The position numbers and the translations under genes were made by a program. From Dyadobacter sp. UC 10 (GTDB lineage: Bacteria > Bacteroidota > Bacteroidia > Cytophagales > Spirosomataceae): a stretch of DNA of 64,000 nt. Below, in pieces: positions 1 to 64,000 of this stretch. Below the pieces are notes generated by a model that was not told the origin of the DNA, searched no databases, and was given only the letters and a program-made list of their open reading frames with translations. Location: contig NZ_VSRN01000001.1 in assembly GCF_008369915.1 (NCBI RefSeq), forward strand, positions 992,001 to 1,056,000. Direction: 5' to 3'. The number at the start of each line of letters is the position of its first letter. Within the stretch, counting starts at the first letter, position 1.

Positions 1-2228
1 AACCCGGAGCCAATTACGTCCAGATTTCCGACGAGTTCAACAAACGGCTTGCCGAAATTCAAAAATCCAATAAATCGGACATTACATTCAGTGTCCTGAT
101 CGACAATACACGGTTGGTGCGCCAGTCTATCGAAGAAGTGGAAGAAACGCTTTTCATCGCGTTTGCACTGGTAGTAATTGTAATTCTTTTCTTCTTCCGC
201 AATTTCCTCGTCGCCGTACGGCCTTTGATCGATATTCCGATATCCCTGGTAGCGACATTTTTCGTCATGTACCTGTTTGGCTTTTCGATCAATATCCTGA
301 CCCTACTGGGCATTGTACTGGCAACCGGGCTCGTAGTGGATGATGGTATCGTAGTTACTGAAAATATTTTCCGAAAGCTGGAAAGCGGGCTTCCAATCAG
401 GCAGGCTGCATTGGAAGGGAGCCGTGAGATTTTCTTCGCGGTTATTTCTACGTCCCTCACACTCGCAGTGGTATTCCTCCCCGTGATATTTCTGGAAGGT
501 TTTGTTGGAAGCCTTTTCCGGGAATTCGGTATCGTAGTAGCCTCGGCAGTATTGATTTCCGCATTCGTATCCCTGACAATAACACCGGTACTTAACGTAT
601 TTCTGAATAGAAAAGACTCGGGTCACGGTTGGTTTTACAACAAAACAGAACCGTTTTTCGAAGGAATGGAAAATGGCTACAACCGCAGCCTGAAAGGATT
701 CATGAAAGTGAGATGGATGGCCTGGGTTCTTGTAGCAATTTGCGGGGTAATGATCTGGTTCACGTATTCCAACCTCCAAAGTGAGCTCGCACCGATGGAA
801 GACCGGAATAGCATTCGCTTCAATCTCTCCTCGCCTGAGGGGACAAGTTTCGACCAGATGCAGCAGATATCGGATGAGCTGGGCAACTTCCTGAACGATT
901 CTATTCCCGAAAAATCATTTACATTCTCTGCAACACCAGGTTTCGGCGGCGGAGGTATGAACAGTGCTACCGGCCGTCTAGGGTTGGTTCCGTCGGGAGA
1001 GCGGGTAAAAAGCCAGAATGAAATAGCCCAGGAAATTAACAAGAAGCTTTCGAGGTTCAATGACGCGCGGATCTTTGCTACCCAGGAACAGACTATTTCA
1101 GTAGGTATTGGTTCGAGAGGCTCATTACCAGTACAATTCGTGCTTCAAAACCTTGATTTTGAGAAGCTATATGACATTTTGCCGAAATTCCTGGAAGAGG
1201 CAAGACAAGATCCTACATTTCAGAACGTCGATGTGAACCTTAAATTCAATAAGCCTGAAATCAGATTAACCATTGACCGGCTAAAAGCGCGTGACCTTGG
1301 CCTTTCCACAACCGATGTTGCAGCAACCATTCAATCTGCATTCAGTGGCAGGCGTTTGGCGTATTTCATTATGAACGGGCAGCAATACCAGGTGATCGGG
1401 CAGGTTGAAAAATCGGAAAGGGACAGACCGGCAGACATTTCAAAACTGTATGTAAGAAACAACCGGGGAGAAAATATTCCCCTGACGGCTGTGGTGAAAA
1501 TGCAGGAAGAAAGCGGCCCGCCAACCATTTATCACTACAATCGTTACAAAAGCGCGACTGTATCAGCTTCGTTGGTAGAGGGGAAAACGATCGGAGATGG
1601 CGTGGCTGCTATGCGAAGGATTGGAAACAAATTGCTGGACGAATCTTTTCAGACGTCGTTGATCGGGCCTTCCCGCGATTTCGAAGAAAGTTCGTCCAAT
1701 ACCAGTTTCGCTTTTGGGCTGGCGCTATTGCTGGTTTATCTGGTGTTAGCTGGCCAGTTCGAGAGCTTTACCGATCCGTTTATTATTATGATCACGGTTC
1801 CGCTTGCACTTGCTGGTGCGTTGCTCAGCCTCTATTTGTTCGGACTCACAATCAATATTTTCTCTCAGATCGGTATGATCATGCTTATCGGCCTGGTCAC
1901 GAAAAACGGTATCCTGATCGTAGAGTTTGCAAACCAGAAACGGGAACAGGGAATGGAAAGAATGGCTGCCGCGGTAGAATCAGCTACGCAGCGTTTGCGC
2001 CCGATATTAATGACCAGCCTTGCCACTGCATTCGGTGCTTTACCGATCGCATTGAGCCTGGGTGCGGCTGCTACGAGTCGTATTCCTTTGGGAGTCGTAA
2101 TTGTGGGTGGATTAATGTTCTCGCTGATTCTGACGCTATTTGTGATACCGGCTGTCTATACATTCATCTCACCCAAAAAACACAAAAAGACGGAAGAAGA
2201 AAAAATGGCTGAAGAGCTGGCAGTCTAG
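1..2228 (+). CDS. RND-family efflux transporter permease (AcrB/HAE1 type), 5' end outside the window
   Basis: The reading frame is open from the first bases, so this is the C-terminal part (about 740 residues) of a roughly 1,040-residue inner-membrane drug/proton antiporter. The first half-helical bundle carries VVDDGIVVTENI with the paired aspartates of transmembrane segment 4. The second carries GLVTKNGILIVEF with the lysine of segment 10. Together these form the proton-relay triad of AcrB-type pumps, so the pump looks functional. The large periplasmic porter loop lies between them. The charged tail ends with a lysine/glutamate-rich stretch. A TolC-like gene follows 48 bp downstream on the same strand, and a periplasmic adaptor gene is expected upstream of the window. 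Family is certain; substrate is not visible. Confidence 0.95.
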   Translation, partial: PGANYVQISDEFNKRLAEIQKSNKSDITFSVLIDNTRLVRQSIEEVEETLFIAFALVVIVILFFFRNFLVAVRPLIDIPISLVATFFVMYLFGFSINILTLLGIVLATGLVVDDGIVVTENIFRKLESGLPIRQAALEGSREIFFAVISTSLTLAVVFLPVIFLEGFVGSLFREFGIVVASAVLISAFVSLTITPVLNVFLNRKDSGHGWFYNKTEPFFEGMENGYNRSLKGFMKVRWMAWVLVAICGVMIWFTYSNLQSELAPMEDRNSIRFNLSSPEGTSFDQMQQISDELGNFLNDSIPEKSFTFSATPGFGGGGMNSATGRLGLVPSGERVKSQNEIAQEINKKLSRFNDARIFATQEQTISVGIGSRGSLPVQFVLQNLDFEKLYDILPKFLEEARQDPTFQNVDVNLKFNKPEIRLTIDRLKARDLGLSTTDVAATIQSAFSGRRLAYFIMNGQQYQVIGQVEKSERDRPADISKLYVRNNRGENIPLTAVVKMQEESGPPTIYHYNRYKSATVSASLVEGKTIGDGVAAMRRIGNKLLDESFQTSLIGPSRDFEESSSNTSFAFGLALLLVYLVLAGQFESFTDPFIIMITVPLALAGALLSLYLFGLTINIFSQIGMIMLIGLVTKNGILIVEFANQKREQGMERMAAAVESATQRLRPILMTSLATAFGALPIALSLGAAATSRIPLGVVIVGGLMFSLILTLFVIPAVYTFISPKKHKKTEEEKMAEELAV

Positions 2229-2276
2229 CTCTTTCCCATCTTATCCATTTTTTAATATAATCCACATTGTTTTTGC

Positions 2277-3608
2277 ATGAACCCGCTCACCATTTTTAAG
2301 AACAAAAGGTACCTTCTGATTTATTTCCTGTTATGCGGGAGCAATGCATTTTGTTACCAGGTAACTGACACGCTATCACTTACTCTGGATGCTGCAATCG
2401 CTACTGCATTGAAAAATAGTTATGAGATTGAGATTGCAAAAAACAATGTCGAAGTAAATACCGTACTGAATAATTACGGAGTTGCAGGCGGGCTGCCGGT
2501 AGTCGCTGCAAACGCTTCGAATACCGAACAAATTACCGAGGTAAACCAGAAATTGAACAACGGTACTGAAATCAACCGCAGCGCGGCTGCCGGTAACAAT
2601 ACCCAGGCCAGTCTGTCGGTCGGTTTGCTGCTTTACAATGGCAAAAGGGTGGTTTCCACCAAAAAACGCCTGGCCGAACTGCAGTATCAGAGCCAGGAAC
2701 TGCTCAACTCGCAAATCCAGAATACCATTGCCCTGGTCATGACAAGCTATTTCGATGTGGTGCGTCAGCTTAGCTATCTGAATACCCTGCGTGCCTCCAT
2801 TCAGGCTTCTGAAAAGCGGCTGGAAATTTTGAAGGTAAGAAAAGAGGCGGGTATGGCAAATAATGCGGATATTTTCCAGGCGCAGATCGACCTAAATACG
2901 CTCAACCAAACTTTGCTGGATCAGCAGATGATTGCCCAGGTTGCTAAGACAGAGTTACTGCGGATATTAACTTTGGATACAAAATCCGCGGTCACGATCA
3001 GCGACACCATTACGGTCGACCAGCATTTAAATCTGGATACTATCCTTGATCGCCTCTCGCAAAATGCCGACCTGAAAGCGGCCGATCACCAGATCCGCAT
3101 CAATGAGCTGATCGTGCGGGAAACCGCTGCCCTGCGCTACCCCACTGTGCGTCTAAATACAGCCTACAACTATTCCCGCAATCAGACTGCCGCGGGCTTC
3201 ACACTTCTAAACCGCTCACTCGGACCAAATGCCGGGATCACACTATCTGTCCCAATATACAATGGCTCCTCTTTTAAAAGACAAAAACAGGCTGCGGAGA
3301 TCAATACTTCAACCGCGAAAATCCAGAAAAACGTTCTGGTAAGAGACTATAACGCAGGTATTGTCAAAATGTACCAAACTTACCTGAGCTCACTTCAGCA
3401 ACTCGAAAATCAAAAACAAAACTACGCGCTCAGCAAGCAGCTGCTCGACCTTACTTTGCAGCGCTTCGAGCTGATCCAGGCTACTATTATTGATGTAAGA
3501 GAAGCGCAAAGAAGTTTCGAAGACGCGGGCTACCGCCTGATCAATCTGAATTACGCGGCCAAAGCAGCAGAAATAGAGCTGAAAAGGCTGAGCAATACTT
3601 TGCAATAA
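2277..3608 (+). CDS. TolC-family outer membrane efflux protein
   Basis: This 443-residue protein forms the outer-membrane channel of a tripartite pump. Residues 1-27 look like a signal peptide ending near GSNAFCYQ. The rest is rich in long amphipathic helices with the repeated layout of the OEP/TolC family (two internal repeats, each starting with a Dxx(L/I)xxAL-like helix, such as LTLDAAIATALKNS near residue 35). It follows the RND permease by 48 bp with no terminator between, so the two are probably co-transcribed. A perfect hairpin lies just downstream. Length is normal for the family. The assignment is by family features and context; the exported compound is unknown. Confidence 0.93.
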   Translation: MNPLTIFKNKRYLLIYFLLCGSNAFCYQVTDTLSLTLDAAIATALKNSYEIEIAKNNVEVNTVLNNYGVAGGLPVVAANASNTEQITEVNQKLNNGTEINRSAAAGNNTQASLSVGLLLYNGKRVVSTKKRLAELQYQSQELLNSQIQNTIALVMTSYFDVVRQLSYLNTLRASIQASEKRLEILKVRKEAGMANNADIFQAQIDLNTLNQTLLDQQMIAQVAKTELLRILTLDTKSAVTISDTITVDQHLNLDTILDRLSQNADLKAADHQIRINELIVRETAALRYPTVRLNTAYNYSRNQTAAGFTLLNRSLGPNAGITLSVPIYNGSSFKRQKQAAEINTSTAKIQKNVLVRDYNAGIVKMYQTYLSSLQQLENQKQNYALSKQLLDLTLQRFELIQATIIDVREAQRSFEDAGYRLINLNYAAKAAEIELKRLSNTLQ

Positions 3609-3635
3609 CGATATTTATTGAGGTTAAAAATAAAA

Positions 3636-3666
3636 GCCCCACATTCAGCGCACCTGAATGTGGGGC
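3636..3666. terminator. Perfect 13-bp hairpin after the tolC-like gene
   Basis: GCCCCACATTCAG (3636-3648) and its exact reverse complement (3654-3666) are separated by a 5-nt loop. An A-rich run lies before the stem and a weak T-containing run (cttaacttt) after it. The position, 27 bp after the stop codon of the efflux gene, fits a transcription terminator. Confidence 0.7.
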
Positions 3667-3818
3667 CTTAACTTTCTGTGGCATAGCTTTTTACTAATAA
3701 ATTTCGACAGGACTAAAATTACTGTTAAACCTCCGCACGATTTTCTCGTCTAAACTACTTGCCACCTTCAACTTACTGTGCGGCAGCATACACTTGCTGT
3801 CACAAAAACTTAAACGTC

Positions 3819-6224
3819 ATGCAAAATTTGTTGCTTTCATTGCTCCTTTTAACGCTTTTCGCAAATGTTGTGCTTGCGCAGGAAGAGCCTGCTGCATTTA
3901 CCATTTCCGGGAAACTGGCAGACTCGGACAAGCGACCTGTACCTTTTGCGAACGTTGCCCTCTACGGTTCCAGGGACTCAACATTGATAGGTGGCAGCAC
4001 TTCTGACGAAAACGGCGTTTTCACTATTCCCGCCGATCCGGGGAATTACTTCATCAAAATCACATTTCTTGCGATGCGTGAGAAATTTGTTCAAAATATA
4101 AATGTGGCCGGCAAAAATGTAGATGTTGGTCTCATCTCCATGGTTTCCGATGCTCAAAATTTAGAAGAATTGGTTGTGACAGGCGAAAGAAGCCAGATGG
4201 AACTACAATTGGACAAACGCGTTTTCAATGTTGGAAAAGACCTGAGTAACATCGGCAGCAATGCTTCCGATATCCTCAATAACATGCCGTCGGTCACGGT
4301 GGATGTGGAAGGAAATGTGGCATTACGGGGTAGCCAAAACGTGAGGATCCTGATCGACGGAAAACAATCCGGAATGGTAGGGTTAAATCCCGCAGAGGCG
4401 TTACGGCAAATCCCGGGTGACCTGATAGAAAGCATCGAGATCATTACAAATCCATCGTCACGTTACGATGCAGAAGGCGAAGTCGGCATCCTGAACATCG
4501 TGATGAAGAAAAATATAAGGTACGGGCTCAACGGATCTTTTACCGGCAATGCCGGCTACCCTTCCAATTTCGGCGCCTCTTTTAATCTTAATTACCGTCG
4601 CAAAAAAGTAAATTTTATAGCCAACTACGGTTTGATGTACCGGGAAGGCCCCGGACGCGGGAATTCCCGCCAGGCTTACAATAGCGCGGACACCAGTTTT
4701 GTTTACGAATCGAATACCAATCGCACGAGGTCGGGATATTCCAATAATGTGATGGTAGGTCTGGATTATTTTATCAATAACTATAACACGCTTACTACCA
4801 CACTCTCCTACCGCAATTCTCAGAACGACAACAGGTCTGCGCTTCAATACCGCGATTACGATCTCAATAATATACTCACCAGTACTGTTGTGCGGGAGGA
4901 AAGAGAAACCGAGCCGCGGAATAATATGGAGGCTGCATTGAGCTACAAAAAGACATTCGAACGAAAAGGGCAAAGCCTTACCTTCGATGCGAAGTATATT
5001 CTGAGTGATGAAACGGAAGCTGCGAAATACAATGAGTTTTCGGACAGTGATGCCGCCCGCATTGTCCAGAGGTCATTTAATACCGAAGATGAGCGGAATT
5101 TTCTGGCCCAGCTGGATTACATTCATCCGCTCGGAAAAGAAGGAAAGATCGAGGTAGGTTTAAAGAGCTCCATCCGCCAGCTCGACAACGATTTTTCAGT
5201 ACACCAGCAGAACGAAGAAATGAACTGGATTATCCTGCCTGATTTCGATAACAGGCTGGCCTACGATGAAAGGATTCACGCCGGCTACGCCATGGCGAGC
5301 AGCCAGTTCGGAAAAGTGTTTGTGCAGGCAGGTTTGCGCGGAGAGTATACCGACATCCTGACAGAACTTAAAAAAACAGCCGTAACCAATCACAGGCAGT
5401 ACTTTAACCTTTTCCCCAGCCTGCACCTGTCCTACAAATTGAAAGAGGCACAGACATTGCAGTTGAGTTACAGTTACAGGCTTAGCCGTCCAAGCTTCCG
5501 GGACTTACTGCCTTTTTCCAATTTCAGCGATTCGAGGGTTTTTCGCGCCGGTAACCCGCTTCTTAATCCCGAGTTCACGCATTCTTTCGAAGCAGGCCAT
5601 TTGCTGAATATGGAAAAAGGAACGCTGCTGTCGAGCGTGTACTATCGTCACCGGCTGGGCGTAGTTGAGAATATCACATCAGTAGATTCCACAGGATTTA
5701 CTACAATTACGCCTATAAACTTGTCCACGGGAGACTCTTACGGCTTCGAATTCAACCTCACATACGATCCAGCGCCCTGGTGGAAGCTGACTGCCAATGC
5801 AAATGTGTTCCGTGCGATGAATCAGGGATTCTATAACGATAGATTATACGAAAGCGACACCTATTCGTGGACCAGCCGCCTTTCATCCCGGCTAACCCTT
5901 TTCAAATCCGTCGACTTTCAGAGTTCTTTCAACTACCGTGCGCCCCGGCGCACAACGCAGGGAAGAGATCTGTCCGTATATTTCATCGACCTCGGACTTT
6001 CGAAAGACATTTTAAAAGGACGTGGAACGATCACAGCGAGCGTCCGCGACTTGCTAAATTCTAACAAACGTCGCAGCATAGTCGAAAGCGCCGGTTATTA
6101 CTCAAGATCAGAATTCCAATGGCGGCCCCGCCAGTTTTTGCTTACAGTATCTTACAGACTCAACAGATCAAAAGAAAGGCCAAGTCTGGACAAACAAAGC
6201 GACGGTGGTGGTGATGAGGAATGA
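3819..6224 (+). CDS. TonB-dependent receptor-like outer membrane beta-barrel protein
   Basis: The ATG at 3819 gives an 801-residue protein with a clear signal peptide (MQNLLLSLLLLTLFANVVLA, cleaved before QEEPAA). An in-frame TTG at 3759 would add a non-signal prefix, so it was rejected. Residues about 25-115 form a CarboxypepD_reg-like beta-sandwich. Next comes a plug domain with LRGSQNVRILIDGKQSG, then a barrel typical of the Bacteroidota 'outer membrane beta-barrel family' (OMP_b-brl_3). The C-terminus is SYRLNRS plus a short acidic tail. No SusD-like partner lies next to it, so it is probably not a classical polysaccharide-utilisation system. A siderophore, peptide or metal ligand is possible; the ligand cannot be read from the sequence. 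Confidence 0.9.
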   Translation: MQNLLLSLLLLTLFANVVLAQEEPAAFTISGKLADSDKRPVPFANVALYGSRDSTLIGGSTSDENGVFTIPADPGNYFIKITFLAMREKFVQNINVAGKNVDVGLISMVSDAQNLEELVVTGERSQMELQLDKRVFNVGKDLSNIGSNASDILNNMPSVTVDVEGNVALRGSQNVRILIDGKQSGMVGLNPAEALRQIPGDLIESIEIITNPSSRYDAEGEVGILNIVMKKNIRYGLNGSFTGNAGYPSNFGASFNLNYRRKKVNFIANYGLMYREGPGRGNSRQAYNSADTSFVYESNTNRTRSGYSNNVMVGLDYFINNYNTLTTTLSYRNSQNDNRSALQYRDYDLNNILTSTVVREERETEPRNNMEAALSYKKTFERKGQSLTFDAKYILSDETEAAKYNEFSDSDAARIVQRSFNTEDERNFLAQLDYIHPLGKEGKIEVGLKSSIRQLDNDFSVHQQNEEMNWIILPDFDNRLAYDERIHAGYAMASSQFGKVFVQAGLRGEYTDILTELKKTAVTNHRQYFNLFPSLHLSYKLKEAQTLQLSYSYRLSRPSFRDLLPFSNFSDSRVFRAGNPLLNPEFTHSFEAGHLLNMEKGTLLSSVYYRHRLGVVENITSVDSTGFTTITPINLSTGDSYGFEFNLTYDPAPWWKLTANANVFRAMNQGFYNDRLYESDTYSWTSRLSSRLTLFKSVDFQSSFNYRAPRRTTQGRDLSVYFIDLGLSKDILKGRGTITASVRDLLNSNKRRSIVESAGYYSRSEFQWRPRQFLLTVSYRLNRSKERPSLDKQSDGGGDEE

Positions 6225-6242
6225 TAGTCCTGCCGAAAACAT

Positions 6243-6250
6243 TACCTTTG
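6243..6250 (+). promoter_or_regulatory. Bacteroidota-type -7 element (TACCTTTG)
   Basis: It matches TAnnTTTG and lies 23 bases before the ATG of the S1-domain gene. No convincing -33 TTG is visible at the usual spacing. Confidence 0.5.
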
Positions 6251-6273
6251 CGGTTTACAACTGAACAATCACA

Positions 6274-7113
6274 ATGCTTTTTATCGGAAAATATAATCAC
6301 CTTACCATTGAAAGAGTGACCAGCGTCGGCATGTTTCTCAGCGATGTGGAAGGTGAAGAAGTGCTGCTACCCAATCAATACCTGACAGACGAAATGCAGG
6401 TCGGAGACGAGATCAGGGTATTTGTTTACCTCGATTCGGAAGACCGCCCGGTGGCCACTACCCAAACTCCAAAAATCATTCGCAACGAATTCGCTTTTTT
6501 AGAAGTGAAGGATGTTTCGGAATATGGTGCTTTTTTGGATTGGGGTTTGATTAAAGATCTTTTCGTGCCGTTCCGGGAGCAGACTACGCCAATGGAAATC
6601 GGCGAGTGGCATGTTGTGTTTCTGTATCTGGACCAGAAAAGTTCGAGATTACTGGCTTCGACGAAAATCGATAAGTTCCTGGACAATGAACGTTTGACAG
6701 TTAAGGAAGGTGATGAAGTCGACTTGCTGATTTTTCAAAAAACAGATCTGGGCTTTAACGCAATCGTGAACCAATATCACAAGGGTCTTATTTACGGAAA
6801 TGAGGTTTTTCGCAATCTGAAAGTAGGAGACAGCTTGAAAGGCTATGTCAAAAAGATCCGGCCGGAGAACAAGCTGGATATCAGCCTGCAAAAAAGCACC
6901 ACAGAAACCATCGAACCAGCAGGAAAACAGATTCTGGAACTCGTTCAAAAAGGCGGAGGTTACCTGAACCTGTCGGACAGCAGTTCCCCCGAGGATATTT
7001 ACAAACAGTTAGAGATCAGCAAGAAAGTATTCAAAAAGGCAATCGGCGGCCTCTACAAACAAGGTCTGATCCGAATTGCAGAGGACGGCATATATCTGGT
7101 TAGCGCAGATTGA
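6274..7113 (+). CDS. CvfB-like S1 RNA-binding domain protein
   Basis: The protein has 279 residues, the usual length for the CvfB/YitL family of cytosolic RNA-binding proteins. It shows consecutive S1-like OB folds: residues about 5-65 (SVGMFLSDVEGEEVLLPNQYL), 70-130 (VSEYGAFLDWGLIKDLFVP, a good S1 core) and 145-215. The C-terminus is a winged-helix domain (SPEDIYKQLEISKKVFKKA) reading as a helix-turn-helix. Homologues affect virulence-factor expression in Staphylococcus and bind RNA, but the cellular role in Bacteroidota is not settled. The gene stands alone, with its own promoter-like element just upstream. Confidence 0.9.
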   Translation: MLFIGKYNHLTIERVTSVGMFLSDVEGEEVLLPNQYLTDEMQVGDEIRVFVYLDSEDRPVATTQTPKIIRNEFAFLEVKDVSEYGAFLDWGLIKDLFVPFREQTTPMEIGEWHVVFLYLDQKSSRLLASTKIDKFLDNERLTVKEGDEVDLLIFQKTDLGFNAIVNQYHKGLIYGNEVFRNLKVGDSLKGYVKKIRPENKLDISLQKSTTETIEPAGKQILELVQKGGGYLNLSDSSSPEDIYKQLEISKKVFKKAIGGLYKQGLIRIAEDGIYLVSAD

Positions 7114-7123
7114 TTTGATTTTG

Positions 7124-7131
7124 TATTTTTG
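7124..7131 (+). promoter_or_regulatory. Bacteroidota-type -7 element (TATTTTTG)
   Basis: This TAnnTTTG match lies 17 bases before the ATG of the antitoxin remnant and is the likely promoter of the former toxin-antitoxin operon. Confidence 0.45.
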
Positions 7132-7148
7132 ATTAAAACAGAAAAGTC

Positions 7149-7334
7149 ATGCATACCATCGAAATTGAGATTACTGATAAGAAAGCGATGAAGCTTTTGA
7201 TGGATATGGAAGAAATGCATTTAATCAAAGTGATTAACAAAAAGCTCAATATTTCGTCATTGAGAAGCAAGATCAAAGCGCCGATGATATTATTATTGAT
7301 ACAACTGTCGATATCCGTCAGTTGTATAGACTAA
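7149..7334 (+). pseudogene. Antitoxin (VapB-like) remnant, 5' part
   Basis: Residues 1-33 (starting MHTIEIEITDKKAMKLLMDM) resemble the N-terminus of small Bacteroidota antitoxins found upstream of PIN-domain toxins, in which a short beta strand is followed by a leucine-rich helix. After about residue 33 the frame leaves antitoxin-like sequence. The 61-residue product then reads through PIN-toxin DNA in the wrong frame to a stop at 7332-7334. The simplest reading is a deletion that joined the front of the antitoxin gene to the back half of the toxin gene. The similarity is judged by eye. Confidence 0.5.
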
Positions 7335-7384
7335 AATTGCCAGATGCTATTATACCAGCAACAGCGCTAGCTGGCAACTTTAGT
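7238..7384 (+). pseudogene. PIN-domain toxin (VapC-like) remnant, middle part, interrupted by insertion sequences
   Basis: In the frame open from 7238 (after a TAA at 7235-7237) the translation includes VDIRQLYRLKLPDAIIPATA, the typical second half of a PIN-domain ribonuclease. It contains the LPDA motif with a conserved acidic residue. The frame runs 49 codons to the exact edge of the insertion sequences at 7384. It continues on the far side at 10206-10283 once one copy of the 8-bp duplication is removed. The N-terminal half with the first catalytic aspartate is missing, so the toxin was already incomplete or was damaged separately. Confidence 0.75.
7377..7384. repeat. Left 8-bp target-site duplication (ACTTTAGT)
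   Basis: It is identical to 10198-10205 at the other end of the tandem insertion sequences. An 8-bp length is usual for ISL3-like elements. Confidence 0.85.
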
Positions 7385-7409
7385 GGCTCAAGACCAAAAC
7401 TTGTGGAGC
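7385..7409. repeat. Outer left terminal inverted repeat
   Basis: These 25 bp pair with the reverse complement of 10173-10197 with two mismatches. The shared core is CCAAAACTTGTGGAGC. Confidence 0.85.
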
Positions 7410-7417
7410 AACTTGGA

Positions 7418-8404
7418 TTAAGCATATAATTGAGTAAGGCGATACAGGAAGAACTCAACGTTTCTTACCCCTCTGAACTGTGCTCTGAACGCTTTGATTT
7501 TCGCGTTGAAGGATTCGGCAGATGCGTTAGTGCTGCGGTTATCAAAGTAATTAACGATTGTCTTATAGTGGTTTTCAATCGAGCGGGCTACGGTATTGAA
7601 TGACTTGAAGCCAGATTGCCGGACCTTTTCATGCCATTTGGCTAATCTGGTCAACCCATATATTTTTTCCGTTGTAGTCGTGAAGATGTTACTGAGCCCT
7701 ATCGTTAGCTCGTACGCTTTTTTCAAATCGGGGAAGCGTTCAAAAAGAAGCAGGGCGCGTTCTTTTTGGCTGTCTGTCCAGGTATTGGGCTTTTTGTATA
7801 GCGCGTACCTGCTTCGAGCCAGTAGCTGTTTAATGGTGTCGCCATTAGATAATATCTCTGGATGATATTCATTCTGAGACATTTTAGCCTGCTCAATAGC
7901 ATCGCTTTCCTGATCCAGGACTTCCCAGCGATGTTTGATCCGGATATCTTGGAGGGCATCAACTGCGAGTCTTTGAACATGGAAACGGTCAGTCACTCGC
8001 ACCGCCCGTGGAAAGCATCGCTTGGCAATCAAGGACATACTGCCCGCCATGTCCAGGGTGATTTCTGACACTTTCTTCCGCAGTGGTTCCGGGATTTTGC
8101 GAAGTACTTCAATCACTGCTTCTGCCTTAGTTCCAGCCACTATTGCTACAATGCTGCCACGGCCACCTTTGGCAGATTTATTGGTAAGGATTGTATACAA
8201 TTCGCCGTGCGAAAGACTGGTTTCGTCGATCGATAGATGAGATCCTAGGTTTTCGGGATACAAGAGCCATTTTTTTGCATGACCTCTTTGCTTCCAATCT
8301 TTAAATCCACTCTGAAAATCACGATACTGCCGTAGCAAAGCCCTACCATCAACGCCATAGAAACGACCAATGCTCCAAATATCATTAGCCCTCGTATCCA
8401 CCAA
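7418..8404 (-). CDS. ISAon1-type DDE transposase (copy A, ORF2)
   Basis: This 328-residue transposase has a DDE_Tnp_ISL3-type catalytic domain. D60 is in HLSIDETSL, D118 in EITLDMAGSM and E297 in STNASAESFN, giving an intact DDE triad. The C-terminal FRAQFRGVRNVEFFLYRL is near-identical in copy B. The first codon is TTG at 8402-8404, inside the end of ORF1 (20-nt overlap) and in its +1 frame. Translation therefore needs either a TTG start coupled to ORF1 or a frameshift at the T6A4 run just upstream. The protein looks intact, although the element has lost one end. Confidence 0.9.
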   Translation of the reverse strand: MVDTRANDIWSIGRFYGVDGRALLRQYRDFQSGFKDWKQRGHAKKWLLYPENLGSHLSIDETSLSHGELYTILTNKSAKGGRGSIVAIVAGTKAEAVIEVLRKIPEPLRKKVSEITLDMAGSMSLIAKRCFPRAVRVTDRFHVQRLAVDALQDIRIKHRWEVLDQESDAIEQAKMSQNEYHPEILSNGDTIKQLLARSRYALYKKPNTWTDSQKERALLLFERFPDLKKAYELTIGLSNIFTTTTEKIYGLTRLAKWHEKVRQSGFKSFNTVARSIENHYKTIVNYFDNRSTNASAESFNAKIKAFRAQFRGVRNVEFFLYRLTQLYA

Positions 8405-8744
8405 TTTCTTTTAAAAAATCCGCGAATTCAATAGTCATTCGCGTGCCTTCTGCTACTTCTGTCCAGTCTCTATGGACAACTTTGCCAGTCTTGGTATTGA
8501 GCCACCTACGACGTTTAATATGAAGGAATACCTTGTGGCCCCGAATTGGGAAATCCTGCAGGGTAATGGTGGGGAAATAACCTTTGGAGAGCAAGTCTGC
8601 CTTTATTGGATCAGCTTCTGGATAATTTTTCTCTTCCAAATAGACGTGATAACGTTCCTCTGACTTCTCTACATGGGTCAGTAAGTAATTCTCAATTATA
8701 AAATCCGGTAAGATTAACTCGATAAGCGGCAGGAAACTCTCCAA
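8385..8744 (-). CDS. ISAon1-type transposase N-terminal region protein (copy A, ORF1)
   Basis: This 119-residue protein precedes the DDE ORF in this IS group and presumably supplies DNA binding. It starts MESFLPLIELILPDFIIENY and contains the basic stretch HIKRRRWLNTKTGK near residues 76-89, consistent with a nucleic-acid-binding fold. The equivalent ORF in copy B has 123 residues and the same layout. The pairing and the overlap with ORF2 define the element type; the exact function of this ORF is inferred. Confidence 0.85.
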   Translation of the reverse strand: MESFLPLIELILPDFIIENYLLTHVEKSEERYHVYLEEKNYPEADPIKADLLSKGYFPTITLQDFPIRGHKVFLHIKRRRWLNTKTGKVVHRDWTEVAEGTRMTIEFADFLKEIGGYEG

Positions 8745-8766
8745 AACAAACTGGTTTGATTAAAAA

Positions 8767-8791
8767 GGATCAAGACCAAATGTTGTGGAGC
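8767..8791. repeat. Inner terminal inverted repeat (left end of copy B)
   Basis: It is related to the outer left repeat but has a changed core (CAAATGTTGTGGAGC in place of CAAAACTTGTGGAGC), so the two outer repeats match each other better than either matches this one. Confidence 0.8.
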
Positions 8792-8799
8792 ACCTTGGA

Positions 8800-9786
8800 T
8801 TAAGCATATAACTTAGTAAGGCGGTAAAGGAAGAACTCGACGTTTCGAACGCCTCGGAACTGAGCTCTGAACGCTTTGATCTTTGCATTGAATGATTCTG
8901 CCGAAGCGTTGGTGCTGCGGTTATCAAAATAATTGACAATGGTCTTGTAATGGCTCTCAATCGAGCGGGCTACTGTATTGAATGCTTTAAATCCGGATTG
9001 TCTGACCTTTTCGTGCCACTTGGCAAGCCTGGTCAACCCGTATATCTTTTCAGATGTGTTTGTGAAGATATTACTTAGCTCCAGCGCCAGCTCGTATGCC
9101 TTTTTAAGGTCGGGGAAGCGTTCGAAGAGAAGTTGTGCTCTTTCTCGTTGGCTATCAGTCCAGGTACCGGGCTTTTTGTAAAGTGCGTATCTGCTGCGAG
9201 CCAGTAGTTGTTTGACGGTATCACCGTTAGCTAATATTTCTGGTTGATACTCTGTCTGAGAAGCCTTTGCCTGCTCAATGGCATCGTTTTCCTGGTCCAA
9301 CGCATCCCATCGGTGTTTGATGCGGATTTCCTGAAGGGCTTCGACTGCCAATCTTTGTACATGGAAGCGGTCAGTGACGCGCACTGCCCGCGGGAAACAA
9401 CGCTTGGCGATCATAGTCATGCTACTGGCCATGTCCAGAGTTATTTCTGTAACTTTTTTACGTTGCGATTCAGGGATTTTGCCAATGACCTCAATAACGG
9501 TTTCGGCCTTTGTTCCCGCTACGATTGCTACGATACTTCCTTTACCGCCCTTGGCTGCTTTGTTTGTAAGAATAGTATACAGTTCACCCTGAGAGAGGCT
9601 CGTTTCATCAATAGAAAGATGTGAACCCAGATTTTCAGGATATAAAAGCCATTTACAGGCATGAGGACGCTGGTTCCAGCTCTGAAAATCACTTAAATGA
9701 GTGCGATATTGACGCGAGAGACGTTTACCATTAACCCCATAAAGGCGGGCAATATTACTGGTACTGTGGGGGAACAAATCCGTCAA
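8800..9786 (-). CDS. ISAon1-type DDE transposase (copy B, ORF2)
   Basis: This 328-residue protein is the same length as the copy A transposase and has the same DDE triad (SIDETSL, TLDMASSM, NASAESFN). The catalytic and C-terminal regions are almost identical to copy A, while residues 1-45 differ strongly. It starts with TTG at 9784-9786 inside ORF1 (32-nt overlap) and in the same +1 relation. Both element ends are present, so this copy is a possible active source of transposase, and it could also act on the compound unit through the outer repeats. Confidence 0.9.
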   Translation of the reverse strand: MTDLFPHSTSNIARLYGVNGKRLSRQYRTHLSDFQSWNQRPHACKWLLYPENLGSHLSIDETSLSQGELYTILTNKAAKGGKGSIVAIVAGTKAETVIEVIGKIPESQRKKVTEITLDMASSMTMIAKRCFPRAVRVTDRFHVQRLAVEALQEIRIKHRWDALDQENDAIEQAKASQTEYQPEILANGDTVKQLLARSRYALYKKPGTWTDSQRERAQLLFERFPDLKKAYELALELSNIFTNTSEKIYGLTRLAKWHEKVRQSGFKAFNTVARSIESHYKTIVNYFDNRSTNASAESFNAKIKAFRAQFRGVRNVEFFLYRLTKLYA

Positions 9787-10126
9787 TCTCCTTTAAAAAA
9801 AGCGCGAATTCTTTCGTCATTCGCGTACCATCGGCAACCTCTGCCCAATTTCGTTGTTCTATCTTCCCCGTGCGGGTATTAAGCCAGCGGCGACGCTTGA
9901 CATGCAGGAAAACACGTCTATCACGGATGGGGAAATCCTGGATCGTAATTTCTGGCAGGAAGCCTTTCGATAAGAGAAACTGCTTGGAGCTGTCGGACTC
10001 TGAATAATTTTTCTCTTCTACATAAACATGGAGCAAATCCGATGATTTCTCCACTCTGCTTAATTGATAATAAGCCAGGATAAAATCTGGCAATAGATAC
10101 TCCAACAGGGGCAAGAAACTCTCCAA
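9755..10126 (-). CDS. ISAon1-type transposase N-terminal region protein (copy B, ORF1)
   Basis: This 123-residue partner of the DDE ORF shares the layout of copy A ORF1: a hydrophobic start MESFLPLLEYLLPDF, a basic stretch HVKRRRWLNTRTGK and a terminal helix EFALFLKEIDG. It runs 32 nt into ORF2. The T7A3 run just before the overlap parallels the T6A4 run in copy A and is a candidate slippery site. Confidence 0.85.
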   Translation of the reverse strand: MESFLPLLEYLLPDFILAYYQLSRVEKSSDLLHVYVEEKNYSESDSSKQFLLSKGFLPEITIQDFPIRDRRVFLHVKRRRWLNTRTGKIEQRNWAEVADGTRMTKEFALFLKEIDGFVPPQYQ

Positions 10127-10172
10127 AACAATTGATTTGATTAAAAATCACAAACCTAGAAAAATCCTATGC

Positions 10173-10197
10173 GCTCCACAAGTTTTGGCCTTGACCC
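10173..10197. repeat. Outer right terminal inverted repeat
   Basis: Its reverse complement begins GGGTCAAGGCCAAAAC and matches the left outer repeat at 23 of 25 positions. Confidence 0.85.
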
Positions 10198-10205
10198 ACT
10201 TTAGT
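10198..10205. repeat. Right 8-bp target-site duplication (ACTTTAGT)
   Basis: It is identical to 7377-7384. Confidence 0.85.
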
Positions 10206-10283
10206 CTGCTTGCAGACAATGTCAAAGATTTTCTGCGCGTTCCGGATCTTAAGTATTTGAATCCGGCGAAGATTGTCAGTTAA
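10206..10283 (+). pseudogene. PIN-domain toxin (VapC-like) remnant, C-terminal part
   Basis: The frame reads LLADNVKDFLRVPDLKYLNP and ends at TAA 10281-10283. NVKDF is the typical end of PIN toxins. Joined to the upstream piece across one ACTTTAGT it gives GNFSLLADNVKDF without a frame break, which identifies the insertion target. Confidence 0.75.
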
Positions 10284-10290
10284 TTCAATA

Positions 10291-11622
10291 TTACTTCTTC
10301 CCGTATTTCCCCTTGTACTTCTCGTAAAGGCGTTTTTGCTTGTCGTCCAGATTCACTTTTCCTCCTTTCACGAAAACCATTTCTACCACATTACCACGCA
10401 TATCCAGGATATCGCCCTGGGAAACGATCAGCGAAGCGTGTTTGCCTTTTTCCAGCGTCCCCACCTCCCTTTCCGCACCAATTATTTCAGCAGCATTTTT
10501 GGTGACAAATTGAAGCGCGTCTTCAGGGGAAACGTCAGCAAACCCTGACGATGTTCCGGCCATAAAAGCAAGGTTTCTTGTCCGCCACCATTCGTCCGCG
10601 TATGTGATAGCCACTTTTACACCCGCTTTGTGCAGCATCCCGGGAAGTTCATAGGGCAGGTATACATTTTCATCTACGCGCCCCGGTAACCTGTGTGTAG
10701 GGTTAAGGACCACGGGAACCTGGTTTTCTTTCAAGAAAGCGGCCACTTTATACGATTCATTGCCGCCTACAATCACTACCCTTTTTATACCAGCCTCCCG
10801 CGCAGTTTTCACTGCTTCCACAATATCTTTTGCATAATCCGCACGGATATAAAGATTGGATAGGCCAGCAAAAAGTGGCTTCATTGCAGCCAGGCGGAGA
10901 TTTACCGTACCAGGTTCATTTATTTCATTATAACTCTTCGCTTCTGAAAACGTGGACTTAATCGGGTCGATCACTTCCTGGCGCTTCTCATTTCTTTTAA
11001 CTGAAACAGAAAAATCTTCATAATTAAAGCTGCTCGCCAGAAATGGCGGCCAGCTCAGCCAGATACCATCGTCTTTCTTCAAAACCGCATCTTCCCAGTT
11101 CCATCCATCGCTGTAAAATGCAGAAGAGGAACCTGATATCACGCCGCCTTGCGGCACTGCCTGGGATACCAGGATCCCATTTCCACGCAGTGTAGGAATC
11201 ACCTCCGAATCAGTATTATAGGCGACGAGTGCACGAACATGCGGATTGATCTCGCCTACTTCATTAAAATCCAGTGTGGCGCGCACGGAAGCAATTTCCT
11301 GCAAACCCACAGTCGTATTCAGTGAGATAATCCCCGGAAAAATATGCTTTCCCTTCGCATCGATCGTCTCCGCATTCGTAACACCCGGATCGGAGCCTGC
11401 TGCGCCCAAATAGGTGATCAAACCCTTATCAAAAGCAATCAGACCATTTTGGATCACCTGCCCGTTACCGACGTGGATTGTGGCACCAATAATAATCACC
11501 GGACGCGACTGAGGTAGTGCGGGGGCTGGGTTTTGCGCCAAAATTTCCGCCTGCACAAATAGCGAAGCCAGGAATAAAAATGTCTTGGAAAATGGATTAC
11601 GTATCATTTGAAACAATGTCAT
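10291..11622 (-). CDS. Amidohydrolase-family protein, probably exported, metal site degenerate
   Basis: This 443-residue protein has a signal peptide (residues about 1-30, ending AEILAQ) and the composite beta-sandwich/TIM-barrel layout of amidohydrolases: GKHIFPGIIS before barrel strand 1 and a C-terminal EDALQFVTKNAAEIIG...GTLEKGKHASLIV. At the position of the usual HxH metal ligands (about residues 100-103) it has SLNT, so the normal binuclear metal centre is missing. It lies 5 bp after the larger amidohydrolase gene on the same strand, so the two are surely one operon. It may be a non-catalytic partner of that protein or bind a ligand. Its role is inferred. Confidence 0.85.
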   Translation of the reverse strand: MTLFQMIRNPFSKTFLFLASLFVQAEILAQNPAPALPQSRPVIIIGATIHVGNGQVIQNGLIAFDKGLITYLGAAGSDPGVTNAETIDAKGKHIFPGIISLNTTVGLQEIASVRATLDFNEVGEINPHVRALVAYNTDSEVIPTLRGNGILVSQAVPQGGVISGSSSAFYSDGWNWEDAVLKKDDGIWLSWPPFLASSFNYEDFSVSVKRNEKRQEVIDPIKSTFSEAKSYNEINEPGTVNLRLAAMKPLFAGLSNLYIRADYAKDIVEAVKTAREAGIKRVVIVGGNESYKVAAFLKENQVPVVLNPTHRLPGRVDENVYLPYELPGMLHKAGVKVAITYADEWWRTRNLAFMAGTSSGFADVSPEDALQFVTKNAAEIIGAEREVGTLEKGKHASLIVSQGDILDMRGNVVEMVFVKGGKVNLDDKQKRLYEKYKGKYGKK

Positions 11623-11627
11623 AGCTA

Positions 11628-14600
11628 TTATCTGTGTCCTTCGTGCTCGGTGTGCACACCTACTATATCTTCACAATGCCACATTTTTGGCTGCACCGCC
11701 TGCGGTTTCTGTGTAGGCTTGCCCTCTGCTTTGTCATTCAGCATTTTCTGGATCAGCTTCTCTCTTTCCAATTGCATTGATTTTTGCTTTTCCTCATCCT
11801 TCTTTCTGTCAAAATACACGGCGCCTTCTACCATTGTAAATTCAGGACGGGCGTAAATGGATAGCGGATGCGCGTTCCAGAGTACAAGATCGGCGTCTTT
11901 GCCGGCTTTGATACTCCCCATTTTGTTGTCAACGTGAAGCAACTTGGCTGGATTAAGCGTCACCATTTTCCAGGCTTCCTCTTCCGGAACGCCGCCGTAT
12001 TCAACCGTCTTGGCCGCTTCCTGATTCAATCGGCGGGCCATTTCAGCATCATCGGAATTAATCGCGACAGTTACACCCTGGTGGTACATCAATGCTGCAT
12101 TGTAAGGAATTGCTTCCTTTACCTCCATTTTGTAAGCCCACCAGTCAGCGAAAGTCGAGCCGCCGATACCTCTTTTCGCCATTCCGTCAGCAAGTTTGTA
12201 GCCTTCAAGAATATGGGTGAACGTATTGATCTTGAATTTCAATGAATCAGCCACGTGCATCAGCATATTGATCTCCGACTGTACATAAGAATGGCAGGTG
12301 ATAAATCGCTGGTTATCTAGGATTTCCGCCAGCGCGTCCAGCTCAATATCTCTTCTCGGTGCATTTGCCGGCACTTTTTTAGATGTGGAATTGAAATTCT
12401 TCCAGCTCTTCGCATATTCTTTTGCACGTATAAAATGGTCGAAGTAAACCTGCTCCACGCCCATTCTCGTTTGGGGAAAACGAACTCTCGCGACATCACC
12501 CCAGTTGGATTGCTTCACATTTTCACCCAATGCAAACTTGATCGTTTTCACATCCGGTAATACCATTTCAGACTGGCTTGCACCCCACTTTAACTTAATC
12601 ATCGCACTCTGGCCTCCTATAGAGTTAGCCGAACCGTGCAGCAAATGCGAAGCGGTTACCCCACCCGCAAGCTGGCGGTAGATATTCACGTCATCCGGAT
12701 TCACTACATCGCTCATTCTCACTTCGGCCGAACTCGTTTGGCCGCCTTCATTGATCGTAAATAGGGCAATATGCGAATGCTCGTCAATAATACCGCTGGT
12801 CAAATGTTTGCCGGTACCGTCAATTGTCTTCGCTCCCGAAGGTGCTGCCAGTGACTTTCCAACTTTTGCGATTTTCCCGTTCTGGACAACTACGTCTGCA
12901 TTTTGAAGAATACCCTCCTGCTCATTCGTCCAGATAGTCGCATTCTTAATCAGTACAGTTTCAGATTTCGGCAGCTCTTCATTTCCAAAACCAACAAATG
13001 GATACAGAATTGGGCTGGTTTCTTTTGGTTTGAGAGTAACTGTGTCGGCCGCGGCAATTTGCTGGAACTTTTCAGTCAGTGTAGCATTCCACGGCACTGT
13101 TGCACCATTTGGCAAAATACCTTCGCCGGATAATGTGGTCCCGGTAAGCCAGCCAGTGAGCCGCGTCGTGCCAGGTGCTTTCTTGTCAGCCTGGTAATTC
13201 AATGTCAGTAATTCATTCGAAAGGATCGCCTTGGGCGTGATTTTGACAGAATCCTGAACGATCACTTTGAATTCCGGCTTATCGGGTGAGCCGGTAATTT
13301 GCAGCTTGCCGCCCGGTTGGTTGTTGATCGATAATGTGTAGGTCCCTCGGATATCTGGCGTATTAATGGGTGCTAAAATGAATTTCTTTCCCTGTATCCA
13401 GTTCTCGTAAATCACATTGTCTTTTCCAAAAAGATCTCCGGAAGTAATGATAAAATTTGCCAGCAAGCCTTGCTTCAAACTTCCTATCTGGTTTTCCGCT
13501 TTGATCAGACTAGCCGGTAGCGTTGTCAGAGCTTCCAGTGCTTTTTCTTTTGGTAAACCATATTCAACTGCGCTTTTGATGTTTTTCCAGAAATCGGCCT
13601 TATTCTTCATTCCGGCGGATGTAAATGCAAAAGGTATCTGCGCCTTTGCTACTTCCGAGGCATTTTTGGGTGCCATTTCCCAATGTTTGAGCTGTGCCAT
13701 ACTGATCACATCTGCATCCCAGGGATCGGTTACATCATAAGCTTCCGGAAATTGAAGGGGTAAAATCAGCGTGGCTCTGGTCGCTTTAATTTCATTAATG
13801 CGCTGATATTCATCGCCCCCACCTTTGATTATATATTGAACTCCGAATTCATCACCTACCTTATCAGCCCGCATAACACTGTATTTATCTCCGGTTTCGA
13901 AGAAAGAAGGCAGGGCTTTGATCTGGTTAAATGCTTCCAACGACAAATTGGCCTCTTTCGCTTTTGAAGTGCGGGCATACCATTCTGCGTCGTAATAATT
14001 TTGTCTCAAAAGCGCCACGACACCCATCGTAGAAGAAGGGTATGTCTGGGAGGAAGTACCTTTGCTGAACGAGAAATGCGCAGAAGCTTTTCTGTTCAAA
14101 AGTGCCTTGTTGGCAGCCTCGTCGGTTAGCGTTACCAGAGCGCCATTTCCTCTGACGATTCCATCGTGTGAATGGACGAGTACAGTACCGAAGCCAATTT
14201 TGCGTAAATCAGCTGCTTTTTTTGTGTCTGGTGTAAATACCATACTGGCATCATTTTCAGCCTGTATTGCCTGGTTCCAGCCGAATGCGCCTTTTTTGTT
14301 GGATTCCAGCTGCGGAGTTTGTCTTCCGCCAGCCGGCCGGTCACGCTTTACCTCGGGCATACCATAGTCCGAATCCAGGTCGATCAGCGAAGGATAAATG
14401 AATTTGCCCTTCAGGTCCACGACCAAGGTTCCAGCCGGCAGCTTTACCTGCTTTCCAACCTGACTGATCAGTCCGTTTTCGATCAGTAATGTGCCGTTTT
14501 CAATAGTTGTTTTGGGATCGACAATGATGGTGGCATTGGTGAATGCATACCGGCCTGGTCTTTCATCGTAGGCCCCGTTTTGCGGGAAAGTTTGCTGCGC

Positions 14601-14657
14601 CTGACAGCAAATGCTAATAACCAGCCCTGAAAATAAGGTTGATAATCGTTTAAACAT
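11628..14657 (-). CDS. Large exported amidohydrolase with a duplicated domain
   Basis: This 1,009-residue protein starts with a signal peptide ending near CCQAQQ. It holds two amidohydrolase-like regions. The N-terminal one (about 35-440) has DLDSDY at residues 93-98 in place of HxH and lacks metal ligands. The C-terminal one (about 575-985) has DEHSHIAL (HxH), THIL and NSDDAEM, which together look like an intact metal site. TLNPAKLLHVDNKMGSIKAG...DADLVLWN closes the fold. The C-terminal tail is charged, with MWHC and several histidines. Relatives act on imidazolone, dipeptide or cyclic-amide substrates, but the substrate here is unknown. It is the first gene of a two-gene operon. Confidence 0.88.
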   Translation of the reverse strand: MFKRLSTLFSGLVISICCQAQQTFPQNGAYDERPGRYAFTNATIIVDPKTTIENGTLLIENGLISQVGKQVKLPAGTLVVDLKGKFIYPSLIDLDSDYGMPEVKRDRPAGGRQTPQLESNKKGAFGWNQAIQAENDASMVFTPDTKKAADLRKIGFGTVLVHSHDGIVRGNGALVTLTDEAANKALLNRKASAHFSFSKGTSSQTYPSSTMGVVALLRQNYYDAEWYARTSKAKEANLSLEAFNQIKALPSFFETGDKYSVMRADKVGDEFGVQYIIKGGGDEYQRINEIKATRATLILPLQFPEAYDVTDPWDADVISMAQLKHWEMAPKNASEVAKAQIPFAFTSAGMKNKADFWKNIKSAVEYGLPKEKALEALTTLPASLIKAENQIGSLKQGLLANFIITSGDLFGKDNVIYENWIQGKKFILAPINTPDIRGTYTLSINNQPGGKLQITGSPDKPEFKVIVQDSVKITPKAILSNELLTLNYQADKKAPGTTRLTGWLTGTTLSGEGILPNGATVPWNATLTEKFQQIAAADTVTLKPKETSPILYPFVGFGNEELPKSETVLIKNATIWTNEQEGILQNADVVVQNGKIAKVGKSLAAPSGAKTIDGTGKHLTSGIIDEHSHIALFTINEGGQTSSAEVRMSDVVNPDDVNIYRQLAGGVTASHLLHGSANSIGGQSAMIKLKWGASQSEMVLPDVKTIKFALGENVKQSNWGDVARVRFPQTRMGVEQVYFDHFIRAKEYAKSWKNFNSTSKKVPANAPRRDIELDALAEILDNQRFITCHSYVQSEINMLMHVADSLKFKINTFTHILEGYKLADGMAKRGIGGSTFADWWAYKMEVKEAIPYNAALMYHQGVTVAINSDDAEMARRLNQEAAKTVEYGGVPEEEAWKMVTLNPAKLLHVDNKMGSIKAGKDADLVLWNAHPLSIYARPEFTMVEGAVYFDRKKDEEKQKSMQLEREKLIQKMLNDKAEGKPTQKPQAVQPKMWHCEDIVGVHTEHEGHR

Positions 14658-14829
14658 ACATCGGTTGGTGGTTCTGAATCAATTTGACAATATACAATGA
14701 AAATCAGCAAAACGTCTTTCGCTTTCCATAATCCTCAGAAGTTATAATTGCCGCTGCGAATTTTCATGTTGGACATTTTTTTTACATTATTGCGTGCTCT
14801 TTTCATGTTTCTTGTAGCATTGTCGAACT

Positions 14830-15126
14830 ATGACTTACACTCAATTTCAAGAATCTCTTACCCTGAAAATCCCGCCAACAGGCATTTCTGAGTTGCTAAA
14901 AGCACTTTGGTACGACGCCAAGGGTGATTGGGAGGCAGCTCATGACATTGCTCAGAGCGCAGAAGGTACGCGCGAATATGATCGTTTACATGCCTATCTG
15001 CACAGGGTTGAAGGCGACACCTGGAATGCAGGTTATTGGTACAGACGTGCTGGTGCTGAGGTATTTAAAGGATCCTTAGAAGATGAAAGGGAGTATTTGG
15101 TCGGGTATTACACTCCGAATACATAA
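14830..15126 (+). CDS. Small conserved protein of unknown function
   Basis: This 98-residue soluble protein has no signal peptide or membrane segment. The motif pattern (LLKALWYDAKGDWEAAHDIA, then AYLHRVEGDTWNAGYWYRRA) suggests two helical hairpins of TPR/Sel1-like character. I recall similar short proteins as conserved hypotheticals in Bacteroidota and Proteobacteria, without an assigned function. Its stop codon (15124-15126) lies inside the first of three palindromes that lead to the SatD-like gene, so its 3' end overlaps that regulatory region. It is transcribed away from the amidohydrolase operon. Confidence 0.75.
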   Translation: MTYTQFQESLTLKIPPTGISELLKALWYDAKGDWEAAHDIAQSAEGTREYDRLHAYLHRVEGDTWNAGYWYRRAGAEVFKGSLEDEREYLVGYYTPNT

Positions 15127-15198
15127 GGTTTTATCCTTATATCAGGCACATATAAGGTAAAAGCCTTATATTTGGCCATTATAAGGTAAAAAGCTTAT
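15123..15198. promoter_or_regulatory. Three 18-bp palindromic sites at 29-bp spacing
   Basis: ATAAGGTTTTATCCTTAT (15123-15140), ATAAGGTAAAAGCCTTAT (15152-15169) and ATAAGGTAAAAAGCTTAT (15181-15198) share the arms ATAAGG/CCTTAT with a 6-bp spacer. Start-to-start distance is 29 bp both times. The third, with one changed arm base, covers the ATG of the SatD-like gene. They look like operator sites bound by a dimer, plausibly the helix-turn-helix protein encoded just downstream. Confidence 0.75.
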
Positions 15199-15835
15199 GG
15201 CAACCAAAAGCATTCACGCCGTTTTTACGGCAGATATGGTCAATTCAACCAGCTTTTCACGGGAAGAAGCCTCCCGCTGGTTAGAGGAACTGATACAGAA
15301 ACTGCGGGATCATAAAGCATTCAAGTGGTTACTGAAACCGGAAATTTACCGCGGAGACAGCTTTCAAGGTGTATTGAAAAATGCAGATGAGGCTGTTCGT
15401 GCCGCGATTTTAGCCCGTGCAATCATGCGCGCACATGCACCAAATGCAGATCTGCGCATTGCAATCGGAATCGGACAAACAGAATTATTGACCGAACGTG
15501 CGGGAACTTCCGACGGCGAGGCGTTCAGGTTGTCGGGGCGACTGGCTGATAACATCCGCCAGCAAAAAGCCCGCATCGGAATCGCCCTGCCTGTTCCTTC
15601 CGAACCCCTGACTGCGACGCTCGGACTGCTGGAAGTATTGATAGAAGGTTGGACAACATCTCAAAGCGAAGTAATTGCCGCGCTCTTAAACGAAAAAACA
15701 GTGACACAGATAGCAGAACAACTATCGATCAGCCAGTCAGCCGCCAGTCAGCGGATTGCCGCGGCTAAATGGTGGGCAATTGAAAATTTTCTTAGTACTT
15801 TTCCCAGACATTTATCACTATACACAAAACGCTAA
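15197..15835 (+). CDS. SatD-like protein with C-terminal helix-turn-helix
   Basis: Residues 1-135 of this 212-residue protein resemble SatD-type domains (AVFTADMVNSTSFS at the start, RGDSFQGVL, DLRIAIGIGQTELL). Residues about 155-200 form a helix-turn-helix (VTQIAEQLSISQSAASQRIA). The combination suggests a DNA-binding sensor. The ATG lies within the third of three palindromic repeats, so bound protein could block initiation directly. It is followed after 3 bp by a DUF3307 membrane protein, a pairing I associate with SatD-like genes. The ligand and the biological role are unknown. Confidence 0.75.
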   Translation: MATKSIHAVFTADMVNSTSFSREEASRWLEELIQKLRDHKAFKWLLKPEIYRGDSFQGVLKNADEAVRAAILARAIMRAHAPNADLRIAIGIGQTELLTERAGTSDGEAFRLSGRLADNIRQQKARIGIALPVPSEPLTATLGLLEVLIEGWTTSQSEVIAALLNEKTVTQIAEQLSISQSAASQRIAAAKWWAIENFLSTFPRHLSLYTKR

Positions 15836-15838
15836 TTT

Positions 15839-16585
15839 ATGATGACTGAATTTCTGCTGCTGCTGCTCGCCCACGTATTAGTAGATTTTTACTGGCAGCC
15901 AACCCGCTGGGTAACAGACAAAAAGAAAAAGTCAGTCAGGTCAAAATACCTTTATTGGCATATTCTGCTGGTAATCGTCGTCTCATACATTACCCTGCAC
16001 CAATGGGCCAATCCGCTCCCGGCAGTGCTCCTTGGTATTGCGCACGGCATTATTGATATTATCAAGATCTCATTTGACAAGAAAGGATCGTTAGCCTGGT
16101 TTATCACCGACCAGATTGCCCATATCCTGACCATCGCAATTGCCGCATTATGGCTGACCGGCAATTTTCAGCCCGGCTTTCAACAGTTTCTAACGTGGCT
16201 TGAAACTACTAAAACGCTAGCAACAATAGCGGGTGCATTAACAACACTTTCCCCTGTCTCATTTCTGGTAGGCATCCTCACCCGCCCGTGGCGTGAAGAA
16301 TTGAGCAAACTCGCGCCGGAAGCCGATGATAATCTAGCCAATGCCGGCCGCTGGATCGGAATGTCGGAACGGTTATTAATTTTTGTTTTTGTGCTGGCTA
16401 ATCAATTTTCAGCGATCGGATTTTTGATCGCGGCCAAATCCCTGCTTCGGTATAATGACAAGGCCCCGGCACCTGAAACTTCTCCCGCTTATATCAGCAA
16501 AAAATCAGAATACGTACTGGTAGGAACGCTGATGAGCTACACTTGTGCGATCGCCATTGCCCTGCTGGTCCGCTTGTTTTACTGA
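15839..16585 (+). CDS. DUF3307 domain membrane protein
   Basis: This 248-residue protein has about six hydrophobic segments. The N-terminal LLLLAHVLVDFYWQPTRWV with a conserved HxxxDF pattern is the DUF3307 hallmark. AHGIIDIIKISFD (near residue 62) and FITDQIAHILTIAI (near residue 87) repeat the H/D-containing helix pattern. It starts 3 bp after the SatD-like gene and is surely co-transcribed. An ATG three bases downstream (ATGATG) is an equally possible start. Function is unknown; a membrane partner of the SatD-like regulator is the contextual guess. Confidence 0.85.
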   Translation: MMTEFLLLLLAHVLVDFYWQPTRWVTDKKKKSVRSKYLYWHILLVIVVSYITLHQWANPLPAVLLGIAHGIIDIIKISFDKKGSLAWFITDQIAHILTIAIAALWLTGNFQPGFQQFLTWLETTKTLATIAGALTTLSPVSFLVGILTRPWREELSKLAPEADDNLANAGRWIGMSERLLIFVFVLANQFSAIGFLIAAKSLLRYNDKAPAPETSPAYISKKSEYVLVGTLMSYTCAIAIALLVRLFY

Positions 16586-16649
16586 AATTCCAAACACCCA
16601 ATTAAACTAAATCCCGGATTCATACTCTAACCCGGGTATCAAAAACTTT

Positions 16650-17015
16650 ATGACCATGAGAAAATTAGTATTTGTCTTTTTATTGACTTTCGCTACAATA
16701 AGTGCTTTCGCACAGCGGCAGGGAGGCAATATGACACCGGAGCAGAGAGCTGAAAACCAGACTAAAAACCTGGCAGAAAATTTGAACTTATCCGAAGATC
16801 AGAAAAAACAGGTCTATAACCTAAGCCTGGCCCGCGCGCAGAAAATGCAGGAACTTCGGGAAAAATCAAACGGCGACCGCTCAGAAATGCGCGCGTCTAT
16901 GGAAACCTTCAACAACGAAATCGCCAAAGTACTTACCGTAGAGCAACAGGAAAAGTATAAAACTATGCAGGAAGATCGGAGAGGAAATCGCAGCGAGAGG
17001 CAGCCTAGGAATTAG
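16650..17015 (+). CDS. Small secreted Spy/DUF4890-like helical protein
   Basis: This 121-residue protein has a signal peptide (residues 1-21, ending ISAFAQ). The mature part is highly charged and helical: MTPEQRAENQTKNLAENLNL, LSEDQKKQVYNLSLARAQKM and LTVEQQEKYKTMQED are the LTxxQ-like repeats of Spy/CpxP-type periplasmic chaperone relatives. The tail is basic (RRGNRSERQPRN). An ATG two codons in (16656) is an alternative start. It ends just before a long GA/CT inverted repeat that separates it from prfC. The periplasmic location is well supported; the function is a family guess. Confidence 0.8.
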   Translation: MTMRKLVFVFLLTFATISAFAQRQGGNMTPEQRAENQTKNLAENLNLSEDQKKQVYNLSLARAQKMQELREKSNGDRSEMRASMETFNNEIAKVLTVEQQEKYKTMQEDRRGNRSERQPRN

Positions 17016-17160
17016 GGGAAAGGAATGAAAGGAGAAAGGGAGAACGGAGGAAGGAGGAAGGTAAAAACGGACAAAAAATAAAAGGAGGAAGGGAGATCAA
17101 CACTGATTTCCTTCCTCCTTAATTCCATCCTCCTTCCTCCCTTTATTCCTTTCCCTTTTT
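17013..17160. repeat. Long purine/pyrimidine imperfect inverted repeat between convergent genes
   Basis: A nearly pure purine strand (17013-17096) is followed by its pyrimidine counterpart (17107-17160). It contains a perfect 11-bp inner stem (AAGGAGGAAGG 17082-17092 with CCTTCCTCCTT 17110-17120). An outer, gapped pairing joins 17016-17061 with about 17126-17160. It overlaps both stop codons (16650-17015 gene and prfC) and probably serves as a two-way terminator. The strand bias would also allow triplex-type structures. Confidence 0.65.
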
Positions 17161-18754
17161 AAATCGCCATTTCCGTCTTGAACTCCGAAGTAAAATGGAA
17201 ATGTATAGCCGGGTTATTTTCGCGGTTCATGCGGATCATCCATTCGGACTCTGCCAGAAATACGGGATTGCGATCTTTATCATAAGCAATCTGGTTTCCC
17301 TTTAATCTGATAAACTGGTCCATCGCAGGTTTTTCGTCGGCAGTGAGCCAGCAGGCGCGGGAAATGTTCATCGGTACCCAGCGGCATTTCGCGCCATATT
17401 CATGTTCAAGACGATATTGAATTACGTCAAATTGCAGCTCTCCTACCGTTCCTACTATCTTTCTGTTTCCCAGATCCAATGTAAAAAGCTGCGCTACCCC
17501 TTCGTCGGTCAGCTGCTGAATACCTTTTTCCAGTTGCTTGGATTTCATCGGGTCCATATTGATCAGCTCCTTGAATATCTCAGGCGAAAAGCTTGGTATA
17601 CCCGAAAATTGCAGATTTTCACCTTCTGTCAGCGTGTCTCCGATCTTGAAGTTACCGGTATCATATAAACCTACTACATCGCCGGGAAAACCTTCGTCCA
17701 TCACACTTTTGTCCGAAGCCATGAATGTAAACGGACTTGAAAAACGTACGTCTTTCCCTAGCCTAACGTGTTTATAGAATTTTCCTCTTTCAAATTTACC
17801 TGAACAAATGCGCAGAAATGCAATGCGGTCGCGGTGGCGCGGGTCGAGGTTTGCGTGGATTTTGAATACAAACCCGGTAAACTTCGGCTCTGTCGGAGCT
17901 ACTTCCCGAACATCGGTCGGGCGGGGCTGCGGAACCGGGGAAATTTCACAGAAAGTATCCAGCAATTCCTTGATACCAAAGTTATTAATCGCACTTCCAA
18001 AAAAGACCGGCGCCAGCTCACCTTTTTGGTAAGCTTCTTGTGAAAATACGTCGTAAACGCCTTCTACCAGCTCCACATCTTCCGTCAGTTGCTCCGCGTC
18101 TTTTTCTCCAACCAACTCCGTCAGGTTTTCGTCGTCCAGACTCACCTTTGCAACGTTACTTTCAATTTTGGTTTTATTGATCTTAAAGAAATACAGCATT
18201 TGTTCATACAAGCTGTAAACCCCCTTAAAATTAGCACCCATATTGATCGGCCACGTAAGCGGACGGACGCGGATATTCAGTTTGCTTTCAAGCTCATCGA
18301 GCAGTTCAAACGGATTCTGGCCTTCGCGGTCAAGCTTATTGATAAAAATAATTACCGGCGTATTGCGCATCCGGCACACTTCCATCAGCCTTTCGGTCTG
18401 TTCCTCAACGCCTTTTACGCAGTCAACTACCAGGATTACGCTATCGACCGCAGTTAATGTACGGTATGTATCTTCCGCAAAATCCTTGTGACCCGGCGTA
18501 TCGAGGATATTGATAAGCAGGTCTTTATATTCAAACGTCATCACGGACGTAGCGACTGAAATACCTCTCTGCTTTTCGATCTCCATAAAATCGGAGGTCG
18601 CCGTTTTCTTGATCTTATTTGATTTAACCGCTCCCGCAGTCTGAATAGCGCCTCCGAACAAAAGCAGTTTCTCGGTAAGGGTCGTTTTCCCTGCATCCGG
18701 GTGACTGATGATCGCAAAAGTGCGCCGTTTTTTTATTTCTTCTATATTACTCAT
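17159..18754 (-). CDS. prfC: Peptide chain release factor 3
   Basis: RF3 is a translational GTPase that recycles RF1/RF2 after peptide release. The 531-residue length fits the family. G1 is [15 protein letters not shown] near residue 18, G2/G3 are RGISVATSV and [14 protein letters not shown], and G4 is [11 protein letters not shown]. Domain 2 has [21 protein letters not shown] chose the ATG at 18754 ([11 protein letters not shown]); an in-frame TTG two codons earlier is less likely. A TATCTTTG -7 element lies 50 bp upstream on this strand. The gene sits alone between the ppa terminator and the GA/CT repeat. Confidence 0.96.
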
Positions 18755-18803
18755 GTACAATTGAGATACTGATTTCAGTGATTCCGGCGAATCAAAATTT
18801 CCG

Positions 18804-18811
18804 CAAAGATA
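18804..18811 (-). promoter_or_regulatory. Bacteroidota-type -7 element for prfC (TATCTTTG)
   Basis: This perfect TAnnTTTG match on the minus strand lies 49 bp before the prfC ATG and directly after the ppa terminator hairpin. Confidence 0.6.
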
Positions 18812-18822
18812 CGAATAAAAGA

Positions 18823-18849
18823 AGAGCCGCCCCTATCGGAAACGGCTCT
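18823..18849 (-). terminator. Intrinsic terminator downstream of ppa
   Basis: On the minus strand AGAGCCG pairs with CGGCTCT across a 13-nt loop, followed by TCTTTTATT. It lies 44 bp after the ppa stop. Confidence 0.75.
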
Positions 18850-18892
18850 AAATTCTATTTACGCCCAGCTATTAATGCTGAGAATCAGATGC

Positions 18893-19504
18893 TCAATAAA
18901 ATGAATGCTTATAATCTTCCACTGAAGTCATAATCACTTCATGTGCTTCTTCCCTGCCATAAACATTGGTAATTTCAATGTGCGCCTTTTCGCCAGGAAG
19001 ATTTTTGTAAGTAAGGAAATAGTGTTTCAAACGCTCCACGATACCTTCCGGCAGCTGGCTCAGATCTGAAAATCCACCATAAACTTCATCGCCTTTTAAA
19101 ACCGCAATGATCTTGTCATCCGCTTCACCGCCATCGATCAGACGGATCCCGCCGATTGGTTTGGCCTGACAAAGGATATCGCCATGAGAAATGATCTTCT
19201 CGCAAAGCACCAAAATATCCAGCGGGTCACCGTCACCTTCCGTAACATCGCGCCCGGAACGCTCACGTGCCAATAATGCTATTTTTTCAGCGCAATATGT
19301 TTTCGGGATAAAACCGTAAAGTGCAGGAACGATGTTGGAGTACTTCTGCGGCCGGTCGATCATCAGATAGCCCGTCGCCTTGTCAATCTCATATTTAACG
19401 GTATCAGTCGGAACAATCTCAATAAATGCAGTTACAAGTTCGGGTGCGTTGTCACCCATCGGAATTCCATGCCAGGGATGTGCTTTGTGTACGTTAGCGA
19501 TCAT
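18893..19504 (-). CDS. ppa: Inorganic pyrophosphatase (family I)
   Basis: This soluble 203-residue enzyme hydrolyses PPi to two phosphates and pulls biosynthetic reactions forward. Visible family features include KYEIDKATGYLMIDR, ALYGFIPKTYC (the family's YGFIPxT) and GDGDPLDILVLCE, the aspartate-rich metal-binding signature. The later block KPIGGIRLIDGGEADDKIIA also fits. Length fits the Bacteroidota type-I enzymes, slightly longer than E. coli Ppa. Transcription ends at a clear hairpin downstream. The 50-bp gap to the upstream glycosyltransferase gene on the same strand could allow read-through from it. Confidence 0.96.
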   Translation of the reverse strand: MIANVHKAHPWHGIPMGDNAPELVTAFIEIVPTDTVKYEIDKATGYLMIDRPQKYSNIVPALYGFIPKTYCAEKIALLARERSGRDVTEGDGDPLDILVLCEKIISHGDILCQAKPIGGIRLIDGGEADDKIIAVLKGDEVYGGFSDLSQLPEGIVERLKHYFLTYKNLPGEKAHIEITNVYGREEAHEVIMTSVEDYKHSFY

Positions 19505-19554
19505 TATTTGTAATAGTAACTTTTTAATATTTTAAAGAATAAACCATTGAGTTA

Positions 19555-20526
19555 TTAACTTCCGGCGCGTTCGGATATATTGTAATCGCCTGTCTTGGAA
19601 ACGGATTGCTTGACAAACAGTTCGCCCAGAAAACCTGCAAGAAATAATTGAGAACCGACCATAATTGCTACCAGCGCAAGAAAGAACAACGGATTGTCGG
19701 TAACGTTACGGTAAGGCAGTAAATGGTATATATTATAGATTTTTTTGCCCAGAAGCCAAAAGGCTATAATGCTTCCCAGAAAAAACATAAGGGTTCCCAG
19801 ACTACCGAATAAATGCATCGGCCGACGCCCAAACTTATTCACAAAGGCGATCGAAAGCAAGTCGAGAAAGCCAAAAATAAACCTTTCGAGACCGAATTTC
19901 GTGTGCCCGTATTTGCGTGCCCTGTGCTGAACAACCTTCTCGCCAATCTTCGCAAACCCGTTCCATTTGGCGATAACCGGAATGTACCGGTGCATTTCAC
20001 CGTAAATCGTAATGTTTTTCACCACTTCTTTCCGGTACGCTTTCAGCCCGCAATTGAAATCGTGGAGGTAAACGCCCGAAATGCTGCGCGTGGCCGCATT
20101 GAATATCTTGGTAGGGATTGTTTTTGTGATCGGGTCGAAACGCTTCTTTTTCCAGCCCGAGATCAGGTCGTACCTTTCTTCGGCGATCATGCGGTAGAGC
20201 TCGGGAATTTCGTCGGGACTGTCCTGCAAATCAGCATCCATCGTAATGATCACGTCACCCCGGACGGCTTGAAAGCCGGTTTGCAGCGCAGCAGTTTTTC
20301 CGTAATTACGCACAAAACGAAAGCCTCTGACGTGTGGATTTTCAAGAGATAACCTCGAAATGACTTCCCATGAACGGTCCTTACTCCCGTCGTCAATAAA
20401 GAGGACTTCGTAAGTAAAGCTGTTCTCATTCATTACCCGCGTAATCCATTCGCAAAGTTCGGGCAGCGACTCTTCTTCATTATAAAGCGGAATAACAACG
20501 GAAATCTGTATTGCTGAATGGGTCAT
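19555..20526 (-). CDS. Family 2 glycosyltransferase, polyprenyl-phosphate type (DPM1/ArnC-like)
   Basis: This 323-residue GT-A enzyme has two C-terminal membrane helices (about residues 235-258 and 278-302). Motifs are VVIPLYNEEESLPELCEW at the N-terminus, FIDDGSKDRSWEVI, RNYGKTAALQTGFQAV and MDADLQDSPDEIPELY (the metal-binding DxD-type site). These place it with enzymes that move a sugar from a nucleotide carrier to polyprenyl phosphate at the cytoplasmic face of the inner membrane. The donor sugar is unknown. It is of the same type as the GT2 half of the fusion at 37152-39146, so the genome has at least two such enzymes. Confidence 0.9.
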   Translation of the reverse strand: MTHSAIQISVVIPLYNEEESLPELCEWITRVMNENSFTYEVLFIDDGSKDRSWEVISRLSLENPHVRGFRFVRNYGKTAALQTGFQAVRGDVIITMDADLQDSPDEIPELYRMIAEERYDLISGWKKKRFDPITKTIPTKIFNAATRSISGVYLHDFNCGLKAYRKEVVKNITIYGEMHRYIPVIAKWNGFAKIGEKVVQHRARKYGHTKFGLERFIFGFLDLLSIAFVNKFGRRPMHLFGSLGTLMFFLGSIIAFWLLGKKIYNIYHLLPYRNVTDNPLFFLALVAIMVGSQLFLAGFLGELFVKQSVSKTGDYNISERAGS

Positions 20527-20587
20527 GAATTTTTTTGCAATGGCGCGGCCGTATTGAATTATGCCGCAAAGTTCGCTTTTTTCCTGA

Positions 20588-21310
20588 TCAAAATTTCAAA
20601 TAAAAGTCTTTGAGCAGCATTCTGAACTTCGGATCATACGTGACACCGTTTGTTTCATAAATATTCAATGTTTCAGTTAAAACCTGCAGCACTGGCGAAG
20701 GTTGGTTTTGAAATTCCATCAGTGTCCGGAATGGCTTCTTGTCCGGCTTATGAAGAAGCGTCATTTCACGCCGCAATTGCCAGCCCTGCTCATTTGCCAT
20801 TGTCCTGAACTGAATACCTTCCTCAACTGGCAAAAGAATTGAAAACCTTCCTTCGGCCTTCAACAGCGTTTTTACTGCATTTAACAAGCCGGCAAAATCC
20901 AGAGTTTCGGAATGGTGCGCCCTATTGATCTTTTCCGCCGGCGACCGCAGGTCTGACTGAAAAAAAGGGGGATTAGTAACAATCAGGTCATATTGATGCT
21001 CGGATTCAAAATCCTGAATAGCCTCATGATAAAGCTGGATACGGCCTTTGAATGGACTTTCATGGACATTTTCACCAGCCTGAAAAAACGCTTCGGCTTC
21101 AATTTCTACCGCGTCAATGGCCGCATAGGTATTGCGCTGCGCGATCATCAGTGACAGCAATCCGGTACCAGTACCAATATCGAGGATCCGGTCTGCATTA
21201 TCAACGTCGGTCCAGGCACCCAGCACGCAGGCGTCAGTACATACCTTCATCGCGCATTGGTCCTGCTGAATGGTAAACTGTTTAAACTGAAAATGTGAAT
21301 TTTTCCCCAT
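20588..21310 (-). CDS. trmN6: tRNA1(Val) (adenine-37-N6)-methyltransferase-like protein
   Basis: The ATG at 21310 gives 240 residues beginning MGKNSHFQFKQFTIQQDQCA. An upstream start would overlap the rnhA gene by 32 bp. Features are the SAM-binding motif ILDIGTGTGLLSLMIAQR and the catalytic NPPF motif in VTNPPFFQSD, plus MKVCTDACVLGAW, which typifies the TrmN6/YfiC group. The predicted role is N6-methylation of A37 in tRNA-Val1. It starts 4 bp after the rnhA stop, so the two are co-transcribed. Other NPPF methyltransferases act on rRNA or proteins, but the QFTIQQD start is diagnostic. Confidence 0.87.
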   Translation of the reverse strand: MGKNSHFQFKQFTIQQDQCAMKVCTDACVLGAWTDVDNADRILDIGTGTGLLSLMIAQRNTYAAIDAVEIEAEAFFQAGENVHESPFKGRIQLYHEAIQDFESEHQYDLIVTNPPFFQSDLRSPAEKINRAHHSETLDFAGLLNAVKTLLKAEGRFSILLPVEEGIQFRTMANEQGWQLRREMTLLHKPDKKPFRTLMEFQNQPSPVLQVLTETLNIYETNGVTYDPKFRMLLKDFYLKF

Positions 21311-21314
21311 AACC

Positions 21315-21947
21315 TTATTTTCTTCCAAAGTCTGCCGGATTTTCACCCCAATATTCTGTTTCCCATTTCAAAATTTTATTCGGAAAAGTATTGCTCGCAA
21401 GCCACCTTTCGGCGCGTTGCAGCATTTCAAAAACGGGTTTATTTCTTGGTGTAAGCGCTAGTTTCGTATTTGCGTGTTTTTTTTTTATCCAGCTGATCGC
21501 GGTTCTGGAATCGCTGTATATAGGCAGACTGCTTTCGTTTTTTTGCAAATAAGCCAAGGCGTGAACGATAGCCAGAAATTCGCCGATATTGTTAGTTCCG
21601 TCCTGAAAAGGTCCCTGCAAAAAAATTCGCTTGCCGGTTTGATAGTAAATACCCTGGTATTCCATATCGCCCGTCGCAGTATTCCACGCCGCATCGACGA
21701 TAATACTGTTTTTGATCGGTTTTCCCACTGATGCGGGTGCTTCTTTCAATACGGGCTTAGCGTCTTTCTTGGTCACAAACTCCCAATAATCGCGTTGGAT
21801 AGCCTTTTCTGCCTCTTCTACCGATTCAAATGACTTGTAACGCGCATCTTCAAAGCCCTTGATCTGAGCCTCACATTCCTTCCAATCCGTAAAAATCCCG
21901 GTCTTCCGACCCTGCCACACTACGTAATATTTCGTCTTCTTAGACAT
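21315..21947 (-). CDS. rnhA: Ribonuclease H with N-terminal viroplasmin domain
   Basis: This 210-residue protein removes RNA from RNA/DNA hybrids. Residues 5-50 (YYVVWQGRKTGIFTDWKECE) form the caulimovirus viroplasmin-like domain that binds hybrid or double-stranded RNA, as in eukaryotic RNase H1. Residues about 78-208 are the RNase H fold, with acidic residues in VDAAWNTATGD, NIGEFLAIVHAL and YSDSRTAISWI. The first aspartate is followed by AAW rather than the common GS. It is translated just before the methyltransferase gene. Confidence 0.92.
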   Translation of the reverse strand: MSKKTKYYVVWQGRKTGIFTDWKECEAQIKGFEDARYKSFESVEEAEKAIQRDYWEFVTKKDAKPVLKEAPASVGKPIKNSIIVDAAWNTATGDMEYQGIYYQTGKRIFLQGPFQDGTNNIGEFLAIVHALAYLQKNESSLPIYSDSRTAISWIKKKHANTKLALTPRNKPVFEMLQRAERWLASNTFPNKILKWETEYWGENPADFGRK

Positions 21948-21985
21948 TTATTTTAATGATCGAATAACTGAATGATTGAATTCAT

Positions 21986-22004
21986 CCCTTTCCTCCTTCC
22001 TCCC
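21986..22004. repeat. CT-rich tract resembling the prfC-side repeat
   Basis: CCCTTTCCTCCTTCCTCCC lies between rnhA and the end of pepT. It shares CCTCCTTCCTCCC with the pyrimidine arm at 17126-17160. Confidence 0.5.
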
Positions 22005-22008
22005 TACT

Positions 22009-23247
22009 CTAAGCCTCCTCCTCCCAAATCCCCGCCAGATTCACAATCACTTCGACCGCTTTTTCCATATCCTGAACGGATACCCATTCCAGTTTCGAGT
22101 GAAATGCATGTTCGCCGGCGAAGATGTTGGGGCACGGCAATCCCATGAACGAAAGCCGGGAACCGTCGGTGCCTCCGCGGATACTGCGACAGACGGGATT
22201 AAGGCCGGCGCGCAGCATTGCTTTTTCCGCATTTTCGATAATCTGGGGATATTTGTCGAGTACCTCTTTCATGTTTCGGTACTGCTCCTGTACTTTGAAA
22301 TCGGCTGTTGAGTTGGGATATTGCTCTAACACTTCTTCCAATATATTTTTCAGAAACGCTTCCTTTTCAAGCAGCCCGGCTGTGGTGAAGTCCCTGATGA
22401 TGAAGCTGATCGTTACTTTCTCCTGGATACCTTCTATCTGGACCGGATGAATAAACCCTTCCATATCAGAGGTGGTTTCGGGGGATAATGTGTCTTTGGG
22501 AAGTTTTGAGAGGATATCGGCCGCTATTTTAACTGCATTTTCAAGCTTCCCTAATCCGTAACCCGGGTGCGTACTCACGCCGTGGATCGTAATCTTTACG
22601 CCATCGGCCGAAAATGTTTCGTTTTCCAATGTACCCACTGCCTCACCATCGACAGTATATCCGAAATCTGCCCCCAGCTTGGCCAAATCCACCTTTTCAG
22701 TCCCACGACCTACTTCTTCGTCCGGCGTAAAAAGTATTTTAATATCTCCGTGCCTGATCTCAGGGTGATTGATCAGAAATTCGGCCGCAGCCATAATTTC
22801 TGCTACGCCGGCCTTATTATCCGCGCCGAGCAAGGTTTTACCACTCGCTGTAACAATATCATTTCCGATTTGCTGATCCAGATCGTGCAGCTCGCCGATA
22901 CGTAAAACCTGCGTAGGATCGTCGGGCAGCACAATATCGCTTCCGCCCCAGTTTCTATGAATGATCGGTTTTACATTCGCACCCGACACGTCGGGAGAAG
23001 TATCTACGTGCGAGCAGAAACAAATGACAGGTATATTGACTTTGTTGGAATTGGAGGGAATGGTAGCGTAAACGTAGCCGTGTTCATCCACGTGCGCATC
23101 AGAAATACCTATTTCAAGCAGCTCGACAACCAGCAAATTGCTCAGGTCGCGCTGCTTTGCGGTGCTCGGGAAACTTTCTGAGCCAGGATCAGATTGGGTG
23201 TCGATCTGCACGTAGCGCAGAAAACGGTCGAGAACTGATGTTTTCAT
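22009..23247 (-). CDS. pepT: Peptidase T (tripeptide aminopeptidase)
   Basis: This 412-residue M20-family dizinc aminopeptidase releases the N-terminal residue from tripeptides in the cytosol. Metal ligands and catalytic residues are visible: CFCSHVDTSPDVSG (His and Asp), LLGADNKAGVAEIMA (bridging Asp) and FTPDEEVGRGTEKVD (catalytic Glu pair). IRGGTDGSRLSFMGLPCPNIF near the C-terminus carries the last residues. YVQIDTQSDPGSESFPSTAKQ is the typical start. It follows the MazG-like gene by 13 bp on the same strand. Confidence 0.96.
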   Translation of the reverse strand: MKTSVLDRFLRYVQIDTQSDPGSESFPSTAKQRDLSNLLVVELLEIGISDAHVDEHGYVYATIPSNSNKVNIPVICFCSHVDTSPDVSGANVKPIIHRNWGGSDIVLPDDPTQVLRIGELHDLDQQIGNDIVTASGKTLLGADNKAGVAEIMAAAEFLINHPEIRHGDIKILFTPDEEVGRGTEKVDLAKLGADFGYTVDGEAVGTLENETFSADGVKITIHGVSTHPGYGLGKLENAVKIAADILSKLPKDTLSPETTSDMEGFIHPVQIEGIQEKVTISFIIRDFTTAGLLEKEAFLKNILEEVLEQYPNSTADFKVQEQYRNMKEVLDKYPQIIENAEKAMLRAGLNPVCRSIRGGTDGSRLSFMGLPCPNIFAGEHAFHSKLEWVSVQDMEKAVEVIVNLAGIWEEEA

Positions 23248-23260
23248 AAAATCTATTGAC

Positions 23261-23725
23261 TTAACCGATAATGGAAGCGAGATCTGCGGGGGAATAATTG
23301 ATATTTTTCAGCGTCTTATCATCGGAAGTCCTGTAAACGAGATACTTACCATTATCTTCTTTGAAATAACATTCGGTACCTTTTGCCTGGTAATGCGCAA
23401 CGGTCGCCTCGGCTTCCTCTGCTGTTTCACAGGCTTTGGACATATTGGACCGCTGGACCTCATCAAATAACTCCCTGAATTTTTCCCCCAAACCAAATTC
23501 CAGCACGGCGCCCGATAATACATATTGCAGGTCGCAAAGTGCGTCGGCTACTTCCACAATATCCTTTTCAAGAATAGCTACTTCCAATTCCTTCAGCTCC
23601 TCAGCCAGTAACGCGACGCGCAACCTGCTGCGTTCTTCGGACGGAATAGCAGGTGAGGCCACGATCGGATGTTTGAATGTTTTATGAAATTCGGCGACTT
23701 GATTGAGACTGTCCAGTTGTTGCAT
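23261..23725 (-). CDS. MazG-like nucleoside triphosphate pyrophosphohydrolase
   Basis: The ATG at 23725 gives a 154-residue protein (MQQLDSLNQVAEFHKTFKHP). A longer frame reaches 23857 but only translates palindromic repeats, so it was rejected. It shows the all-alpha NTP-pyrophosphatase signature EELKELEVAILEKDIVEVAD with ALCDLQYVL (ExxE then ExxD), which binds magnesium. Predicted to hydrolyse a nucleoside triphosphate to monophosphate plus PPi; relatives include HisE-like and house-cleaning enzymes. The substrate is unknown. A leader with three strong palindromes precedes it, and pepT follows. Confidence 0.85.
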   Translation of the reverse strand: MQQLDSLNQVAEFHKTFKHPIVASPAIPSEERSRLRVALLAEELKELEVAILEKDIVEVADALCDLQYVLSGAVLEFGLGEKFRELFDEVQRSNMSKACETAEEAEATVAHYQAKGTECYFKEDNGKYLVYRTSDDKTLKNINYSPADLASIIG

Positions 23726-23765
23726 TTTTTTGTATGGATTTGAATACTTGTTTGTTTTAGTTTTT

Positions 23766-23855
23766 GCCGGTGTTGTCACCGGCTTTTCTCGCGCTGTTGG
23801 TGACAACACCAACAGAGGCACTGCCGTCCCCGCCATTGTTGGTGTTGTCACCAAC
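23766..23855. repeat. Three palindromes sharing the core GGTG-N4-CACC
   Basis: GCCGGTGTTGTCACCGGC (23766-23783), GTTGGTGACAACACCAAC (23796-23813) and GTTGGTGTTGTCACCAAC (23838-23855) each form a 7-bp stem with a 4-nt loop. The second and third are also exact reverse complements of each other. They fill the 146-bp gap between the marC-like gene and the MazG-like gene. They could be RNA hairpins, protein-binding sites or copies of a small palindromic genome repeat. Confidence 0.75.
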
Positions 23856-23871
23856 AACCTGCGTCAAAACC

Positions 23872-24441
23872 TCAAACGATCAGATTCGTTTTAAAAAGTT
23901 TGATCGCGATCGCCAGCAGGATAATTCCGAATATTTTTCTCAATATATCAGTCCCTCCCTGCCCGAGCTTTTTCTCAATCCAGTTTGAGGATTTTAATAC
24001 CAGATAAACAAAAAACAGGTTCAACAGAATACCGACCAGGATGTTTTCAATTTGATAAGCCGAACGGAGGGAAAGCAGTGTAGTCATGGTAGCGGCACCT
24101 GCAATGATCGGAAATGCGATCGGGACAATGGATGCCACGCCCACAGACACACTATCATGTTTGAAAATGTTTCTGCCCAGAATCATTTCCAAACCCAGTA
24201 AAAAAAGGATAATAGCACCCGCAATCGCAAAGGAGGCTACATCAACCCCAAAAAGACTTAACAACCTTTCTCCCAAAAACAAAAAGACCACCATGATAAT
24301 ACCGGCGGTCAGCGTGGCTTTTTCAGATTCGATCTTGCCGAGTCTTTTTCTGAAATCAACGATCACCGGAAGCGAGCCGAGCACGTCGATCACAGAAAAT
24401 AGAATGAGGGTAACCGAGACGATTTCTTTGAAATTAAACAT
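23872..24441 (-). CDS. MarC-family integral membrane protein
   Basis: The ATG at 24441 gives 189 residues (MFNFKEIVSVTLILFSVIDV); the upstream extension is charged and was not used. Six hydrophobic helices and the conserved FSVIDVLGSLPVI and GVDVASFAIAGAIILFLLGL (G-rich helix pair) are the MarC (UPF0056) pattern. The biochemical role of the family is not established, and the original link to multiple antibiotic resistance was not upheld. A small stem (GCGGTC 24442-24447 with GACCGC 24461-24466) sits immediately upstream of the start codon. Confidence 0.88.
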   Translation of the reverse strand: MFNFKEIVSVTLILFSVIDVLGSLPVIVDFRKRLGKIESEKATLTAGIIMVVFLFLGERLLSLFGVDVASFAIAGAIILFLLGLEMILGRNIFKHDSVSVGVASIVPIAFPIIAGAATMTTLLSLRSAYQIENILVGILLNLFFVYLVLKSSNWIEKKLGQGGTDILRKIFGIILLAIAIKLFKTNLIV

Positions 24442-24474
24442 GCGGTCCGCATTGAGGTCAGACCGCAAAGTTGC

Positions 24475-24507
24475 GATTAATTAGTTTCATATTGAATCTA
24501 ATTAATC
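24475..24507. promoter_or_regulatory. 10-bp inverted repeat with 13-bp spacer
   Basis: GATTAATTAG (24475-24484) and CTAATTAATC (24498-24507) are perfect reverse complements. They lie between the end of the Nudix/HTH regulator gene and the start of the marC-like gene. An operator for the neighbouring regulator or an AT-rich terminator are both possible. Confidence 0.5.
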
Positions 24508-24520
24508 ACTAAAAAATAAT

Positions 24521-25234
24521 TCAGGAAGCACTTCCGGGAAGAAAATTCAGAAAAGTATTGAACTGCTTCTTGTATTTTTCTTCATCGATTTTATAAAAGA
24601 AAGCTCCTTTTTTGGAGTAGCCCTTCTGTTTTTCATCAAGTTTTATGAGAAGGTTCGTCGAAAGCAGCTTCCGGCTGAAATTGCGTTTATCCAGTTCTGT
24701 GCCAAAAATGGCTTCATACAATTTCTGCAATTGCGGGATCGTAAATTTTTCGGGAAGCAGCTCAAAGCCGATCGGGTGCTGGGAAGCTTTATACCTTAAA
24801 TGCTGGATCGCCATCTCAACCATTGATCCGTGGTCAAAAAGCAATTTGGGAAGTTCCTGAAAGGAAAACCACTGTGCTTCATAGCTTTTAGAAAGCTTGT
24901 GCGCGTAATCTTCAACATTAATTAACGCAAAATAAGCGACCGAAACAGTGCGTTCCACAGGATCTCGTTGAGGACTTCCGAATGTGTGCAGTTGTTCGAG
25001 GTAAATGTCAGTCAGACTGGTGAGTTCGTAAAGAATTCGCGAGGACGCGCCTTCGAGGCTTTCGTCGGGCTGTACCCAGCCTCCCATTAAAGACCAGCTG
25101 CGGTCTTCATCCTCGATGCCTCTTTTGACGAGCAGTATTTTCAGTTCTTCACCATCGAATCCGAAAATGATGGAGTCCAGTGCTACGAGACATTTGGTTT
25201 GCGCCTGGTATTGCTTTAAGATATCTAATCGCAC
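24521..25234 (-). CDS. NrtR/AraR-type transcriptional regulator with degenerate Nudix domain
   Basis: This 237-residue protein has an N-terminal Nudix fold (about 12-145) and a C-terminal winged helix (about 150-225, FTIPQLQKLYEAIFGTELDK then RNFSRKLLS). This is the NrtR-family architecture, in which the Nudix part senses a metabolite and the winged helix binds DNA. The Nudix box (residues 52-73) keeps G52, E58, R66 and E70. However, I67 and L71 replace two of the glutamates expected in RExxEE, so hydrolysis is unlikely and ligand sensing is favoured. In Bacteroidota such regulators often control sugar or NAD metabolism; the regulon here is not visible. Confidence 0.87.
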   Translation of the reverse strand: MRLDILKQYQAQTKCLVALDSIIFGFDGEELKILLVKRGIEDEDRSWSLMGGWVQPDESLEGASSRILYELTSLTDIYLEQLHTFGSPQRDPVERTVSVAYFALINVEDYAHKLSKSYEAQWFSFQELPKLLFDHGSMVEMAIQHLRYKASQHPIGFELLPEKFTIPQLQKLYEAIFGTELDKRNFSRKLLSTNLLIKLDEKQKGYSKKGAFFYKIDEEKYKKQFNTFLNFLPGSAS

Positions 25235-25305
25235 AACTAACTATTACGAGAAATGGTTTTTGAATTTATTACTAAATACAAACCACCCCTGTTACTACTC
25301 ATTGT

Positions 25306-26364
25306 CTATTTTAGCGCAGCTGAGACGAGGAAATTTTGCAAAATACTAATCTCCTGGTCAGAAATAGCGGGAAAATTAGCGATCCGGAAACTGGTATCTT
25401 TCTGACTTCCATAACCGTTACCAAGCGTTATACCTGCCTTTTTTGCTGCTTCTTTGATCTGTGAAATCTTCTCTTTTTTATTGACCACTGCAATCACCGT
25501 TTCGGAACGTGCAGCCTCATTTGTTACCAGCAACTGATACCTGTTTTTGGATAAAAACTGGTACCATTCCCTGCTTCGCACTGCTGTTTGTTCGGCTAAC
25601 TCATGAATAGGCTTCACCTGCTTCATCACACTGTTTAACAGATAGATACCTAATATGTTCGGCGTGTAGGGAGTTTGGTTTTTGAGGAAATTATCGCGGA
25701 TAAAAAGCAGGCTATTATAATGCTTTCTTTCGCCGATCTCGATCGCACGTTCTACCGCTCTGGGGGAAACGACCAGAATGCCCATTCCGGCCGGCAATCC
25801 AAAACATTTTTGAACGGATGCATACCAGATATCCGCCGCTTCCCAGGGAAGTTCGACACCCGCCATGGAAGAAGTAGCGTCGACAGCAATCAGGTTATCA
25901 CTTTCCGATCGCAGCGAGTCCAGAAAAGAAGCAGGCAGCGCCGTCCCGTTAGAGGTTTCATTGTGAGTAAGGCAGATCAGTTCGCTACCTGACAATTTGC
26001 TGGCAAACGGCAACTCAGGCAATGCATTATGATCGAAATAAAAGCTGCTTGCGCCTGACGTCAGTTTTCGGGTATATTCCATCCACTTCTCGCCGAATGC
26101 CCCATTATAAATATGCACACTGGGCACCGATATCAGCGACTGGGCGATGATTTCCCAGCATTCCGTCGCAGAGGACACGAAATACACTTCATAGTCCGCC
26201 GGAATATCCAGTTTAAGTTTGACATTGCTGACCGTCGCTTCCAGCATTTCCATAAATGCCGTACTGCGGTGGTTAGCACTGATCACGCCGCTTTCGAACG
26301 CTTCCTGCAAGTATTGGCTAACTTCAGGATAAACTTTGGATGGACCCGGATAAAAAGTAATCAT
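25306..26364 (-). CDS. Class V (SerC-like) PLP-dependent aminotransferase
   Basis: This 352-residue fold-type I PLP enzyme has the start ITFYPGPSKVYPEV, the motif THNETSNGTALP and VDATSSMAG followed by WYASVQKCFGLPAGMG, with K186 as the PLP Schiff-base lysine. This matches the phosphoserine aminotransferase/class V group, but the substrate cannot be fixed from sequence. Its ATG overlaps the dapA stop by one base (TAATG), so the two are translationally coupled. This hints at a role beside lysine/peptidoglycan precursor metabolism or simply serine synthesis. Confidence 0.87.
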   Translation of the reverse strand: MITFYPGPSKVYPEVSQYLQEAFESGVISANHRSTAFMEMLEATVSNVKLKLDIPADYEVYFVSSATECWEIIAQSLISVPSVHIYNGAFGEKWMEYTRKLTSGASSFYFDHNALPELPFASKLSGSELICLTHNETSNGTALPASFLDSLRSESDNLIAVDATSSMAGVELPWEAADIWYASVQKCFGLPAGMGILVVSPRAVERAIEIGERKHYNSLLFIRDNFLKNQTPYTPNILGIYLLNSVMKQVKPIHELAEQTAVRSREWYQFLSKNRYQLLVTNEAARSETVIAVVNKKEKISQIKEAAKKAGITLGNGYGSQKDTSFRIANFPAISDQEISILQNFLVSAALK

Positions 26365-27254
26365 TATATAAAACCTTCGCGCTTCATTGCATTTTCAAGC
26401 TTTTCGCCCAATTCTTGGGAAGCTTTTAGTAAAGGCAAACGAACGTCCGAGCTGCATATTCCCTTAATTTCCAAACATTTTTTAATGCCGACAGGATTTG
26501 ACTCGATATATAGCAGGGTATCAAATTCTAAAAAGGCCAGCTGTAATCTGGCTGCTTCCTTAAATCTACCTTCCAGCGCGTGCCACGTCAGCTCGCCGAA
26601 TTCTTTCGGGAATGCATTGGCAATCACCGAGATAACCCCGTGCCAGCCGACGCTGATCATCGTAGTGACCAGGTTATCATCCCCGGAAAGCAGCAGAAAA
26701 TCGTCAGGAACGCGCGAAGCCAGTTCCATACTTTGTTCAATACTCCCGCCCGCATCTTTGATTCCGATAATATTCGGGTGCGCCGAGAGTTTCACAATCG
26801 TATCGGCCTTCATATTGATCACGGTCCGGCCGGGAACATTGTAAAGCAGCACAGGTACGGGCGAAGCGTCGGCAATTGCAGTAAAATGCGCGATAATACC
26901 GTCCTGGGTAGGCTTATTATAGTATGGACAAACAGACAGGATCGCATCGACGCCAGTCAGATCCGTCTCCTGAATGCAATCAAGCACCGATTTGGTATCA
27001 TTTCCACCGATTCCATAGACGATCGGCAGCGATTTGTAGTTATTTTCAATCGTAAATGCCAGGATCTCACGCTTTTCCCGGGAAGATACCGTTGGCGACT
27101 CTCCTGTTGTTCCCTGCACAACCAGATAGTCACTTCCTCCTTCACTCACCAGGTCAATCAGTTTTTTCAAACCCGGATAATCTATTTCATTCTGTTGATC
27201 AAAAGGAGTGATCAAAGCTGCACCTACCCCTTTGAAACGTTGGTCCAATGGCAT
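26364..27254 (-). CDS. dapA: 4-hydroxy-tetrahydrodipicolinate synthase
   Basis: This 296-residue TIM-barrel aldolase condenses pyruvate with aspartate semialdehyde in the diaminopimelate/lysine pathway. Motifs include GVGAALITPFDQQNEIDYPG, VVQGTTGESPTVSSREK (catalytic Thr pair), YYNKPTQDGIIAHF (catalytic Tyr), YNVPGRTVINM and the Schiff-base lysine in IIGIKDAGGSIEQS. The ATG at 27254 is preferred over an upstream alternative that adds a non-family prefix. A TAACTTTG promoter element lies 37 bp upstream. dapF of the same pathway lies at 54367-55152. Confidence 0.96.
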   Translation of the reverse strand: MPLDQRFKGVGAALITPFDQQNEIDYPGLKKLIDLVSEGGSDYLVVQGTTGESPTVSSREKREILAFTIENNYKSLPIVYGIGGNDTKSVLDCIQETDLTGVDAILSVCPYYNKPTQDGIIAHFTAIADASPVPVLLYNVPGRTVINMKADTIVKLSAHPNIIGIKDAGGSIEQSMELASRVPDDFLLLSGDDNLVTTMISVGWHGVISVIANAFPKEFGELTWHALEGRFKEAARLQLAFLEFDTLLYIESNPVGIKKCLEIKGICSSDVRLPLLKASQELGEKLENAMKREGFI

Positions 27255-27290
27255 TATTAAATCTATATAATTGGTTGACTTTTGAAAACG

Positions 27291-27298
27291 CAAAGTTA
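27291..27298 (-). promoter_or_regulatory. Bacteroidota-type -7 element for dapA (TAACTTTG)
   Basis: This perfect TAnnTTTG match on the minus strand lies 36 bases before the dapA ATG. Confidence 0.6.
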
Positions 27299-27318
27299 GC
27301 TTTCTAAGTCATTTTTAC

Positions 27319-29409
27319 TTACTTATTCTCAATCATTGCCAAAAATTCTTCTTCCGACAAAATGGTCACCCCAAGTTTTCTGGCCTTTTCTAACTTCGAC
27401 GGACCCATATTCGCGCCTGCCAGCAGGTAGTTCAGCTTGCCCGAAACGCCGCTCAATATCCTTCCTCCGTTTGCTTCGATCTTGTCTTTCAGATCATCCC
27501 GCTCAAAATTTTCGAATACGCCGGAGATTACAAACGTCTTTCCTTCCAGTACATCACTTTCTTTTTCAACAGGTTTTTCGTCACTTTCCATTTGGAGTCC
27601 GGCGGCTTGTAACCGCGCCACCAGCTGCTGGTTTTCGGGTACGCTGAAATAGGATTCAATGCTCATTGCGATACGCCCGCCAATTTCAGGCACGGCAGTG
27701 AGCTTGTCGTAACTTGCGCTGCGCAAAGCTTCGATGGATTTGAAATAGGAAGCAAGTTTTTCGGCCACAGTCGCGCCGACAAACCGTATCCCCAATGCAA
27801 AAAGCACATTTTTGAAAGGTACGGTTTTAGAAAGATCAATGCCTTTGAGAATGTTCTCGACCGTCTTTTCCCGGAAACTGATCTTTTTTACTTTGCCGGT
27901 TTCTTCATTCGGGATATTCTTCTCAATGCCCAACAAATTACCTTCGTTTAGATCGTACAGATCGGCAGGGGTATTTACTAATCCTAAGTCAAAAAGCAAT
28001 TCAATTTTTCCTTCGCCCAGACTCTCGATATTCATCGCTTTCCGGTGAATAAAATGCTCGATCCGGCCTTTCAGCTGCGGCGGGCAGTGGCTGTCATTCG
28101 GACAAAAAAATACGACTTCTCCCTCGTTTCGTTGCAATTCGGAGCCGCATTCAGGGCATTTGGTAGGGAAAGTAATTGGCTCGGTTGGAAACAATTCACG
28201 CTGGGTAACGTCTACGCCTGTAATCTTCGGAATGATCTCACCACTCTTTTCCACAAAAACAGTATCCCCAACTTCCAAACCCAGCCTGAGCAACTCATTC
28301 GCATTATGCAGCGTCGCCCTTTTTACACGCGTACCCGACAAATGCACACCTTTTACATCCTTATAAGGAATCGCGCGCTCGGTCAGGTCGCACAGGTTTG
28401 CGACGGGCGTAATTGCACCCGTTCTGCCCACCTGGTAAGTGACCATCCGCAGGATAGCCGGTTTATTTTCAGCCTTATATTTAAATGAAATAGCCCAGCG
28501 CGGACTCTTCGCCGTGAATCCTAATTCCCGCTGCTGCTCAAATGAATTGACCTTGATCACAATACCGTCAGTAGCGAGCGGCAAAGTCAGCCGCTTTTCC
28601 TCCCACTCGTGAATATAGGCGATCACATCGTCGATATTTGTCACCTTTTTCCAGCCTGGAGATACATTGAAACCCCACGATTTCAATGCAAGCAGACTTT
28701 CTTCGTGGCTTTTAAAGAATTCATTATCAGTTAAAAATGAATAGATATAACAATCGAGCTGGCGGCGTGCAGTTTCAGCTGAATCCTGTAATTTAAAAGA
28801 ACCCGAAGCTGCGTTTCGCGGATTCGCATATTGATTTTCACCCAGTGTATCCATTTCCTCATTCAGTTTTTGAAATGAGCTGAGCGGCATGAAGCCCTCT
28901 CCCCGGATTTCAAACACCGGAGGCAACTTATCAGCCTTCACCCGCAAAGGCAAAGTCCTGATCGTTTTGATATTGGTCGTGATTTCATCGCCGCGCGTAC
29001 CGTCTCCGCGGGTTACCCCTCTTACCAAAACGCCATTTTCGTAAGTAAAACTGAGGGATATTCCGTCGAACTTAAGCTCACATATATATTCGAATTCCTC
29101 CCCATCGAGTCCGCGTCGAACGCGGTCATCGAAATTCCGCAGCTCTTGCTCATTATAGGTATTATCGAGCGACAGCATCGGATAGCGGTGGTATACCGCA
29201 TTGAACGATTTCGTGATCGTGCCTCCTACCCGCTGCGTGGGCGAATCCGGTTGCCGGAATTCGGGATGCGCGTCTTCCAGACCCTTCAATTCCTTCAAAA
29301 GCTGATCAAATTCGAAATCCGAGATTTCGGACACACTATCCTGGTAATAGCGATAATTGTAATGGTTCAGTTTGTCGGTAAGCTCCTGGATCTGCTGTTC
29401 TGGATTCAT
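27319..29409 (-). CDS. ligA: NAD-dependent DNA ligase
   Basis: This 696-residue essential ligase seals Okazaki fragments and repair nicks using NAD+. It shows the full domain order. The Ia domain has NHYNYRYYQDSVSEISDFE. The adenylation domain has CELKFDGISLSFTYENG, with the AMP-accepting lysine in KFDG. The OB fold is followed by a four-cysteine zinc finger (FPTKCPECGSEL and FFCPNDSHCP). Next come helix-hairpin-helix repeats (LFALGIRFVGATVAEKLA) and a C-terminal BRCT domain (LEGKTFVISGVFENFERDDL). Length is normal. A TAAATTTG promoter element lies just upstream. Confidence 0.98.
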   Translation of the reverse strand: MNPEQQIQELTDKLNHYNYRYYQDSVSEISDFEFDQLLKELKGLEDAHPEFRQPDSPTQRVGGTITKSFNAVYHRYPMLSLDNTYNEQELRNFDDRVRRGLDGEEFEYICELKFDGISLSFTYENGVLVRGVTRGDGTRGDEITTNIKTIRTLPLRVKADKLPPVFEIRGEGFMPLSSFQKLNEEMDTLGENQYANPRNAASGSFKLQDSAETARRQLDCYIYSFLTDNEFFKSHEESLLALKSWGFNVSPGWKKVTNIDDVIAYIHEWEEKRLTLPLATDGIVIKVNSFEQQRELGFTAKSPRWAISFKYKAENKPAILRMVTYQVGRTGAITPVANLCDLTERAIPYKDVKGVHLSGTRVKRATLHNANELLRLGLEVGDTVFVEKSGEIIPKITGVDVTQRELFPTEPITFPTKCPECGSELQRNEGEVVFFCPNDSHCPPQLKGRIEHFIHRKAMNIESLGEGKIELLFDLGLVNTPADLYDLNEGNLLGIEKNIPNEETGKVKKISFREKTVENILKGIDLSKTVPFKNVLFALGIRFVGATVAEKLASYFKSIEALRSASYDKLTAVPEIGGRIAMSIESYFSVPENQQLVARLQAAGLQMESDEKPVEKESDVLEGKTFVISGVFENFERDDLKDKIEANGGRILSGVSGKLNYLLAGANMGPSKLEKARKLGVTILSEEEFLAMIENK

Positions 29410-29434
29410 TCGGAATGGCGTTAGGGATTCGACC

Positions 29435-29442
29435 CAAATTTA
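29435..29442 (-). promoter_or_regulatory. Bacteroidota-type -7 element for ligA (TAAATTTG)
   Basis: This perfect TAnnTTTG match on the minus strand lies 25 bases before the ligA ATG. Confidence 0.6.
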
Positions 29443-29578
29443 AGATTTATTTAAAGTTTTGAGAATTCATGTTACCGATTTGAAATGTAGACGTCTAAAT
29501 TGAAAAACCGTTCGAAAAGTCAAATGAACACTAGTCTAAATTTTTGTAATTTCGTAAAAGACACTGAACATCAGAACA

Positions 29579-30106
29579 ATGGAAACGACTGTATTGTACA
29601 ATCCTGTTTATACGCAAATCATCAATGGAGAGGAAGTTATGTCGCCTAGCCCAAAACTCGCTCATCAGGTGATTCAAGCTCGATTAGCCTGGAAATTAAT
29701 GCAGTATATACACGATAATGATCTGGGCGAGATCTTTTTTTCACCCCTTGATACGATTCTGGAAGACAACTTCAATGTCTTACAACCTGACATTTTATTT
29801 GTTTCAAAAAGGCAAGAGCATATTATGCAGGATTGGATTCGCGGTGCACCGGAAATGGTGGTCGAGATTATTTCAAAAAGCTCACGCAATATGGATACCG
29901 TGGTAAAAAAGGAAATCTATGAACGTTACGGAGTAAAAGAATACTGGATAGTATTTCCTGACAAGACTTCCATCGAAGTTTACACGTTGCAGTCGGGTCA
30001 ATATCAGCTTCTTGGTAATTTCACTGGTGACCAACTGGTACAAACGCCTGTTTTTCCTGGGCTGGATTTTAAGGCAGAAGCCATTTTTCCATTTTTAAAC
30101 AAGTAA
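29579..30106 (+). CDS. Uma2-family PD-(D/E)XK endonuclease-like protein
   Basis: The protein has 175 residues, the usual length for Uma2 (DUF820) proteins. The core MSPSPKLAHQVIQARLAWKL, then LDTILEDNFNVLQPDILFVS, GAPEMVVEIISKSSRNMD and KKEIYERYGVKEYWIVFPD follow the family's PD-(D/E)XK-type order (acidic residue in QPD, then EIxS, then YxxxGVxEYWxV). The cellular role is unknown. Such genes are multi-copy in cyanobacteria and scattered in Bacteroidota. A TAATTTCG element lies 25 bp upstream. It is transcribed divergently from ligA and is followed by rpe after 46 bp. Confidence 0.9.
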   Translation: METTVLYNPVYTQIINGEEVMSPSPKLAHQVIQARLAWKLMQYIHDNDLGEIFFSPLDTILEDNFNVLQPDILFVSKRQEHIMQDWIRGAPEMVVEIISKSSRNMDTVVKKEIYERYGVKEYWIVFPDKTSIEVYTLQSGQYQLLGNFTGDQLVQTPVFPGLDFKAEAIFPFLNK

Positions 30107-30152
30107 TTCCCTAATTTCGCCGGATATGGTTTTTCAATAATTTGAGATTTTC

Positions 30153-30803
30153 ATGGCTGAAATTGCCCCTTCGATACTAGCCGCCGACTTCGCGAATCTG
30201 CAACGCGACGTCGAAATGCTGAATGCCAGCGCTGCCGATTATATACACGTCGATATCATGGACGGCGTTTTTGTGCCGAACATTTCATTTGGGATACCCG
30301 TTTGCGAAGCAATTCACAGGCACGCTCAAAAGCCGCTCGATGTACATTTAATGATTGAAAGGCCGGAGCGATATTTTGACGCATTCAAAAAAGCAGGCGC
30401 CTGGGGGCTGACCGTACATTATGAAGCTTGCACCCATCTGCACCGTAATATTCAGAACCTGAAAGAACTGGGGCTTTCGGCCGGTGTCGCATTGAATCCG
30501 CATACACCCGTAGAAGTGCTCACAGATGTATTGGAAGATGTTTCCCTGGTGCTGATCATGTCGGTAAACCCGGGTTTCGGTGGTCAAAAATTTATTCAGA
30601 ATACCTATAAAAAGATCGCACGACTGCATAGCCTGCGTGAAAAATTTGGCTATTCATTCAAGATTGAAGTGGATGGCGGCGTTAATCTGGATAATGCGCC
30701 GCTGCTGGTGCGGGAAGGAGTTGACATTCTGGTTGCCGGCAGTTTCGTGTTTAGTTCTCCAAATCCTGCGGAGACCATCGAACAATTGAAAGTAACCAGT
30801 TAG
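30153..30803 (+). CDS. rpe: Ribulose-phosphate 3-epimerase
   Basis: This 216-residue TIM-barrel enzyme interconverts ribulose-5-phosphate and xylulose-5-phosphate in the pentose phosphate pathway. Signature motifs are APSILAADFANLQRDV, DYIHVDIMDGVFVPNISFG (metal His and catalytic Asp), PLDVHLMIERPERY, SVNPGFGGQKFI and KIEVDGGVNLDN (second catalytic Asp). Length and motif order are exactly those of the family. It may share transcription with the Uma2 gene, but a TAATTTCG element lies 34 bp before its ATG. Confidence 0.97.
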   Translation: MAEIAPSILAADFANLQRDVEMLNASAADYIHVDIMDGVFVPNISFGIPVCEAIHRHAQKPLDVHLMIERPERYFDAFKKAGAWGLTVHYEACTHLHRNIQNLKELGLSAGVALNPHTPVEVLTDVLEDVSLVLIMSVNPGFGGQKFIQNTYKKIARLHSLREKFGYSFKIEVDGGVNLDNAPLLVREGVDILVAGSFVFSSPNPAETIEQLKVTS

Positions 30804-30828
30804 GCTTAGTCTTTCCAAATTACTCACT

Positions 30829-32139
30829 TTGAATCTATTACGAGAAAAAACAAGCCGTCACACGCGTATTGCACTTTTCTTAATCGGGACATTCGCGTGT
30901 CTTTGCCTCAGCTTTACAAGTCTTGTCAGACCGGCAGAAGAATCGGCATCCAAATTTCCGTTAAGAATCAGCCCAAACGGCAGGCATATTACGGACAACA
31001 ACGGTGTCCCGTTTCTGATGGTCGCAGATGTTGCGTGGCAAATGCTCAGGCGGCTCAGTTACACGGATGCAGTGCAGTACATGGACATCAGAAAGTCGCA
31101 GTCTTTCAATACTTTGCTGGTACAGCTCCTCCCGATGTTGCCTACACAGCGCAACTACCACAAAGCCGCCCCATTTATAAATAACGATATCGGGAAACCT
31201 AATAAGGCCTATTTCGACTATTTCGAGAAGATTATAGCGGCGGCAAAAGAACGCAATCTGGTCGTGGGCATAGTGGTTTCCCGGAAAAGCTGGAATGCCG
31301 TTTTCGATGCGCACGATGAGGCCGCCTGGAAAGAATATGGCGTTTATGTTGGAAAAGCATTTGCCAAACATTCGAATATCATCTGGATCGTAAGCGAGGA
31401 GGAATACCAAAGCGCCGCACAGTTTGGAGCGATTTCGGAGGGAATACGGTCGGTTTCTGACGGACAGATACTGGCTTCGCTCAATACCTGCTCCCCCACA
31501 AACATCAACGAGAGCTCGCCTAACCATTCCAACCTCAAATTCATTATTCCCGATTCGACAGTCACGCCCTCGGAATATGCCGCTTTGGCCAACTGGCAAA
31601 AAAACTCTGCGGAGGCCGCGTTAAGACCTTTTTTGATCGCAAATTCCGAATTTCCCAGAGAAATGACGGATCAGTCGGTGATGATCCGAAACCAGGCTTA
31701 CCAGTCGATCCTGAGCTCAGCAGCGGGCTTCTGTCACATGAGCACGATCAAAAACTTCAACCCGACGTGGAAAGTCAATATCGGGAAGGATGGCGCAGAA
31801 TACATTCACGAGCTTGTGAAAATTCTCAAAGGAATCCCCTGGGAATATATGCAACCGGATAAGCCGGACCTTTTGATCGACTCGCTTGACAAATCCGAAA
31901 TTGGTATCGTTTCGCTCTCCAACAAGCGACTGTCGATGCTGTACCTGCCCACTTCCCGACCGGTTAGGCTGGATCTCAACCAGTTGCAGGGAGATGTATT
32001 CGGCGCTGTCTGGTACAGCCCCCGCACCGGCAGGAGGTGGGACGGCGGGAAATTCACGAATAAAGAAGAGGCTATTGTACAACCTCCCGACTCGCAGCCA
32101 GGCTGGGATTGGATCTTACTGATCGGCTCCAAACAGTAA
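30829..32139 (+). CDS. DUF4038 (apiosidase-like) glycoside hydrolase family protein
   Basis: The start is TTG at 30829. A hydrophobic segment (residues about 14-34, IALFLIGTFACLCLSFTSLV) exports or anchors this 436-residue protein. The core begins LRISPNGRHITDNNGVPFLM and runs as a DUF4038 TIM barrel (VADVAWQMLRRLSYTDAVQYM, IIWIVSEEEYQSA), ending in a beta domain resembling the putative collagen-binding domain that often follows DUF4038. Family members include GH140 endo-apiosidases acting on rhamnogalacturonan II; activity here is unproven. It lies 25 bp after rpe, which may be coincidental. No SusCD pair is nearby. Confidence 0.85.
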   Translation: MNLLREKTSRHTRIALFLIGTFACLCLSFTSLVRPAEESASKFPLRISPNGRHITDNNGVPFLMVADVAWQMLRRLSYTDAVQYMDIRKSQSFNTLLVQLLPMLPTQRNYHKAAPFINNDIGKPNKAYFDYFEKIIAAAKERNLVVGIVVSRKSWNAVFDAHDEAAWKEYGVYVGKAFAKHSNIIWIVSEEEYQSAAQFGAISEGIRSVSDGQILASLNTCSPTNINESSPNHSNLKFIIPDSTVTPSEYAALANWQKNSAEAALRPFLIANSEFPREMTDQSVMIRNQAYQSILSSAAGFCHMSTIKNFNPTWKVNIGKDGAEYIHELVKILKGIPWEYMQPDKPDLLIDSLDKSEIGIVSLSNKRLSMLYLPTSRPVRLDLNQLQGDVFGAVWYSPRTGRRWDGGKFTNKEEAIVQPPDSQPGWDWILLIGSKQ

Positions 32140-32209
32140 GTTTGACATTTATCCGTGTTCTTAATAATATTACTTAATACTGAATTGCCCCGCCGGGACT
32201 GGCGCACCC

Positions 32210-34231
32210 ATGATTTTATTGAAAAGAATTTTAACTTTTTCCCTGCTGATTATTCTCTCAACTGCCGGTTTTGCCCAGGAAGTATTATGGGCCAGCAAGG
32301 TGCTTGGTTATTCCTCCGAATATCGCCCTGAATCGTTTGGACATGCTTTTCGTGCCAGGCAAATTCTGGGAGAACCTAACAAATTACCCGTTTTCGGCAA
32401 TAGTCGATGCGCATGGTCACCCGCCGACGCCGACGGCCGGAACGAGGAATGGATTAAGGTAGGTTTTTCAAAAACCATTCAGGCCAGACAGATTGCTATT
32501 GCAGAAAATTTCAACCCAGGCGCGATCGTCCGGGTATATGCCTATGATCCTTCCGGAAAGGAATTCCTGATTGCTGAAACACCAGCTGCGCAGCAGACCG
32601 TAACCGGACGAATGTTAAGGGTCTTCCCAAAACAGGAAATGCTGATCAATGCAGTAAAGCTGGTATTGCAGCCAGGAAAAGTGTCCGGATTTAATCAGAT
32701 CGACGCAGTGGGTATTTCCGAGAGCACCACGCCTATCGAGGCAAAGATCAACCTGACGAAGGGAATGAATCTGAAAACGCAAAAGGAAAACATGGGTGAC
32801 GCGATCAATACTAAAGGCCAGGAAGTAGCGCCGATCATTTCTCCCGACGGCAAGACATTGTTTTTTACCCGCAGCAATTTTGAAGGAAACATAGGATCTC
32901 CGAAAAGTCAGGATGTATGGTTTTCCACTTTAAATGATAAAAACCAGTGGACGAAGGCCGCCAATATCGGATCTCCAATCAATAATGCCGGCCATAATGC
33001 AGTTACGAGCATTTCTGCGGATGGAAAGACCATTTACCTCATCAATGTATATCGTCCCGACGGCAGCATGTACTTCGGTTTTTCGCGCTCTTTTAAAACA
33101 AAAACCGGCTGGTCATTTCCAAAAGAATCGAAAATCTTCAATCTGATGGAAAACGCTACTTCCATGGAATTGACAGTATCACCTTTTGAAAACACGCTCA
33201 TTATCGCCGTTCAGAGAGCAGACACGGAGGGTTCGCGCGATCTTTATATTTCGTTCCTTCAAAAAGATAACACCTGGTCGGAGCCGCGTAACCTTGGGCC
33301 GGTGATCAATAGTGCAGACGACGAAGGCACACCGTTTCTGGCACTTGATAACAAAACACTTTACTTTTCGTCCCAGGGCCACAGCGGTTACGGGGAAGCA
33401 GACCTTTTTCTTACCCGACGGCTTGACGATACCTGGCTGAACTGGTCAAAACCTGAGAACCTGGGACCGGCGATCAACTCCCCGCTCTGGGATGCATTTA
33501 TCAATATTCCGGCAACCGGCGATTATGCCTATTTCAGTGCCAGTGACAAATCGCTGGGGCAGGAAGATATTTTCAGGATCAGAATGTCGCCAGAGATCAA
33601 GCCGGAGCCGGTGGCTGTGTTGTCTGGTAATGTGTTTGAGGGGCAAACTACGAAACCTGTCAAATCTGACATTGTTGCTGACATCAAAGAAAGCAATGAA
33701 GCCTTCGCCAAAGCCAGTTACGACGCAGAAACAGGCGAATACCGGCTAGTGCTTCCACTGAAAGAAATTTATAAAATATCCGCTTTGGCAGAGGGATATT
33801 TTCCAGTTTCAGAAGATATTGACCTTTCCGGTGATTCTACCTTCAGGACGATCCGTAAAAATTTATATCTGCAGCCGATCAAGGCTGGTCAGCAAATCAG
33901 GCTTAACAATACAATGTTCATGCAAAGCAGCTCCGAGGTAGTTCCTTCCTCTTTTGCGGAGCTGGACAGGATCGTTTCCACAATGAATTCCTACCCGGCG
34001 ATGGAAATTTTGCTGGAAGGGCACACTGATAATCAGGGTGAAGTCCAAAAAAATGTGAAGTTATCGGCCGACCGCGTCGAGCAGGTGAAAAAGTACCTTT
34101 TATCAAAAGGAATAGAGGGGAAACGTATTCAGACAAAAGCCTGGGGACCAGCGAGACCTATTGCCAGTAACGCGACCGAACAGACGCGTCAGCGGAACCG
34201 CAGGGTTGAATTTACAATTCTTAAAATCTAA
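32210..34231 (+). CDS. OmpA-family protein with PD40 beta-propeller repeats
   Basis: This 673-residue cell-envelope protein has a signal peptide (residues 1-22, ending TAGFAQ). Residues about 25-165 look like a discoidin/F5-type carbohydrate-binding sandwich. Next come WD40-like PD40 repeats (VAPIISPDGKTLFFTRSN, AVTSISADGKTIYLINVYR, GTPFLALDNKTLYFSSQGHS). A small CarboxypepD-like segment leads to the C-terminal OmpA peptidoglycan-binding domain (LLEGHTDNQGEVQKN then LSADRVEQVKKYL and RQRNRRVEF). This architecture recurs in Bacteroidota, sometimes beside type IX secretion genes. The precise role is unknown. Confidence 0.92.
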   Translation: MILLKRILTFSLLIILSTAGFAQEVLWASKVLGYSSEYRPESFGHAFRARQILGEPNKLPVFGNSRCAWSPADADGRNEEWIKVGFSKTIQARQIAIAENFNPGAIVRVYAYDPSGKEFLIAETPAAQQTVTGRMLRVFPKQEMLINAVKLVLQPGKVSGFNQIDAVGISESTTPIEAKINLTKGMNLKTQKENMGDAINTKGQEVAPIISPDGKTLFFTRSNFEGNIGSPKSQDVWFSTLNDKNQWTKAANIGSPINNAGHNAVTSISADGKTIYLINVYRPDGSMYFGFSRSFKTKTGWSFPKESKIFNLMENATSMELTVSPFENTLIIAVQRADTEGSRDLYISFLQKDNTWSEPRNLGPVINSADDEGTPFLALDNKTLYFSSQGHSGYGEADLFLTRRLDDTWLNWSKPENLGPAINSPLWDAFINIPATGDYAYFSASDKSLGQEDIFRIRMSPEIKPEPVAVLSGNVFEGQTTKPVKSDIVADIKESNEAFAKASYDAETGEYRLVLPLKEIYKISALAEGYFPVSEDIDLSGDSTFRTIRKNLYLQPIKAGQQIRLNNTMFMQSSSEVVPSSFAELDRIVSTMNSYPAMEILLEGHTDNQGEVQKNVKLSADRVEQVKKYLLSKGIEGKRIQTKAWGPARPIASNATEQTRQRNRRVEFTILKI

Positions 34232-34333
34232 AAAATATCCTATAAAAGGAAATTTGCTTATTTTCGCGGCAACTGGATATGTTACTTCCGCCTGCTTTTA
34301 AAGCGGAATACAGAAATCATCAGCTAATATCTA

Positions 34334-36196
34334 ATGTCCAAAAACTCCACAAGCGGAAATCTGCGCCCCTGGCTAATTTTCTCTATCATTCTAATAGCAG
34401 GCCTCGCTTTAAGGTTCTACCGCCTTGATCGTTTCAGCATCTTTTTCGACGAGAAAAGTACGATGGTTGTCAGCCAGGGTATTGTACTCGAAGGAGCAAA
34501 TCAAAAAGAAGTTTATTCCACGCAAAGACTGGCAGTTAAGGAATTCTGGAAAGCGCCGAAACTGGATTATAAACCGCCGGTAGGCGTGATCAGATCATTC
34601 ACTTACGACGAGATACCTACCCTCCGCGCCTTCACGCCCGCAGAATTCTGGGCGCCGAAAAGCATTCAGGATTACTACGATGCAATTACCCGGAGCGATA
34701 TCGGGAACAGTCCCTTTTATTATGTAATCCTGCATTTATGGATGGATATATTTGGGTTATCCGATTTCTCGGCACGCGCCCTTTCAGTAATTTTCAGTAC
34801 CCTGATCATCGCACTGACTTTCTTTTTTGCCAGAAGATTTTTTAGCGTCAATACAGGTTTGATAGCGGCTGGTATTGTGGCTATTGAACCGTTTTTCGTC
34901 GCATACAGTCACCAGGCGCGCAATTATTCGCTTACCTTCCTTCTGACACTGCTCGCTACGTATTTCTTTTTGCAAATCATTGAAAATAAATACGATACGC
35001 GAAAAACGCTCTGGCTCTACGCAGGTTATATCCTGTCGGCCGGACTGGGATTACTGTCTCATTTTTTGACCATCTCCGTTCTACTCGCGCACGCCGCTTA
35101 TGCATTGTTCTTTCTGCGCAGTATTAAAGGCTGGATCAGAATGGCGATCGCGGCAGTTTTGTCACTTTCAGGCCTGGCCTGGTGGCTCACTTTCGGAGGA
35201 GGGTATTATACTTTATACACATTGAATGACCAGGCCCTTCTTTATAAAAGGATGGCGGAAACAAACCCTTTTAATAATCCTTACGGGCTCATATTGCCTG
35301 CCACTCCTGCCAACGTTTTTGAGCGGGCGCTGCCTATTTTTACTGACCTTGTCATATTCACCAACGGTCTTACCGATGCACTATCGGGCAAAAGAAATGT
35401 GCTGCTTGCCTTGGCAATAGGGATTTTACTGATTTTCTGGTTCAGGTTTAAACATAAAATCAATACACCGGGCTGGTTGATCCACAGATTTCCATTCTTG
35501 CTGATTATTGCGGCCGGCTTTTTTTACAACCATCACAAATTACAATTCACGATTTTCTCGATCAGTATTTTTGCGCTGTCATTTATTCCTGATATTCATA
35601 AGCAGGCAAGTCCCGAAAAGCGTAAAAGGTTGTGGATGCTGTATTTAATGGGCCTGATCCCAACATTTTTTCTGATTTTCATGGCATTTCGGGCAGGGCA
35701 CACCTATGGTCTCAACCAGCGCTATCCCGGGTTTTCTTTTCCTTATGTGATTATTTTGCTGAGCCTGCTATTACAATATTTCCGCAAGCTTGACATTGAG
35801 TTTAAAGTCCTGATTTATGGATTCCTGCTTATTCAGCTTGGATTTGTCGGGCTACGACTGAGGGAATTTTACCAGGATAGGTCGACTAAATACGGCTATT
35901 TCGCAAATCCGAGGGAACCGAATCCTTATTACGCGGCAGCTCAGAAAATCAAAAGTACTTATCAGCCTGGCGATACGATCTATTATCCGGCTGTCAGACT
36001 GGTTGCAATGCGGGAAATGGATAAAACCTTTCTGCCGGTTTCCGTTCAGGACGCACAGCTCACTAATATCTATCTCCCAAAAAACGCACAATATGTCCAG
36101 GTACTCGACACGTTGCAAGCCGACCGTATCTGGATCAAAAGATCCGGTCAGGTTCAGCCTGTTGAAATCGGGAATCTCAAAGGTGTCCGCTACTGA
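34334..36196 (+). CDS. GT39/ArnT-like membrane glycosyltransferase (GT-C fold)
   Basis: This 620-residue polytopic protein has about eleven hydrophobic segments. The first periplasmic loop carries FSIFFDEKST (D39-E40), the acidic pair that defines GT-C enzymes. The C-terminal about 120 residues form a soluble periplasmic domain (PREPNPYYAAAQKIK, TYQPGDTIYYPA). Such enzymes take a sugar from polyprenyl phosphate and transfer it to lipid, glycan or protein outside the inner membrane. Its natural donor could be made by the GT2 half of the fusion at 37152-39146, or by the enzyme at 19555. A TATTTTCG element lies about 70 bp upstream. Confidence 0.85.
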   Translation: MSKNSTSGNLRPWLIFSIILIAGLALRFYRLDRFSIFFDEKSTMVVSQGIVLEGANQKEVYSTQRLAVKEFWKAPKLDYKPPVGVIRSFTYDEIPTLRAFTPAEFWAPKSIQDYYDAITRSDIGNSPFYYVILHLWMDIFGLSDFSARALSVIFSTLIIALTFFFARRFFSVNTGLIAAGIVAIEPFFVAYSHQARNYSLTFLLTLLATYFFLQIIENKYDTRKTLWLYAGYILSAGLGLLSHFLTISVLLAHAAYALFFLRSIKGWIRMAIAAVLSLSGLAWWLTFGGGYYTLYTLNDQALLYKRMAETNPFNNPYGLILPATPANVFERALPIFTDLVIFTNGLTDALSGKRNVLLALAIGILLIFWFRFKHKINTPGWLIHRFPFLLIIAAGFFYNHHKLQFTIFSISIFALSFIPDIHKQASPEKRKRLWMLYLMGLIPTFFLIFMAFRAGHTYGLNQRYPGFSFPYVIILLSLLLQYFRKLDIEFKVLIYGFLLIQLGFVGLRLREFYQDRSTKYGYFANPREPNPYYAAAQKIKSTYQPGDTIYYPAVRLVAMREMDKTFLPVSVQDAQLTNIYLPKNAQYVQVLDTLQADRIWIKRSGQVQPVEIGNLKGVRY

Positions 36197-36331
36197 CAGT
36201 CGGCTTTCAGTCGGCTTCAATAGCTGGCCTTTACAGAGCCGTCCAATAAGATTTCGTATATTGCGCACTTAAAACACCAGATTTGCCCGTTATTTTGTGA
36301 GCAGGTTTTTACATCGACATACACAGCACGC

Positions 36332-37159
36332 ATGACCGCAGAAGAGATATTCAATGACCCGAGGCAGATAAGCGGGGAGCTTCGTCTGAAAATCCTGGGA
36401 TTATACCATAAAGCAAATGCCGGCCACATTGGCTGCTCTCTGAGCTGCATCGATCTGATGGTGGCGGTACTTTTTCTTCAAAAATCACCTGACGATACAT
36501 TCATTTTATCCAAAGGCCACGCAGCAGCGGCTCTCTACGCCTGCCTGAATACGCTGGGAGAAATTACTGACGAAGAGCTGGACACTTTTTACCTCGACGG
36601 TACCACCCTTCCCGCCCACCCTGCACCCCGGCAATACAAAGGTATTCCTTTCGCAACAGGCTCATTGGGCCATGGTTTGCCTATTGCTACGGGAATTGCG
36701 CACGCCGCGAAAGTAAGCGGAGAGGATACCTATTCTTTCGCATTGCTTTCTGACGGCGAAACAAATGAAGGAACTACCTGGGAGGCAGCGCATTATGCGA
36801 TACAAAACCAGCTGGACAACCTGATCATGATCATTGACAAAAATGGTCTGCAGGGTTTTGGCTTCACGGATCAGGTTTTAGGCGAAACAGCTTCTGTTGA
36901 AAAATGGACTGCGATCGGATTTGAAACGGTTGAGCTCGACGGTCATGATGTGGCTTCTGTCAGCATTGCGATCAATGAGCTGAAAAGCCACAAAAATGGT
37001 CTTCCAAAAGCTATTATTGCAAATACGGTAAAAGGAAAGGGCGTTTCCTATATGGAAAACAAGCTGGAGTGGCACTACTTGCCAATGAATAAAGATCAAT
37101 ATGAGCAGGCAACCCTTGAAGTGAAGGAGCGCTATTTTAATGAATTAACGAATGCTTGA
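36332..37159 (+). CDS. Transketolase, N-terminal (thiamine diphosphate-binding) subunit
   Basis: This 275-residue protein equals the N-terminal half of transketolase. Features are AGHIGCSLSCIDLMVAVLF, ILSKGHAAAALYACL and TGSLGHGLPIATGIAHA. The ThDP/metal motif is SDGETNEGTTWEAAHYAIQN, with D141, G142 and E146, where the usual first Gly of GDG is Ser. The matching C-terminal half is the separate gene 39267-40187. It overlaps the next gene by 8 bp. Two-subunit transketolases occur in central metabolism and in sugar-modifying clusters; the glycosyltransferase context favours the second. Confidence 0.92.
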   Translation: MTAEEIFNDPRQISGELRLKILGLYHKANAGHIGCSLSCIDLMVAVLFLQKSPDDTFILSKGHAAAALYACLNTLGEITDEELDTFYLDGTTLPAHPAPRQYKGIPFATGSLGHGLPIATGIAHAAKVSGEDTYSFALLSDGETNEGTTWEAAHYAIQNQLDNLIMIIDKNGLQGFGFTDQVLGETASVEKWTAIGFETVELDGHDVASVSIAINELKSHKNGLPKAIIANTVKGKGVSYMENKLEWHYLPMNKDQYEQATLEVKERYFNELTNA

Positions 37160-39146
37160 TCATTTACCGGTTTACCGCGAGAAAATTGAGAGTTTAAAAG
37201 GTCCAATTTTCGTTTTCGGGGCCAGCGGCTTCATCGGCGCCAATCTATTTAATGACATTTTCAAGATCCGCAAGGATTGTTTTGCATTAACACACGATGC
37301 AACCAAAGCATGGAGATTGAAATTGCTCGATGTGCCTTTTGAAAATATCATCCACTGCGATATCCTTTCAAATAACTCCGTTCAGGAGATTTTTGAAAAA
37401 TATAAACCGCAAACCATATTCAACCTGGCCGCTTACGGTGCTTACAGCAAGCAAAGTAATGTTAACCTGACCTACGAGACCAATGTAATAGGAACGGTCA
37501 ACATCCTGCAAAACTGTACGCCGGAAATGGTTTATATCCACGCAGGAAGCAGCTCCGAATATGGTTTCAATTGCACAGCTCCAAAGGAAACCGACCGTGT
37601 AGAGCCGAACAGTCATTATGCCGTTTCCAAGGTTTCAGCTGCGTATCTGCTTGAATATTATGCCAAAGTAGCTGATCTCAAAACACTGAACCTGAGGTTA
37701 TATTCAATATATGGCTACTGGGAAGAGCCTGACAGGCTGATTCCGAAATTGATCGAAAACGCGCGGAAAAAGCAGCTGCCGTCGCTGGTTTCACCGGATA
37801 TCAGCCGCGATTTCGTTTTTATTGAAGACTGTGTTGAAGCATTTCTGGACGCTGCATTGAAGGTCAGCAAAGAAACTTCCGGAAGATCTTACAATATCGC
37901 CACTGGTAAAAAAACGACCATGGGCGACCTGGTCGAGACAACCCGCTCCACATTCTCGATTACACAGCAGCCTCAATGGGGCAGTATGTCGAACAGGAAA
38001 TGGGACCTGGCTGGCTGGTTTGGCGACCCGCATTCTTTTGAAGCAGATTTTGGGTGGAAGGCCCGTACTTCGCTCGAAACCGGCCTTTCGAAATACAGTC
38101 AGTGGCAGGAGGAAATCCGGTACGAATACAAGGTGATCCCGGCTTTTGAAAATCCGAAGTTAAATCCGGTTATTACTGCGATCATTGCTTGCTACAAGGA
38201 CGCTCAGGCGATTCCATTCATGTACGAGCGGCTTGTTAAAACTTTTAATGACCTGAAAGTTCGGTACGAAATCATCTTTGTAAATGACAGCTCGCCGGAC
38301 AATCAGGAGGAAGTAATTAATAAAATCTGCGATAAAGACCCGAATGTGGTAGGGATCAGTCACTCGCGGAACTTTGGTTCTCAATCTGCCTTTCTAAGCG
38401 GAATGGAGATATCAACGGGCGATTGTGTCGTTTTAATGGACGGAGATTTACAGGATCCGCCGGAGATCATTCCTGCATTCTATGAAAAATGGATGGAAGG
38501 AAATGATGTGGTTTACGGTGTGCGGGTACAGCGGGAAATGAAGCCGCATATCCACTTTTTCTATAAGACATTTTACAAGCTTTTCCAGGGACTCAGCTAC
38601 ATTCCTATCCCACGCGATGCGGGTGATTTTTCGATGATCGATCGGAAAGTTGTAAAAGAATTAGTGGACCTGCCTGAAACCGAGCAGTTTTTAAGAGGTC
38701 TTCGCGCCTGGGTTGGTTTTAAGCAAACTGGCGTTCCTTATGTAAGGCCTGAACGAATGTTCGGAGTTTCGACAAATAACTGGACCAAGAATATCTGGTG
38801 GGCGAAAAAGGCGATATTCTCATTCAGTTTTGCGCCGCTGGAACTGATGAGTTATGCCGGATTTGCACTGACAGGGCTTTCAATTCTGGGGATAATCTGG
38901 CAGATACTCGCCAAATTTTTCTTCTTCCGGGATACGCCGCACGGGGTTACCACGATTATAGTCCTGATCGTATTCTTTGGCGGATTAACAATCCTCGGAA
39001 TTTCGTTTTTGGGAGAATACATCACCAAAATATTTGAAGAAACTAAAAAGCGACCCAAATACATTCGCACCAGAATCCGCCGTGGCGCCAAATCATACAA
39101 AACCGCCGACGAGATTCGCGCTTTAGTGAAGCAATTGAGGAAGTAA
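37152..39146 (+). CDS. Fused nucleotide-sugar epimerase/dehydratase and polyprenyl-phosphate GT2
   Basis: This 664-residue protein is a fusion. Residues 15-320 form an extended SDR enzyme: VFGASGFIGANLF (NAD-binding GxSGFIG, 23-29), AGSSSEYG near 132 and the catalytic pair Y156/K160 in SHYAVSKVSAAYL. Residues about 335-664 form an ArnC/DPM1-like GT2: NDSSPDNQEE (376-385), SRNFGSQSAFLSGM and the metal site DGDLQDPPEI (428-437). Two membrane helices follow (about 557-585 and 597-622). It could make a nucleotide sugar and load it on polyprenyl phosphate in one chain, much as the separate ArnA and ArnC do. It overlaps the transketolase N-subunit gene and is followed by the C-subunit gene. Confidence 0.9.
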   Translation: MLDHLPVYREKIESLKGPIFVFGASGFIGANLFNDIFKIRKDCFALTHDATKAWRLKLLDVPFENIIHCDILSNNSVQEIFEKYKPQTIFNLAAYGAYSKQSNVNLTYETNVIGTVNILQNCTPEMVYIHAGSSSEYGFNCTAPKETDRVEPNSHYAVSKVSAAYLLEYYAKVADLKTLNLRLYSIYGYWEEPDRLIPKLIENARKKQLPSLVSPDISRDFVFIEDCVEAFLDAALKVSKETSGRSYNIATGKKTTMGDLVETTRSTFSITQQPQWGSMSNRKWDLAGWFGDPHSFEADFGWKARTSLETGLSKYSQWQEEIRYEYKVIPAFENPKLNPVITAIIACYKDAQAIPFMYERLVKTFNDLKVRYEIIFVNDSSPDNQEEVINKICDKDPNVVGISHSRNFGSQSAFLSGMEISTGDCVVLMDGDLQDPPEIIPAFYEKWMEGNDVVYGVRVQREMKPHIHFFYKTFYKLFQGLSYIPIPRDAGDFSMIDRKVVKELVDLPETEQFLRGLRAWVGFKQTGVPYVRPERMFGVSTNNWTKNIWWAKKAIFSFSFAPLELMSYAGFALTGLSILGIIWQILAKFFFFRDTPHGVTTIIVLIVFFGGLTILGISFLGEYITKIFEETKKRPKYIRTRIRRGAKSYKTADEIRALVKQLRK

Positions 39147-39266
39147 TTTTAAAGGTTTGCTAATCAGCAATTTAACTTGGCATAAGATTGAATTTTTCGA
39201 AATAATTTCGCAGCTTCATATTTGCTTTAAGTCAATCATAAATAGCAGTTTGATTCATCATCAACA

Positions 39267-40187
39267 ATGAGAAAAGAATTTTCAAATGCCATGGAACAGT
39301 TAGCAGTGGAAGACGATTCTATCGTCTTTATCACGGGCGACCTTGGCTATAATGCACTGGAAAATTTACAGGCGAAACTTGGCAAGCGTTTTATCAATGC
39401 AGGCGTCGCTGAGCAGAATATGGTTGGAGTGGCCGCAGGTTTTGCGCACAAAGGTTATAAGGTATTTTGTTACAGCATCGCGCCGTTTATCGTTTACAGA
39501 TGCCTGGAACAATTCCGCAACGACGTATGTTTCAACAACTTGCCTGTTTTTTTAGTGGGAAACGGAGGTGGTTATGGTTATGGTATTATGGGCAGCAGCC
39601 ACCATACTATTGAAGACCTGGCTTGCCTGAGCGGACAGCAGAATGCCAATGTCTGGGTGCCTGCATTTGCTGACGAGGTAGATCATGTTGTGAAACAAAT
39701 TGCACGCGATGCGCGTCCGGCTTACCTGCGCCTCGGAGCCGGAAAAACCACCCCTGAAAACAGCACTACTACCGGTTCATTTAAGATTATTCATCAACCT
39801 GAGCATGCCGACATTACCGTCTTTGCGTTAGGGCCGATCGCGAATAACGTACTTTCTGCACTTTCACTATCCGAAGAACTTGCGTCCAAAGTAAACGTAG
39901 TTACTGCATTGCATTTCCCTTTGAAAATCAATGAAGACCTGAGCGAGCTGATCAAAAAAGCACCCGCTATCCTGGTGGCCGAGGAGCATATCAGCACCGG
40001 TGGACTTGCGCAGCAATTGTCTGTTCAGCTGCTGGAAAAGGGTATTTTCCCTCGCGCGTTCAAAAGTTTGAAGGCAGAGGGTTATCCGAATGCCCGCTAC
40101 GGAAGCCAGAGCTATCACCAGAAGATTTCAGGACTTGATCCGGATTCTATTTTATCCCATTTGAGTCAATTAATGATACCGGCATGA
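39267..40187 (+). CDS. Transketolase, C-terminal (pyrimidine-binding) subunit
   Basis: The 306 residues contain the Pyr domain and C-terminal domain of transketolase: FITGDLGYNALENLQAK, then INAGVAEQNMVGVAAGFAHK with the catalytic glutamate E49 that activates thiamine. GGGYGYGIMGSSHHTIEDLA and the terminal domain follow (VALxPI-like FALGPIANNVLSALSLS). It completes the N-subunit at 36332, from which it is separated by the epimerase/GT2 fusion. Its stop overlaps the next ORF by 4 bp. A TAATTTCG element lies 57 bp upstream in a 120-bp gap, so it may also have its own promoter. Confidence 0.92.
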   Translation: MRKEFSNAMEQLAVEDDSIVFITGDLGYNALENLQAKLGKRFINAGVAEQNMVGVAAGFAHKGYKVFCYSIAPFIVYRCLEQFRNDVCFNNLPVFLVGNGGGYGYGIMGSSHHTIEDLACLSGQQNANVWVPAFADEVDHVVKQIARDARPAYLRLGAGKTTPENSTTTGSFKIIHQPEHADITVFALGPIANNVLSALSLSEELASKVNVVTALHFPLKINEDLSELIKKAPAILVAEEHISTGGLAQQLSVQLLEKGIFPRAFKSLKAEGYPNARYGSQSYHQKISGLDPDSILSHLSQLMIPA

Positions 40188-41881
40188 CAAAAAAGGCTTT
40201 AACGATCATTCTGAGCCTGATCCTTTTGTTACCGGTCCTCATTTATTTTACGGTCTGGAACTACTACGCTATCAATATCCCCAAGTGGGATGACCATACT
40301 TTCAAAGCATTCATCATAGAATTCAGCCAGGCGACTGACTGGAAAGGCGAGCTTCGTGCATTAATGAGGCAGCATAATGAACACAGGATCGCTACGACCC
40401 GCCTCATTACGTGGATTGATTTCAAGATTTTCGGAGCACTCAATTACCGGCATTTGATGATAGCGGGAAACCTGTTGCTGCTTGCAGTGATCCCGTTGTG
40501 GTATGAGCTTTTGAAAAAGAACAAAAAGCCTCTTTTTGCGCTGGTACCTGTCCCATTCCTTTGGCTTACGCTCGCGTTTCACGAAAATATGTTCTGGGGA
40601 ATGTCTGCGATCCAGAATTTTGGGGTTGTTACGCTCACGCTCTGGACCCTGTTTTTATGCGTAAAGCCTAAAACCGCACCATTTATCGCCTCACTGGGCC
40701 TGGCCGTAGTAACCATACTGACAAGTGGAAACGGGTTGCTCGTACTTCCGCTGGGTGCCTTGCTCCTGTTCCTTTCAGGCAACCGCAAACGGTTTGCATT
40801 GTGGCTTGTATGGAGCGCCACTGCTGTAATTGCCTACTTTTATACCTACCAGAAACCGGAGTACAGCCCGGAATCCAAAGCGACCCTTTTTCAGCTTTTC
40901 AAGGGTTACATGTCGTTTCTTGGCTCCTTTGCCGAATCGTTTCCTGTCCTCGATCATTACCAGGTCTGCTTCTTTTTGGGTATCGTTTTATTTTTCGTCG
41001 CTGTTTCGATCGTTTCGACTACACTTTTCAGGATTATCAGAAATAAGTACACAAACAAATTCGAGCGGGTTACTGATCTGTTTTGTCTGGGCACAGTTCT
41101 GTTCATTCTCGGTACTGCGCTCATTGTCGTTTACTCAAGAGCCGGTTTTGGGATTGAGACACTGATTACCAGCAGGTACAAGATTTATTCTGTGCTGCTG
41201 TTGCTCGTTGCATATCTCTACGTTGTTATTCCGATCCGGGGCACGTTTTTGTCGCCATACATTACTGCCATTGTATTTTTGGCCGTAACCTTCAACGTGT
41301 TCAGCTATCATTACCACTTGGTAGAAGCTTACAACCTGCGGAAAATGCTGGTTACAGACCAGTTCAACTGGACTTTCAAGGACAAGGCCCTCGCCTACCC
41401 AACCGATACTTCGTTCGCTGCTAACATCATTGAAAAAACGCCCGTCATTTATGACAAATGGCTGTCGCTAATCTCCATTGCAGATCGTCAGACCTACGCA
41501 GGCGGTTCCCGCGGCATGATTCAGCTTTTTGACCAAACCGCATTTAAGGCCGCCCCTGGCTTATTGTCCGTCGAAAACAGCGTTTTCAGTAGTCAGCGGT
41601 TACAGGATAGCGGGGTGTATATCCTATTGAGCTCGAAAAAACGATATTACATTTTTCCTGCCTACCGGAGCCGGAACAAGAGCCGCAAGGAATTGTTTCT
41701 GAAACAGTACTACTTTTCAAGGGGCTTTTATGTCGATATTCCTTTTACGGAACCGTTGGAAAAGGGCACTTATGATATTGCATTAATCCGCCAGGATGGT
41801 GAGCGGACTGGTATTCTGTTCAAAAATCAGAAGGTTACCATCAATCAGATCAAGGATAATAAAGTGCGAGTAAACTGGTAA
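40184..41881 (+). CDS. Polytopic membrane protein, GT-C-like, unrecognised family
   Basis: This 565-residue protein has roughly eleven to twelve membrane helices over residues 7-400 and a C-terminal soluble part of about 165 residues, probably periplasmic. After the first helix it has INIPKWDDHTF with D36-D37, placed like the acidic pair of GT-C glycosyltransferases, followed by HNEHRIATTRLI. No named family was recognised. The gene overlaps the transketolase C-subunit gene by 4 bp and is followed after 2 bp by an acyltransferase. A role as lipid-linked sugar transferase in the same pathway is therefore a reasonable guess. Confidence 0.75.
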   Translation: MTKKALTIILSLILLLPVLIYFTVWNYYAINIPKWDDHTFKAFIIEFSQATDWKGELRALMRQHNEHRIATTRLITWIDFKIFGALNYRHLMIAGNLLLLAVIPLWYELLKKNKKPLFALVPVPFLWLTLAFHENMFWGMSAIQNFGVVTLTLWTLFLCVKPKTAPFIASLGLAVVTILTSGNGLLVLPLGALLLFLSGNRKRFALWLVWSATAVIAYFYTYQKPEYSPESKATLFQLFKGYMSFLGSFAESFPVLDHYQVCFFLGIVLFFVAVSIVSTTLFRIIRNKYTNKFERVTDLFCLGTVLFILGTALIVVYSRAGFGIETLITSRYKIYSVLLLLVAYLYVVIPIRGTFLSPYITAIVFLAVTFNVFSYHYHLVEAYNLRKMLVTDQFNWTFKDKALAYPTDTSFAANIIEKTPVIYDKWLSLISIADRQTYAGGSRGMIQLFDQTAFKAAPGLLSVENSVFSSQRLQDSGVYILLSSKKRYYIFPAYRSRNKSRKELFLKQYYFSRGFYVDIPFTEPLEKGTYDIALIRQDGERTGILFKNQKVTINQIKDNKVRVNW

Positions 41882-41883
41882 CC

Positions 41884-43005
41884 ATGCGTACAAATTCGTC
41901 GGGACATATCATTCAATTGGACGGAATCCGCTTCATTGCGATCGCGCTGGTCCTTGTTGAACATCTTTTTGTTGAAGTAAACTCCGTACCCGTAGGCGCG
42001 ACGGGCGTGACCATATTTTTTGTATTAAGTGGCTTTTTGATTTCACGTATCCTGCTGAAAAGCAGGGACAAGAATCATGATACTCCCGGCGGATTTAAAA
42101 AGTATCTCAGCAAATTTCTGATTCGCAGGACGATCAGGATTTTCCCGGTTTACTATCTGGTGATCCTGCTGCTTTTTATCTTTAATGTCCCTCCTGTTCG
42201 CGAAAAGCTTGGCTGGCTGGCACTTTACGGCACCAACATCTATATGGCCGTTTACAAAACATGGATGGGTTCTATGGACCATTTATGGTCGCTCGCGGTG
42301 GAAGAGCAGGTGTATCTGTTTTTTCCTTTTCTGATATTTTTCGTTCCCAAAAATAAGCTCATTCCCGTATTGGGCATTATGGGTGTTCTGAGCATCCTGT
42401 TCCGGTTATACTATTTTTACACGCATCAGGATTTCGGTATAGACGACTGGATTGTCACCTATGTAAGCACGCCTGCATGTCTGGACTCCTTTGCATTAGG
42501 CGGTTTGATGGCCTGGTTGCAGGTCTATAAAAACGATCTTTTCAGCAAGCTTTTCGGCAAAAGCTGGCCGGTAGTGCTGGCGCTGGCAGGCTGGATTTTA
42601 TTGCAGATCTGGTCAAAATCTTTTGACAACCGCTTCAACATTTCCTTTGTTGTATTTGACAGAACGATATCCTCCATTTTCGGGTTTTTCCTCATAGGGA
42701 GAGCGGTAATGGGGTACAATGGATTAATGGCCTCTTTTCTCGAAAATCCGGTAAGTATTTATCTGGGTAAGATTAGTTATGGCTTGTATCTCTACCATAA
42801 TTTTGTATTTAACCATTTTCATAGCGGGCCAATGCACCCTACTGTGCGGCTTTTCAGAAAAATATATCAGTATGTGCCCGATCTAAAAGGTTCTGTAGTT
42901 TTCGAAGCCCTGGTTGTTATGACTTTAACTGTGGCAGTAGCATCTTTCTCCTGGCATTTTTTTGAAAAGCCGATCAATGCATTGAAGGACAAGTACGCTA
43001 AGTAA
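41884..43005 (+). CDS. Acyltransferase family 3 (OafA/YrhL-like) membrane protein
   Basis: This 373-residue protein has about ten membrane helices. The N-terminal QLDGIRFIAIALVLVEHLFV with the conserved histidine of helix 1, then VGATGVTIFFVLSGFLISRIL, then KFLIRRTIRIFPVYYLVIL are family-3 hallmarks. These enzymes O-acylate sugars of the cell surface across the inner membrane. No extra SGNH domain is attached, but an SGNH-like gene follows later in the run (46513-47547) and could work with it. It starts 2 bp after the previous ORF. Confidence 0.93.
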   Translation: MRTNSSGHIIQLDGIRFIAIALVLVEHLFVEVNSVPVGATGVTIFFVLSGFLISRILLKSRDKNHDTPGGFKKYLSKFLIRRTIRIFPVYYLVILLLFIFNVPPVREKLGWLALYGTNIYMAVYKTWMGSMDHLWSLAVEEQVYLFFPFLIFFVPKNKLIPVLGIMGVLSILFRLYYFYTHQDFGIDDWIVTYVSTPACLDSFALGGLMAWLQVYKNDLFSKLFGKSWPVVLALAGWILLQIWSKSFDNRFNISFVVFDRTISSIFGFFLIGRAVMGYNGLMASFLENPVSIYLGKISYGLYLYHNFVFNHFHSGPMHPTVRLFRKIYQYVPDLKGSVVFEALVVMTLTVAVASFSWHFFEKPINALKDKYAK

Positions 43006-43076
43006 ATAATCAATCGGCATATACCGGTTACAGGCTTTATTTATTAATTTCGCATAACCATACCATCAAATTCTGC

Positions 43077-43820
43077 ATGTCATACCGTCTCAGTATAGTA
43101 ATGCCCGCATACAACGAACAGGATTGTATTGAAAAAGTAGTTTATAATTGGACAGACTTCCTGAAACAAACTTTTCCAAACGAAAAAACAACCCTGATTG
43201 TAATCAACGACGGTTCGAAAGACAATACCAAGGTTCTTTTGGATAAACTTGAAAAAGAAGTTTCCAACCTCACGGTAATCAACCAAAAAAATGGGGGACA
43301 CGGTAATGCAGTGGTAAACGGCTACCGTAAAGCATTGGAGCTGAACTCAGAATATGTATTTCAGACAGATAGCGACGACCAGTTTGTGTCGGCTGATTTC
43401 CAGAAATTGTGGGAAAAGCGTGACCGGTCACAGTTCATTTTGGGTTTCAGGCAAATACGGCATGATGCAGGTGTCCGCCTCTTTATCACCAAATTCCTTC
43501 GCGGGACTATTTCCATGGTATACGGGACGTTCATTATGGACAGCAATATTCCCTTCCGTTTGATCAAGGGGAGCTTCCTGCAAAAACTGATGGATCAGCT
43601 ACCGAATCCCGAACCATTTGCGCCCAACATATTTCTTTCCGTAATGGCGAAAAAATCAGGTCAGGAAACGTTCGATATACCCATAACTCATAAAGACCGG
43701 GAAACCGGAACTGTATCCATCGTTAAATGGAACCTTTGGAAAGTTTGTATACGAAGCTTCAAGGAACTGTTGCGTTTTCGTCTCGAACTGAACAAAAAAG
43801 TTAAGGCGATACGTGCTTAA
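43077..43820 (+). CDS. Family 2 glycosyltransferase
   Basis: This 247-residue GT-A enzyme has no clear membrane helix. Motifs are LSIVMPAYNEQDCIEKVVYN, VINDGSKDNTKVLLD, NGGHGNAVVNGYRKAL and QTDSDDQFVSADF, the last supplying the nucleotide/metal site. The C-terminal THKDRETGTVSIVKWNLWKV resembles cytoplasmic-face glycosyltransferases of polysaccharide clusters. A TAATTTCG element lies 25 bp before the ATG, suggesting an internal promoter. It precedes an 894-residue unknown by 11 bp. Donor and acceptor are unknown. Confidence 0.9.
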   Translation: MSYRLSIVMPAYNEQDCIEKVVYNWTDFLKQTFPNEKTTLIVINDGSKDNTKVLLDKLEKEVSNLTVINQKNGGHGNAVVNGYRKALELNSEYVFQTDSDDQFVSADFQKLWEKRDRSQFILGFRQIRHDAGVRLFITKFLRGTISMVYGTFIMDSNIPFRLIKGSFLQKLMDQLPNPEPFAPNIFLSVMAKKSGQETFDIPITHKDRETGTVSIVKWNLWKVCIRSFKELLRFRLELNKKVKAIRA

Positions 43821-43831
43821 TCAATAAGCTG

Positions 43832-46516
43832 GTGTCAAAAAAACGAATTCTTATACTCCTGTTGATTGTCGTCATAGCGTCAGCAGGATATTTGTTATAT
43901 AGATGGACCCGTGGATCTACCGCTGCCTGGAAATTTATTCCGACAAATGCGGTTGTAGTCATTACGAGTGAACATTTACAAGACTCTACCTACGTTGCAA
44001 CGGAGGCGGGCATGGATATCAAGCGCCTCCCGCTGCTTGACGTGGCCAGTGATAATCTCTCACTCCTCAATCTGCTTACGACCGATAAAAAAAGGCTATA
44101 CAATTTCCTCAAATCGAAAACTGTATCCTATTCCTATCACCCCCGCACCAGCACAGAATGGGGTGTGTTGATGTATATTCCGGTCAGCACCGAAGAACAA
44201 AAATGGCTTTCCAGTCCGCAAAACGCTAATATCCGGGCTTTACACCACAACTTTCAAAACCATCGCATTACCGATATTATTGACAGTAACTCGCGCCCGC
44301 TGTTCTCCTACCTCGTTCAGGACAATCTGTTGATCGTGAGTTATTATGGTGACCTGATTGAGGACGCAATACGTGCCTCTTCCCTCAGCATTGAATCTTT
44401 CCGACTGCGGTCGAAGTTTTCCGGCATTGACGATTCGGATTTCGGAACAAGCATTTACCTGCGCAACGATGCATGGAAATCGGTGATATCTCCTGACAAC
44501 GCCATCGGGATTTATACTGAATTTGCAAGAAACTTTCCCAGCTACCAGGACTTTCACATTGAATCCAAGCTTGCAAAAAAAGGGACTTTTACACTGAAAT
44601 CCCTGGGAGCCGACGCGCCCGACTATTACATGGCCAATATCCTGAAAGACATTCCGGGGATGCCGTTTGCAGGCCACAAACATATTTCGCAGCAGACTTC
44701 TTTCCTCTACCGATCAGCCGTGACCGATAAAGGCGCTTTTAAAAAGGAGTTTTTAAAATGGCATAAAAAACATAAATCACCCGCCTGGGATAAGCTGAAT
44801 TATTACATTTCGTCTGAAAGCAACTTGCTGATCGAGCATCTTGGATCAGAATTGATTTTATGCCAGCTTGAAGAAAATAACAGCATAAGTGACGGAAAAA
44901 TATTGCTGGCGGAATTTTCCAACTATGACAAGCTGCGACCTGTTCTTCAAAAGCTGGCGAGGCTGTCAAACTCGGAAACAAATGCCTCAGTCGATCAGTA
45001 TCAGGGTTACGATATCTATTCGGTACCTATTCCTGAGTTGCCCTCCGGACTCTTCGGGCCTATGTTCCCGGGTTTTCCCAGAAGCTATTTTACTTATGTA
45101 GCACCCTACCTGGTGATCAGCAACAATTCCCAGGTTTTGCAAAATTATATTGTCGATTACGAAAACCAGATTACCTGGAAACAGTCACCCGAATATGACA
45201 GCGTTTTAACCAGAACAAACAGTGAAGCGCAGCTATCCGTGATCGTCAATCTCAGAAAAGCGCAAACCAGGGCCGGGAATGAAGGTTTTAAAAAATATTC
45301 TGACTTGATCTCCAAAATGGAATCCGTTACTTTCCAATGCCGCTACAATGGTGACGATGCGTTTCCGGAAATCAGTTTTACGCCCAAGAAGAGACAAACT
45401 GCCAGCAAAGTTCTCAATCGCACTTTTTTGAACATCGATATAGAATGGCCTGATCTTTTCGACACCGAATTAACTGCCCTTCAGAATCCGGTTGATGGAA
45501 GCTCTGAGATTTTGTTGACCGATAAAAAGAATGACCTGCACCGGACCAACAACCTGCGCGAGGGAAAAACAGGAGTAATTGCCAGACTTGACGGCCCTAT
45601 AGTAACCAATTCCTATAAAGTTGATTTCCTGAACATTGGAAGGCAGCAGCGGATTTTCGCAACTGCTAAGACAGTCTATGCACTCGATGAAGACGATTCA
45701 ACGGTAGTTACCACTTTCAAGGGGATCGTACCTTCGCTGGCGGATATCAATGCATTGTATTCGATCGATGGCGGGGACGATGGAAGTAACCGTTTCATCA
45801 TCAAGACAACCGCCGAGGAACTGTTTATTTGGGAGAGCGTCACCAAGCCTGTCAGGAAACTTACGCATTCGGTCTCTTTCCAAAACATCCAGGGACCGGT
45901 AATCGCATTGAACCAGATCGGCAATAAAGGATTTATTGTGACTCAGAAAAATGGCAAGATTTACGTAGTGAAGGAAAATGGCCGCGTACGACAAAACTTC
46001 CCGGTTGATATCCTGACGAGATCAGAAAGTGCCTTCACCTGGACCCAGGACCCGACAACCGGCCAACCCGAAATTGTCGGTGTGAGTGTCTCCGGCGAGC
46101 TGACGCGGATCAACATGGACGGAAAAGTAACTTCTCGCCGGCAACTTCTGAGGCCAGAACCCGGATCCTCGTTTAAGACAGTAATTGACCGTAATTCACT
46201 TGACTGGATATTGGTGAGATCGGTAAATTCGAAGATTGCAATCATTAGTAAGGACGGAAAGGAATTGTTTGAGATTAAGGATATTTTGCCGAATTCAGTT
46301 ATCCAGTACCACTTTTTTGGTGTGGATAACCGGTTTATCACCATAAAGTCGGGCAACTACACGACCGTGTTTGATATGAGTGGCAAACGGCTGGGCGACA
46401 AGGCCATACCTTCCGAAATGCCTGTGCGGCTCACGTATCAGCCGGGCTATTACAAATTATTGATATTCAGCCGATCCGAGAAGAAAATTCAGGTATGGTC
46501 TGTTAAGCTGAGATGA
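43832..46516 (+). CDS. Large membrane-anchored exported protein of unknown function
   Basis: The start is GTG at 43832. A single N-terminal anchor (residues about 5-24, ILILLLIVVIASAGYLLYRW) is followed by about 870 periplasmic residues. The first 530 or so are alpha/beta with DUF3352-like character (WKFIPTNAVVVITSEHLQDS). The rest reads as beta-propeller-like strands (GNKGFIVTQKNGKIYVVKEN, VRSVNSKIAIISKDGKELFE), with alternating short blades. No catalytic motif was found. The gene overlaps the SGNH-like gene by 4 bp and closes the glycan run with it. It may be a scaffold or recognise the finished glycan. Confidence 0.75.
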   Translation: MSKKRILILLLIVVIASAGYLLYRWTRGSTAAWKFIPTNAVVVITSEHLQDSTYVATEAGMDIKRLPLLDVASDNLSLLNLLTTDKKRLYNFLKSKTVSYSYHPRTSTEWGVLMYIPVSTEEQKWLSSPQNANIRALHHNFQNHRITDIIDSNSRPLFSYLVQDNLLIVSYYGDLIEDAIRASSLSIESFRLRSKFSGIDDSDFGTSIYLRNDAWKSVISPDNAIGIYTEFARNFPSYQDFHIESKLAKKGTFTLKSLGADAPDYYMANILKDIPGMPFAGHKHISQQTSFLYRSAVTDKGAFKKEFLKWHKKHKSPAWDKLNYYISSESNLLIEHLGSELILCQLEENNSISDGKILLAEFSNYDKLRPVLQKLARLSNSETNASVDQYQGYDIYSVPIPELPSGLFGPMFPGFPRSYFTYVAPYLVISNNSQVLQNYIVDYENQITWKQSPEYDSVLTRTNSEAQLSVIVNLRKAQTRAGNEGFKKYSDLISKMESVTFQCRYNGDDAFPEISFTPKKRQTASKVLNRTFLNIDIEWPDLFDTELTALQNPVDGSSEILLTDKKNDLHRTNNLREGKTGVIARLDGPIVTNSYKVDFLNIGRQQRIFATAKTVYALDEDDSTVVTTFKGIVPSLADINALYSIDGGDDGSNRFIIKTTAEELFIWESVTKPVRKLTHSVSFQNIQGPVIALNQIGNKGFIVTQKNGKIYVVKENGRVRQNFPVDILTRSESAFTWTQDPTTGQPEIVGVSVSGELTRINMDGKVTSRRQLLRPEPGSSFKTVIDRNSLDWILVRSVNSKIAIISKDGKELFEIKDILPNSVIQYHFFGVDNRFITIKSGNYTTVFDMSGKRLGDKAIPSEMPVRLTYQPGYYKLLIFSRSEKKIQVWSVKLR

Positions 46517-47547
46517 TGGGAATGAAGGTTTTAAAATATGTGGTGCTGATTGTTGGATGCCTGATCTGGGCTGTGGGGCAAAGTCAATACCTGTTTGCCA
46601 AGGTGGGGGAATGGAATTGGATAAAGGACGGCTATCAGTATGGCGATCTGTACCGGCTCTCCAATCTGTCGGATTTCAGGGATCCAAGATTACCCTGTAA
46701 AGATTATACGCCACCTGCCCGGCCTGCGCATTCGAAAAAGGTCCATCTATACATAATTGGCGATAGTTTCACAGAAAAGCAACGGGTTGGTATTGAAGAT
46801 TTCCCGGTAGACAATTACACGTATGTCCACTGGGCCGATTTCCTGCACATTAAAGTTGACACTACCGAAACTAATATTCTCCTGCTGGAATCGGTGGAAC
46901 GGCATTTCCGTCAAAAAATGATGGACACACTCCGGGTACTGATCCCCGACACTGCGACATTCGTTTCGGTAGTTGATCAACCTCCTTTTATGCGGCAGCT
47001 GGATAATGCGTTCAACGGCACATTTACGCGCGACCGGCTTGAATTCTTTTTGTTCCAAAATGAACTCGCTTTCAAAGTAAAAGAATGGAAAGCTGACCTT
47101 CAACATAATCTTTTTGGCCGGGTCGATGAGTCTGTCACACTGGTGAATGACGGTCAGGACATGGTTTTTTATATGGACACGGACACCGCAGGGATTACTT
47201 CTTCCTTCAAGGAGGCCGCAGATAGCGAAATAGATACGATTGTGAAAAACCTTAATATTTCAGAACAGTTTGCCCGCTCGCTGGGCTTCAAGCACGTTTT
47301 TCTTTCCATTATCCCGAACAAAGTCTCCGTTTTGCAGCCGGATTATGGAGTTTACAATCGGCTGATCGAACGCGTCTACAACCATCCTGAATTAAAAATG
47401 CCTACAATTGATATACTGGCTGACTTTCGAAAGATGGGACGCAGATCCTACCTCAAAGGTGATTCTCACTGGACTTGTGAAGGCCAGTACCTTTGGTTGA
47501 ACAAAGTCAACACGGAAATCAACAGCATGGTTGCTGCTACTCCCTAG
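46513..47547 (+). CDS. SGNH-hydrolase-like (AlgX/AlgJ-like) exported protein
   Basis: The 344-residue protein begins with an uncleaved or signal-type hydrophobic segment (residues 4-22). It shows YIIGDSFTEKQRVG, with the GDS block-I serine. Near the C-terminus is YLKGDSHWTCEGQYLW, a DxxH-type block V, giving the Asp/His pair of SGNH esterases or acetyltransferases. This arrangement resembles the AlgX/AlgJ group that O-acetylates exopolysaccharide. It starts at ATGATG overlapping the 894-residue gene. Its last 11 bases overlap the 3' end of the convergent antiporter gene. Activity is inferred from motifs only. Confidence 0.75.
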   Translation: MMGMKVLKYVVLIVGCLIWAVGQSQYLFAKVGEWNWIKDGYQYGDLYRLSNLSDFRDPRLPCKDYTPPARPAHSKKVHLYIIGDSFTEKQRVGIEDFPVDNYTYVHWADFLHIKVDTTETNILLLESVERHFRQKMMDTLRVLIPDTATFVSVVDQPPFMRQLDNAFNGTFTRDRLEFFLFQNELAFKVKEWKADLQHNLFGRVDESVTLVNDGQDMVFYMDTDTAGITSSFKEAADSEIDTIVKNLNISEQFARSLGFKHVFLSIIPNKVSVLQPDYGVYNRLIERVYNHPELKMPTIDILADFRKMGRRSYLKGDSHWTCEGQYLWLNKVNTEINSMVAATP

Positions 47548-48802
47548 TCGCGGACGCCTCCTCAGCATTACTCATTTTGGCAGTCAGTTTTCCGACGGTC
47601 AATCCCTGTACGATTATTGAGAATAGTACGACGAAGTAAGTCACCGCGAGCAAAATTTCCTTATTCAGTTCATTATCTATTGACAGGGCCAGCGCAATAG
47701 ATACACCTCCGCGCAAGCCTCCCCACACGAGGATCGTAATCGATTTTTTACCGAATTTATTCCGGAATGGAATCAGCTTGACTGGAATATAAATGGAGAC
47801 AAATCTGGCAAAAAGCACAACGGCAATCGCAATGACTCCCGCCCAGCCATATTGTTTCAGGTCAGGGATCAGGAGAAGTTCGAAACCTATAATCAAAAAC
47901 AGGATCGCGTTCAAAATTTCATCCACCAGCTCCCAGAACTTGTCAATATAGTCCCGCTCGGTTTCCGAAACGCCACCCAGATTTTTACCATAATTACCTA
48001 CAACCAACCCGGCGGCCACCATCGCCAGCGGCCCGGACATATGCATGGCCTGCGCTACCAGATGCCCTCCCATCACAATCGCTAATGTAATCAGTACGTG
48101 TACATTGTATCCGTCGACCCTGTAAATCATTTGAGAACCGACAAATCCCAGTACCATCCCGAGCGCAATACCGCCCAGCGCTTCCTTGATCAGCAACATT
48201 GAAATACCACTGAAAGAAGTATTTACTTCCTCGCCTCTCGCCAGGGCAAGCATTAATATAAAAACCACAACGGCCATACCGTCGTTAAAAAGTGACTCGC
48301 CGGCAATTTTGGTTTCGAGCGATTTAGGCACGCCCGCCTGTTTCAAAATACCGAGAACTGCGATCGGATCGGTGGGCGAAATGAGCGCCCCAAATACAAG
48401 GCACTGGATCAGAGGTATTTGTATCCCGGTTAGTGGCAGTAAGTTGAACATCAAAAAACCGATCACGAATGTGGATATAACTACACTGACGGTTGAGAAT
48501 ATGATCACCGGCAAACGCTGCTCCCGCAAATCCTCCAAATGGATATGAATAGCGCCTGCGAACAGAAGAAAATTAAGCATCGCGCCCATGAGAATTTCGG
48601 TCAGATCGACGCTGGCAATGAGGGTTGAAATTCCCAGGAAAATACGTGGAAAGAGGCTGTCAGTTGCTATTAATCCCATCGAAACAAGCAAGGCGATCAC
48701 CATAACCCCGATGGAAGCAGGCAGTTTCAGAAATCTTGCATTGATATAGGAAAAGATGGCAGAGAGGACAATGAGAACAGAAAAAGAATAATATAACTCC
48801 AT
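47537..48802 (-). CDS. CPA1-family sodium/proton antiporter
   Basis: The ATG at 48802 gives 421 residues (MELYYSFSVLIVLSAIFSYI); a TTG eight codons earlier is an alternative. About twelve helices are visible. FGALISPTDPIAVLGILKQ and AGESLFNDGMAVVVFILML carry the conserved aspartates of the CPA1 ion-binding site. WGGLRGGVSIALALSI is the conserved arginine-rich segment near helix 11. The short C-terminus has no regulatory domain. Expected to extrude Na+ for protons in the inner membrane. It converges on the glycan run, with an 11-bp 3' overlap. Confidence 0.94.
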   Translation of the reverse strand: MELYYSFSVLIVLSAIFSYINARFLKLPASIGVMVIALLVSMGLIATDSLFPRIFLGISTLIASVDLTEILMGAMLNFLLFAGAIHIHLEDLREQRLPVIIFSTVSVVISTFVIGFLMFNLLPLTGIQIPLIQCLVFGALISPTDPIAVLGILKQAGVPKSLETKIAGESLFNDGMAVVVFILMLALARGEEVNTSFSGISMLLIKEALGGIALGMVLGFVGSQMIYRVDGYNVHVLITLAIVMGGHLVAQAMHMSGPLAMVAAGLVVGNYGKNLGGVSETERDYIDKFWELVDEILNAILFLIIGFELLLIPDLKQYGWAGVIAIAVVLFARFVSIYIPVKLIPFRNKFGKKSITILVWGGLRGGVSIALALSIDNELNKEILLAVTYFVVLFSIIVQGLTVGKLTAKMSNAEEASATRE

Positions 48803-49038
48803 GAAAATATTTTTTAGGCTAACCAAAAATAACGAACTCTACCACGTAATTCAACCGGTTGAGGGCCAAACGAGGAATTCTAACGGTATTCTAATGTGTT
48901 GATAGTAATCTGTTTTAGCCAGAAATCGTGCTGCAAACGGGTCCTGCTGAGCATTTCACCGGATTCTTTCTTACATTTAAAAACCGAAGTGCCGGTTACA
49001 TTTCCGGTGCGATAACACTCCATAAAAAGTCCGATCTG

Positions 49039-50169
49039 ATGCCTGTATCACAAACCCGGATTGTCTCCCTGTTCGCAATGATTATCAGCGGACTCTTCTT
49101 GTCTTCTCCCCTGATTGCGCAGGAAAAACTGCGCCCCGGTTTTGATAAAGAGGAGTACCTGGAGTTGTTTTATATGCACGTCCTTTTGTATGATTCGAGC
49201 AAAACGGACATAGGGCGTGAGAAAATGGTTACGCCGCTGCCCGCTCATTTCAAACAGGTTTACCAGTCGCCGGTAATGGGGCTGGATAATAAATGGGCTT
49301 TGTGGAGAAAGAATGAAACAACGGCGGCGATCAATGTGCGGGGTACTACGCAGGAGCCGGTGGGCTGGCTGGAAAACTTTTACGCTGCCATGGTACCAGC
49401 CAAGGGTCAACTGAAACTCACGAAGTCTTTTACATTTCAATATGACCTGGCGGAACATCCGAAAGCTGCGGTGCACGTGGGCTGGCTGGTCGGAACTGCA
49501 TTTCTGGCAAACGATATTGTCCCTAAAATTGATTCTTCTTATAAAACAGGTATCCGGGAATTTCTGATCATGGGTCACAGCCAGGGCGGCGCCATCACTT
49601 ATTTGCTTACTTCACATTTGTATTCACTTCAAAAACAGGGTAAGCTTCCCAAAGACATTCGTTTTAAAACCTATTGCAGCGCCTCGCCAAAAGCTGGAAA
49701 TACCTATTATGCTTATGAATACGAACATTTGATCGACGGAGGCTGGGGATATAATGTAATCAATGCGGCTGACTGGATCCCCGAAGTGCCATTTTCGGTG
49801 CAAACACTTGACGATTTTAATGAAACCAATCCTTTTAAAGATATCGATGCAGTTGTAAAAAAACAGAAGCTGATCGCGCGCATTGCTATGAAACATGCCT
49901 ATAAAAAAATGCGAAATCCGAGTATGAAAGCACAGCGGAATTATGTGAAGTATCTCGGCAATTATGCTTCCAAATCAGTTCAGAAGATACTGCCTGAGTT
50001 CGAGCCACCGGTTTACGCAAAAACGAGCAATTATGTCCGCATTGGCCCTACGATCATGCTGCTGCCCGATGCTGAGTATTACAAGAAGTTCCCAGATTCC
50101 GACAAGACCATGTTCATTCACCATCTTACGGCGCCTTATCTCTATCTGATGGATCGATACAAATATTAA
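49039..50169 (+). CDS. Exported class 3 lipase-like protein
   Basis: The ATG at 49039 gives 376 residues with a signal peptide ending LSSPLIAQ (about residue 28). A longer frame from 48928 adds a non-signal prefix and was rejected. The alpha/beta-hydrolase nucleophile elbow LIMGHSQGGAITYLL puts the catalytic serine at S181. FKTYCSASPKAGNTYYAYEY and VINAADWIPEVPF carry the aspartate region of lipase class 3. It is followed by an M14 peptidase gene after 13 bp, and both products are exported. The substrate is unknown. Confidence 0.85.
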   Translation: MPVSQTRIVSLFAMIISGLFLSSPLIAQEKLRPGFDKEEYLELFYMHVLLYDSSKTDIGREKMVTPLPAHFKQVYQSPVMGLDNKWALWRKNETTAAINVRGTTQEPVGWLENFYAAMVPAKGQLKLTKSFTFQYDLAEHPKAAVHVGWLVGTAFLANDIVPKIDSSYKTGIREFLIMGHSQGGAITYLLTSHLYSLQKQGKLPKDIRFKTYCSASPKAGNTYYAYEYEHLIDGGWGYNVINAADWIPEVPFSVQTLDDFNETNPFKDIDAVVKKQKLIARIAMKHAYKKMRNPSMKAQRNYVKYLGNYASKSVQKILPEFEPPVYAKTSNYVRIGPTIMLLPDAEYYKKFPDSDKTMFIHHLTAPYLYLMDRYKY

Positions 50170-50182
50170 TCTCACCGCCCCC

Positions 50183-51913
50183 ATGCGCGTTTTTACCTTT
50201 GCACTCATCCTTATTTTTCATCTGCCGGTCCAGGCGCAATATAAAACCCGCTTCGAGCTGAGCGGCGGGAAGCAGACACCTACTTACGATGAAGGGATTG
50301 CCTACTACAAATCACTGGCAAAGGCTTTTCCGCAGATACAGATCACGGCCAAAGGACCTACCGACAGCGGCCGGCCGCTTCATTTGGTGCTGTATTCAAA
50401 AACAAAAGTATTTGATATTAAAAATCTGAAAGCCCAGGGTAAAGCCATTTTGCTGGTTAATAATGCAATACACCCTGGGGAATCTGACGGTGTGGATGCC
50501 TCAATGATGCTACTGAGGGATATTGCGACTAATCCGGCGAAATTTCCGGAGCTGGACAATGTGGTATTGGCGATCATTCCATATTACAATATCGGCGGCG
50601 CGCTCAACCGGAACAGTACCACGCGTGTAAATCAGGACGGGCCGGAAGAATATGGTTTCCGGGGTAATGCGAGAAATTATGATCTGAACCGTGATTTCAT
50701 CAAAAGTGACACGCGGAATGCGAGAAGTTTCGCGGCTATTTTCCACGAGCTCGATCCGGATCTTTTTGCGGATACGCACGTGAGTAACGGCGCTGATTAT
50801 CAGTATGTCATGACGCTGGATTATGCACAGAAAGACAAATTGGGCGGGCCGCTCGGGGATTTTAGTGAGAAAGTGTTTTTACCCTATATGCACAAACACC
50901 TCAAAGAAACCGGCTTCGAAGCGACACCCTACGTGAATGCCTGGGGCCAGACTCCTGACAAAGGTTTTGTTCAATTTCCCGACTGGCCGAGGTATTCGAC
51001 GGGCTATGCTGCGCTCTTTCACACGATCGGGGTAATGACCGAAACGCATATGTTAAAACCTTATGATCAGCGGGTTAAGGCTACTTATTCCTATTTGCAC
51101 GGAAATATAAAATTTCTCGCCGCACACCGGGAACAACTATTAAAGCTGCGGCGGGAGACAAAAAAATCGGTAAAAACTCAGGAAAGGTTTGCCATTTCCT
51201 GGCAGGTTAATAAGGAAAAGAATACACCGATCGAGTTCAAAGGTTACGAGCCGGAATATATTACGAGTGAAGTAACCGGCGAAAAAAGACTGCATTATGA
51301 CCGCGCGAAGCCTTTTACCAAAACAATACCTTTTTACGACACCTACGTGCCGCTTGATGAAGTAACCAAGCCCGAAGCCTACATTATCCCGCAGGGATGG
51401 CACAATGTGATCGCATTGCTGAAACTGAATCAGGTAGAGGTAACCCAGCTCGACGAAGACACGGAAATGGAAGTCGAAACCTATTATATTGAAAATTGCG
51501 AATCGCCTAAAATACCTTTTGAAGGGCATTACTGGCATACCAGTGTGGATTTAAGAACTGAGAAACAAAGGATTACATTCAAAAAAGGCGATTGGTATAT
51601 TCCTGTAAATCAATGGACTAATAGGTATATTGTCGAGACATTGGAACCGAAGGCAGTCGATTCTTTTTTCAAATGGAATTTCTTTGATACGATTTTGCAG
51701 GCCAAAGAGCATTATTCAAATTATGTTTTTGAAGATCTGGCTGCTGAATTATTGAAAAAATCCCCCGAACTGAACGCGAAGCTGGAAGCCAAAAAGAAAG
51801 CCGAGCCGGAATTCGCAAAGAGTGCAAATGCCCAACTCGACTTCATTTACGATCAATCTGCACACCGGGAAAAAGAATACCTGCGTTACCCGGTTTTCAG
51901 GGTTCTTAAATAG
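50183..51913 (+). CDS. Exported M14-family zinc carboxypeptidase
   Basis: This 576-residue protein has a signal peptide ending PVQAQ (residue 19). The catalytic domain spans about 30-300. Zinc ligands H97 and E100 lie in NAIHPGESDGVDA and H199 in ADTHVSNGADYQ. Substrate-binding RNYDLNRDF holds Asn/Arg, and the general base E285 is in GVMTETHMLK. The remaining 280 residues form a C-terminal domain of beta character. It is co-transcribed with the lipase-like gene, suggesting an exported nutrient-hydrolysis pair. Length is above that of minimal M14 enzymes because of the C-terminal domain. Confidence 0.92.
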   Translation: MRVFTFALILIFHLPVQAQYKTRFELSGGKQTPTYDEGIAYYKSLAKAFPQIQITAKGPTDSGRPLHLVLYSKTKVFDIKNLKAQGKAILLVNNAIHPGESDGVDASMMLLRDIATNPAKFPELDNVVLAIIPYYNIGGALNRNSTTRVNQDGPEEYGFRGNARNYDLNRDFIKSDTRNARSFAAIFHELDPDLFADTHVSNGADYQYVMTLDYAQKDKLGGPLGDFSEKVFLPYMHKHLKETGFEATPYVNAWGQTPDKGFVQFPDWPRYSTGYAALFHTIGVMTETHMLKPYDQRVKATYSYLHGNIKFLAAHREQLLKLRRETKKSVKTQERFAISWQVNKEKNTPIEFKGYEPEYITSEVTGEKRLHYDRAKPFTKTIPFYDTYVPLDEVTKPEAYIIPQGWHNVIALLKLNQVEVTQLDEDTEMEVETYYIENCESPKIPFEGHYWHTSVDLRTEKQRITFKKGDWYIPVNQWTNRYIVETLEPKAVDSFFKWNFFDTILQAKEHYSNYVFEDLAAELLKKSPELNAKLEAKKKAEPEFAKSANAQLDFIYDQSAHREKEYLRYPVFRVLK

Positions 51914-51922
51914 TTGCTACTG

Positions 51923-52747
51923 TCAAAAACGGAATCCCAGGTTGAAATTAAACTCCCCAGTTACCTGCAACCCGCGGATATAGGTTGCTCTTGACATATA
52001 TTCCTCACGATCCACAAACCTGGAACCCAGCCCGGCATTCAGGCCGATCTGGAACTTGGGGGTAACCTGAAAATTGATATAGTTATTGACCAGCAATCCG
52101 GCGCGCGTCATTGTGTTTGTATGTCTTCCGGAGACGTACATTCCGGTCACGGGATCGTAGCTGCTGCCATTATCCCAATCCTCGCCTCTACCAAAGAAAA
52201 AGCTCGGGCCAACTGCATAAGTCACTTTTCGCTGTCCGAACGGATAGATTTTAAGACCTGGCGAGAGGTAAAACATCGCAGAACCGTTGTTATCAGCTAC
52301 ATCGAAAAGGTAAACGCTTGTTCCCGGAATAGTAATGGTGAAAGGTATAATAAGACCGAAATAGCCTTTCTTATCCAGTATTCTTTCATAGCTGAGCGCA
52401 AATCCCGGGCCGCTGTCAAGTGCCTTAAAAGGTGATATATTGATCAAATTCCTACCCAGCGGCTCTCTTTCCTGCGTCATCACCGATCTGTCGCGACTGC
52501 GAACGAGCCGGTCGTTTATAAAAACGGTTTGTCCGTTATCAAACTCAATGCGCGACACTTCATTTTTGAGTATCAGGAAGTTTGCGCTGTTTTCCGCATT
52601 ACTGATTTTGTAAGTAATCCGGTCCACCCCAACTTCGGTGACTTTTCCTTCAATCGTTTTTCCGTCCCTTTTTACGATAACATCCTGGGCATTAGCCGCA
52701 GATAGTACGAGGAATAACAAAAATGTCAATGTAGTGATTCTTAACAT
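51923..52747 (-). CDS. Exported outer-membrane beta-barrel-like protein of unknown function
   Basis: This 274-residue protein has a signal peptide (residues 1-20, ending SAANAQ). Residues 21-75 (DVIVKRDGKTIEGKVTEVGV then YKISNAENSANFLILKNEV) form a small beta domain common in Bacteroidota outer-membrane proteins. The rest is a run of amphipathic strands ending VTGEFNFNLGFRF, with a terminal aromatic residue as in barrel proteins. Its 3' end lies 9 bp from the end of the convergent M14 peptidase gene. Function is not recognised. Confidence 0.8.
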   Translation of the reverse strand: MLRITTLTFLLFLVLSAANAQDVIVKRDGKTIEGKVTEVGVDRITYKISNAENSANFLILKNEVSRIEFDNGQTVFINDRLVRSRDRSVMTQEREPLGRNLINISPFKALDSGPGFALSYERILDKKGYFGLIIPFTITIPGTSVYLFDVADNNGSAMFYLSPGLKIYPFGQRKVTYAVGPSFFFGRGEDWDNGSSYDPVTGMYVSGRHTNTMTRAGLLVNNYINFQVTPKFQIGLNAGLGSRFVDREEYMSRATYIRGLQVTGEFNFNLGFRF

Positions 52748-52915
52748 GGCTAAACTAGGTTAGTGAATTATCTCAAATTAATTAAAACTTGCAAAAGAAA
52801 TTGGTTTTTTTTGAATGAACGTTAAAATCCGAAGTTCTGTTATACGGACGGCTCTTAGCCGAAAAGTATGATCCTGGCCGTAAATCAATTTTGAACCGGC
52901 CGCTAAATAACACAA

Positions 52916-54052
52916 ATGACATTTCAGGAATTAGAACTCATCGAGCCTATTACGAAGGCTCTGAAAGAAGAAGGATACAACACCCCCACCCCCATTCAGG
53001 CAAAAGCAATCCCCATTATTTTAAATCAGAAAGACCTGCTGGGCTGCGCGCAGACGGGTACTGGTAAAACGGCCGCTTTTGCGATACCAATGATCCAGCT
53101 GCTTTATAACAAACCGGTTGGAAATAGTGAGAGGCAACGCATTCGTGCGTTGATATTGACCCCGACCCGGGAGTTGGCTATTCAGATCGGAGAAAGCTTT
53201 GCCGCTTACGGACGCCATACCGGCTTGAAGCACACTGTTGTTTTCGGAGGCGTTGGTCAGAAACCTCAGACCGATGCATTGCGTTGGGGAGTTGATATTC
53301 TGATAGCAACACCTGGCCGCTTACTTGACCTCATCAATCAGGGATTTATAAAGCTGAACCAGCTTGAATTTTTTGTACTGGATGAAGCCGATCGCATGCT
53401 CGACATGGGATTTGTCCACGATGTAAAAAAAGTATTGCGGTTATTGCCACAGAAAAGGCAATCGCTTTTTTTCTCCGCCACAATGCCTCCGGCAATCGTA
53501 GCGCTGGCCAATACCATACTTGATCAGCCTGTTAAAGTGGAGGTAACACCCGTTTCTTCAACCGCCGATACCATCAGACAATCGGTATTTTTTGTTGATA
53601 AATCAGACAAGAATAATCTGCTGCTTCACATACTTAAAGATCAGTCCATTTCGACAGCGCTTGTATTTACACGCACCAAGCACGGTGCAGATAAGGTAGT
53701 GAAGGTGTTGAGAAAAGCAGGCGTAACATCGGAAGCTATCCACGGAAATAAATCCCAGAATGCACGTCAGACTGCATTAAAGAATTTTAAAAGCCAGACT
53801 ACCAGGGTTTTGGTTGCAACCGATATCGCTGCACGAGGAATCGACGTAGACGATCTGACTCATGTGATCAACTACGAAATCCCCAATGTTCCGGAAACTT
53901 ACGTTCACCGCATTGGCCGGACTGGTCGTGCAGGAGCGAAAGGAATTGCGTTTTCGTTTTGCGACAGGGAAGAAAAGCTCTTCTTGCGTGACATTCACAA
54001 ACTGATTGCCAAGAACATTCCGGTCGAAAACGATCATCCATTTGCATTGTAA
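52916..54052 (+). CDS. DEAD-box RNA helicase
   Basis: This 378-residue ATP-dependent RNA helicase has all core motifs: Q motif YNTPTPIQAKAIPIIL, motif I AQTGTGKTAAF, Ia PTRELAIQ, motif II DEADRMLDMGF, motif III FFSATMP, motif IV region TALVFTRTKHGADKVV, motif V VLVATDIAARGIDV and motif VI HRIGRTGRAG. It stops soon after motif VI, so it lacks the basic C-terminal tail of RhlE-type enzymes and is a minimal two-domain form. It is followed by a rhodanese gene after 2 bp. Likely roles are ribosome assembly or RNA turnover. Confidence 0.95.
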   Translation: MTFQELELIEPITKALKEEGYNTPTPIQAKAIPIILNQKDLLGCAQTGTGKTAAFAIPMIQLLYNKPVGNSERQRIRALILTPTRELAIQIGESFAAYGRHTGLKHTVVFGGVGQKPQTDALRWGVDILIATPGRLLDLINQGFIKLNQLEFFVLDEADRMLDMGFVHDVKKVLRLLPQKRQSLFFSATMPPAIVALANTILDQPVKVEVTPVSSTADTIRQSVFFVDKSDKNNLLLHILKDQSISTALVFTRTKHGADKVVKVLRKAGVTSEAIHGNKSQNARQTALKNFKSQTTRVLVATDIAARGIDVDDLTHVINYEIPNVPETYVHRIGRTGRAGAKGIAFSFCDREEKLFLRDIHKLIAKNIPVENDHPFAL

Positions 54053-54054
54053 AA

Positions 54055-54354
54055 ATGCGCCGCAGTTATTCGGATATAGAATTGTCGGAAGCGCTCGAAC
54101 TAGTGAAAAAACCTGGTTCGGTGCTTGTTGACGTTCGTGAGCCGTGGGAATTTGAAGAGTTTAATGAAGGCGGCATTAATATTCCGCTCGCAGAAATTCG
54201 TGAGCAACGCAATTTACTGGAACCTTACAATACAATTATAGTGATCTGCACCAACGGTGTTCGCAGCAAAGTGGCTGCGATGGATTATTGCCGGGTGCCG
54301 GAATGGAGTGAAAAATCCATTCTGCACGTTCACGGAGGCATTTTAGGAGATTGA
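54055..54354 (+). CDS. Single-domain rhodanese-like protein
   Basis: This 99-residue cytosolic protein has the rhodanese fold: VLVDVREPWEFEEFNEGGIN (CH2A-type start) and the active-site loop VICTNGVRSKVAA, in which the catalytic cysteine is present. Such proteins transfer sulfane sulfur or act as thiol switches. It begins 2 bp after the helicase stop and is probably translated from the same message. It converges on dapF with only 12 bp between stops, where a small stem (CTTGCCG/CGGCAAG) is found. The partner is unknown. Confidence 0.92.
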   Translation: MRRSYSDIELSEALELVKKPGSVLVDVREPWEFEEFNEGGINIPLAEIREQRNLLEPYNTIIVICTNGVRSKVAAMDYCRVPEWSEKSILHVHGGILGD

Positions 54355-54355
54355 G

Positions 54356-54381
54356 CTTGCCGGATCTTAGGATTCGGCAAG
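54356..54381. terminator. Small hairpin between the convergent rhodanese and dapF genes
   Basis: CTTGCCG (54356-54362) pairs with CGGCAAG (54375-54381) across a 12-nt loop spanning the dapF stop. There is no T run, so termination is only a suggestion. Confidence 0.35.
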
Positions 54382-55152
54382 TAGCTCCCCTTCAAATACC
54401 CTTTCCGCAGGGCCGATCAAATAAATATCACTGAGCTCTCCTTCTGAATTCACAGAATAGGCAACTTCCAGTGTTCCGCCGATCGTTTCCACTTTCACCG
54501 GACTTTCCCAGCCTTTTCTTAAATGAGCAGATAATGCGCAGGCAGTCACGCCCGTGCCACAACTGTAAGTTTCATCCTCTACGCCGCGCTCGTAAGTTCT
54601 TACACTGAGGTGGTTACCTTCAATTACTTCAACAAAATTTACATTAGTACCACCTTTCGGTCCGTAAACCGATCCGTAACGGATCTCGCTGCCGATGTTC
54701 ACAACATCTACATCAGTAACATCCTCCACGTAAGTCACGTAGTGCGGCGAGCCGGTATTCATGAAATCAAACTCGTCGTAGCGCTCCAAATCCTTTACAC
54801 CCGACATTCTCAGCCTGATAATGTCGCCTTCGACGTTTGCCTCGTGCTCTCCATCTACGGCGATAAATTTGGTCTGATCTGTAAATAACCCAAGATCTTT
54901 CGCAAACCGAACCACACAGCGGCCGCCATTTCCGCACATACTTCCCTCTCCTCCGTCGGCATTGAAATACACCATTCTGAAATCATAATCCGCTGCATTT
55001 TGCAACAGGATCAGCCCGTCGGCTCCTACTCCGAACCTCCGGTGGCAGATAGATGCGATAAATTCTTTGGAAACCGGAAATTGCAGATTCCGGTCGTCGA
55101 CCATCACGAAGTCATTTCCGGTACCCTGGTATTTATAAAAAGCGATTTTCAT
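54367..55152 (-). CDS. dapF: Diaminopimelate epimerase
   Basis: This 261-residue enzyme converts LL- to meso-diaminopimelate for lysine and peptidoglycan. Motifs are YQGTGNDFVMVDDRNLQFP, NADGGEGSMCGNGGRCVVRF with the first catalytic cysteine, and EDETYSCGTGVTACAL with the second. LRMSGVKDLERYDEFDF and FMNTGSPHYVTYV fill the expected mid region. Length is normal. It is the second DAP-pathway gene in the window (dapA at 26364). A 20-nt palindrome lies 16 bp upstream of its start. Confidence 0.97.
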   Translation of the reverse strand: MKIAFYKYQGTGNDFVMVDDRNLQFPVSKEFIASICHRRFGVGADGLILLQNAADYDFRMVYFNADGGEGSMCGNGGRCVVRFAKDLGLFTDQTKFIAVDGEHEANVEGDIIRLRMSGVKDLERYDEFDFMNTGSPHYVTYVEDVTDVDVVNIGSEIRYGSVYGPKGGTNVNFVEVIEGNHLSVRTYERGVEDETYSCGTGVTACALSAHLRKGWESPVKVETIGGTLEVAYSVNSEGELSDIYLIGPAERVFEGELLAES

Positions 55153-55167
55153 TGTTTTGTGGCTTGG

Positions 55168-55187
55168 CCGTCGGTTGAAACCGACGG
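55168..55187. repeat. 20-nt palindrome upstream of dapF
   Basis: CCGTCGGTTGAAACCGACGG has perfect 9-bp arms around GA. A second palindrome, CGAGGATTCCTCG, follows at about 55199-55211, then CGGTCTAAACCG. The cluster resembles a small intergenic palindromic repeat. Confidence 0.55.
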
Positions 55188-55237
55188 GTAGTGATGGCGA
55201 GGATTCCTCGGTCTAAACCGGCAGGCTATTTAAAAAC

Positions 55238-55272
55238 AAAACCCTGCAAGAAATAATCACCTGCAGGGTTTT
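55238..55272 (-). terminator. Intrinsic terminator after rplS
   Basis: On the minus strand AAAACCCTGCA pairs with TGCAGGGTTTT (55262-55272 with 55238-55248), followed by GTTTTTAAA. It lies about 20 bp after the rplS stop. Confidence 0.85.
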
Positions 55273-55292
55273 AAATTTTTAGCGAGAAGTTA

Positions 55293-55655
55293 TTACTTCG
55301 TCACTTTAAGCTCTTTAATGCGAGCAGCTTTACCCTGACGTCCACGCAGATAGAACAAACGTGAGCGGCGCACCTTACCGCGACGAATCAATTCGATTTT
55401 TGCGATACTTGGTGAAAGGATTGGGAAAACGCGTTCAACACCTATGCCATTTGATATTTTACGTACTGTAAAGGTTTCACCACTTGAGCTAAGATTGCGG
55501 CGTTGCATAACGGTACCCTGAAACTGCTGGATACGCTCTTTGTTACCTTCACGAATCTTAACGTGTACGTTGATTGTGTCGCCTGATCCGAAATCAGGGT
55601 ACTCGGATTTACGATTTTCAATCGTAGCTTCTACGAGTTTAATAAGTTCACTCAT
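55293..55655 (-). CDS. rplS: 50S ribosomal protein L19
   Basis: This 120-residue ribosomal protein lies at the 30S-50S interface. Motifs include [40 protein letters not shown] and [20 protein letters not shown], ending [17 protein letters not shown], all typical of L19. It stands alone rather than with rpsP/trmD. A TAGCTTTG -7 element lies 91 bp upstream, leaving a leader with a GGGGCGTCACCCC stem. A strong terminator follows. Confidence 0.98.
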
Positions 55656-55689
55656 GACGAATGCTTTTTGAATTTAAAGTGATAGCTTG

Positions 55690-55760
55690 TTCTCAGCGGA
55701 CGGGGTGACGCCCCTTCATTCAAAACAACCTTGGGAAAAACGAGTGCAAAGCTAAGATTA
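55690..55760 (-). promoter_or_regulatory. Promoter and structured leader of rplS
   Basis: The minus-strand -7 element TAGCTTTG is at 55747-55754. The transcribed leader contains GGGGCGTCACCCC, a stable short stem, about 50 bp before the ATG. Autoregulatory leaders are known for several ribosomal protein genes; this one is only a candidate. Confidence 0.45.
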
Positions 55761-55894
55761 TTTCTGCTTATCCGAAAGTTTTGATAAGCATTATTTCTAA
55801 AAATTCCCTCGTTTTTCAGGTATAGTAAGTTGAGAGGCACAACTGATTGGCACAGAGATTTAGGACGGATATTGAAAAGGATTTTATTATTAAT

Positions 55895-57376
55895 ATGAAA
55901 ATACTCACTGCCGCACAGATTAGATCGATCGATCAATATACGATACAGAATGAACCGATATCATCAATCGATCTGATGGAAAGGGCTTCCAATGCATTTG
56001 TTAACTGGTTTCGTAATCAATTTGTGAATACCCGGCCCGTCTGCGTTTTTTGCGGAAAAGGAAATAATGGCGGTGACGGATTGGCAATTGCGCGGCTGCT
56101 TAATCAATTGAGTTACGACGTAAAAGTGATCATCGCCGACTACACAGCAAATGAATCGCAAGACTTTAGTCAAAATCTGAACCGGCTGCAAGCGCATTTA
56201 AAGCCAGCTACAATTCATTCCGACGATCAATTTCCTGCACTTGCGCCGAATGTTGTCATAATTGATGCACTACTTGGCTCTGGTCTGTCGCGGCCAGTAG
56301 AGGGTTTGCTGGCAGCTATTATTCAGAAGATCAACGAACTGCCCAATAGAGTCGTCGCCGTTGATATTGCGAGCGGGCTTTTCATGGACAAGGCAAATTC
56401 AAAAAATGATCCTATCATCAAGCCTGATCACACGGTTACATTCCAGTTGCCGAAACTACCATTTTTGTTACCCCAGAATGCGCGTTATGCAGGCGATTGG
56501 CATATTGTGGATATTGGGTTAAGTGAAAAATATATTCAGGAACTGCATACTCCTTATCATTTTACTGACAGAACCAGGGCTGAAAAAATCATTAAGCCGA
56601 GGGACAAGTTTTCTCATAAAGGCACCTTCGGCCATGCATTGCTGCTGGCTGGCAGTTTTGGTAAAATGGGCGCGGCGATTCTTGCCGGAAGAGCTTGTCT
56701 TCGCTCGGGAGTTGGGTTGCTAACCATGCACGTCCCTGTTTGCGGCTACGAAATCGTGCAGATATCCGCACCAGAAGCAATGGCATCGATCGATAAAAAC
56801 GACCAGCATGTCAGTCAGTTTCCGGAGCTGGGTTCGTACTCGGCTGTGGGCGTTGGCCCCGGGGTTGGTCAGGAGCCGGTAACGATTGCAATGCTGGAAG
56901 AGCTGTTGGATCAGGTCAAAGTACCGCTTATTATTGACGCAGATGCATTAAATATTCTCTCAATCCACAGACATTTGCTTGATAAATTACCACCCAATAC
57001 CATTCTCACGCCACACCCGAAGGAATTTCAACGACTGGCCGGAGAAAGCAGTGACGAATATGAACGCCTGGAACTGGCGAGGGAATTCGCAGGAAAGTAT
57101 CAGGTTATTATCTGCCTGAAAGGAGCAAATACCGCAGTGATCCTTCCTAACGGAGAAGTCCATTTCAACTCTACCGGAAACCCGGGAATGGCAACCGGGG
57201 GTACCGGCGATGTGTTGACCGGCATTATTACCGGCCTGCTCGCTCAGAAATACAGCCCAGCCGAGGCGGCTATCTTAGGTGTGTACCAACACGGAATCGC
57301 CGGAGACCGCGCCGCCGCGAAAAAAGGACAAATCGCAATGATCGCGTCGGATCTGGTTGAGGGGCTGGGGTGGTAA
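55895..57376 (+). CDS. nnr: Bifunctional NAD(P)H-hydrate epimerase / ADP-dependent dehydratase
   Basis: The ATG at 55895 gives 493 residues (MKILTAAQIRSIDQYTIQNE); a TTG at 55847 was rejected. Residues about 1-215 are the YjeF_N epimerase domain (CGKGNNGGDGLAIARLL, DALLGSGLSRPVEG). Residues about 225-493 are the YjeF_C kinase-like dehydratase (HKGTFGHALLLAGSFGKMGA, DADALNIL, TPHPKEFQRLAG, NPGMATGGTGDVLTGIITGL). Together they repair damaged NADH and NADPH hydrates. Length and domain order fit the bacterial fused enzyme. It is divergent from rplS. Confidence 0.97.
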   Translation: MKILTAAQIRSIDQYTIQNEPISSIDLMERASNAFVNWFRNQFVNTRPVCVFCGKGNNGGDGLAIARLLNQLSYDVKVIIADYTANESQDFSQNLNRLQAHLKPATIHSDDQFPALAPNVVIIDALLGSGLSRPVEGLLAAIIQKINELPNRVVAVDIASGLFMDKANSKNDPIIKPDHTVTFQLPKLPFLLPQNARYAGDWHIVDIGLSEKYIQELHTPYHFTDRTRAEKIIKPRDKFSHKGTFGHALLLAGSFGKMGAAILAGRACLRSGVGLLTMHVPVCGYEIVQISAPEAMASIDKNDQHVSQFPELGSYSAVGVGPGVGQEPVTIAMLEELLDQVKVPLIIDADALNILSIHRHLLDKLPPNTILTPHPKEFQRLAGESSDEYERLELAREFAGKYQVIICLKGANTAVILPNGEVHFNSTGNPGMATGGTGDVLTGIITGLLAQKYSPAEAAILGVYQHGIAGDRAAAKKGQIAMIASDLVEGLGW

Positions 57377-57446
57377 TATTCCTAAAAAAATTGTTACCAA
57401 ATGAAGGACTGAGCGTCTCAATAGAAACTAATCTATTGAAGCTAAA

Positions 57447-57725
57447 TTGGCGCCACTTAAATTTATTTGGGATACGGGTAACAAAAGTAAATCTGAGGAA
57501 AAGCATTGCATCAGCAACCTGGAAGCAGAAAGCATTTTTAAAGATCCAGCTAAACTGGTCATTATTAGCAACAGATCGAGAGAAGTTCGTTTCCTTTGTA
57601 TCGGTCGAAGCTATCTCAGCAGAATGTTAACTTCATATTTTATAATCAGAGATGGAAAAGTCAGGATCATCGGGACAAGAGCTGCCCGGCAAAAAGAAAA
57701 GGAAATGTATAACAAAAGAGGATAA
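57447..57725 (+). CDS. brnT: BrnT-like toxin
   Basis: This 92-residue protein with a TTG start resembles BrnT ribonuclease toxins in overall pattern. LKFIWDTGNKSKSEEKHCIS matches the FxWDxxKxxxNxxKHGIS start, with the usual glycine replaced by cysteine. EAESIFKDP follows, and GKVRIIGTRAARQKEKEMY matches the RIISARxAxxxExxxY end. The middle (residues 40-65) is less regular than in typical members. The expected BrnA antitoxin with a ribbon-helix-helix end was not found downstream. The gene may be decaying or may have an unusual partner. It lies between nnr and feoB. Confidence 0.6.
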   Translation: MAPLKFIWDTGNKSKSEEKHCISNLEAESIFKDPAKLVIISNRSREVRFLCIGRSYLSRMLTSYFIIRDGKVRIIGTRAARQKEKEMYNKRG

Positions 57726-57870
57726 CGCTTTCTTTGTCCGGGACATTCCAAAGAATGTCAGGCTTAAAGATTTTGACAGAATCCTGGAAAGCGATTTATC
57801 CGAAGTCTGTCTCCTTTCACGTCATAAGAAAATCGAACTAAAAGATCTGCGAACCATCTCAACTCATTAA
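57652..57870 (+). CDS. Short ORF after brnT, unrecognised
   Basis: This possible 72-residue protein overlaps brnT by 74 bp in the +1 frame and ends 12 bases inside the convergent feoB gene. It takes the place where a brnA antitoxin gene would be. Its sequence (TKEDNAFFVRDIPKNVRLKD near the middle) does not show the BrnA ribbon-helix-helix pattern. It may be a divergent antitoxin, a remnant or chance reading frame. Confidence 0.3.
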   Translation: MEKSGSSGQELPGKKKRKCITKEDNAFFVRDIPKNVRLKDFDRILESDLSEVCLLSRHKKIELKDLRTISTH

Positions 57871-59994
57871 CTGATAAACCACAAACGCCGATCCGTAAGC
57901 CAGTATCATTAAATATGCCAGCTGGATCATCGGCCATTTCCAGCCGTGGGTTTCGCGTTGTACTACGGCGATCGTGCTCATACACATCATAGCGAATACG
58001 TAGAACATCAATAGCGAAAAACAAACCGCAGGCGTAAACATCGCTTCGCCGGTCTCCGGGTTTTTCTCCTGCAAAAGCCGCTGCTTCACGGTTGGGACAT
58101 CTTCCGAATCTCCGCTGATACTATATATGGTCGCCATTGTACCAACAAAAACTTCCCGCGCGGCAAAGGAAGCAAGTAATGCAATGCCGATTTTCCAGTC
58201 ATATCCCAGAGGCCGGATCGCAGGCTCGATAAACCGACCGAAATGACCTGCATAGGAATGTTCCAGACGAGCAGAGGAAACTGCGGCATCAATTTCTTCC
58301 TGAGGCGCATTAGACATTTTTGCAACAGCCTGCTCCTCCGCAATTTCCATACGATCACCGGGTCCGTAGCTGGCCAATACCCAAAGGATAATCGAGATCG
58401 CCATAATCACCTTTCCCGCTTCAAAAACAAAGGATTTGACACTGTCATACATCGTAAAAGCGACGTGTCCCCAGCGTGGCAATTTGTAAGAAGGCATTTC
58501 CAGCATAAAATAGCTGGGTTCTTTTCGAGGAATAAAAAGTGAAAGCAGCCAGGCTGAAAACAGCGCGCCTATCAATCCCATTGCATATAAACCCAGTAAA
58601 ACCAGTCCCTGCAGATTCAGAAAGCCTAAAACAGTGGTGGAAGGAATTACCAGCGCGATTAGTATTGTGTATATAGGAAGCCGCGCCGAGCAGCTCATCA
58701 AAGGCGTCACCAGGATTGTCAACAACCGTTCATACCTGCTGCTGATACTTCTGGTGGTCATTATGGCCGGTACCGCGCAGGCTGCGCCTGAAATAAGCGG
58801 AACAACACTCCTACCATTCAAGCCAAATGGGCGCATCAATTTGTCCATAATCACCATCACCCGCGCCATGTATCCCGACTCCTCCAATAGCGATACCAAT
58901 GCGAAAAGAATACCGATCGGAGGAATGAACACGATAATCCCGGCGATTCCAGCAAGTATACCGTTGGTAATCAGGTCATTCAAAACACCTTCCGGAAGCG
59001 TCGCTTTGGTCCACTCTATGATTTGGGCAATTCCTGCATCGAGCAGGTCGCTTGGGTAGGTGGCCCAGGCAAATATGGCCTGAAATACGATGATCAGTAC
59101 AATCAAAAAACATACGTAACCCCAAAACGGATGCAACAGAATACTATCCAGTTTCCTGGTCCAGTAGGGCTGCTCCGTGGCACCCTGCGATTTCACCGAT
59201 TTCGAAACAATCGGCTTGATCTTCTCGTAACGGGCAATTGTCTCAGTCGCTAAAAAATTATTTTCATCAAAACCATATTTCTCGATCAGTTTGTCCAGTC
59301 GAGTCCTGGCCGGTTGTTCCAGGAATGAAAAGTTGTCGTGCTGACAAACATACTGCAACGCAACATAGTCATTATCAAGATTATAGATCTCCCTAACCTC
59401 CCCTATCAGACTTACCTCACTTTCCTTCGGCTCATAAAAATATTCCTGAACAGGCTGTACATCACGCTGATACACCTGCTGAACAGCTTCTTTTAATTTG
59501 TCAATCCCTTTTCCCGTTCGTGCATTGATATTGACGACCGGTACATTCAGCTGCATGGCGAGCTGAACGGCATTGACTGCCAGTTTCATACTTTCGGCGA
59601 CGTCCAGCATATTCAGTGCAACCACGGAAGGTATGCCCAAATCACGGATTTCAGTAAAAAGCAGGAGATTTCTTTGAAGATTGGACGCATCGATCACCAC
59701 GATCACCACATCCGGGAAGTCGGGATGCTTCGGGTTGGCCAGGATATCCATTACCACCGTTTCATCCTTGGATTTTGGATAAATACTATAAAGTCCGGGC
59801 AGGTCTACCAATACTACATTTTTGTCTTCGGACCCGTTATTTGCCGGAATTTTAAATGTACCTGATTTTTTGGAGACGGTTACGCCCGGAAAATTGCCTG
59901 TTTTCTGACGTAACCCTGTTAATGCATTAAATAATGTCGATTTGCCGGCATTCGGGTTACCTACCAGCGCAACTTTTATATTTCCTTGTTTCAA
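57859..59994 (-). CDS. feoB: Ferrous iron transport protein B
   Basis: This 711-residue inner-membrane Fe2+ transporter has an N-terminal G domain: G1 GNPNAGKSTLFN (12-23), a threonine-containing switch region FPGVTVSKK, G3 DLPGLYS and G4-like NMLDVAE. A helical spacer follows, then membrane segments from about residue 285. Two gate motifs, FLIVLIIVFQAIFAW and FVFEAGKVIMAISIILWVLA, flank the conserved VPLISGAACAVPAIM and SARLPIYTILIALVIP cores. AREVFVGTMATIYS near the end is typical. It follows feoA by 28 bp. No FeoC gene was seen. Confidence 0.97.
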   Translation of the reverse strand: MKQGNIKVALVGNPNAGKSTLFNALTGLRQKTGNFPGVTVSKKSGTFKIPANNGSEDKNVVLVDLPGLYSIYPKSKDETVVMDILANPKHPDFPDVVIVVIDASNLQRNLLLFTEIRDLGIPSVVALNMLDVAESMKLAVNAVQLAMQLNVPVVNINARTGKGIDKLKEAVQQVYQRDVQPVQEYFYEPKESEVSLIGEVREIYNLDNDYVALQYVCQHDNFSFLEQPARTRLDKLIEKYGFDENNFLATETIARYEKIKPIVSKSVKSQGATEQPYWTRKLDSILLHPFWGYVCFLIVLIIVFQAIFAWATYPSDLLDAGIAQIIEWTKATLPEGVLNDLITNGILAGIAGIIVFIPPIGILFALVSLLEESGYMARVMVIMDKLMRPFGLNGRSVVPLISGAACAVPAIMTTRSISSRYERLLTILVTPLMSCSARLPIYTILIALVIPSTTVLGFLNLQGLVLLGLYAMGLIGALFSAWLLSLFIPRKEPSYFMLEMPSYKLPRWGHVAFTMYDSVKSFVFEAGKVIMAISIILWVLASYGPGDRMEIAEEQAVAKMSNAPQEEIDAAVSSARLEHSYAGHFGRFIEPAIRPLGYDWKIGIALLASFAAREVFVGTMATIYSISGDSEDVPTVKQRLLQEKNPETGEAMFTPAVCFSLLMFYVFAMMCMSTIAVVQRETHGWKWPMIQLAYLMILAYGSAFVVYQLMS

Positions 59995-60022
59995 TGGAGC
60001 AATTAATAAACAACGTGTAAAC

Positions 60023-60250
60023 CTACTCTAACTCAATCACGGAAGCCTCATTCAGGCGTAGCGACAAGCTGTACTGACCACTCACGTTAATGCAAATCGG
60101 GTCGCCCAGAGGTGCAATTGCATCAAGCCTTACTTCCGAGCCGGGCAGACAGCCCATTTCCAGCAATTTCAAGGACATATCGCGGTCTGTAAAGGATTTT
60201 ATAATTCCTGTTTCACCTTTACGAAGCTGTGATACTGTTCTCGGCTGCAT
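60023..60250 (-). CDS. feoA: Ferrous iron transport protein A
   Basis: This 75-residue SH3-like cytosolic protein supports FeoB. The LRKGETGIIKSFTDRDMSLK start, LLEMGCLPGSEVRLDAIAPL core and ISVSGQYSLSLR-type end follow the FeoA pattern closely. It is the first gene of a feoAB operon and lies divergent from the ccm run. No Fur-type site was identified by eye upstream. Confidence 0.95.
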   Translation of the reverse strand: MQPRTVSQLRKGETGIIKSFTDRDMSLKLLEMGCLPGSEVRLDAIAPLGDPICINVSGQYSLSLRLNEASVIELE

Positions 60251-60399
60251 CTATCCTTATTTAGATTCATTTTATTTAAACCACAAATAAAGCACTATCC
60301 ACCCGCAATTCAAATATTTCCGGACGGAATATAGCCTGTGCTTGTCCCTGATCAGCCAAAATCCTGACCGTTTTATTATTTCCCTCGGCCTTTATGTCG

Positions 60400-60407
60400 T
60401 ATTTTTG
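60400..60407 (+). promoter_or_regulatory. Bacteroidota-type -7 element before ccmB (TATTTTTG)
   Basis: This TAnnTTTG match lies 87 bases before the chosen ccmB start in the 244-bp gap between feoA and ccmB. Confidence 0.45.
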
Positions 60408-60494
60408 CAGCTCGAAACGAGGAATCATTTTGTAACGATTTCCGGATCTACAAGTATCCCGCAGGGGCAGACCGCCCATAGCCGATTGCAAGAT

Positions 60495-61157
60495 TTGAAC
60501 GAGATCAGAACCCTTATCTGGAAAGAAGTAACGCTGGAATGGAGGCAGAAATATGCGCTCAGCGGTATGCTGCTATATGTGGTCAGCACTGTTTTCGTGG
60601 CTTACCTCAGTTTCAGTCTGCGCAGAAATCAGCTCACTCCAATCGTCTGGAATACCTTATTCTGGATCATTATATTGTTCACCGCCGTCAATGCAGTTGC
60701 TAAAAGCTTTTCGCAGGAACGCTACGGCCGGCTGATCTACTATTACAGCTTATGCAGCCCGCAAGCGATCATTATATCCAAGATCATTTACAACTCACTC
60801 ATTATGTTAACGTTGTCGGGTATTGGATTCGCAATTTATTCGCTGGTAATGGGAAATCCGGTGGGCGATATTGGTCTTTATTTAATCAGTATAGTACTTG
60901 CAGCGATCGGTTTTGCTTCGGTTCTGACATTAATAGCCGGCATTGCTTCCAAAGCAGATAACAGCGCCACTTTAATGGCCGTACTCAGTTTCCCTATTAT
61001 CCTGCCCATGCTGCTGATGACGATCAAGCTGGCCAAAAACGCGCTCGACGGCCTCGACTGGTCGGTTAGCACGGACGAAATCACCACACTATTATCTATT
61101 GATCTCATAGTAATAACACTTAGCTACCTGCTTTTTCCTTATTTATGGAGAAGTTGA
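60495..61157 (+). CDS. ccmB: Haem exporter subunit CcmB
   Basis: No ATG is available near the family start, so the TTG at 60495 was chosen. It gives 220 residues beginning LNEIRTLIWKEVTLEWRQKY, which matches the usual CcmB length; a longer frame to 60342 is unlike the family. Six membrane helices are visible, with KSFSQERYGRLIYYYSLCSP in the first large loop as in CcmB. CcmB is the membrane subunit of the CcmAB ABC complex in System I cytochrome c maturation. The ATPase gene ccmA is not adjacent, although ccmC follows after 45 bp. Confidence 0.9.
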   Translation: MNEIRTLIWKEVTLEWRQKYALSGMLLYVVSTVFVAYLSFSLRRNQLTPIVWNTLFWIIILFTAVNAVAKSFSQERYGRLIYYYSLCSPQAIIISKIIYNSLIMLTLSGIGFAIYSLVMGNPVGDIGLYLISIVLAAIGFASVLTLIAGIASKADNSATLMAVLSFPIILPMLLMTIKLAKNALDGLDWSVSTDEITTLLSIDLIVITLSYLLFPYLWRS

Positions 61158-61202
61158 TTTTCGCAGGCGTGCAGGGTTAAAATTTTAGTAACAAGACTCA
61201 AA

Positions 61203-61892
61203 ATGAGAAAGATCTGGTGGAAAATCCTTTTTATCGTGATCATGTTCTATGTGATCGTGATGGGGTTAATGGGCGAGGTGCCGCACCTGGCCATCATCAA
61301 CGAAAGTATCCGTAATACGTACTACCACGTGGCACTCTGGCTGGCGATGACTACCCTGCTGTTAGTTTCCATGGTTTTTTCTGTCCGCTATCTGATCAAA
61401 GGAAGGATCAATGACGATGATATTGCGAGTGAACTGGCAAAGTCTGCTATATTTTTCGGTATTCTCGGCTGCCTTACCGGCTCGATCTGGGCCAATTATA
61501 CCTGGGGTGATCCCTGGCCAAATGACCCGAAACTGAATGGCGCCGCAGTAGGAATACTGATCTATCTCGCCTATTTGTTATTGAGAAGCTCTTTCGAAGA
61601 TGAGCAGCGCAAAGCAAGAATCTCATCGGTGTATAACATTTTCGCTTTCGCGGTATTTATCCCGATCATTTACATCCTTCCCCGGCTGACAGATTCCCTG
61701 CACCCGGGAAGCGGCGGTAACAGCACTTTCGGATCCTATGACTTTGACAACAGCATCCGCAGGGTATTTTATCCGGCTGTGATCGGTTACATCCTGCTAG
61801 GGCTCTGGCTTGCCGAGCTGCGTATCCGTATGAAACGCATTAGCAGAGTACGTGAAGAAATGCCGGATTCGGCCAGCCACGTTACGCATTAA
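61203..61892 (+). CDS. ccmC: Cytochrome c assembly protein CcmC
   Basis: This 229-residue membrane protein has six helices and the haem-handling tryptophan-rich motif SIWANYTWGDPWPNDPKLNG (a WxWGDxWxxDPK type). It delivers haem to CcmE in the periplasm. Conserved histidines lie in YYHVALWLAM and DSLHPG on either side of the motif, the expected haem ligands. It is in a tight plus-strand run with ccmB, ccmD-like, ccmE and ccmF. Confidence 0.96.
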   Translation: MRKIWWKILFIVIMFYVIVMGLMGEVPHLAIINESIRNTYYHVALWLAMTTLLLVSMVFSVRYLIKGRINDDDIASELAKSAIFFGILGCLTGSIWANYTWGDPWPNDPKLNGAAVGILIYLAYLLLRSSFEDEQRKARISSVYNIFAFAVFIPIIYILPRLTDSLHPGSGGNSTFGSYDFDNSIRRVFYPAVIGYILLGLWLAELRIRMKRISRVREEMPDSASHVTH

Positions 61893-61963
61893 GGCTATTT
61901 TAAAATTTTGTAAACAATTCAAATCAAAATTTCGTTAAGATTTTAAGCTACTCACGAAATACC

Positions 61964-62188
61964 ATGAAACGTATCCTTCTCTTCTTCACTATTCTTTTAT
62001 TTATCTCAGATCAGCTGTTTGCACAGGCTTCCGAACAGGCAGTTCCCATGGCCGATAAGCTGCGGGAAGATGGAAAGATCTGGGTCGTGGTTGCTGTGAT
62101 AGCAGTTGTTTTCGCAGGAATCGCTGTCAATATGCTCAGAATAGACAGCAAGCTTAAAAAAATTGAAAAGGAATTAAATATCAAGTAG
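61964..62188 (+). CDS. CcmD-like small membrane protein
   Basis: This 74-residue protein has a signal peptide (ending QLFAQ), a short linker and one membrane helix (WVVVAVIAVVFAGIAVNML). The charged tail KLKKIEKELNIK fits CcmD, which stabilises CcmC and CcmE. The added signal peptide is a common Bacteroidota variant. It lies between ccmC and ccmE, the expected place. Confidence 0.85.
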   Translation: MKRILLFFTILLFISDQLFAQASEQAVPMADKLREDGKIWVVVAVIAVVFAGIAVNMLRIDSKLKKIEKELNIK

Positions 62189-62197
62189 TATAACCCG

Positions 62198-62632
62198 ATG
62201 AAAAAGATCCAGATATTCGGCCTTTTGATTATAGCCGTTGCAATAGGAATTATTGTGTCAACTGCCGGAGACGCAAGTACTTATGTCGATTTCAACAAAG
62301 CCCGTGAAATGGCGCAGGATGGCGACGAAGAAAGCATTCACGTTGTCGGCAAGCTGAAAAAAGACGCAGTGGGCCAGATTTTAGAGATGGAATATCAACC
62401 CGAAATCGACCCTAACCTCTTTGTTTTTACATTGGTAGATAATAACAATGTGGAGCAAAAGGTGGTTTATAAAAATTCAAAGCCGCAGGATTTCGACAAG
62501 TCAGAACAAGTGGTGGTTGTCGGAAAAATGAAAGACGGCACATTTTCCGCCGAAAAGATTCTGATGAAATGCCCGTCGAAATACGAGAACGGGAAGATGG
62601 AAACCACTGAACATACAGCCGCGAAATCATGA
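62198..62632 (+). CDS. ccmE: Haem chaperone CcmE, C-x3-Y variant
   Basis: This 144-residue protein has an N-terminal anchor helix (about 4-22) and an OB-fold periplasmic domain (HVVGKLKKDAVGQ, VVVVGKMKDGTFSAEKILMK). The haem-attachment site reads C125-P-S-K-Y129, not the usual H-x3-Y. Cysteine variants are known in archaeal and some bacterial CcmE proteins, so haem carriage is still likely but with different chemistry. Its stop overlaps the ccmF start (ATGA). Confidence 0.93.
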   Translation: MKKIQIFGLLIIAVAIGIIVSTAGDASTYVDFNKAREMAQDGDEESIHVVGKLKKDAVGQILEMEYQPEIDPNLFVFTLVDNNNVEQKVVYKNSKPQDFDKSEQVVVVGKMKDGTFSAEKILMKCPSKYENGKMETTEHTAAKS

Positions 62633-64000
62633 TCCACAATACAATAGGAAGTGCAGGACACCTGCTGGTTATTATTGCATTTGTTAGTGCGCTCTTTGCA
62701 ACTTTTGCCTATTTCAAATCGGGCATTGCAGCGGCTAGCATTGAAGAAACCCTGACCTGGAAGCGCTTTGCACGCATTACCTTTTACGTGCACGTGGCTG
62801 CGGTGATAGGCGTGGTATTTTCGCTCTACTGGATCATCGGCAACCATTACTTTGAATACCACTACGCCTGGAAAAATTCCTCGCTCTCCCTTCCCACAGG
62901 TTATACGATTTCCAGTTTCTGGCAGGATCAGGAAGGAAGCTTTTTGCTCTGGATTTTCTGGAATGTGGTTTTAGGCTGTATCCTGATATTCTCTAACAGA
63001 TCCTGGGAAGCGCCGGTGATGACGGTTTTTGCACTGGTTCAGGCGTTTCTTACTTCCATGATACTGGGTGTAGTGATTCCGGGATTGGATGTTAAAATCG
63101 GCTCTACTCCATTTTTGCTATTAAAAGAAGTAATGCCCGACCTGCCGGTTTATAAAATGGATCCGAATTTTATCCCCAAAGACGGCAACGGGCTGAATCC
63201 GCTTTTACAGAACTACTGGATGGTAATCCACCCTCCTACCCTGTTCCTCGGCTTTGCTTCTACCCTGATACCTTTCTCTTTTGCGATTGCCGGGTTATGG
63301 ACTAAAAAAATCCAGGACTGGGTTCGCCCTGCATTGCCCTGGGCACTTTTTTCTGCTTTGGTATTGGGAGTGGGTATTTTGATGGGTGCCTATTGGGCTT
63401 ACGAAACGCTCAATTTCGGTAGCTACTGGAACTGGGATCCTGTTGAAAACTCGTCGATCGTGCCCTGGATTGTACTGGTAGCAGCTGTGCACACGATGAT
63501 CATCGCGAGAAGAAATGCGACCGCATTGAAAACCTCTTTTATACTCACCATCGCGACATTTATCCTGATCCTTTACTCTACATTTATGACAAGGAGCGGG
63601 GTTTTGGGAAATGCATCGGTGCATTCATTTACCGATTTGGGCTTGTCGGGCCAGCTGCTGATCTATTTGTTAACATTCACGATAGTCGCAATCGGATTGT
63701 TAATCTATCGCTGGAAATCACTGCCGAGTGACGAGGAAGAAGTTTCTACTTACTCTCAGGAATTCTGGATTTTTATTGGTGCTACGCTACTTTGTTTGTC
63801 GGGTTTTCAAATACTTGCGACTACTTCCATTCCGGTTTACAACAAGATCGCGGAAGCATTCGGCACAGTACTGAATATGGCCTTACCTGCGGACCAGATC
63901 GCGCATTACAATAAATTCCAGCTCTGGTTCTTCTCCCTGATCATCGTCCTCACAGGTGTAGGCCAGTATTTCTGGTGGAAAAGAACGGGAAAAGGCAATT
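62629..64000 (+). CDS. ccmF: Cytochrome c haem lyase subunit CcmF, 3' end outside the window
   Basis: The ATG at 62629 overlaps the ccmE stop by 4 bp. The frame stays open to the end of the window, giving 457 residues of a protein usually above 640. Many membrane helices are visible, with the tryptophan-rich signature GSYWNWDPVENSSIVPW (about residues 264-280), FMTRSGVLGNASVHSF and YWMVIHPPTLFLGFAST. CcmF forms the complex that attaches haem to apocytochrome c. Confidence 0.96.
   Translation, partial: MIHNTIGSAGHLLVIIAFVSALFATFAYFKSGIAAASIEETLTWKRFARITFYVHVAAVIGVVFSLYWIIGNHYFEYHYAWKNSSLSLPTGYTISSFWQDQEGSFLLWIFWNVVLGCILIFSNRSWEAPVMTVFALVQAFLTSMILGVVIPGLDVKIGSTPFLLLKEVMPDLPVYKMDPNFIPKDGNGLNPLLQNYWMVIHPPTLFLGFASTLIPFSFAIAGLWTKKIQDWVRPALPWALFSALVLGVGILMGAYWAYETLNFGSYWNWDPVENSSIVPWIVLVAAVHTMIIARRNATALKTSFILTIATFILILYSTFMTRSGVLGNASVHSFTDLGLSGQLLIYLLTFTIVAIGLLIYRWKSLPSDEEEVSTYSQEFWIFIGATLLCLSGFQILATTSIPVYNKIAEAFGTVLNMALPADQIAHYNKFQLWFFSLIIVLTGVGQYFWWKRTGKGN

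Follow-up and report, generated by a model that had tools for sequence, protein, structure and literature searches.

A conserved module of a split transketolase and an SDR-GT2 fusion in Dyadobacter and its relatives, with a possible role in making an unusual surface sugar

Split transketolases have been proposed to branch keto-sugars in the synthesis of miharamycin and amipurimycin, and the enzyme YerE branches CDP-4-keto-3,6-dideoxyglucose in yersiniose synthesis (PMC12247030). The 13 further candidate transketolases gathered in a 2025 review all come from Streptomycetes, and none had been tested in vitro (PMC12247030). By their description, the miharamycin and amipurimycin systems resemble the locus reported here, since a split-chain transketolase thought to act on a keto-sugar is encoded together with an oxidoreductase. 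They differ from it in making nucleoside antibiotics, with no lipid carrier and no known SDR-GT2 fusion. These split transketolases, whose role is itself only proposed, are the nearest precedent for our module. The yersiniose pathway is like our proposal in that a TPP-dependent enzyme places a C2 branch on a nucleotide keto-sugar intended for a surface glycan; an SDR reduction follows the YerE branching step. YerE is, however, a member of the decarboxylase superfamily with pyruvate as its donor, whereas the module enzyme is a transketolase, and the CDP route was not found in the host genome. No paper describing such a locus was found among the searchable open-access papers.

Layout and distribution of the module

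The locus lies in a window of 64,000 nucleotides (the whole stretch of Dyadobacter sp. UC 10 DNA that was analysed) and comprises the following features:

36332..37159, + strand: TktN, the half of the dedicated split transketolase that binds ThDP (275 aa; Transketolase_N, 6e-30)
37152..38141, + strand: N-terminal half of the fusion (residues 1-330), an extended SDR of nucleotide-sugar reductase/epimerase type (Epimerase match, motifs)
38142..39146, + strand: C-terminal GT2 half of the fusion (residues 331-664), a polyprenyl-phosphate glycosyltransferase of GtrB/ArnC type that has two TM helices
39267..40187, + strand: TktC, the other transketolase half, with the pyrimidine-binding and C-terminal parts (306 aa)

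As the preliminary description had it, the transketolase halves flank a 664-residue fusion (37152-39146), and domains were matched in all three ORFs. TktN overlaps the fusion by 8 nt and TktC the next gene by 4 nt; a promoter and terminator scan gave nothing above chance level.

The fusion and the module TktC occur in the identical 53 of 99 relatives, and both are missing from 8 members of the family. A 54th genome, G065, has the two on separate contigs, with the break falling between the genes: its transketolase, of the same type (GNGGGFGYGIMG), ends 51 nt from a contig end, and its fusion begins ~160-180 nt from the end of another. Every one of the 48 genomes in the genus set carries the fusion at full length, as do 5 further genera of the family; a 57% relative keeps the same gene order. 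In 72 of the 80 named loci the fusion is preceded by TktN and followed by TktC, all on one strand, and nearly all of the others are cut by a contig end. A single scan of genome contigs covered close relatives. In some genera methyltransferases are inserted between the fusion and TktC, as expected for a modified sugar.

On a plasmid of Methylobacterium aquaticum, TktN, TktC and the fusion are encoded by overlapping genes, the SDR being 40% and the GT2 50% identical. The same order, TktN-TktC-fusion, is seen in a Sphingobacteriales MAG and is compatible with the contig ends of G065. The arrangement of the transketolase halves around the fusion is therefore derived, and the mechanistic meaning once read into it was dropped. 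The fusion and its flanking transketolase genes, sought in other genomes, were thus found across the family and in Methylobacterium; full-length conservation, locus order and the Methylobacterium copy rule out a chance or strain-specific fusion. TktN, the SDR-GT2 fusion and TktC are well supported as one conserved biosynthetic module.

Domains and active sites of the module proteins

Pfam and NCBIfam models placed Epimerase at residues 19-250 of the fusion (1.2e-41) and Glycos_transf_2 at residues 343-504 (6e-26); its AlphaFold model is poor (pLDDT 59). The SDR half carries the GxxGxxG and Ser/Thr-Tyr-Lys motifs of extended nucleotide-sugar SDRs as GASGFIG and S133/Y156/K160. These residues are invariant in 24 orthologues, apart from the first Ser/Gly of the glycine motif, which differs in one, and the Ser-Tyr-Lys triad is present even in the most distant fusion members. 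In a phmmer alignment to 6bi4, the position of the RmlB Asp-Glu pair (TDE) is occupied by Ser-Ser, invariant in relatives. Of the initial assignment as epimerase/dehydratase, the Epimerase family was thus retained, while dehydratase activity is unlikely in view of the missing catalytic Asp-Glu pair. No acidic residue follows the second strand, and we infer from the sequence that the SDR half would use NADPH and act as a reductase. A phylum-wide SDR-domain search of 345 genomes (E 1e-45) returned no unfused close relative of this domain.

The GT2 half has the GT2 domain, acidic metal motif and C-terminal TM helix pair of GtrB/ArnC-type polyprenyl-phosphate glycosyltransferases. Its DGDLQDPP motif is invariant among fusion relatives, and its two hydrophobic helices span residues 565-583 and 595-624. 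Although it had been described as ArnC-like, and both the GT2 and the two helices were borne out, it is best likened to GtrB-type sll0501 (PDB 5ekp, 3.8e-59) and PgfS, the ArnC match being weaker (~1e-30). GtrB/sll0501 and ArnC share its architecture over ~300 aligned residues; here, in contrast, the GT2 follows an SDR in one chain and is linked with a transketolase.

The transketolase N, Pyr and C domains are all found across TktN and TktC, the latter matching Transket_pyr (2e-26) and Transketolase_C. The catalytic and cofactor residues H32, H63, H96, D141, N171 and H248 are retained in TktN, and TktC keeps E49, H112, R2 and R155; in E. coli numbering, the catalytic and cofactor residues present are H26, H66, H100, D155, N185, H261, E411 and H473. 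R358 and R520 (E. coli numbering) are retained as well, so that ordinary phosphorylated substrates may still be accepted. In the acceptor pocket, H461 and D469 (E. coli numbering) are replaced by G100 and M108 of TktC, within the motif GNGGGYGYGIMGxxHH. Gly and Met occupy these positions in every module member, whereas the housekeeping pair of the host genome has His and Asp. The TktN signature HYLP is common to the Methylobacterium and G065 homologues. The split transketolase of Carboxydothermus hydrogenoformans (6yak/6yaj), the nearest solved homologue of both halves, shows the same two-chain domain division, but its pocket has the canonical THAG...GEDGASHQ where the Dyadobacter module has GNGGGYGYGIMGSSHH. 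H461 and D469 are also missing from other glycan-locus transketolases, which speaks for the pathway proposed below. Sugar-catabolic split transketolases have lost them too, however, and the loss alone is therefore no proof of a keto-sugar acceptor.

In two trees the SDR-GT2-linked transketolases form one clade with 100/100 support, and in one of these trees the branch dividing them from the housekeeping and catabolic enzymes is likewise supported at 100/100. Phage records contained only split transketolases at ~40% or less. Plasmid transketolases of Deinococcus, Streptomyces NBC_00184, Jiella and Klebsiella appear catabolic and others lie within NRPS/LysW clusters; these served solely for the tree or its background. 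The host genome also holds separate catabolic and canonical, split housekeeping transketolases, so the module halves are not the organism's sole central-metabolism enzyme. The separate clade and the absence of the canonical H461/D469 led us to reject a housekeeping (pentose-phosphate) identity. By sequence, the module transketolase has a competent active site with a changed pocket, and it is distinct from the central-metabolism enzyme.

Neighbouring genes and keto-sugar supply

The module is surrounded by candidate glycan genes:

34334..36196, + strand: multi-spanning member of the PMT_2 family, a candidate GT-C acceptor enzyme acting on a lipid-P-sugar (PMT_2, 2.4e-16)
40184..41881, + strand: 565-aa GT-C-fold membrane protein by structure match, candidate user of the lipid-linked sugar
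41884..43005, + strand: acyltransferase-3 family protein, probably decorating the glycan (position kept in most genera)
43077..43820, + strand: second GT2, soluble, 247 aa (conserved position)

The PMT_2 protein, with ~10 hydrophobic helices, adjoins the module in most genera. The 565-aa protein, whose gene is often duplicated, has no match in Pfam or NCBIfam. Its AlphaFold model (pLDDT 87.9) aligned with OST STT3, ArnT, AftB and AftA at VIA-align Z scores of about 14 to 16.6, and all 26 matches listed with Z > 8 were GT-C enzymes or GT-C-containing complexes. By this comparison its membrane domain has a GT-C fold; identity to ArnT, AftA/AftB and OST STT3 is ~10%. D36-D37 is invariant in this protein.

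A parallel in favour of a keto-sugar acceptor comes from Methylovirgula, where a split transketolase lies directly behind rfbF, rfbG, an SDR gene and rfbH, the genes making CDP-4-keto-3,6-dideoxyglucose, with a GtrB-like GT2 and GtrA alongside. This transketolase falls outside the SDR-GT2 clade. No CDP-glucose 4,6-dehydratase above the cut-off was detected in the Dyadobacter sp. UC 10 genome, and only 11 of 61 relatives have one. The parallel is therefore not directly transferable, and a CDP-deoxysugar route in Dyadobacter was rejected. A true dTDP-glucose 4,6-dehydratase is encoded elsewhere in the host genome.

A possible pathway and its alternatives

The probable product of the module is an unusual cell-surface sugar, which may be branched. 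In the pathway we propose, the dedicated transketolase would take a two-carbon unit, equivalent to glycolaldehyde, from a ketose phosphate and add it to the carbonyl group of an activated keto-sugar; the resulting sugar would carry a C2 branch or a C2 extension. The SDR half would reduce (or epimerise) this product and the GT2 half, on the same polypeptide, would load it onto polyprenyl phosphate; after flipping, the adjoining GT-C enzymes (the 565-aa and PMT_2 proteins) would attach the sugar to a surface glycan or glycoprotein. We give this sequence-based scheme, from C2 addition to GT-C use, a little short of an even chance. The order of the steps, a ketone as acceptor and the C2 branch are inferred, as are the SDR's role as reductase and which donor, nucleotide and final glycan take part. 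A pathway combining transketolase and sugar-loading fusion had been suggested before; co-occurrence, the second phylum, the separate transketolase subfamily and the adjoining GT-C gene favour a dedicated transketolase working with the SDR-GT2. The significance given to the gene order fell away.

The transketolase might instead provide sedoheptulose-7-P, pentose-P or erythrose-4-P, a free sugar phosphate from which the nucleotide sugar for the SDR and GT2 would be made, and never touch an activated sugar. The retention of R358 and R520 agrees with this, as does a capsule-like locus of another bacteroidote (L083), where split transketolases stand beside a SIS-domain (GmhA-like) protein in an arrangement that fits heptose precursor supply rather than keto-sugar branching. 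We nevertheless consider it unlikely, as neither the conserved module nor the Methylobacterium three-gene overlap includes an isomerase, kinase, phosphatase or nucleotidyltransferase, a canonical transketolase is already present, and H461 and D469, which handle the normal acceptors, are missing throughout the clade. An acyl branch added from pyruvate or another 2-keto acid by DXS- or E1-like chemistry seems distinctly unlikely: TktC fits DXS models roughly as closely as it fits some transketolase models, and similar branches are formed by YerE and by alpha-ketoacid enzymes of E1 type (PMC12247030), but H100, which is Phe in DXS (PMC7661550), is His in all module members. Pfam matches are to transketolase/DXS/E1-type families only, and membership of the YerE-like TPP decarboxylase superfamily was rejected; the comparison with YerE concerns how the enzyme would work.

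Transketolase reactions are reversible, and the enzyme could also take two carbons off a keto-sugar or rearrange it, the shortened sugar being fixed by the SDR and loaded by the GT2. Related split transketolases in sugar-catabolic operons (kinases, importers) likewise lack H461 and D469, but the closest of them lie across the 100/100 branch and no downstream enzymes for the small product are linked, which makes this reading quite improbable. That the transketolase genes are a spare pentose-phosphate copy sitting by chance in a glycan locus is largely refuted, and we give it very little credence. The pentose-phosphate gene rpe does lie ~6 kb upstream of the module in many genera, but it is the genome's only rpe and is away from the module in Runella and Siphonobacter, which also led us to reject it as a pathway member. 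Strict co-inheritance with the fusion in two phyla, the separate clade and the altered pocket residues further contradict a spare copy.

In its widest form, our proposal is that surface-glycan sugars with a C2 branch (tertiary alcohols) or a C2 extension are built by a transketolase instead of a pyruvate-using enzyme, with handover from reductase to polyprenyl-phosphate transferase in one polypeptide, in a pathway widespread in the family and present in at least one methylobacterium; this we advance tentatively, as somewhat more apt to be wrong than right. Ketone-accepting transketolases have so far merely been postulated (PMC12247030). As a test case the module has three genes, is stable and widely conserved, and occurs in environmental bacteria that can be cultured; the mass of the polyprenyl-linked sugar is an obvious read-out. 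If the proposal is true, its transketolase would be a possible biocatalyst for chiral tertiary alcohols, and transketolase would join the few enzymes that put branches on surface sugars.

Gene content, conservation and order

The three open reading frames were found where the preliminary description had placed them, all on one strand and flanked by two genes of interest:

34334-36196 (+), PMT_2 protein
36332-37159 (+), TktN, with the transketolase TPP domain
37152-39146 (+), SDR-GT2 fusion, 664 residues
39267-40187 (+), TktC, with the pyrimidine and C domains
40184-41881 (+), 565-aa protein

TktN overlaps the fusion by 8 nt and TktC overlaps the next gene by 4 nt; the domains of both subunits were assigned by domain search. 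The fusion, located between them, joins an extended SDR at its N-terminus to a GT2 whose C-terminal part has two hydrophobic helices. The GT2 half had been called ArnC-like: it is of the polyprenyl-phosphate glycosyltransferase type, but its nearest relative is the GtrB-type enzyme sll0501 (PDB 5ekp; 3.8e-59) rather than ArnC (7e-32). The predicted structure of the fusion was of too low quality for structural comparison.

The fusion is not strain-specific, since the genus set (48 genomes) has it at full length throughout, as do five other genera of the family. The window genome belongs to Dyadobacter, the genus of all the closest named loci. The genomes with a module-type TktC (E 1e-60 or better) are precisely the 53 that have the fusion, and both genes are missing from eight family members. 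A 57% fusion homologue was found in G065, a genome from another family of the order, where it begins about 160-180 nt from a contig end; the best TktN/TktC pair of this genome (46% and 37%) ends 51 nt short of one end of a different contig, and its TktC has the same pocket motif as the module TktC. Shared ancestry accounts for part of the co-occurrence inside one family; more weight falls on the joint absences and on the Methylobacterium copy described next.

The single-strand order TktN-fusion-TktC is seen in 72 of the 80 named loci, drawn from Dyadobacter, Runella, Larkinella, Spirosoma, Arcicella, Siphonobacter and others, and the exceptions are mostly cut contigs. Plasmid pMaq22A_1p of Methylobacterium aquaticum (locus L184) carries mutually overlapping genes, the fusion being 40% (SDR) and 50% (GT2) identical to that of the window:

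L184 10212-11102, TktN
L184 11102-11998, TktC
L184 from 11995, fusion

A Sphingobacteriales MAG has the order TktN-TktC-fusion too. Because of these two cases, it is the gene set that is conserved, while the wrapped order is most simply a rearrangement within Spirosomataceae, and the meaning previously drawn from it is not supported. Methyltransferases are encoded between the fusion and TktC, or beyond the fusion, in some genera, as would fit a modified sugar.

An accessory transketolase with a changed pocket

The genome contains three split transketolase pairs, including that of the module. The pocket of the pair at C1:3732218, SHAG...GEDGATHQ, is canonical; the module pair is not the housekeeping enzyme of the organism, nor its only transketolase. 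The pair at C1:6539819 (L051 8754-12064, C1 about 6538754-6542064) lies inside a sugar-uptake operon, next to an L-fucose-isomerase-C protein, a Sde182-type protein and a sugar ABC importer with DUF2291. This second accessory pair probably serves catabolism of an unusual sugar; the locus has close relatives in other Bacteroidota (L084, L091, L092).

All checked catalytic and cofactor residues are retained in the module pair. Its pocket carries GNGGGYGYGIMGSSHH in place of the canonical motif, with H461, an acceptor-pocket residue, replaced by G and D469 by M (E. coli numbering). D469 is among the positions known for acceptor specificity (PMC7661550); R358 and R520, further specificity positions, are both retained. 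Loss of H461 and D469 shows a changed substrate, pointing to no particular one because the catabolic split transketolases lost both too. In joined-chain trees the SDR-GT2-linked transketolases, including those of Methylobacterium and G065, form one clade (100/100), and the housekeeping and catabolic enzymes lie across a 100/100 branch.

Split transketolases were also seen in capsule-like loci of other Bacteroidota (L083 8285-11621; L085 6154-7895; L086 9240-10917), one with a SIS-domain protein and an SDR, two with a metallo-beta-lactamase-fold protein. On an Azospirillum argentinense plasmid (L198 5016-13895), a split transketolase lies amid B12-binding/radical SAM proteins, an SDR, a kinase and a methyltransferase; this is an undescribed small-molecule or glycan cluster.

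Possible reactions of the transketolase and the SDR

The most informative parallel for the putative role of the module transketolase is plasmid pHY1 of Methylovirgula sp. HY1 (L185 5770-12717), where tktN-tktC come immediately after rfbF, rfbG, an SDR and rfbH, and the opposite strand codes for a GtrB-like GT2 and GtrA. The rfbF, rfbG and rfbH matches exceed curated cut-offs, and together with the SDR these genes lead to CDP-4-keto-3,6-dideoxyglucose. Yersinia YerE, a TPP enzyme, branches this same sugar, and split-gene transketolases are proposed to move hydroxyacetyl onto a keto-sugar in miharamycin and amipurimycin synthesis, although none of these proposed ketone-accepting enzymes has been tested in vitro (PMC12247030). 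For branched 3,6-dideoxysugars made by a transketolase, the pHY1 locus is a strong independent candidate.

These parallels and the changed acceptor pocket favour ketol transfer onto a keto-sugar as the best reading of the module transketolase, one to which we would give slightly less than an even chance. The Methylovirgula enzyme falls outside the SDR-GT2-linked clade, so the parallel is one of kind and not of descent. A search found no CDP-glucose 4,6-dehydratase over the cut-off in the window genome, and therefore a CDP sugar cannot generally be the acceptor in Dyadobacter; a dTDP-glucose 4,6-dehydratase is present elsewhere in this genome. A search of open-access literature yielded neither a paper on such a locus nor biochemistry of any member.

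The SDR half has a glycine-rich NAD(P) motif and a Ser-Tyr-Lys triad (S133, Y156, K160) in 24 orthologues and the four most distant members. It carries Ser-Ser where 4,6-dehydratases require an Asp-Glu pair, which makes the earlier "dehydratase" label not likely; the closest motif seen is GSSEEYG of GDP-6-deoxy-lyxo-4-hexulose reductase (2pk3). Judged by its motifs, the SDR is likely a reductase or epimerase, and the second strand is followed by no acidic residue, which suggests NADPH as cofactor.

Candidate users of the lipid-linked sugar

Neither Pfam nor NCBIfam has a match for the 565-aa protein. Its confident predicted model (pLDDT 87.9) aligns with STT3, ArnT, AftB and AftA (Z about 14 to 16.6), and among the matches listed, all those above Z 8 are GT-C enzymes or complexes holding one. 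The family is a fast-evolving GT-C (28-73% identity) with frequent tandem duplication and an invariant D36-D37; in Runella (L135 12018-13727) the fusion and TktC are separated by an extra GT-C-like protein, which is 23% identical to the 565-aa protein. Two proteins encoded at 43832-47547 are kept behind the glycan genes in several genera: one of 894 aa, DUF3352-like and with a hydrophobic helix at its N-terminus, and one of 344 aa with no assigned family.

The PMT_2 protein lies upstream of the module, and an acyltransferase and a second GT2 lie downstream. A GtrB-type donor synthase beside its GT-C users is a usual layout. By analogy, the module and its neighbours match this layout, as a putative donor synthase with its candidate GT-C users.
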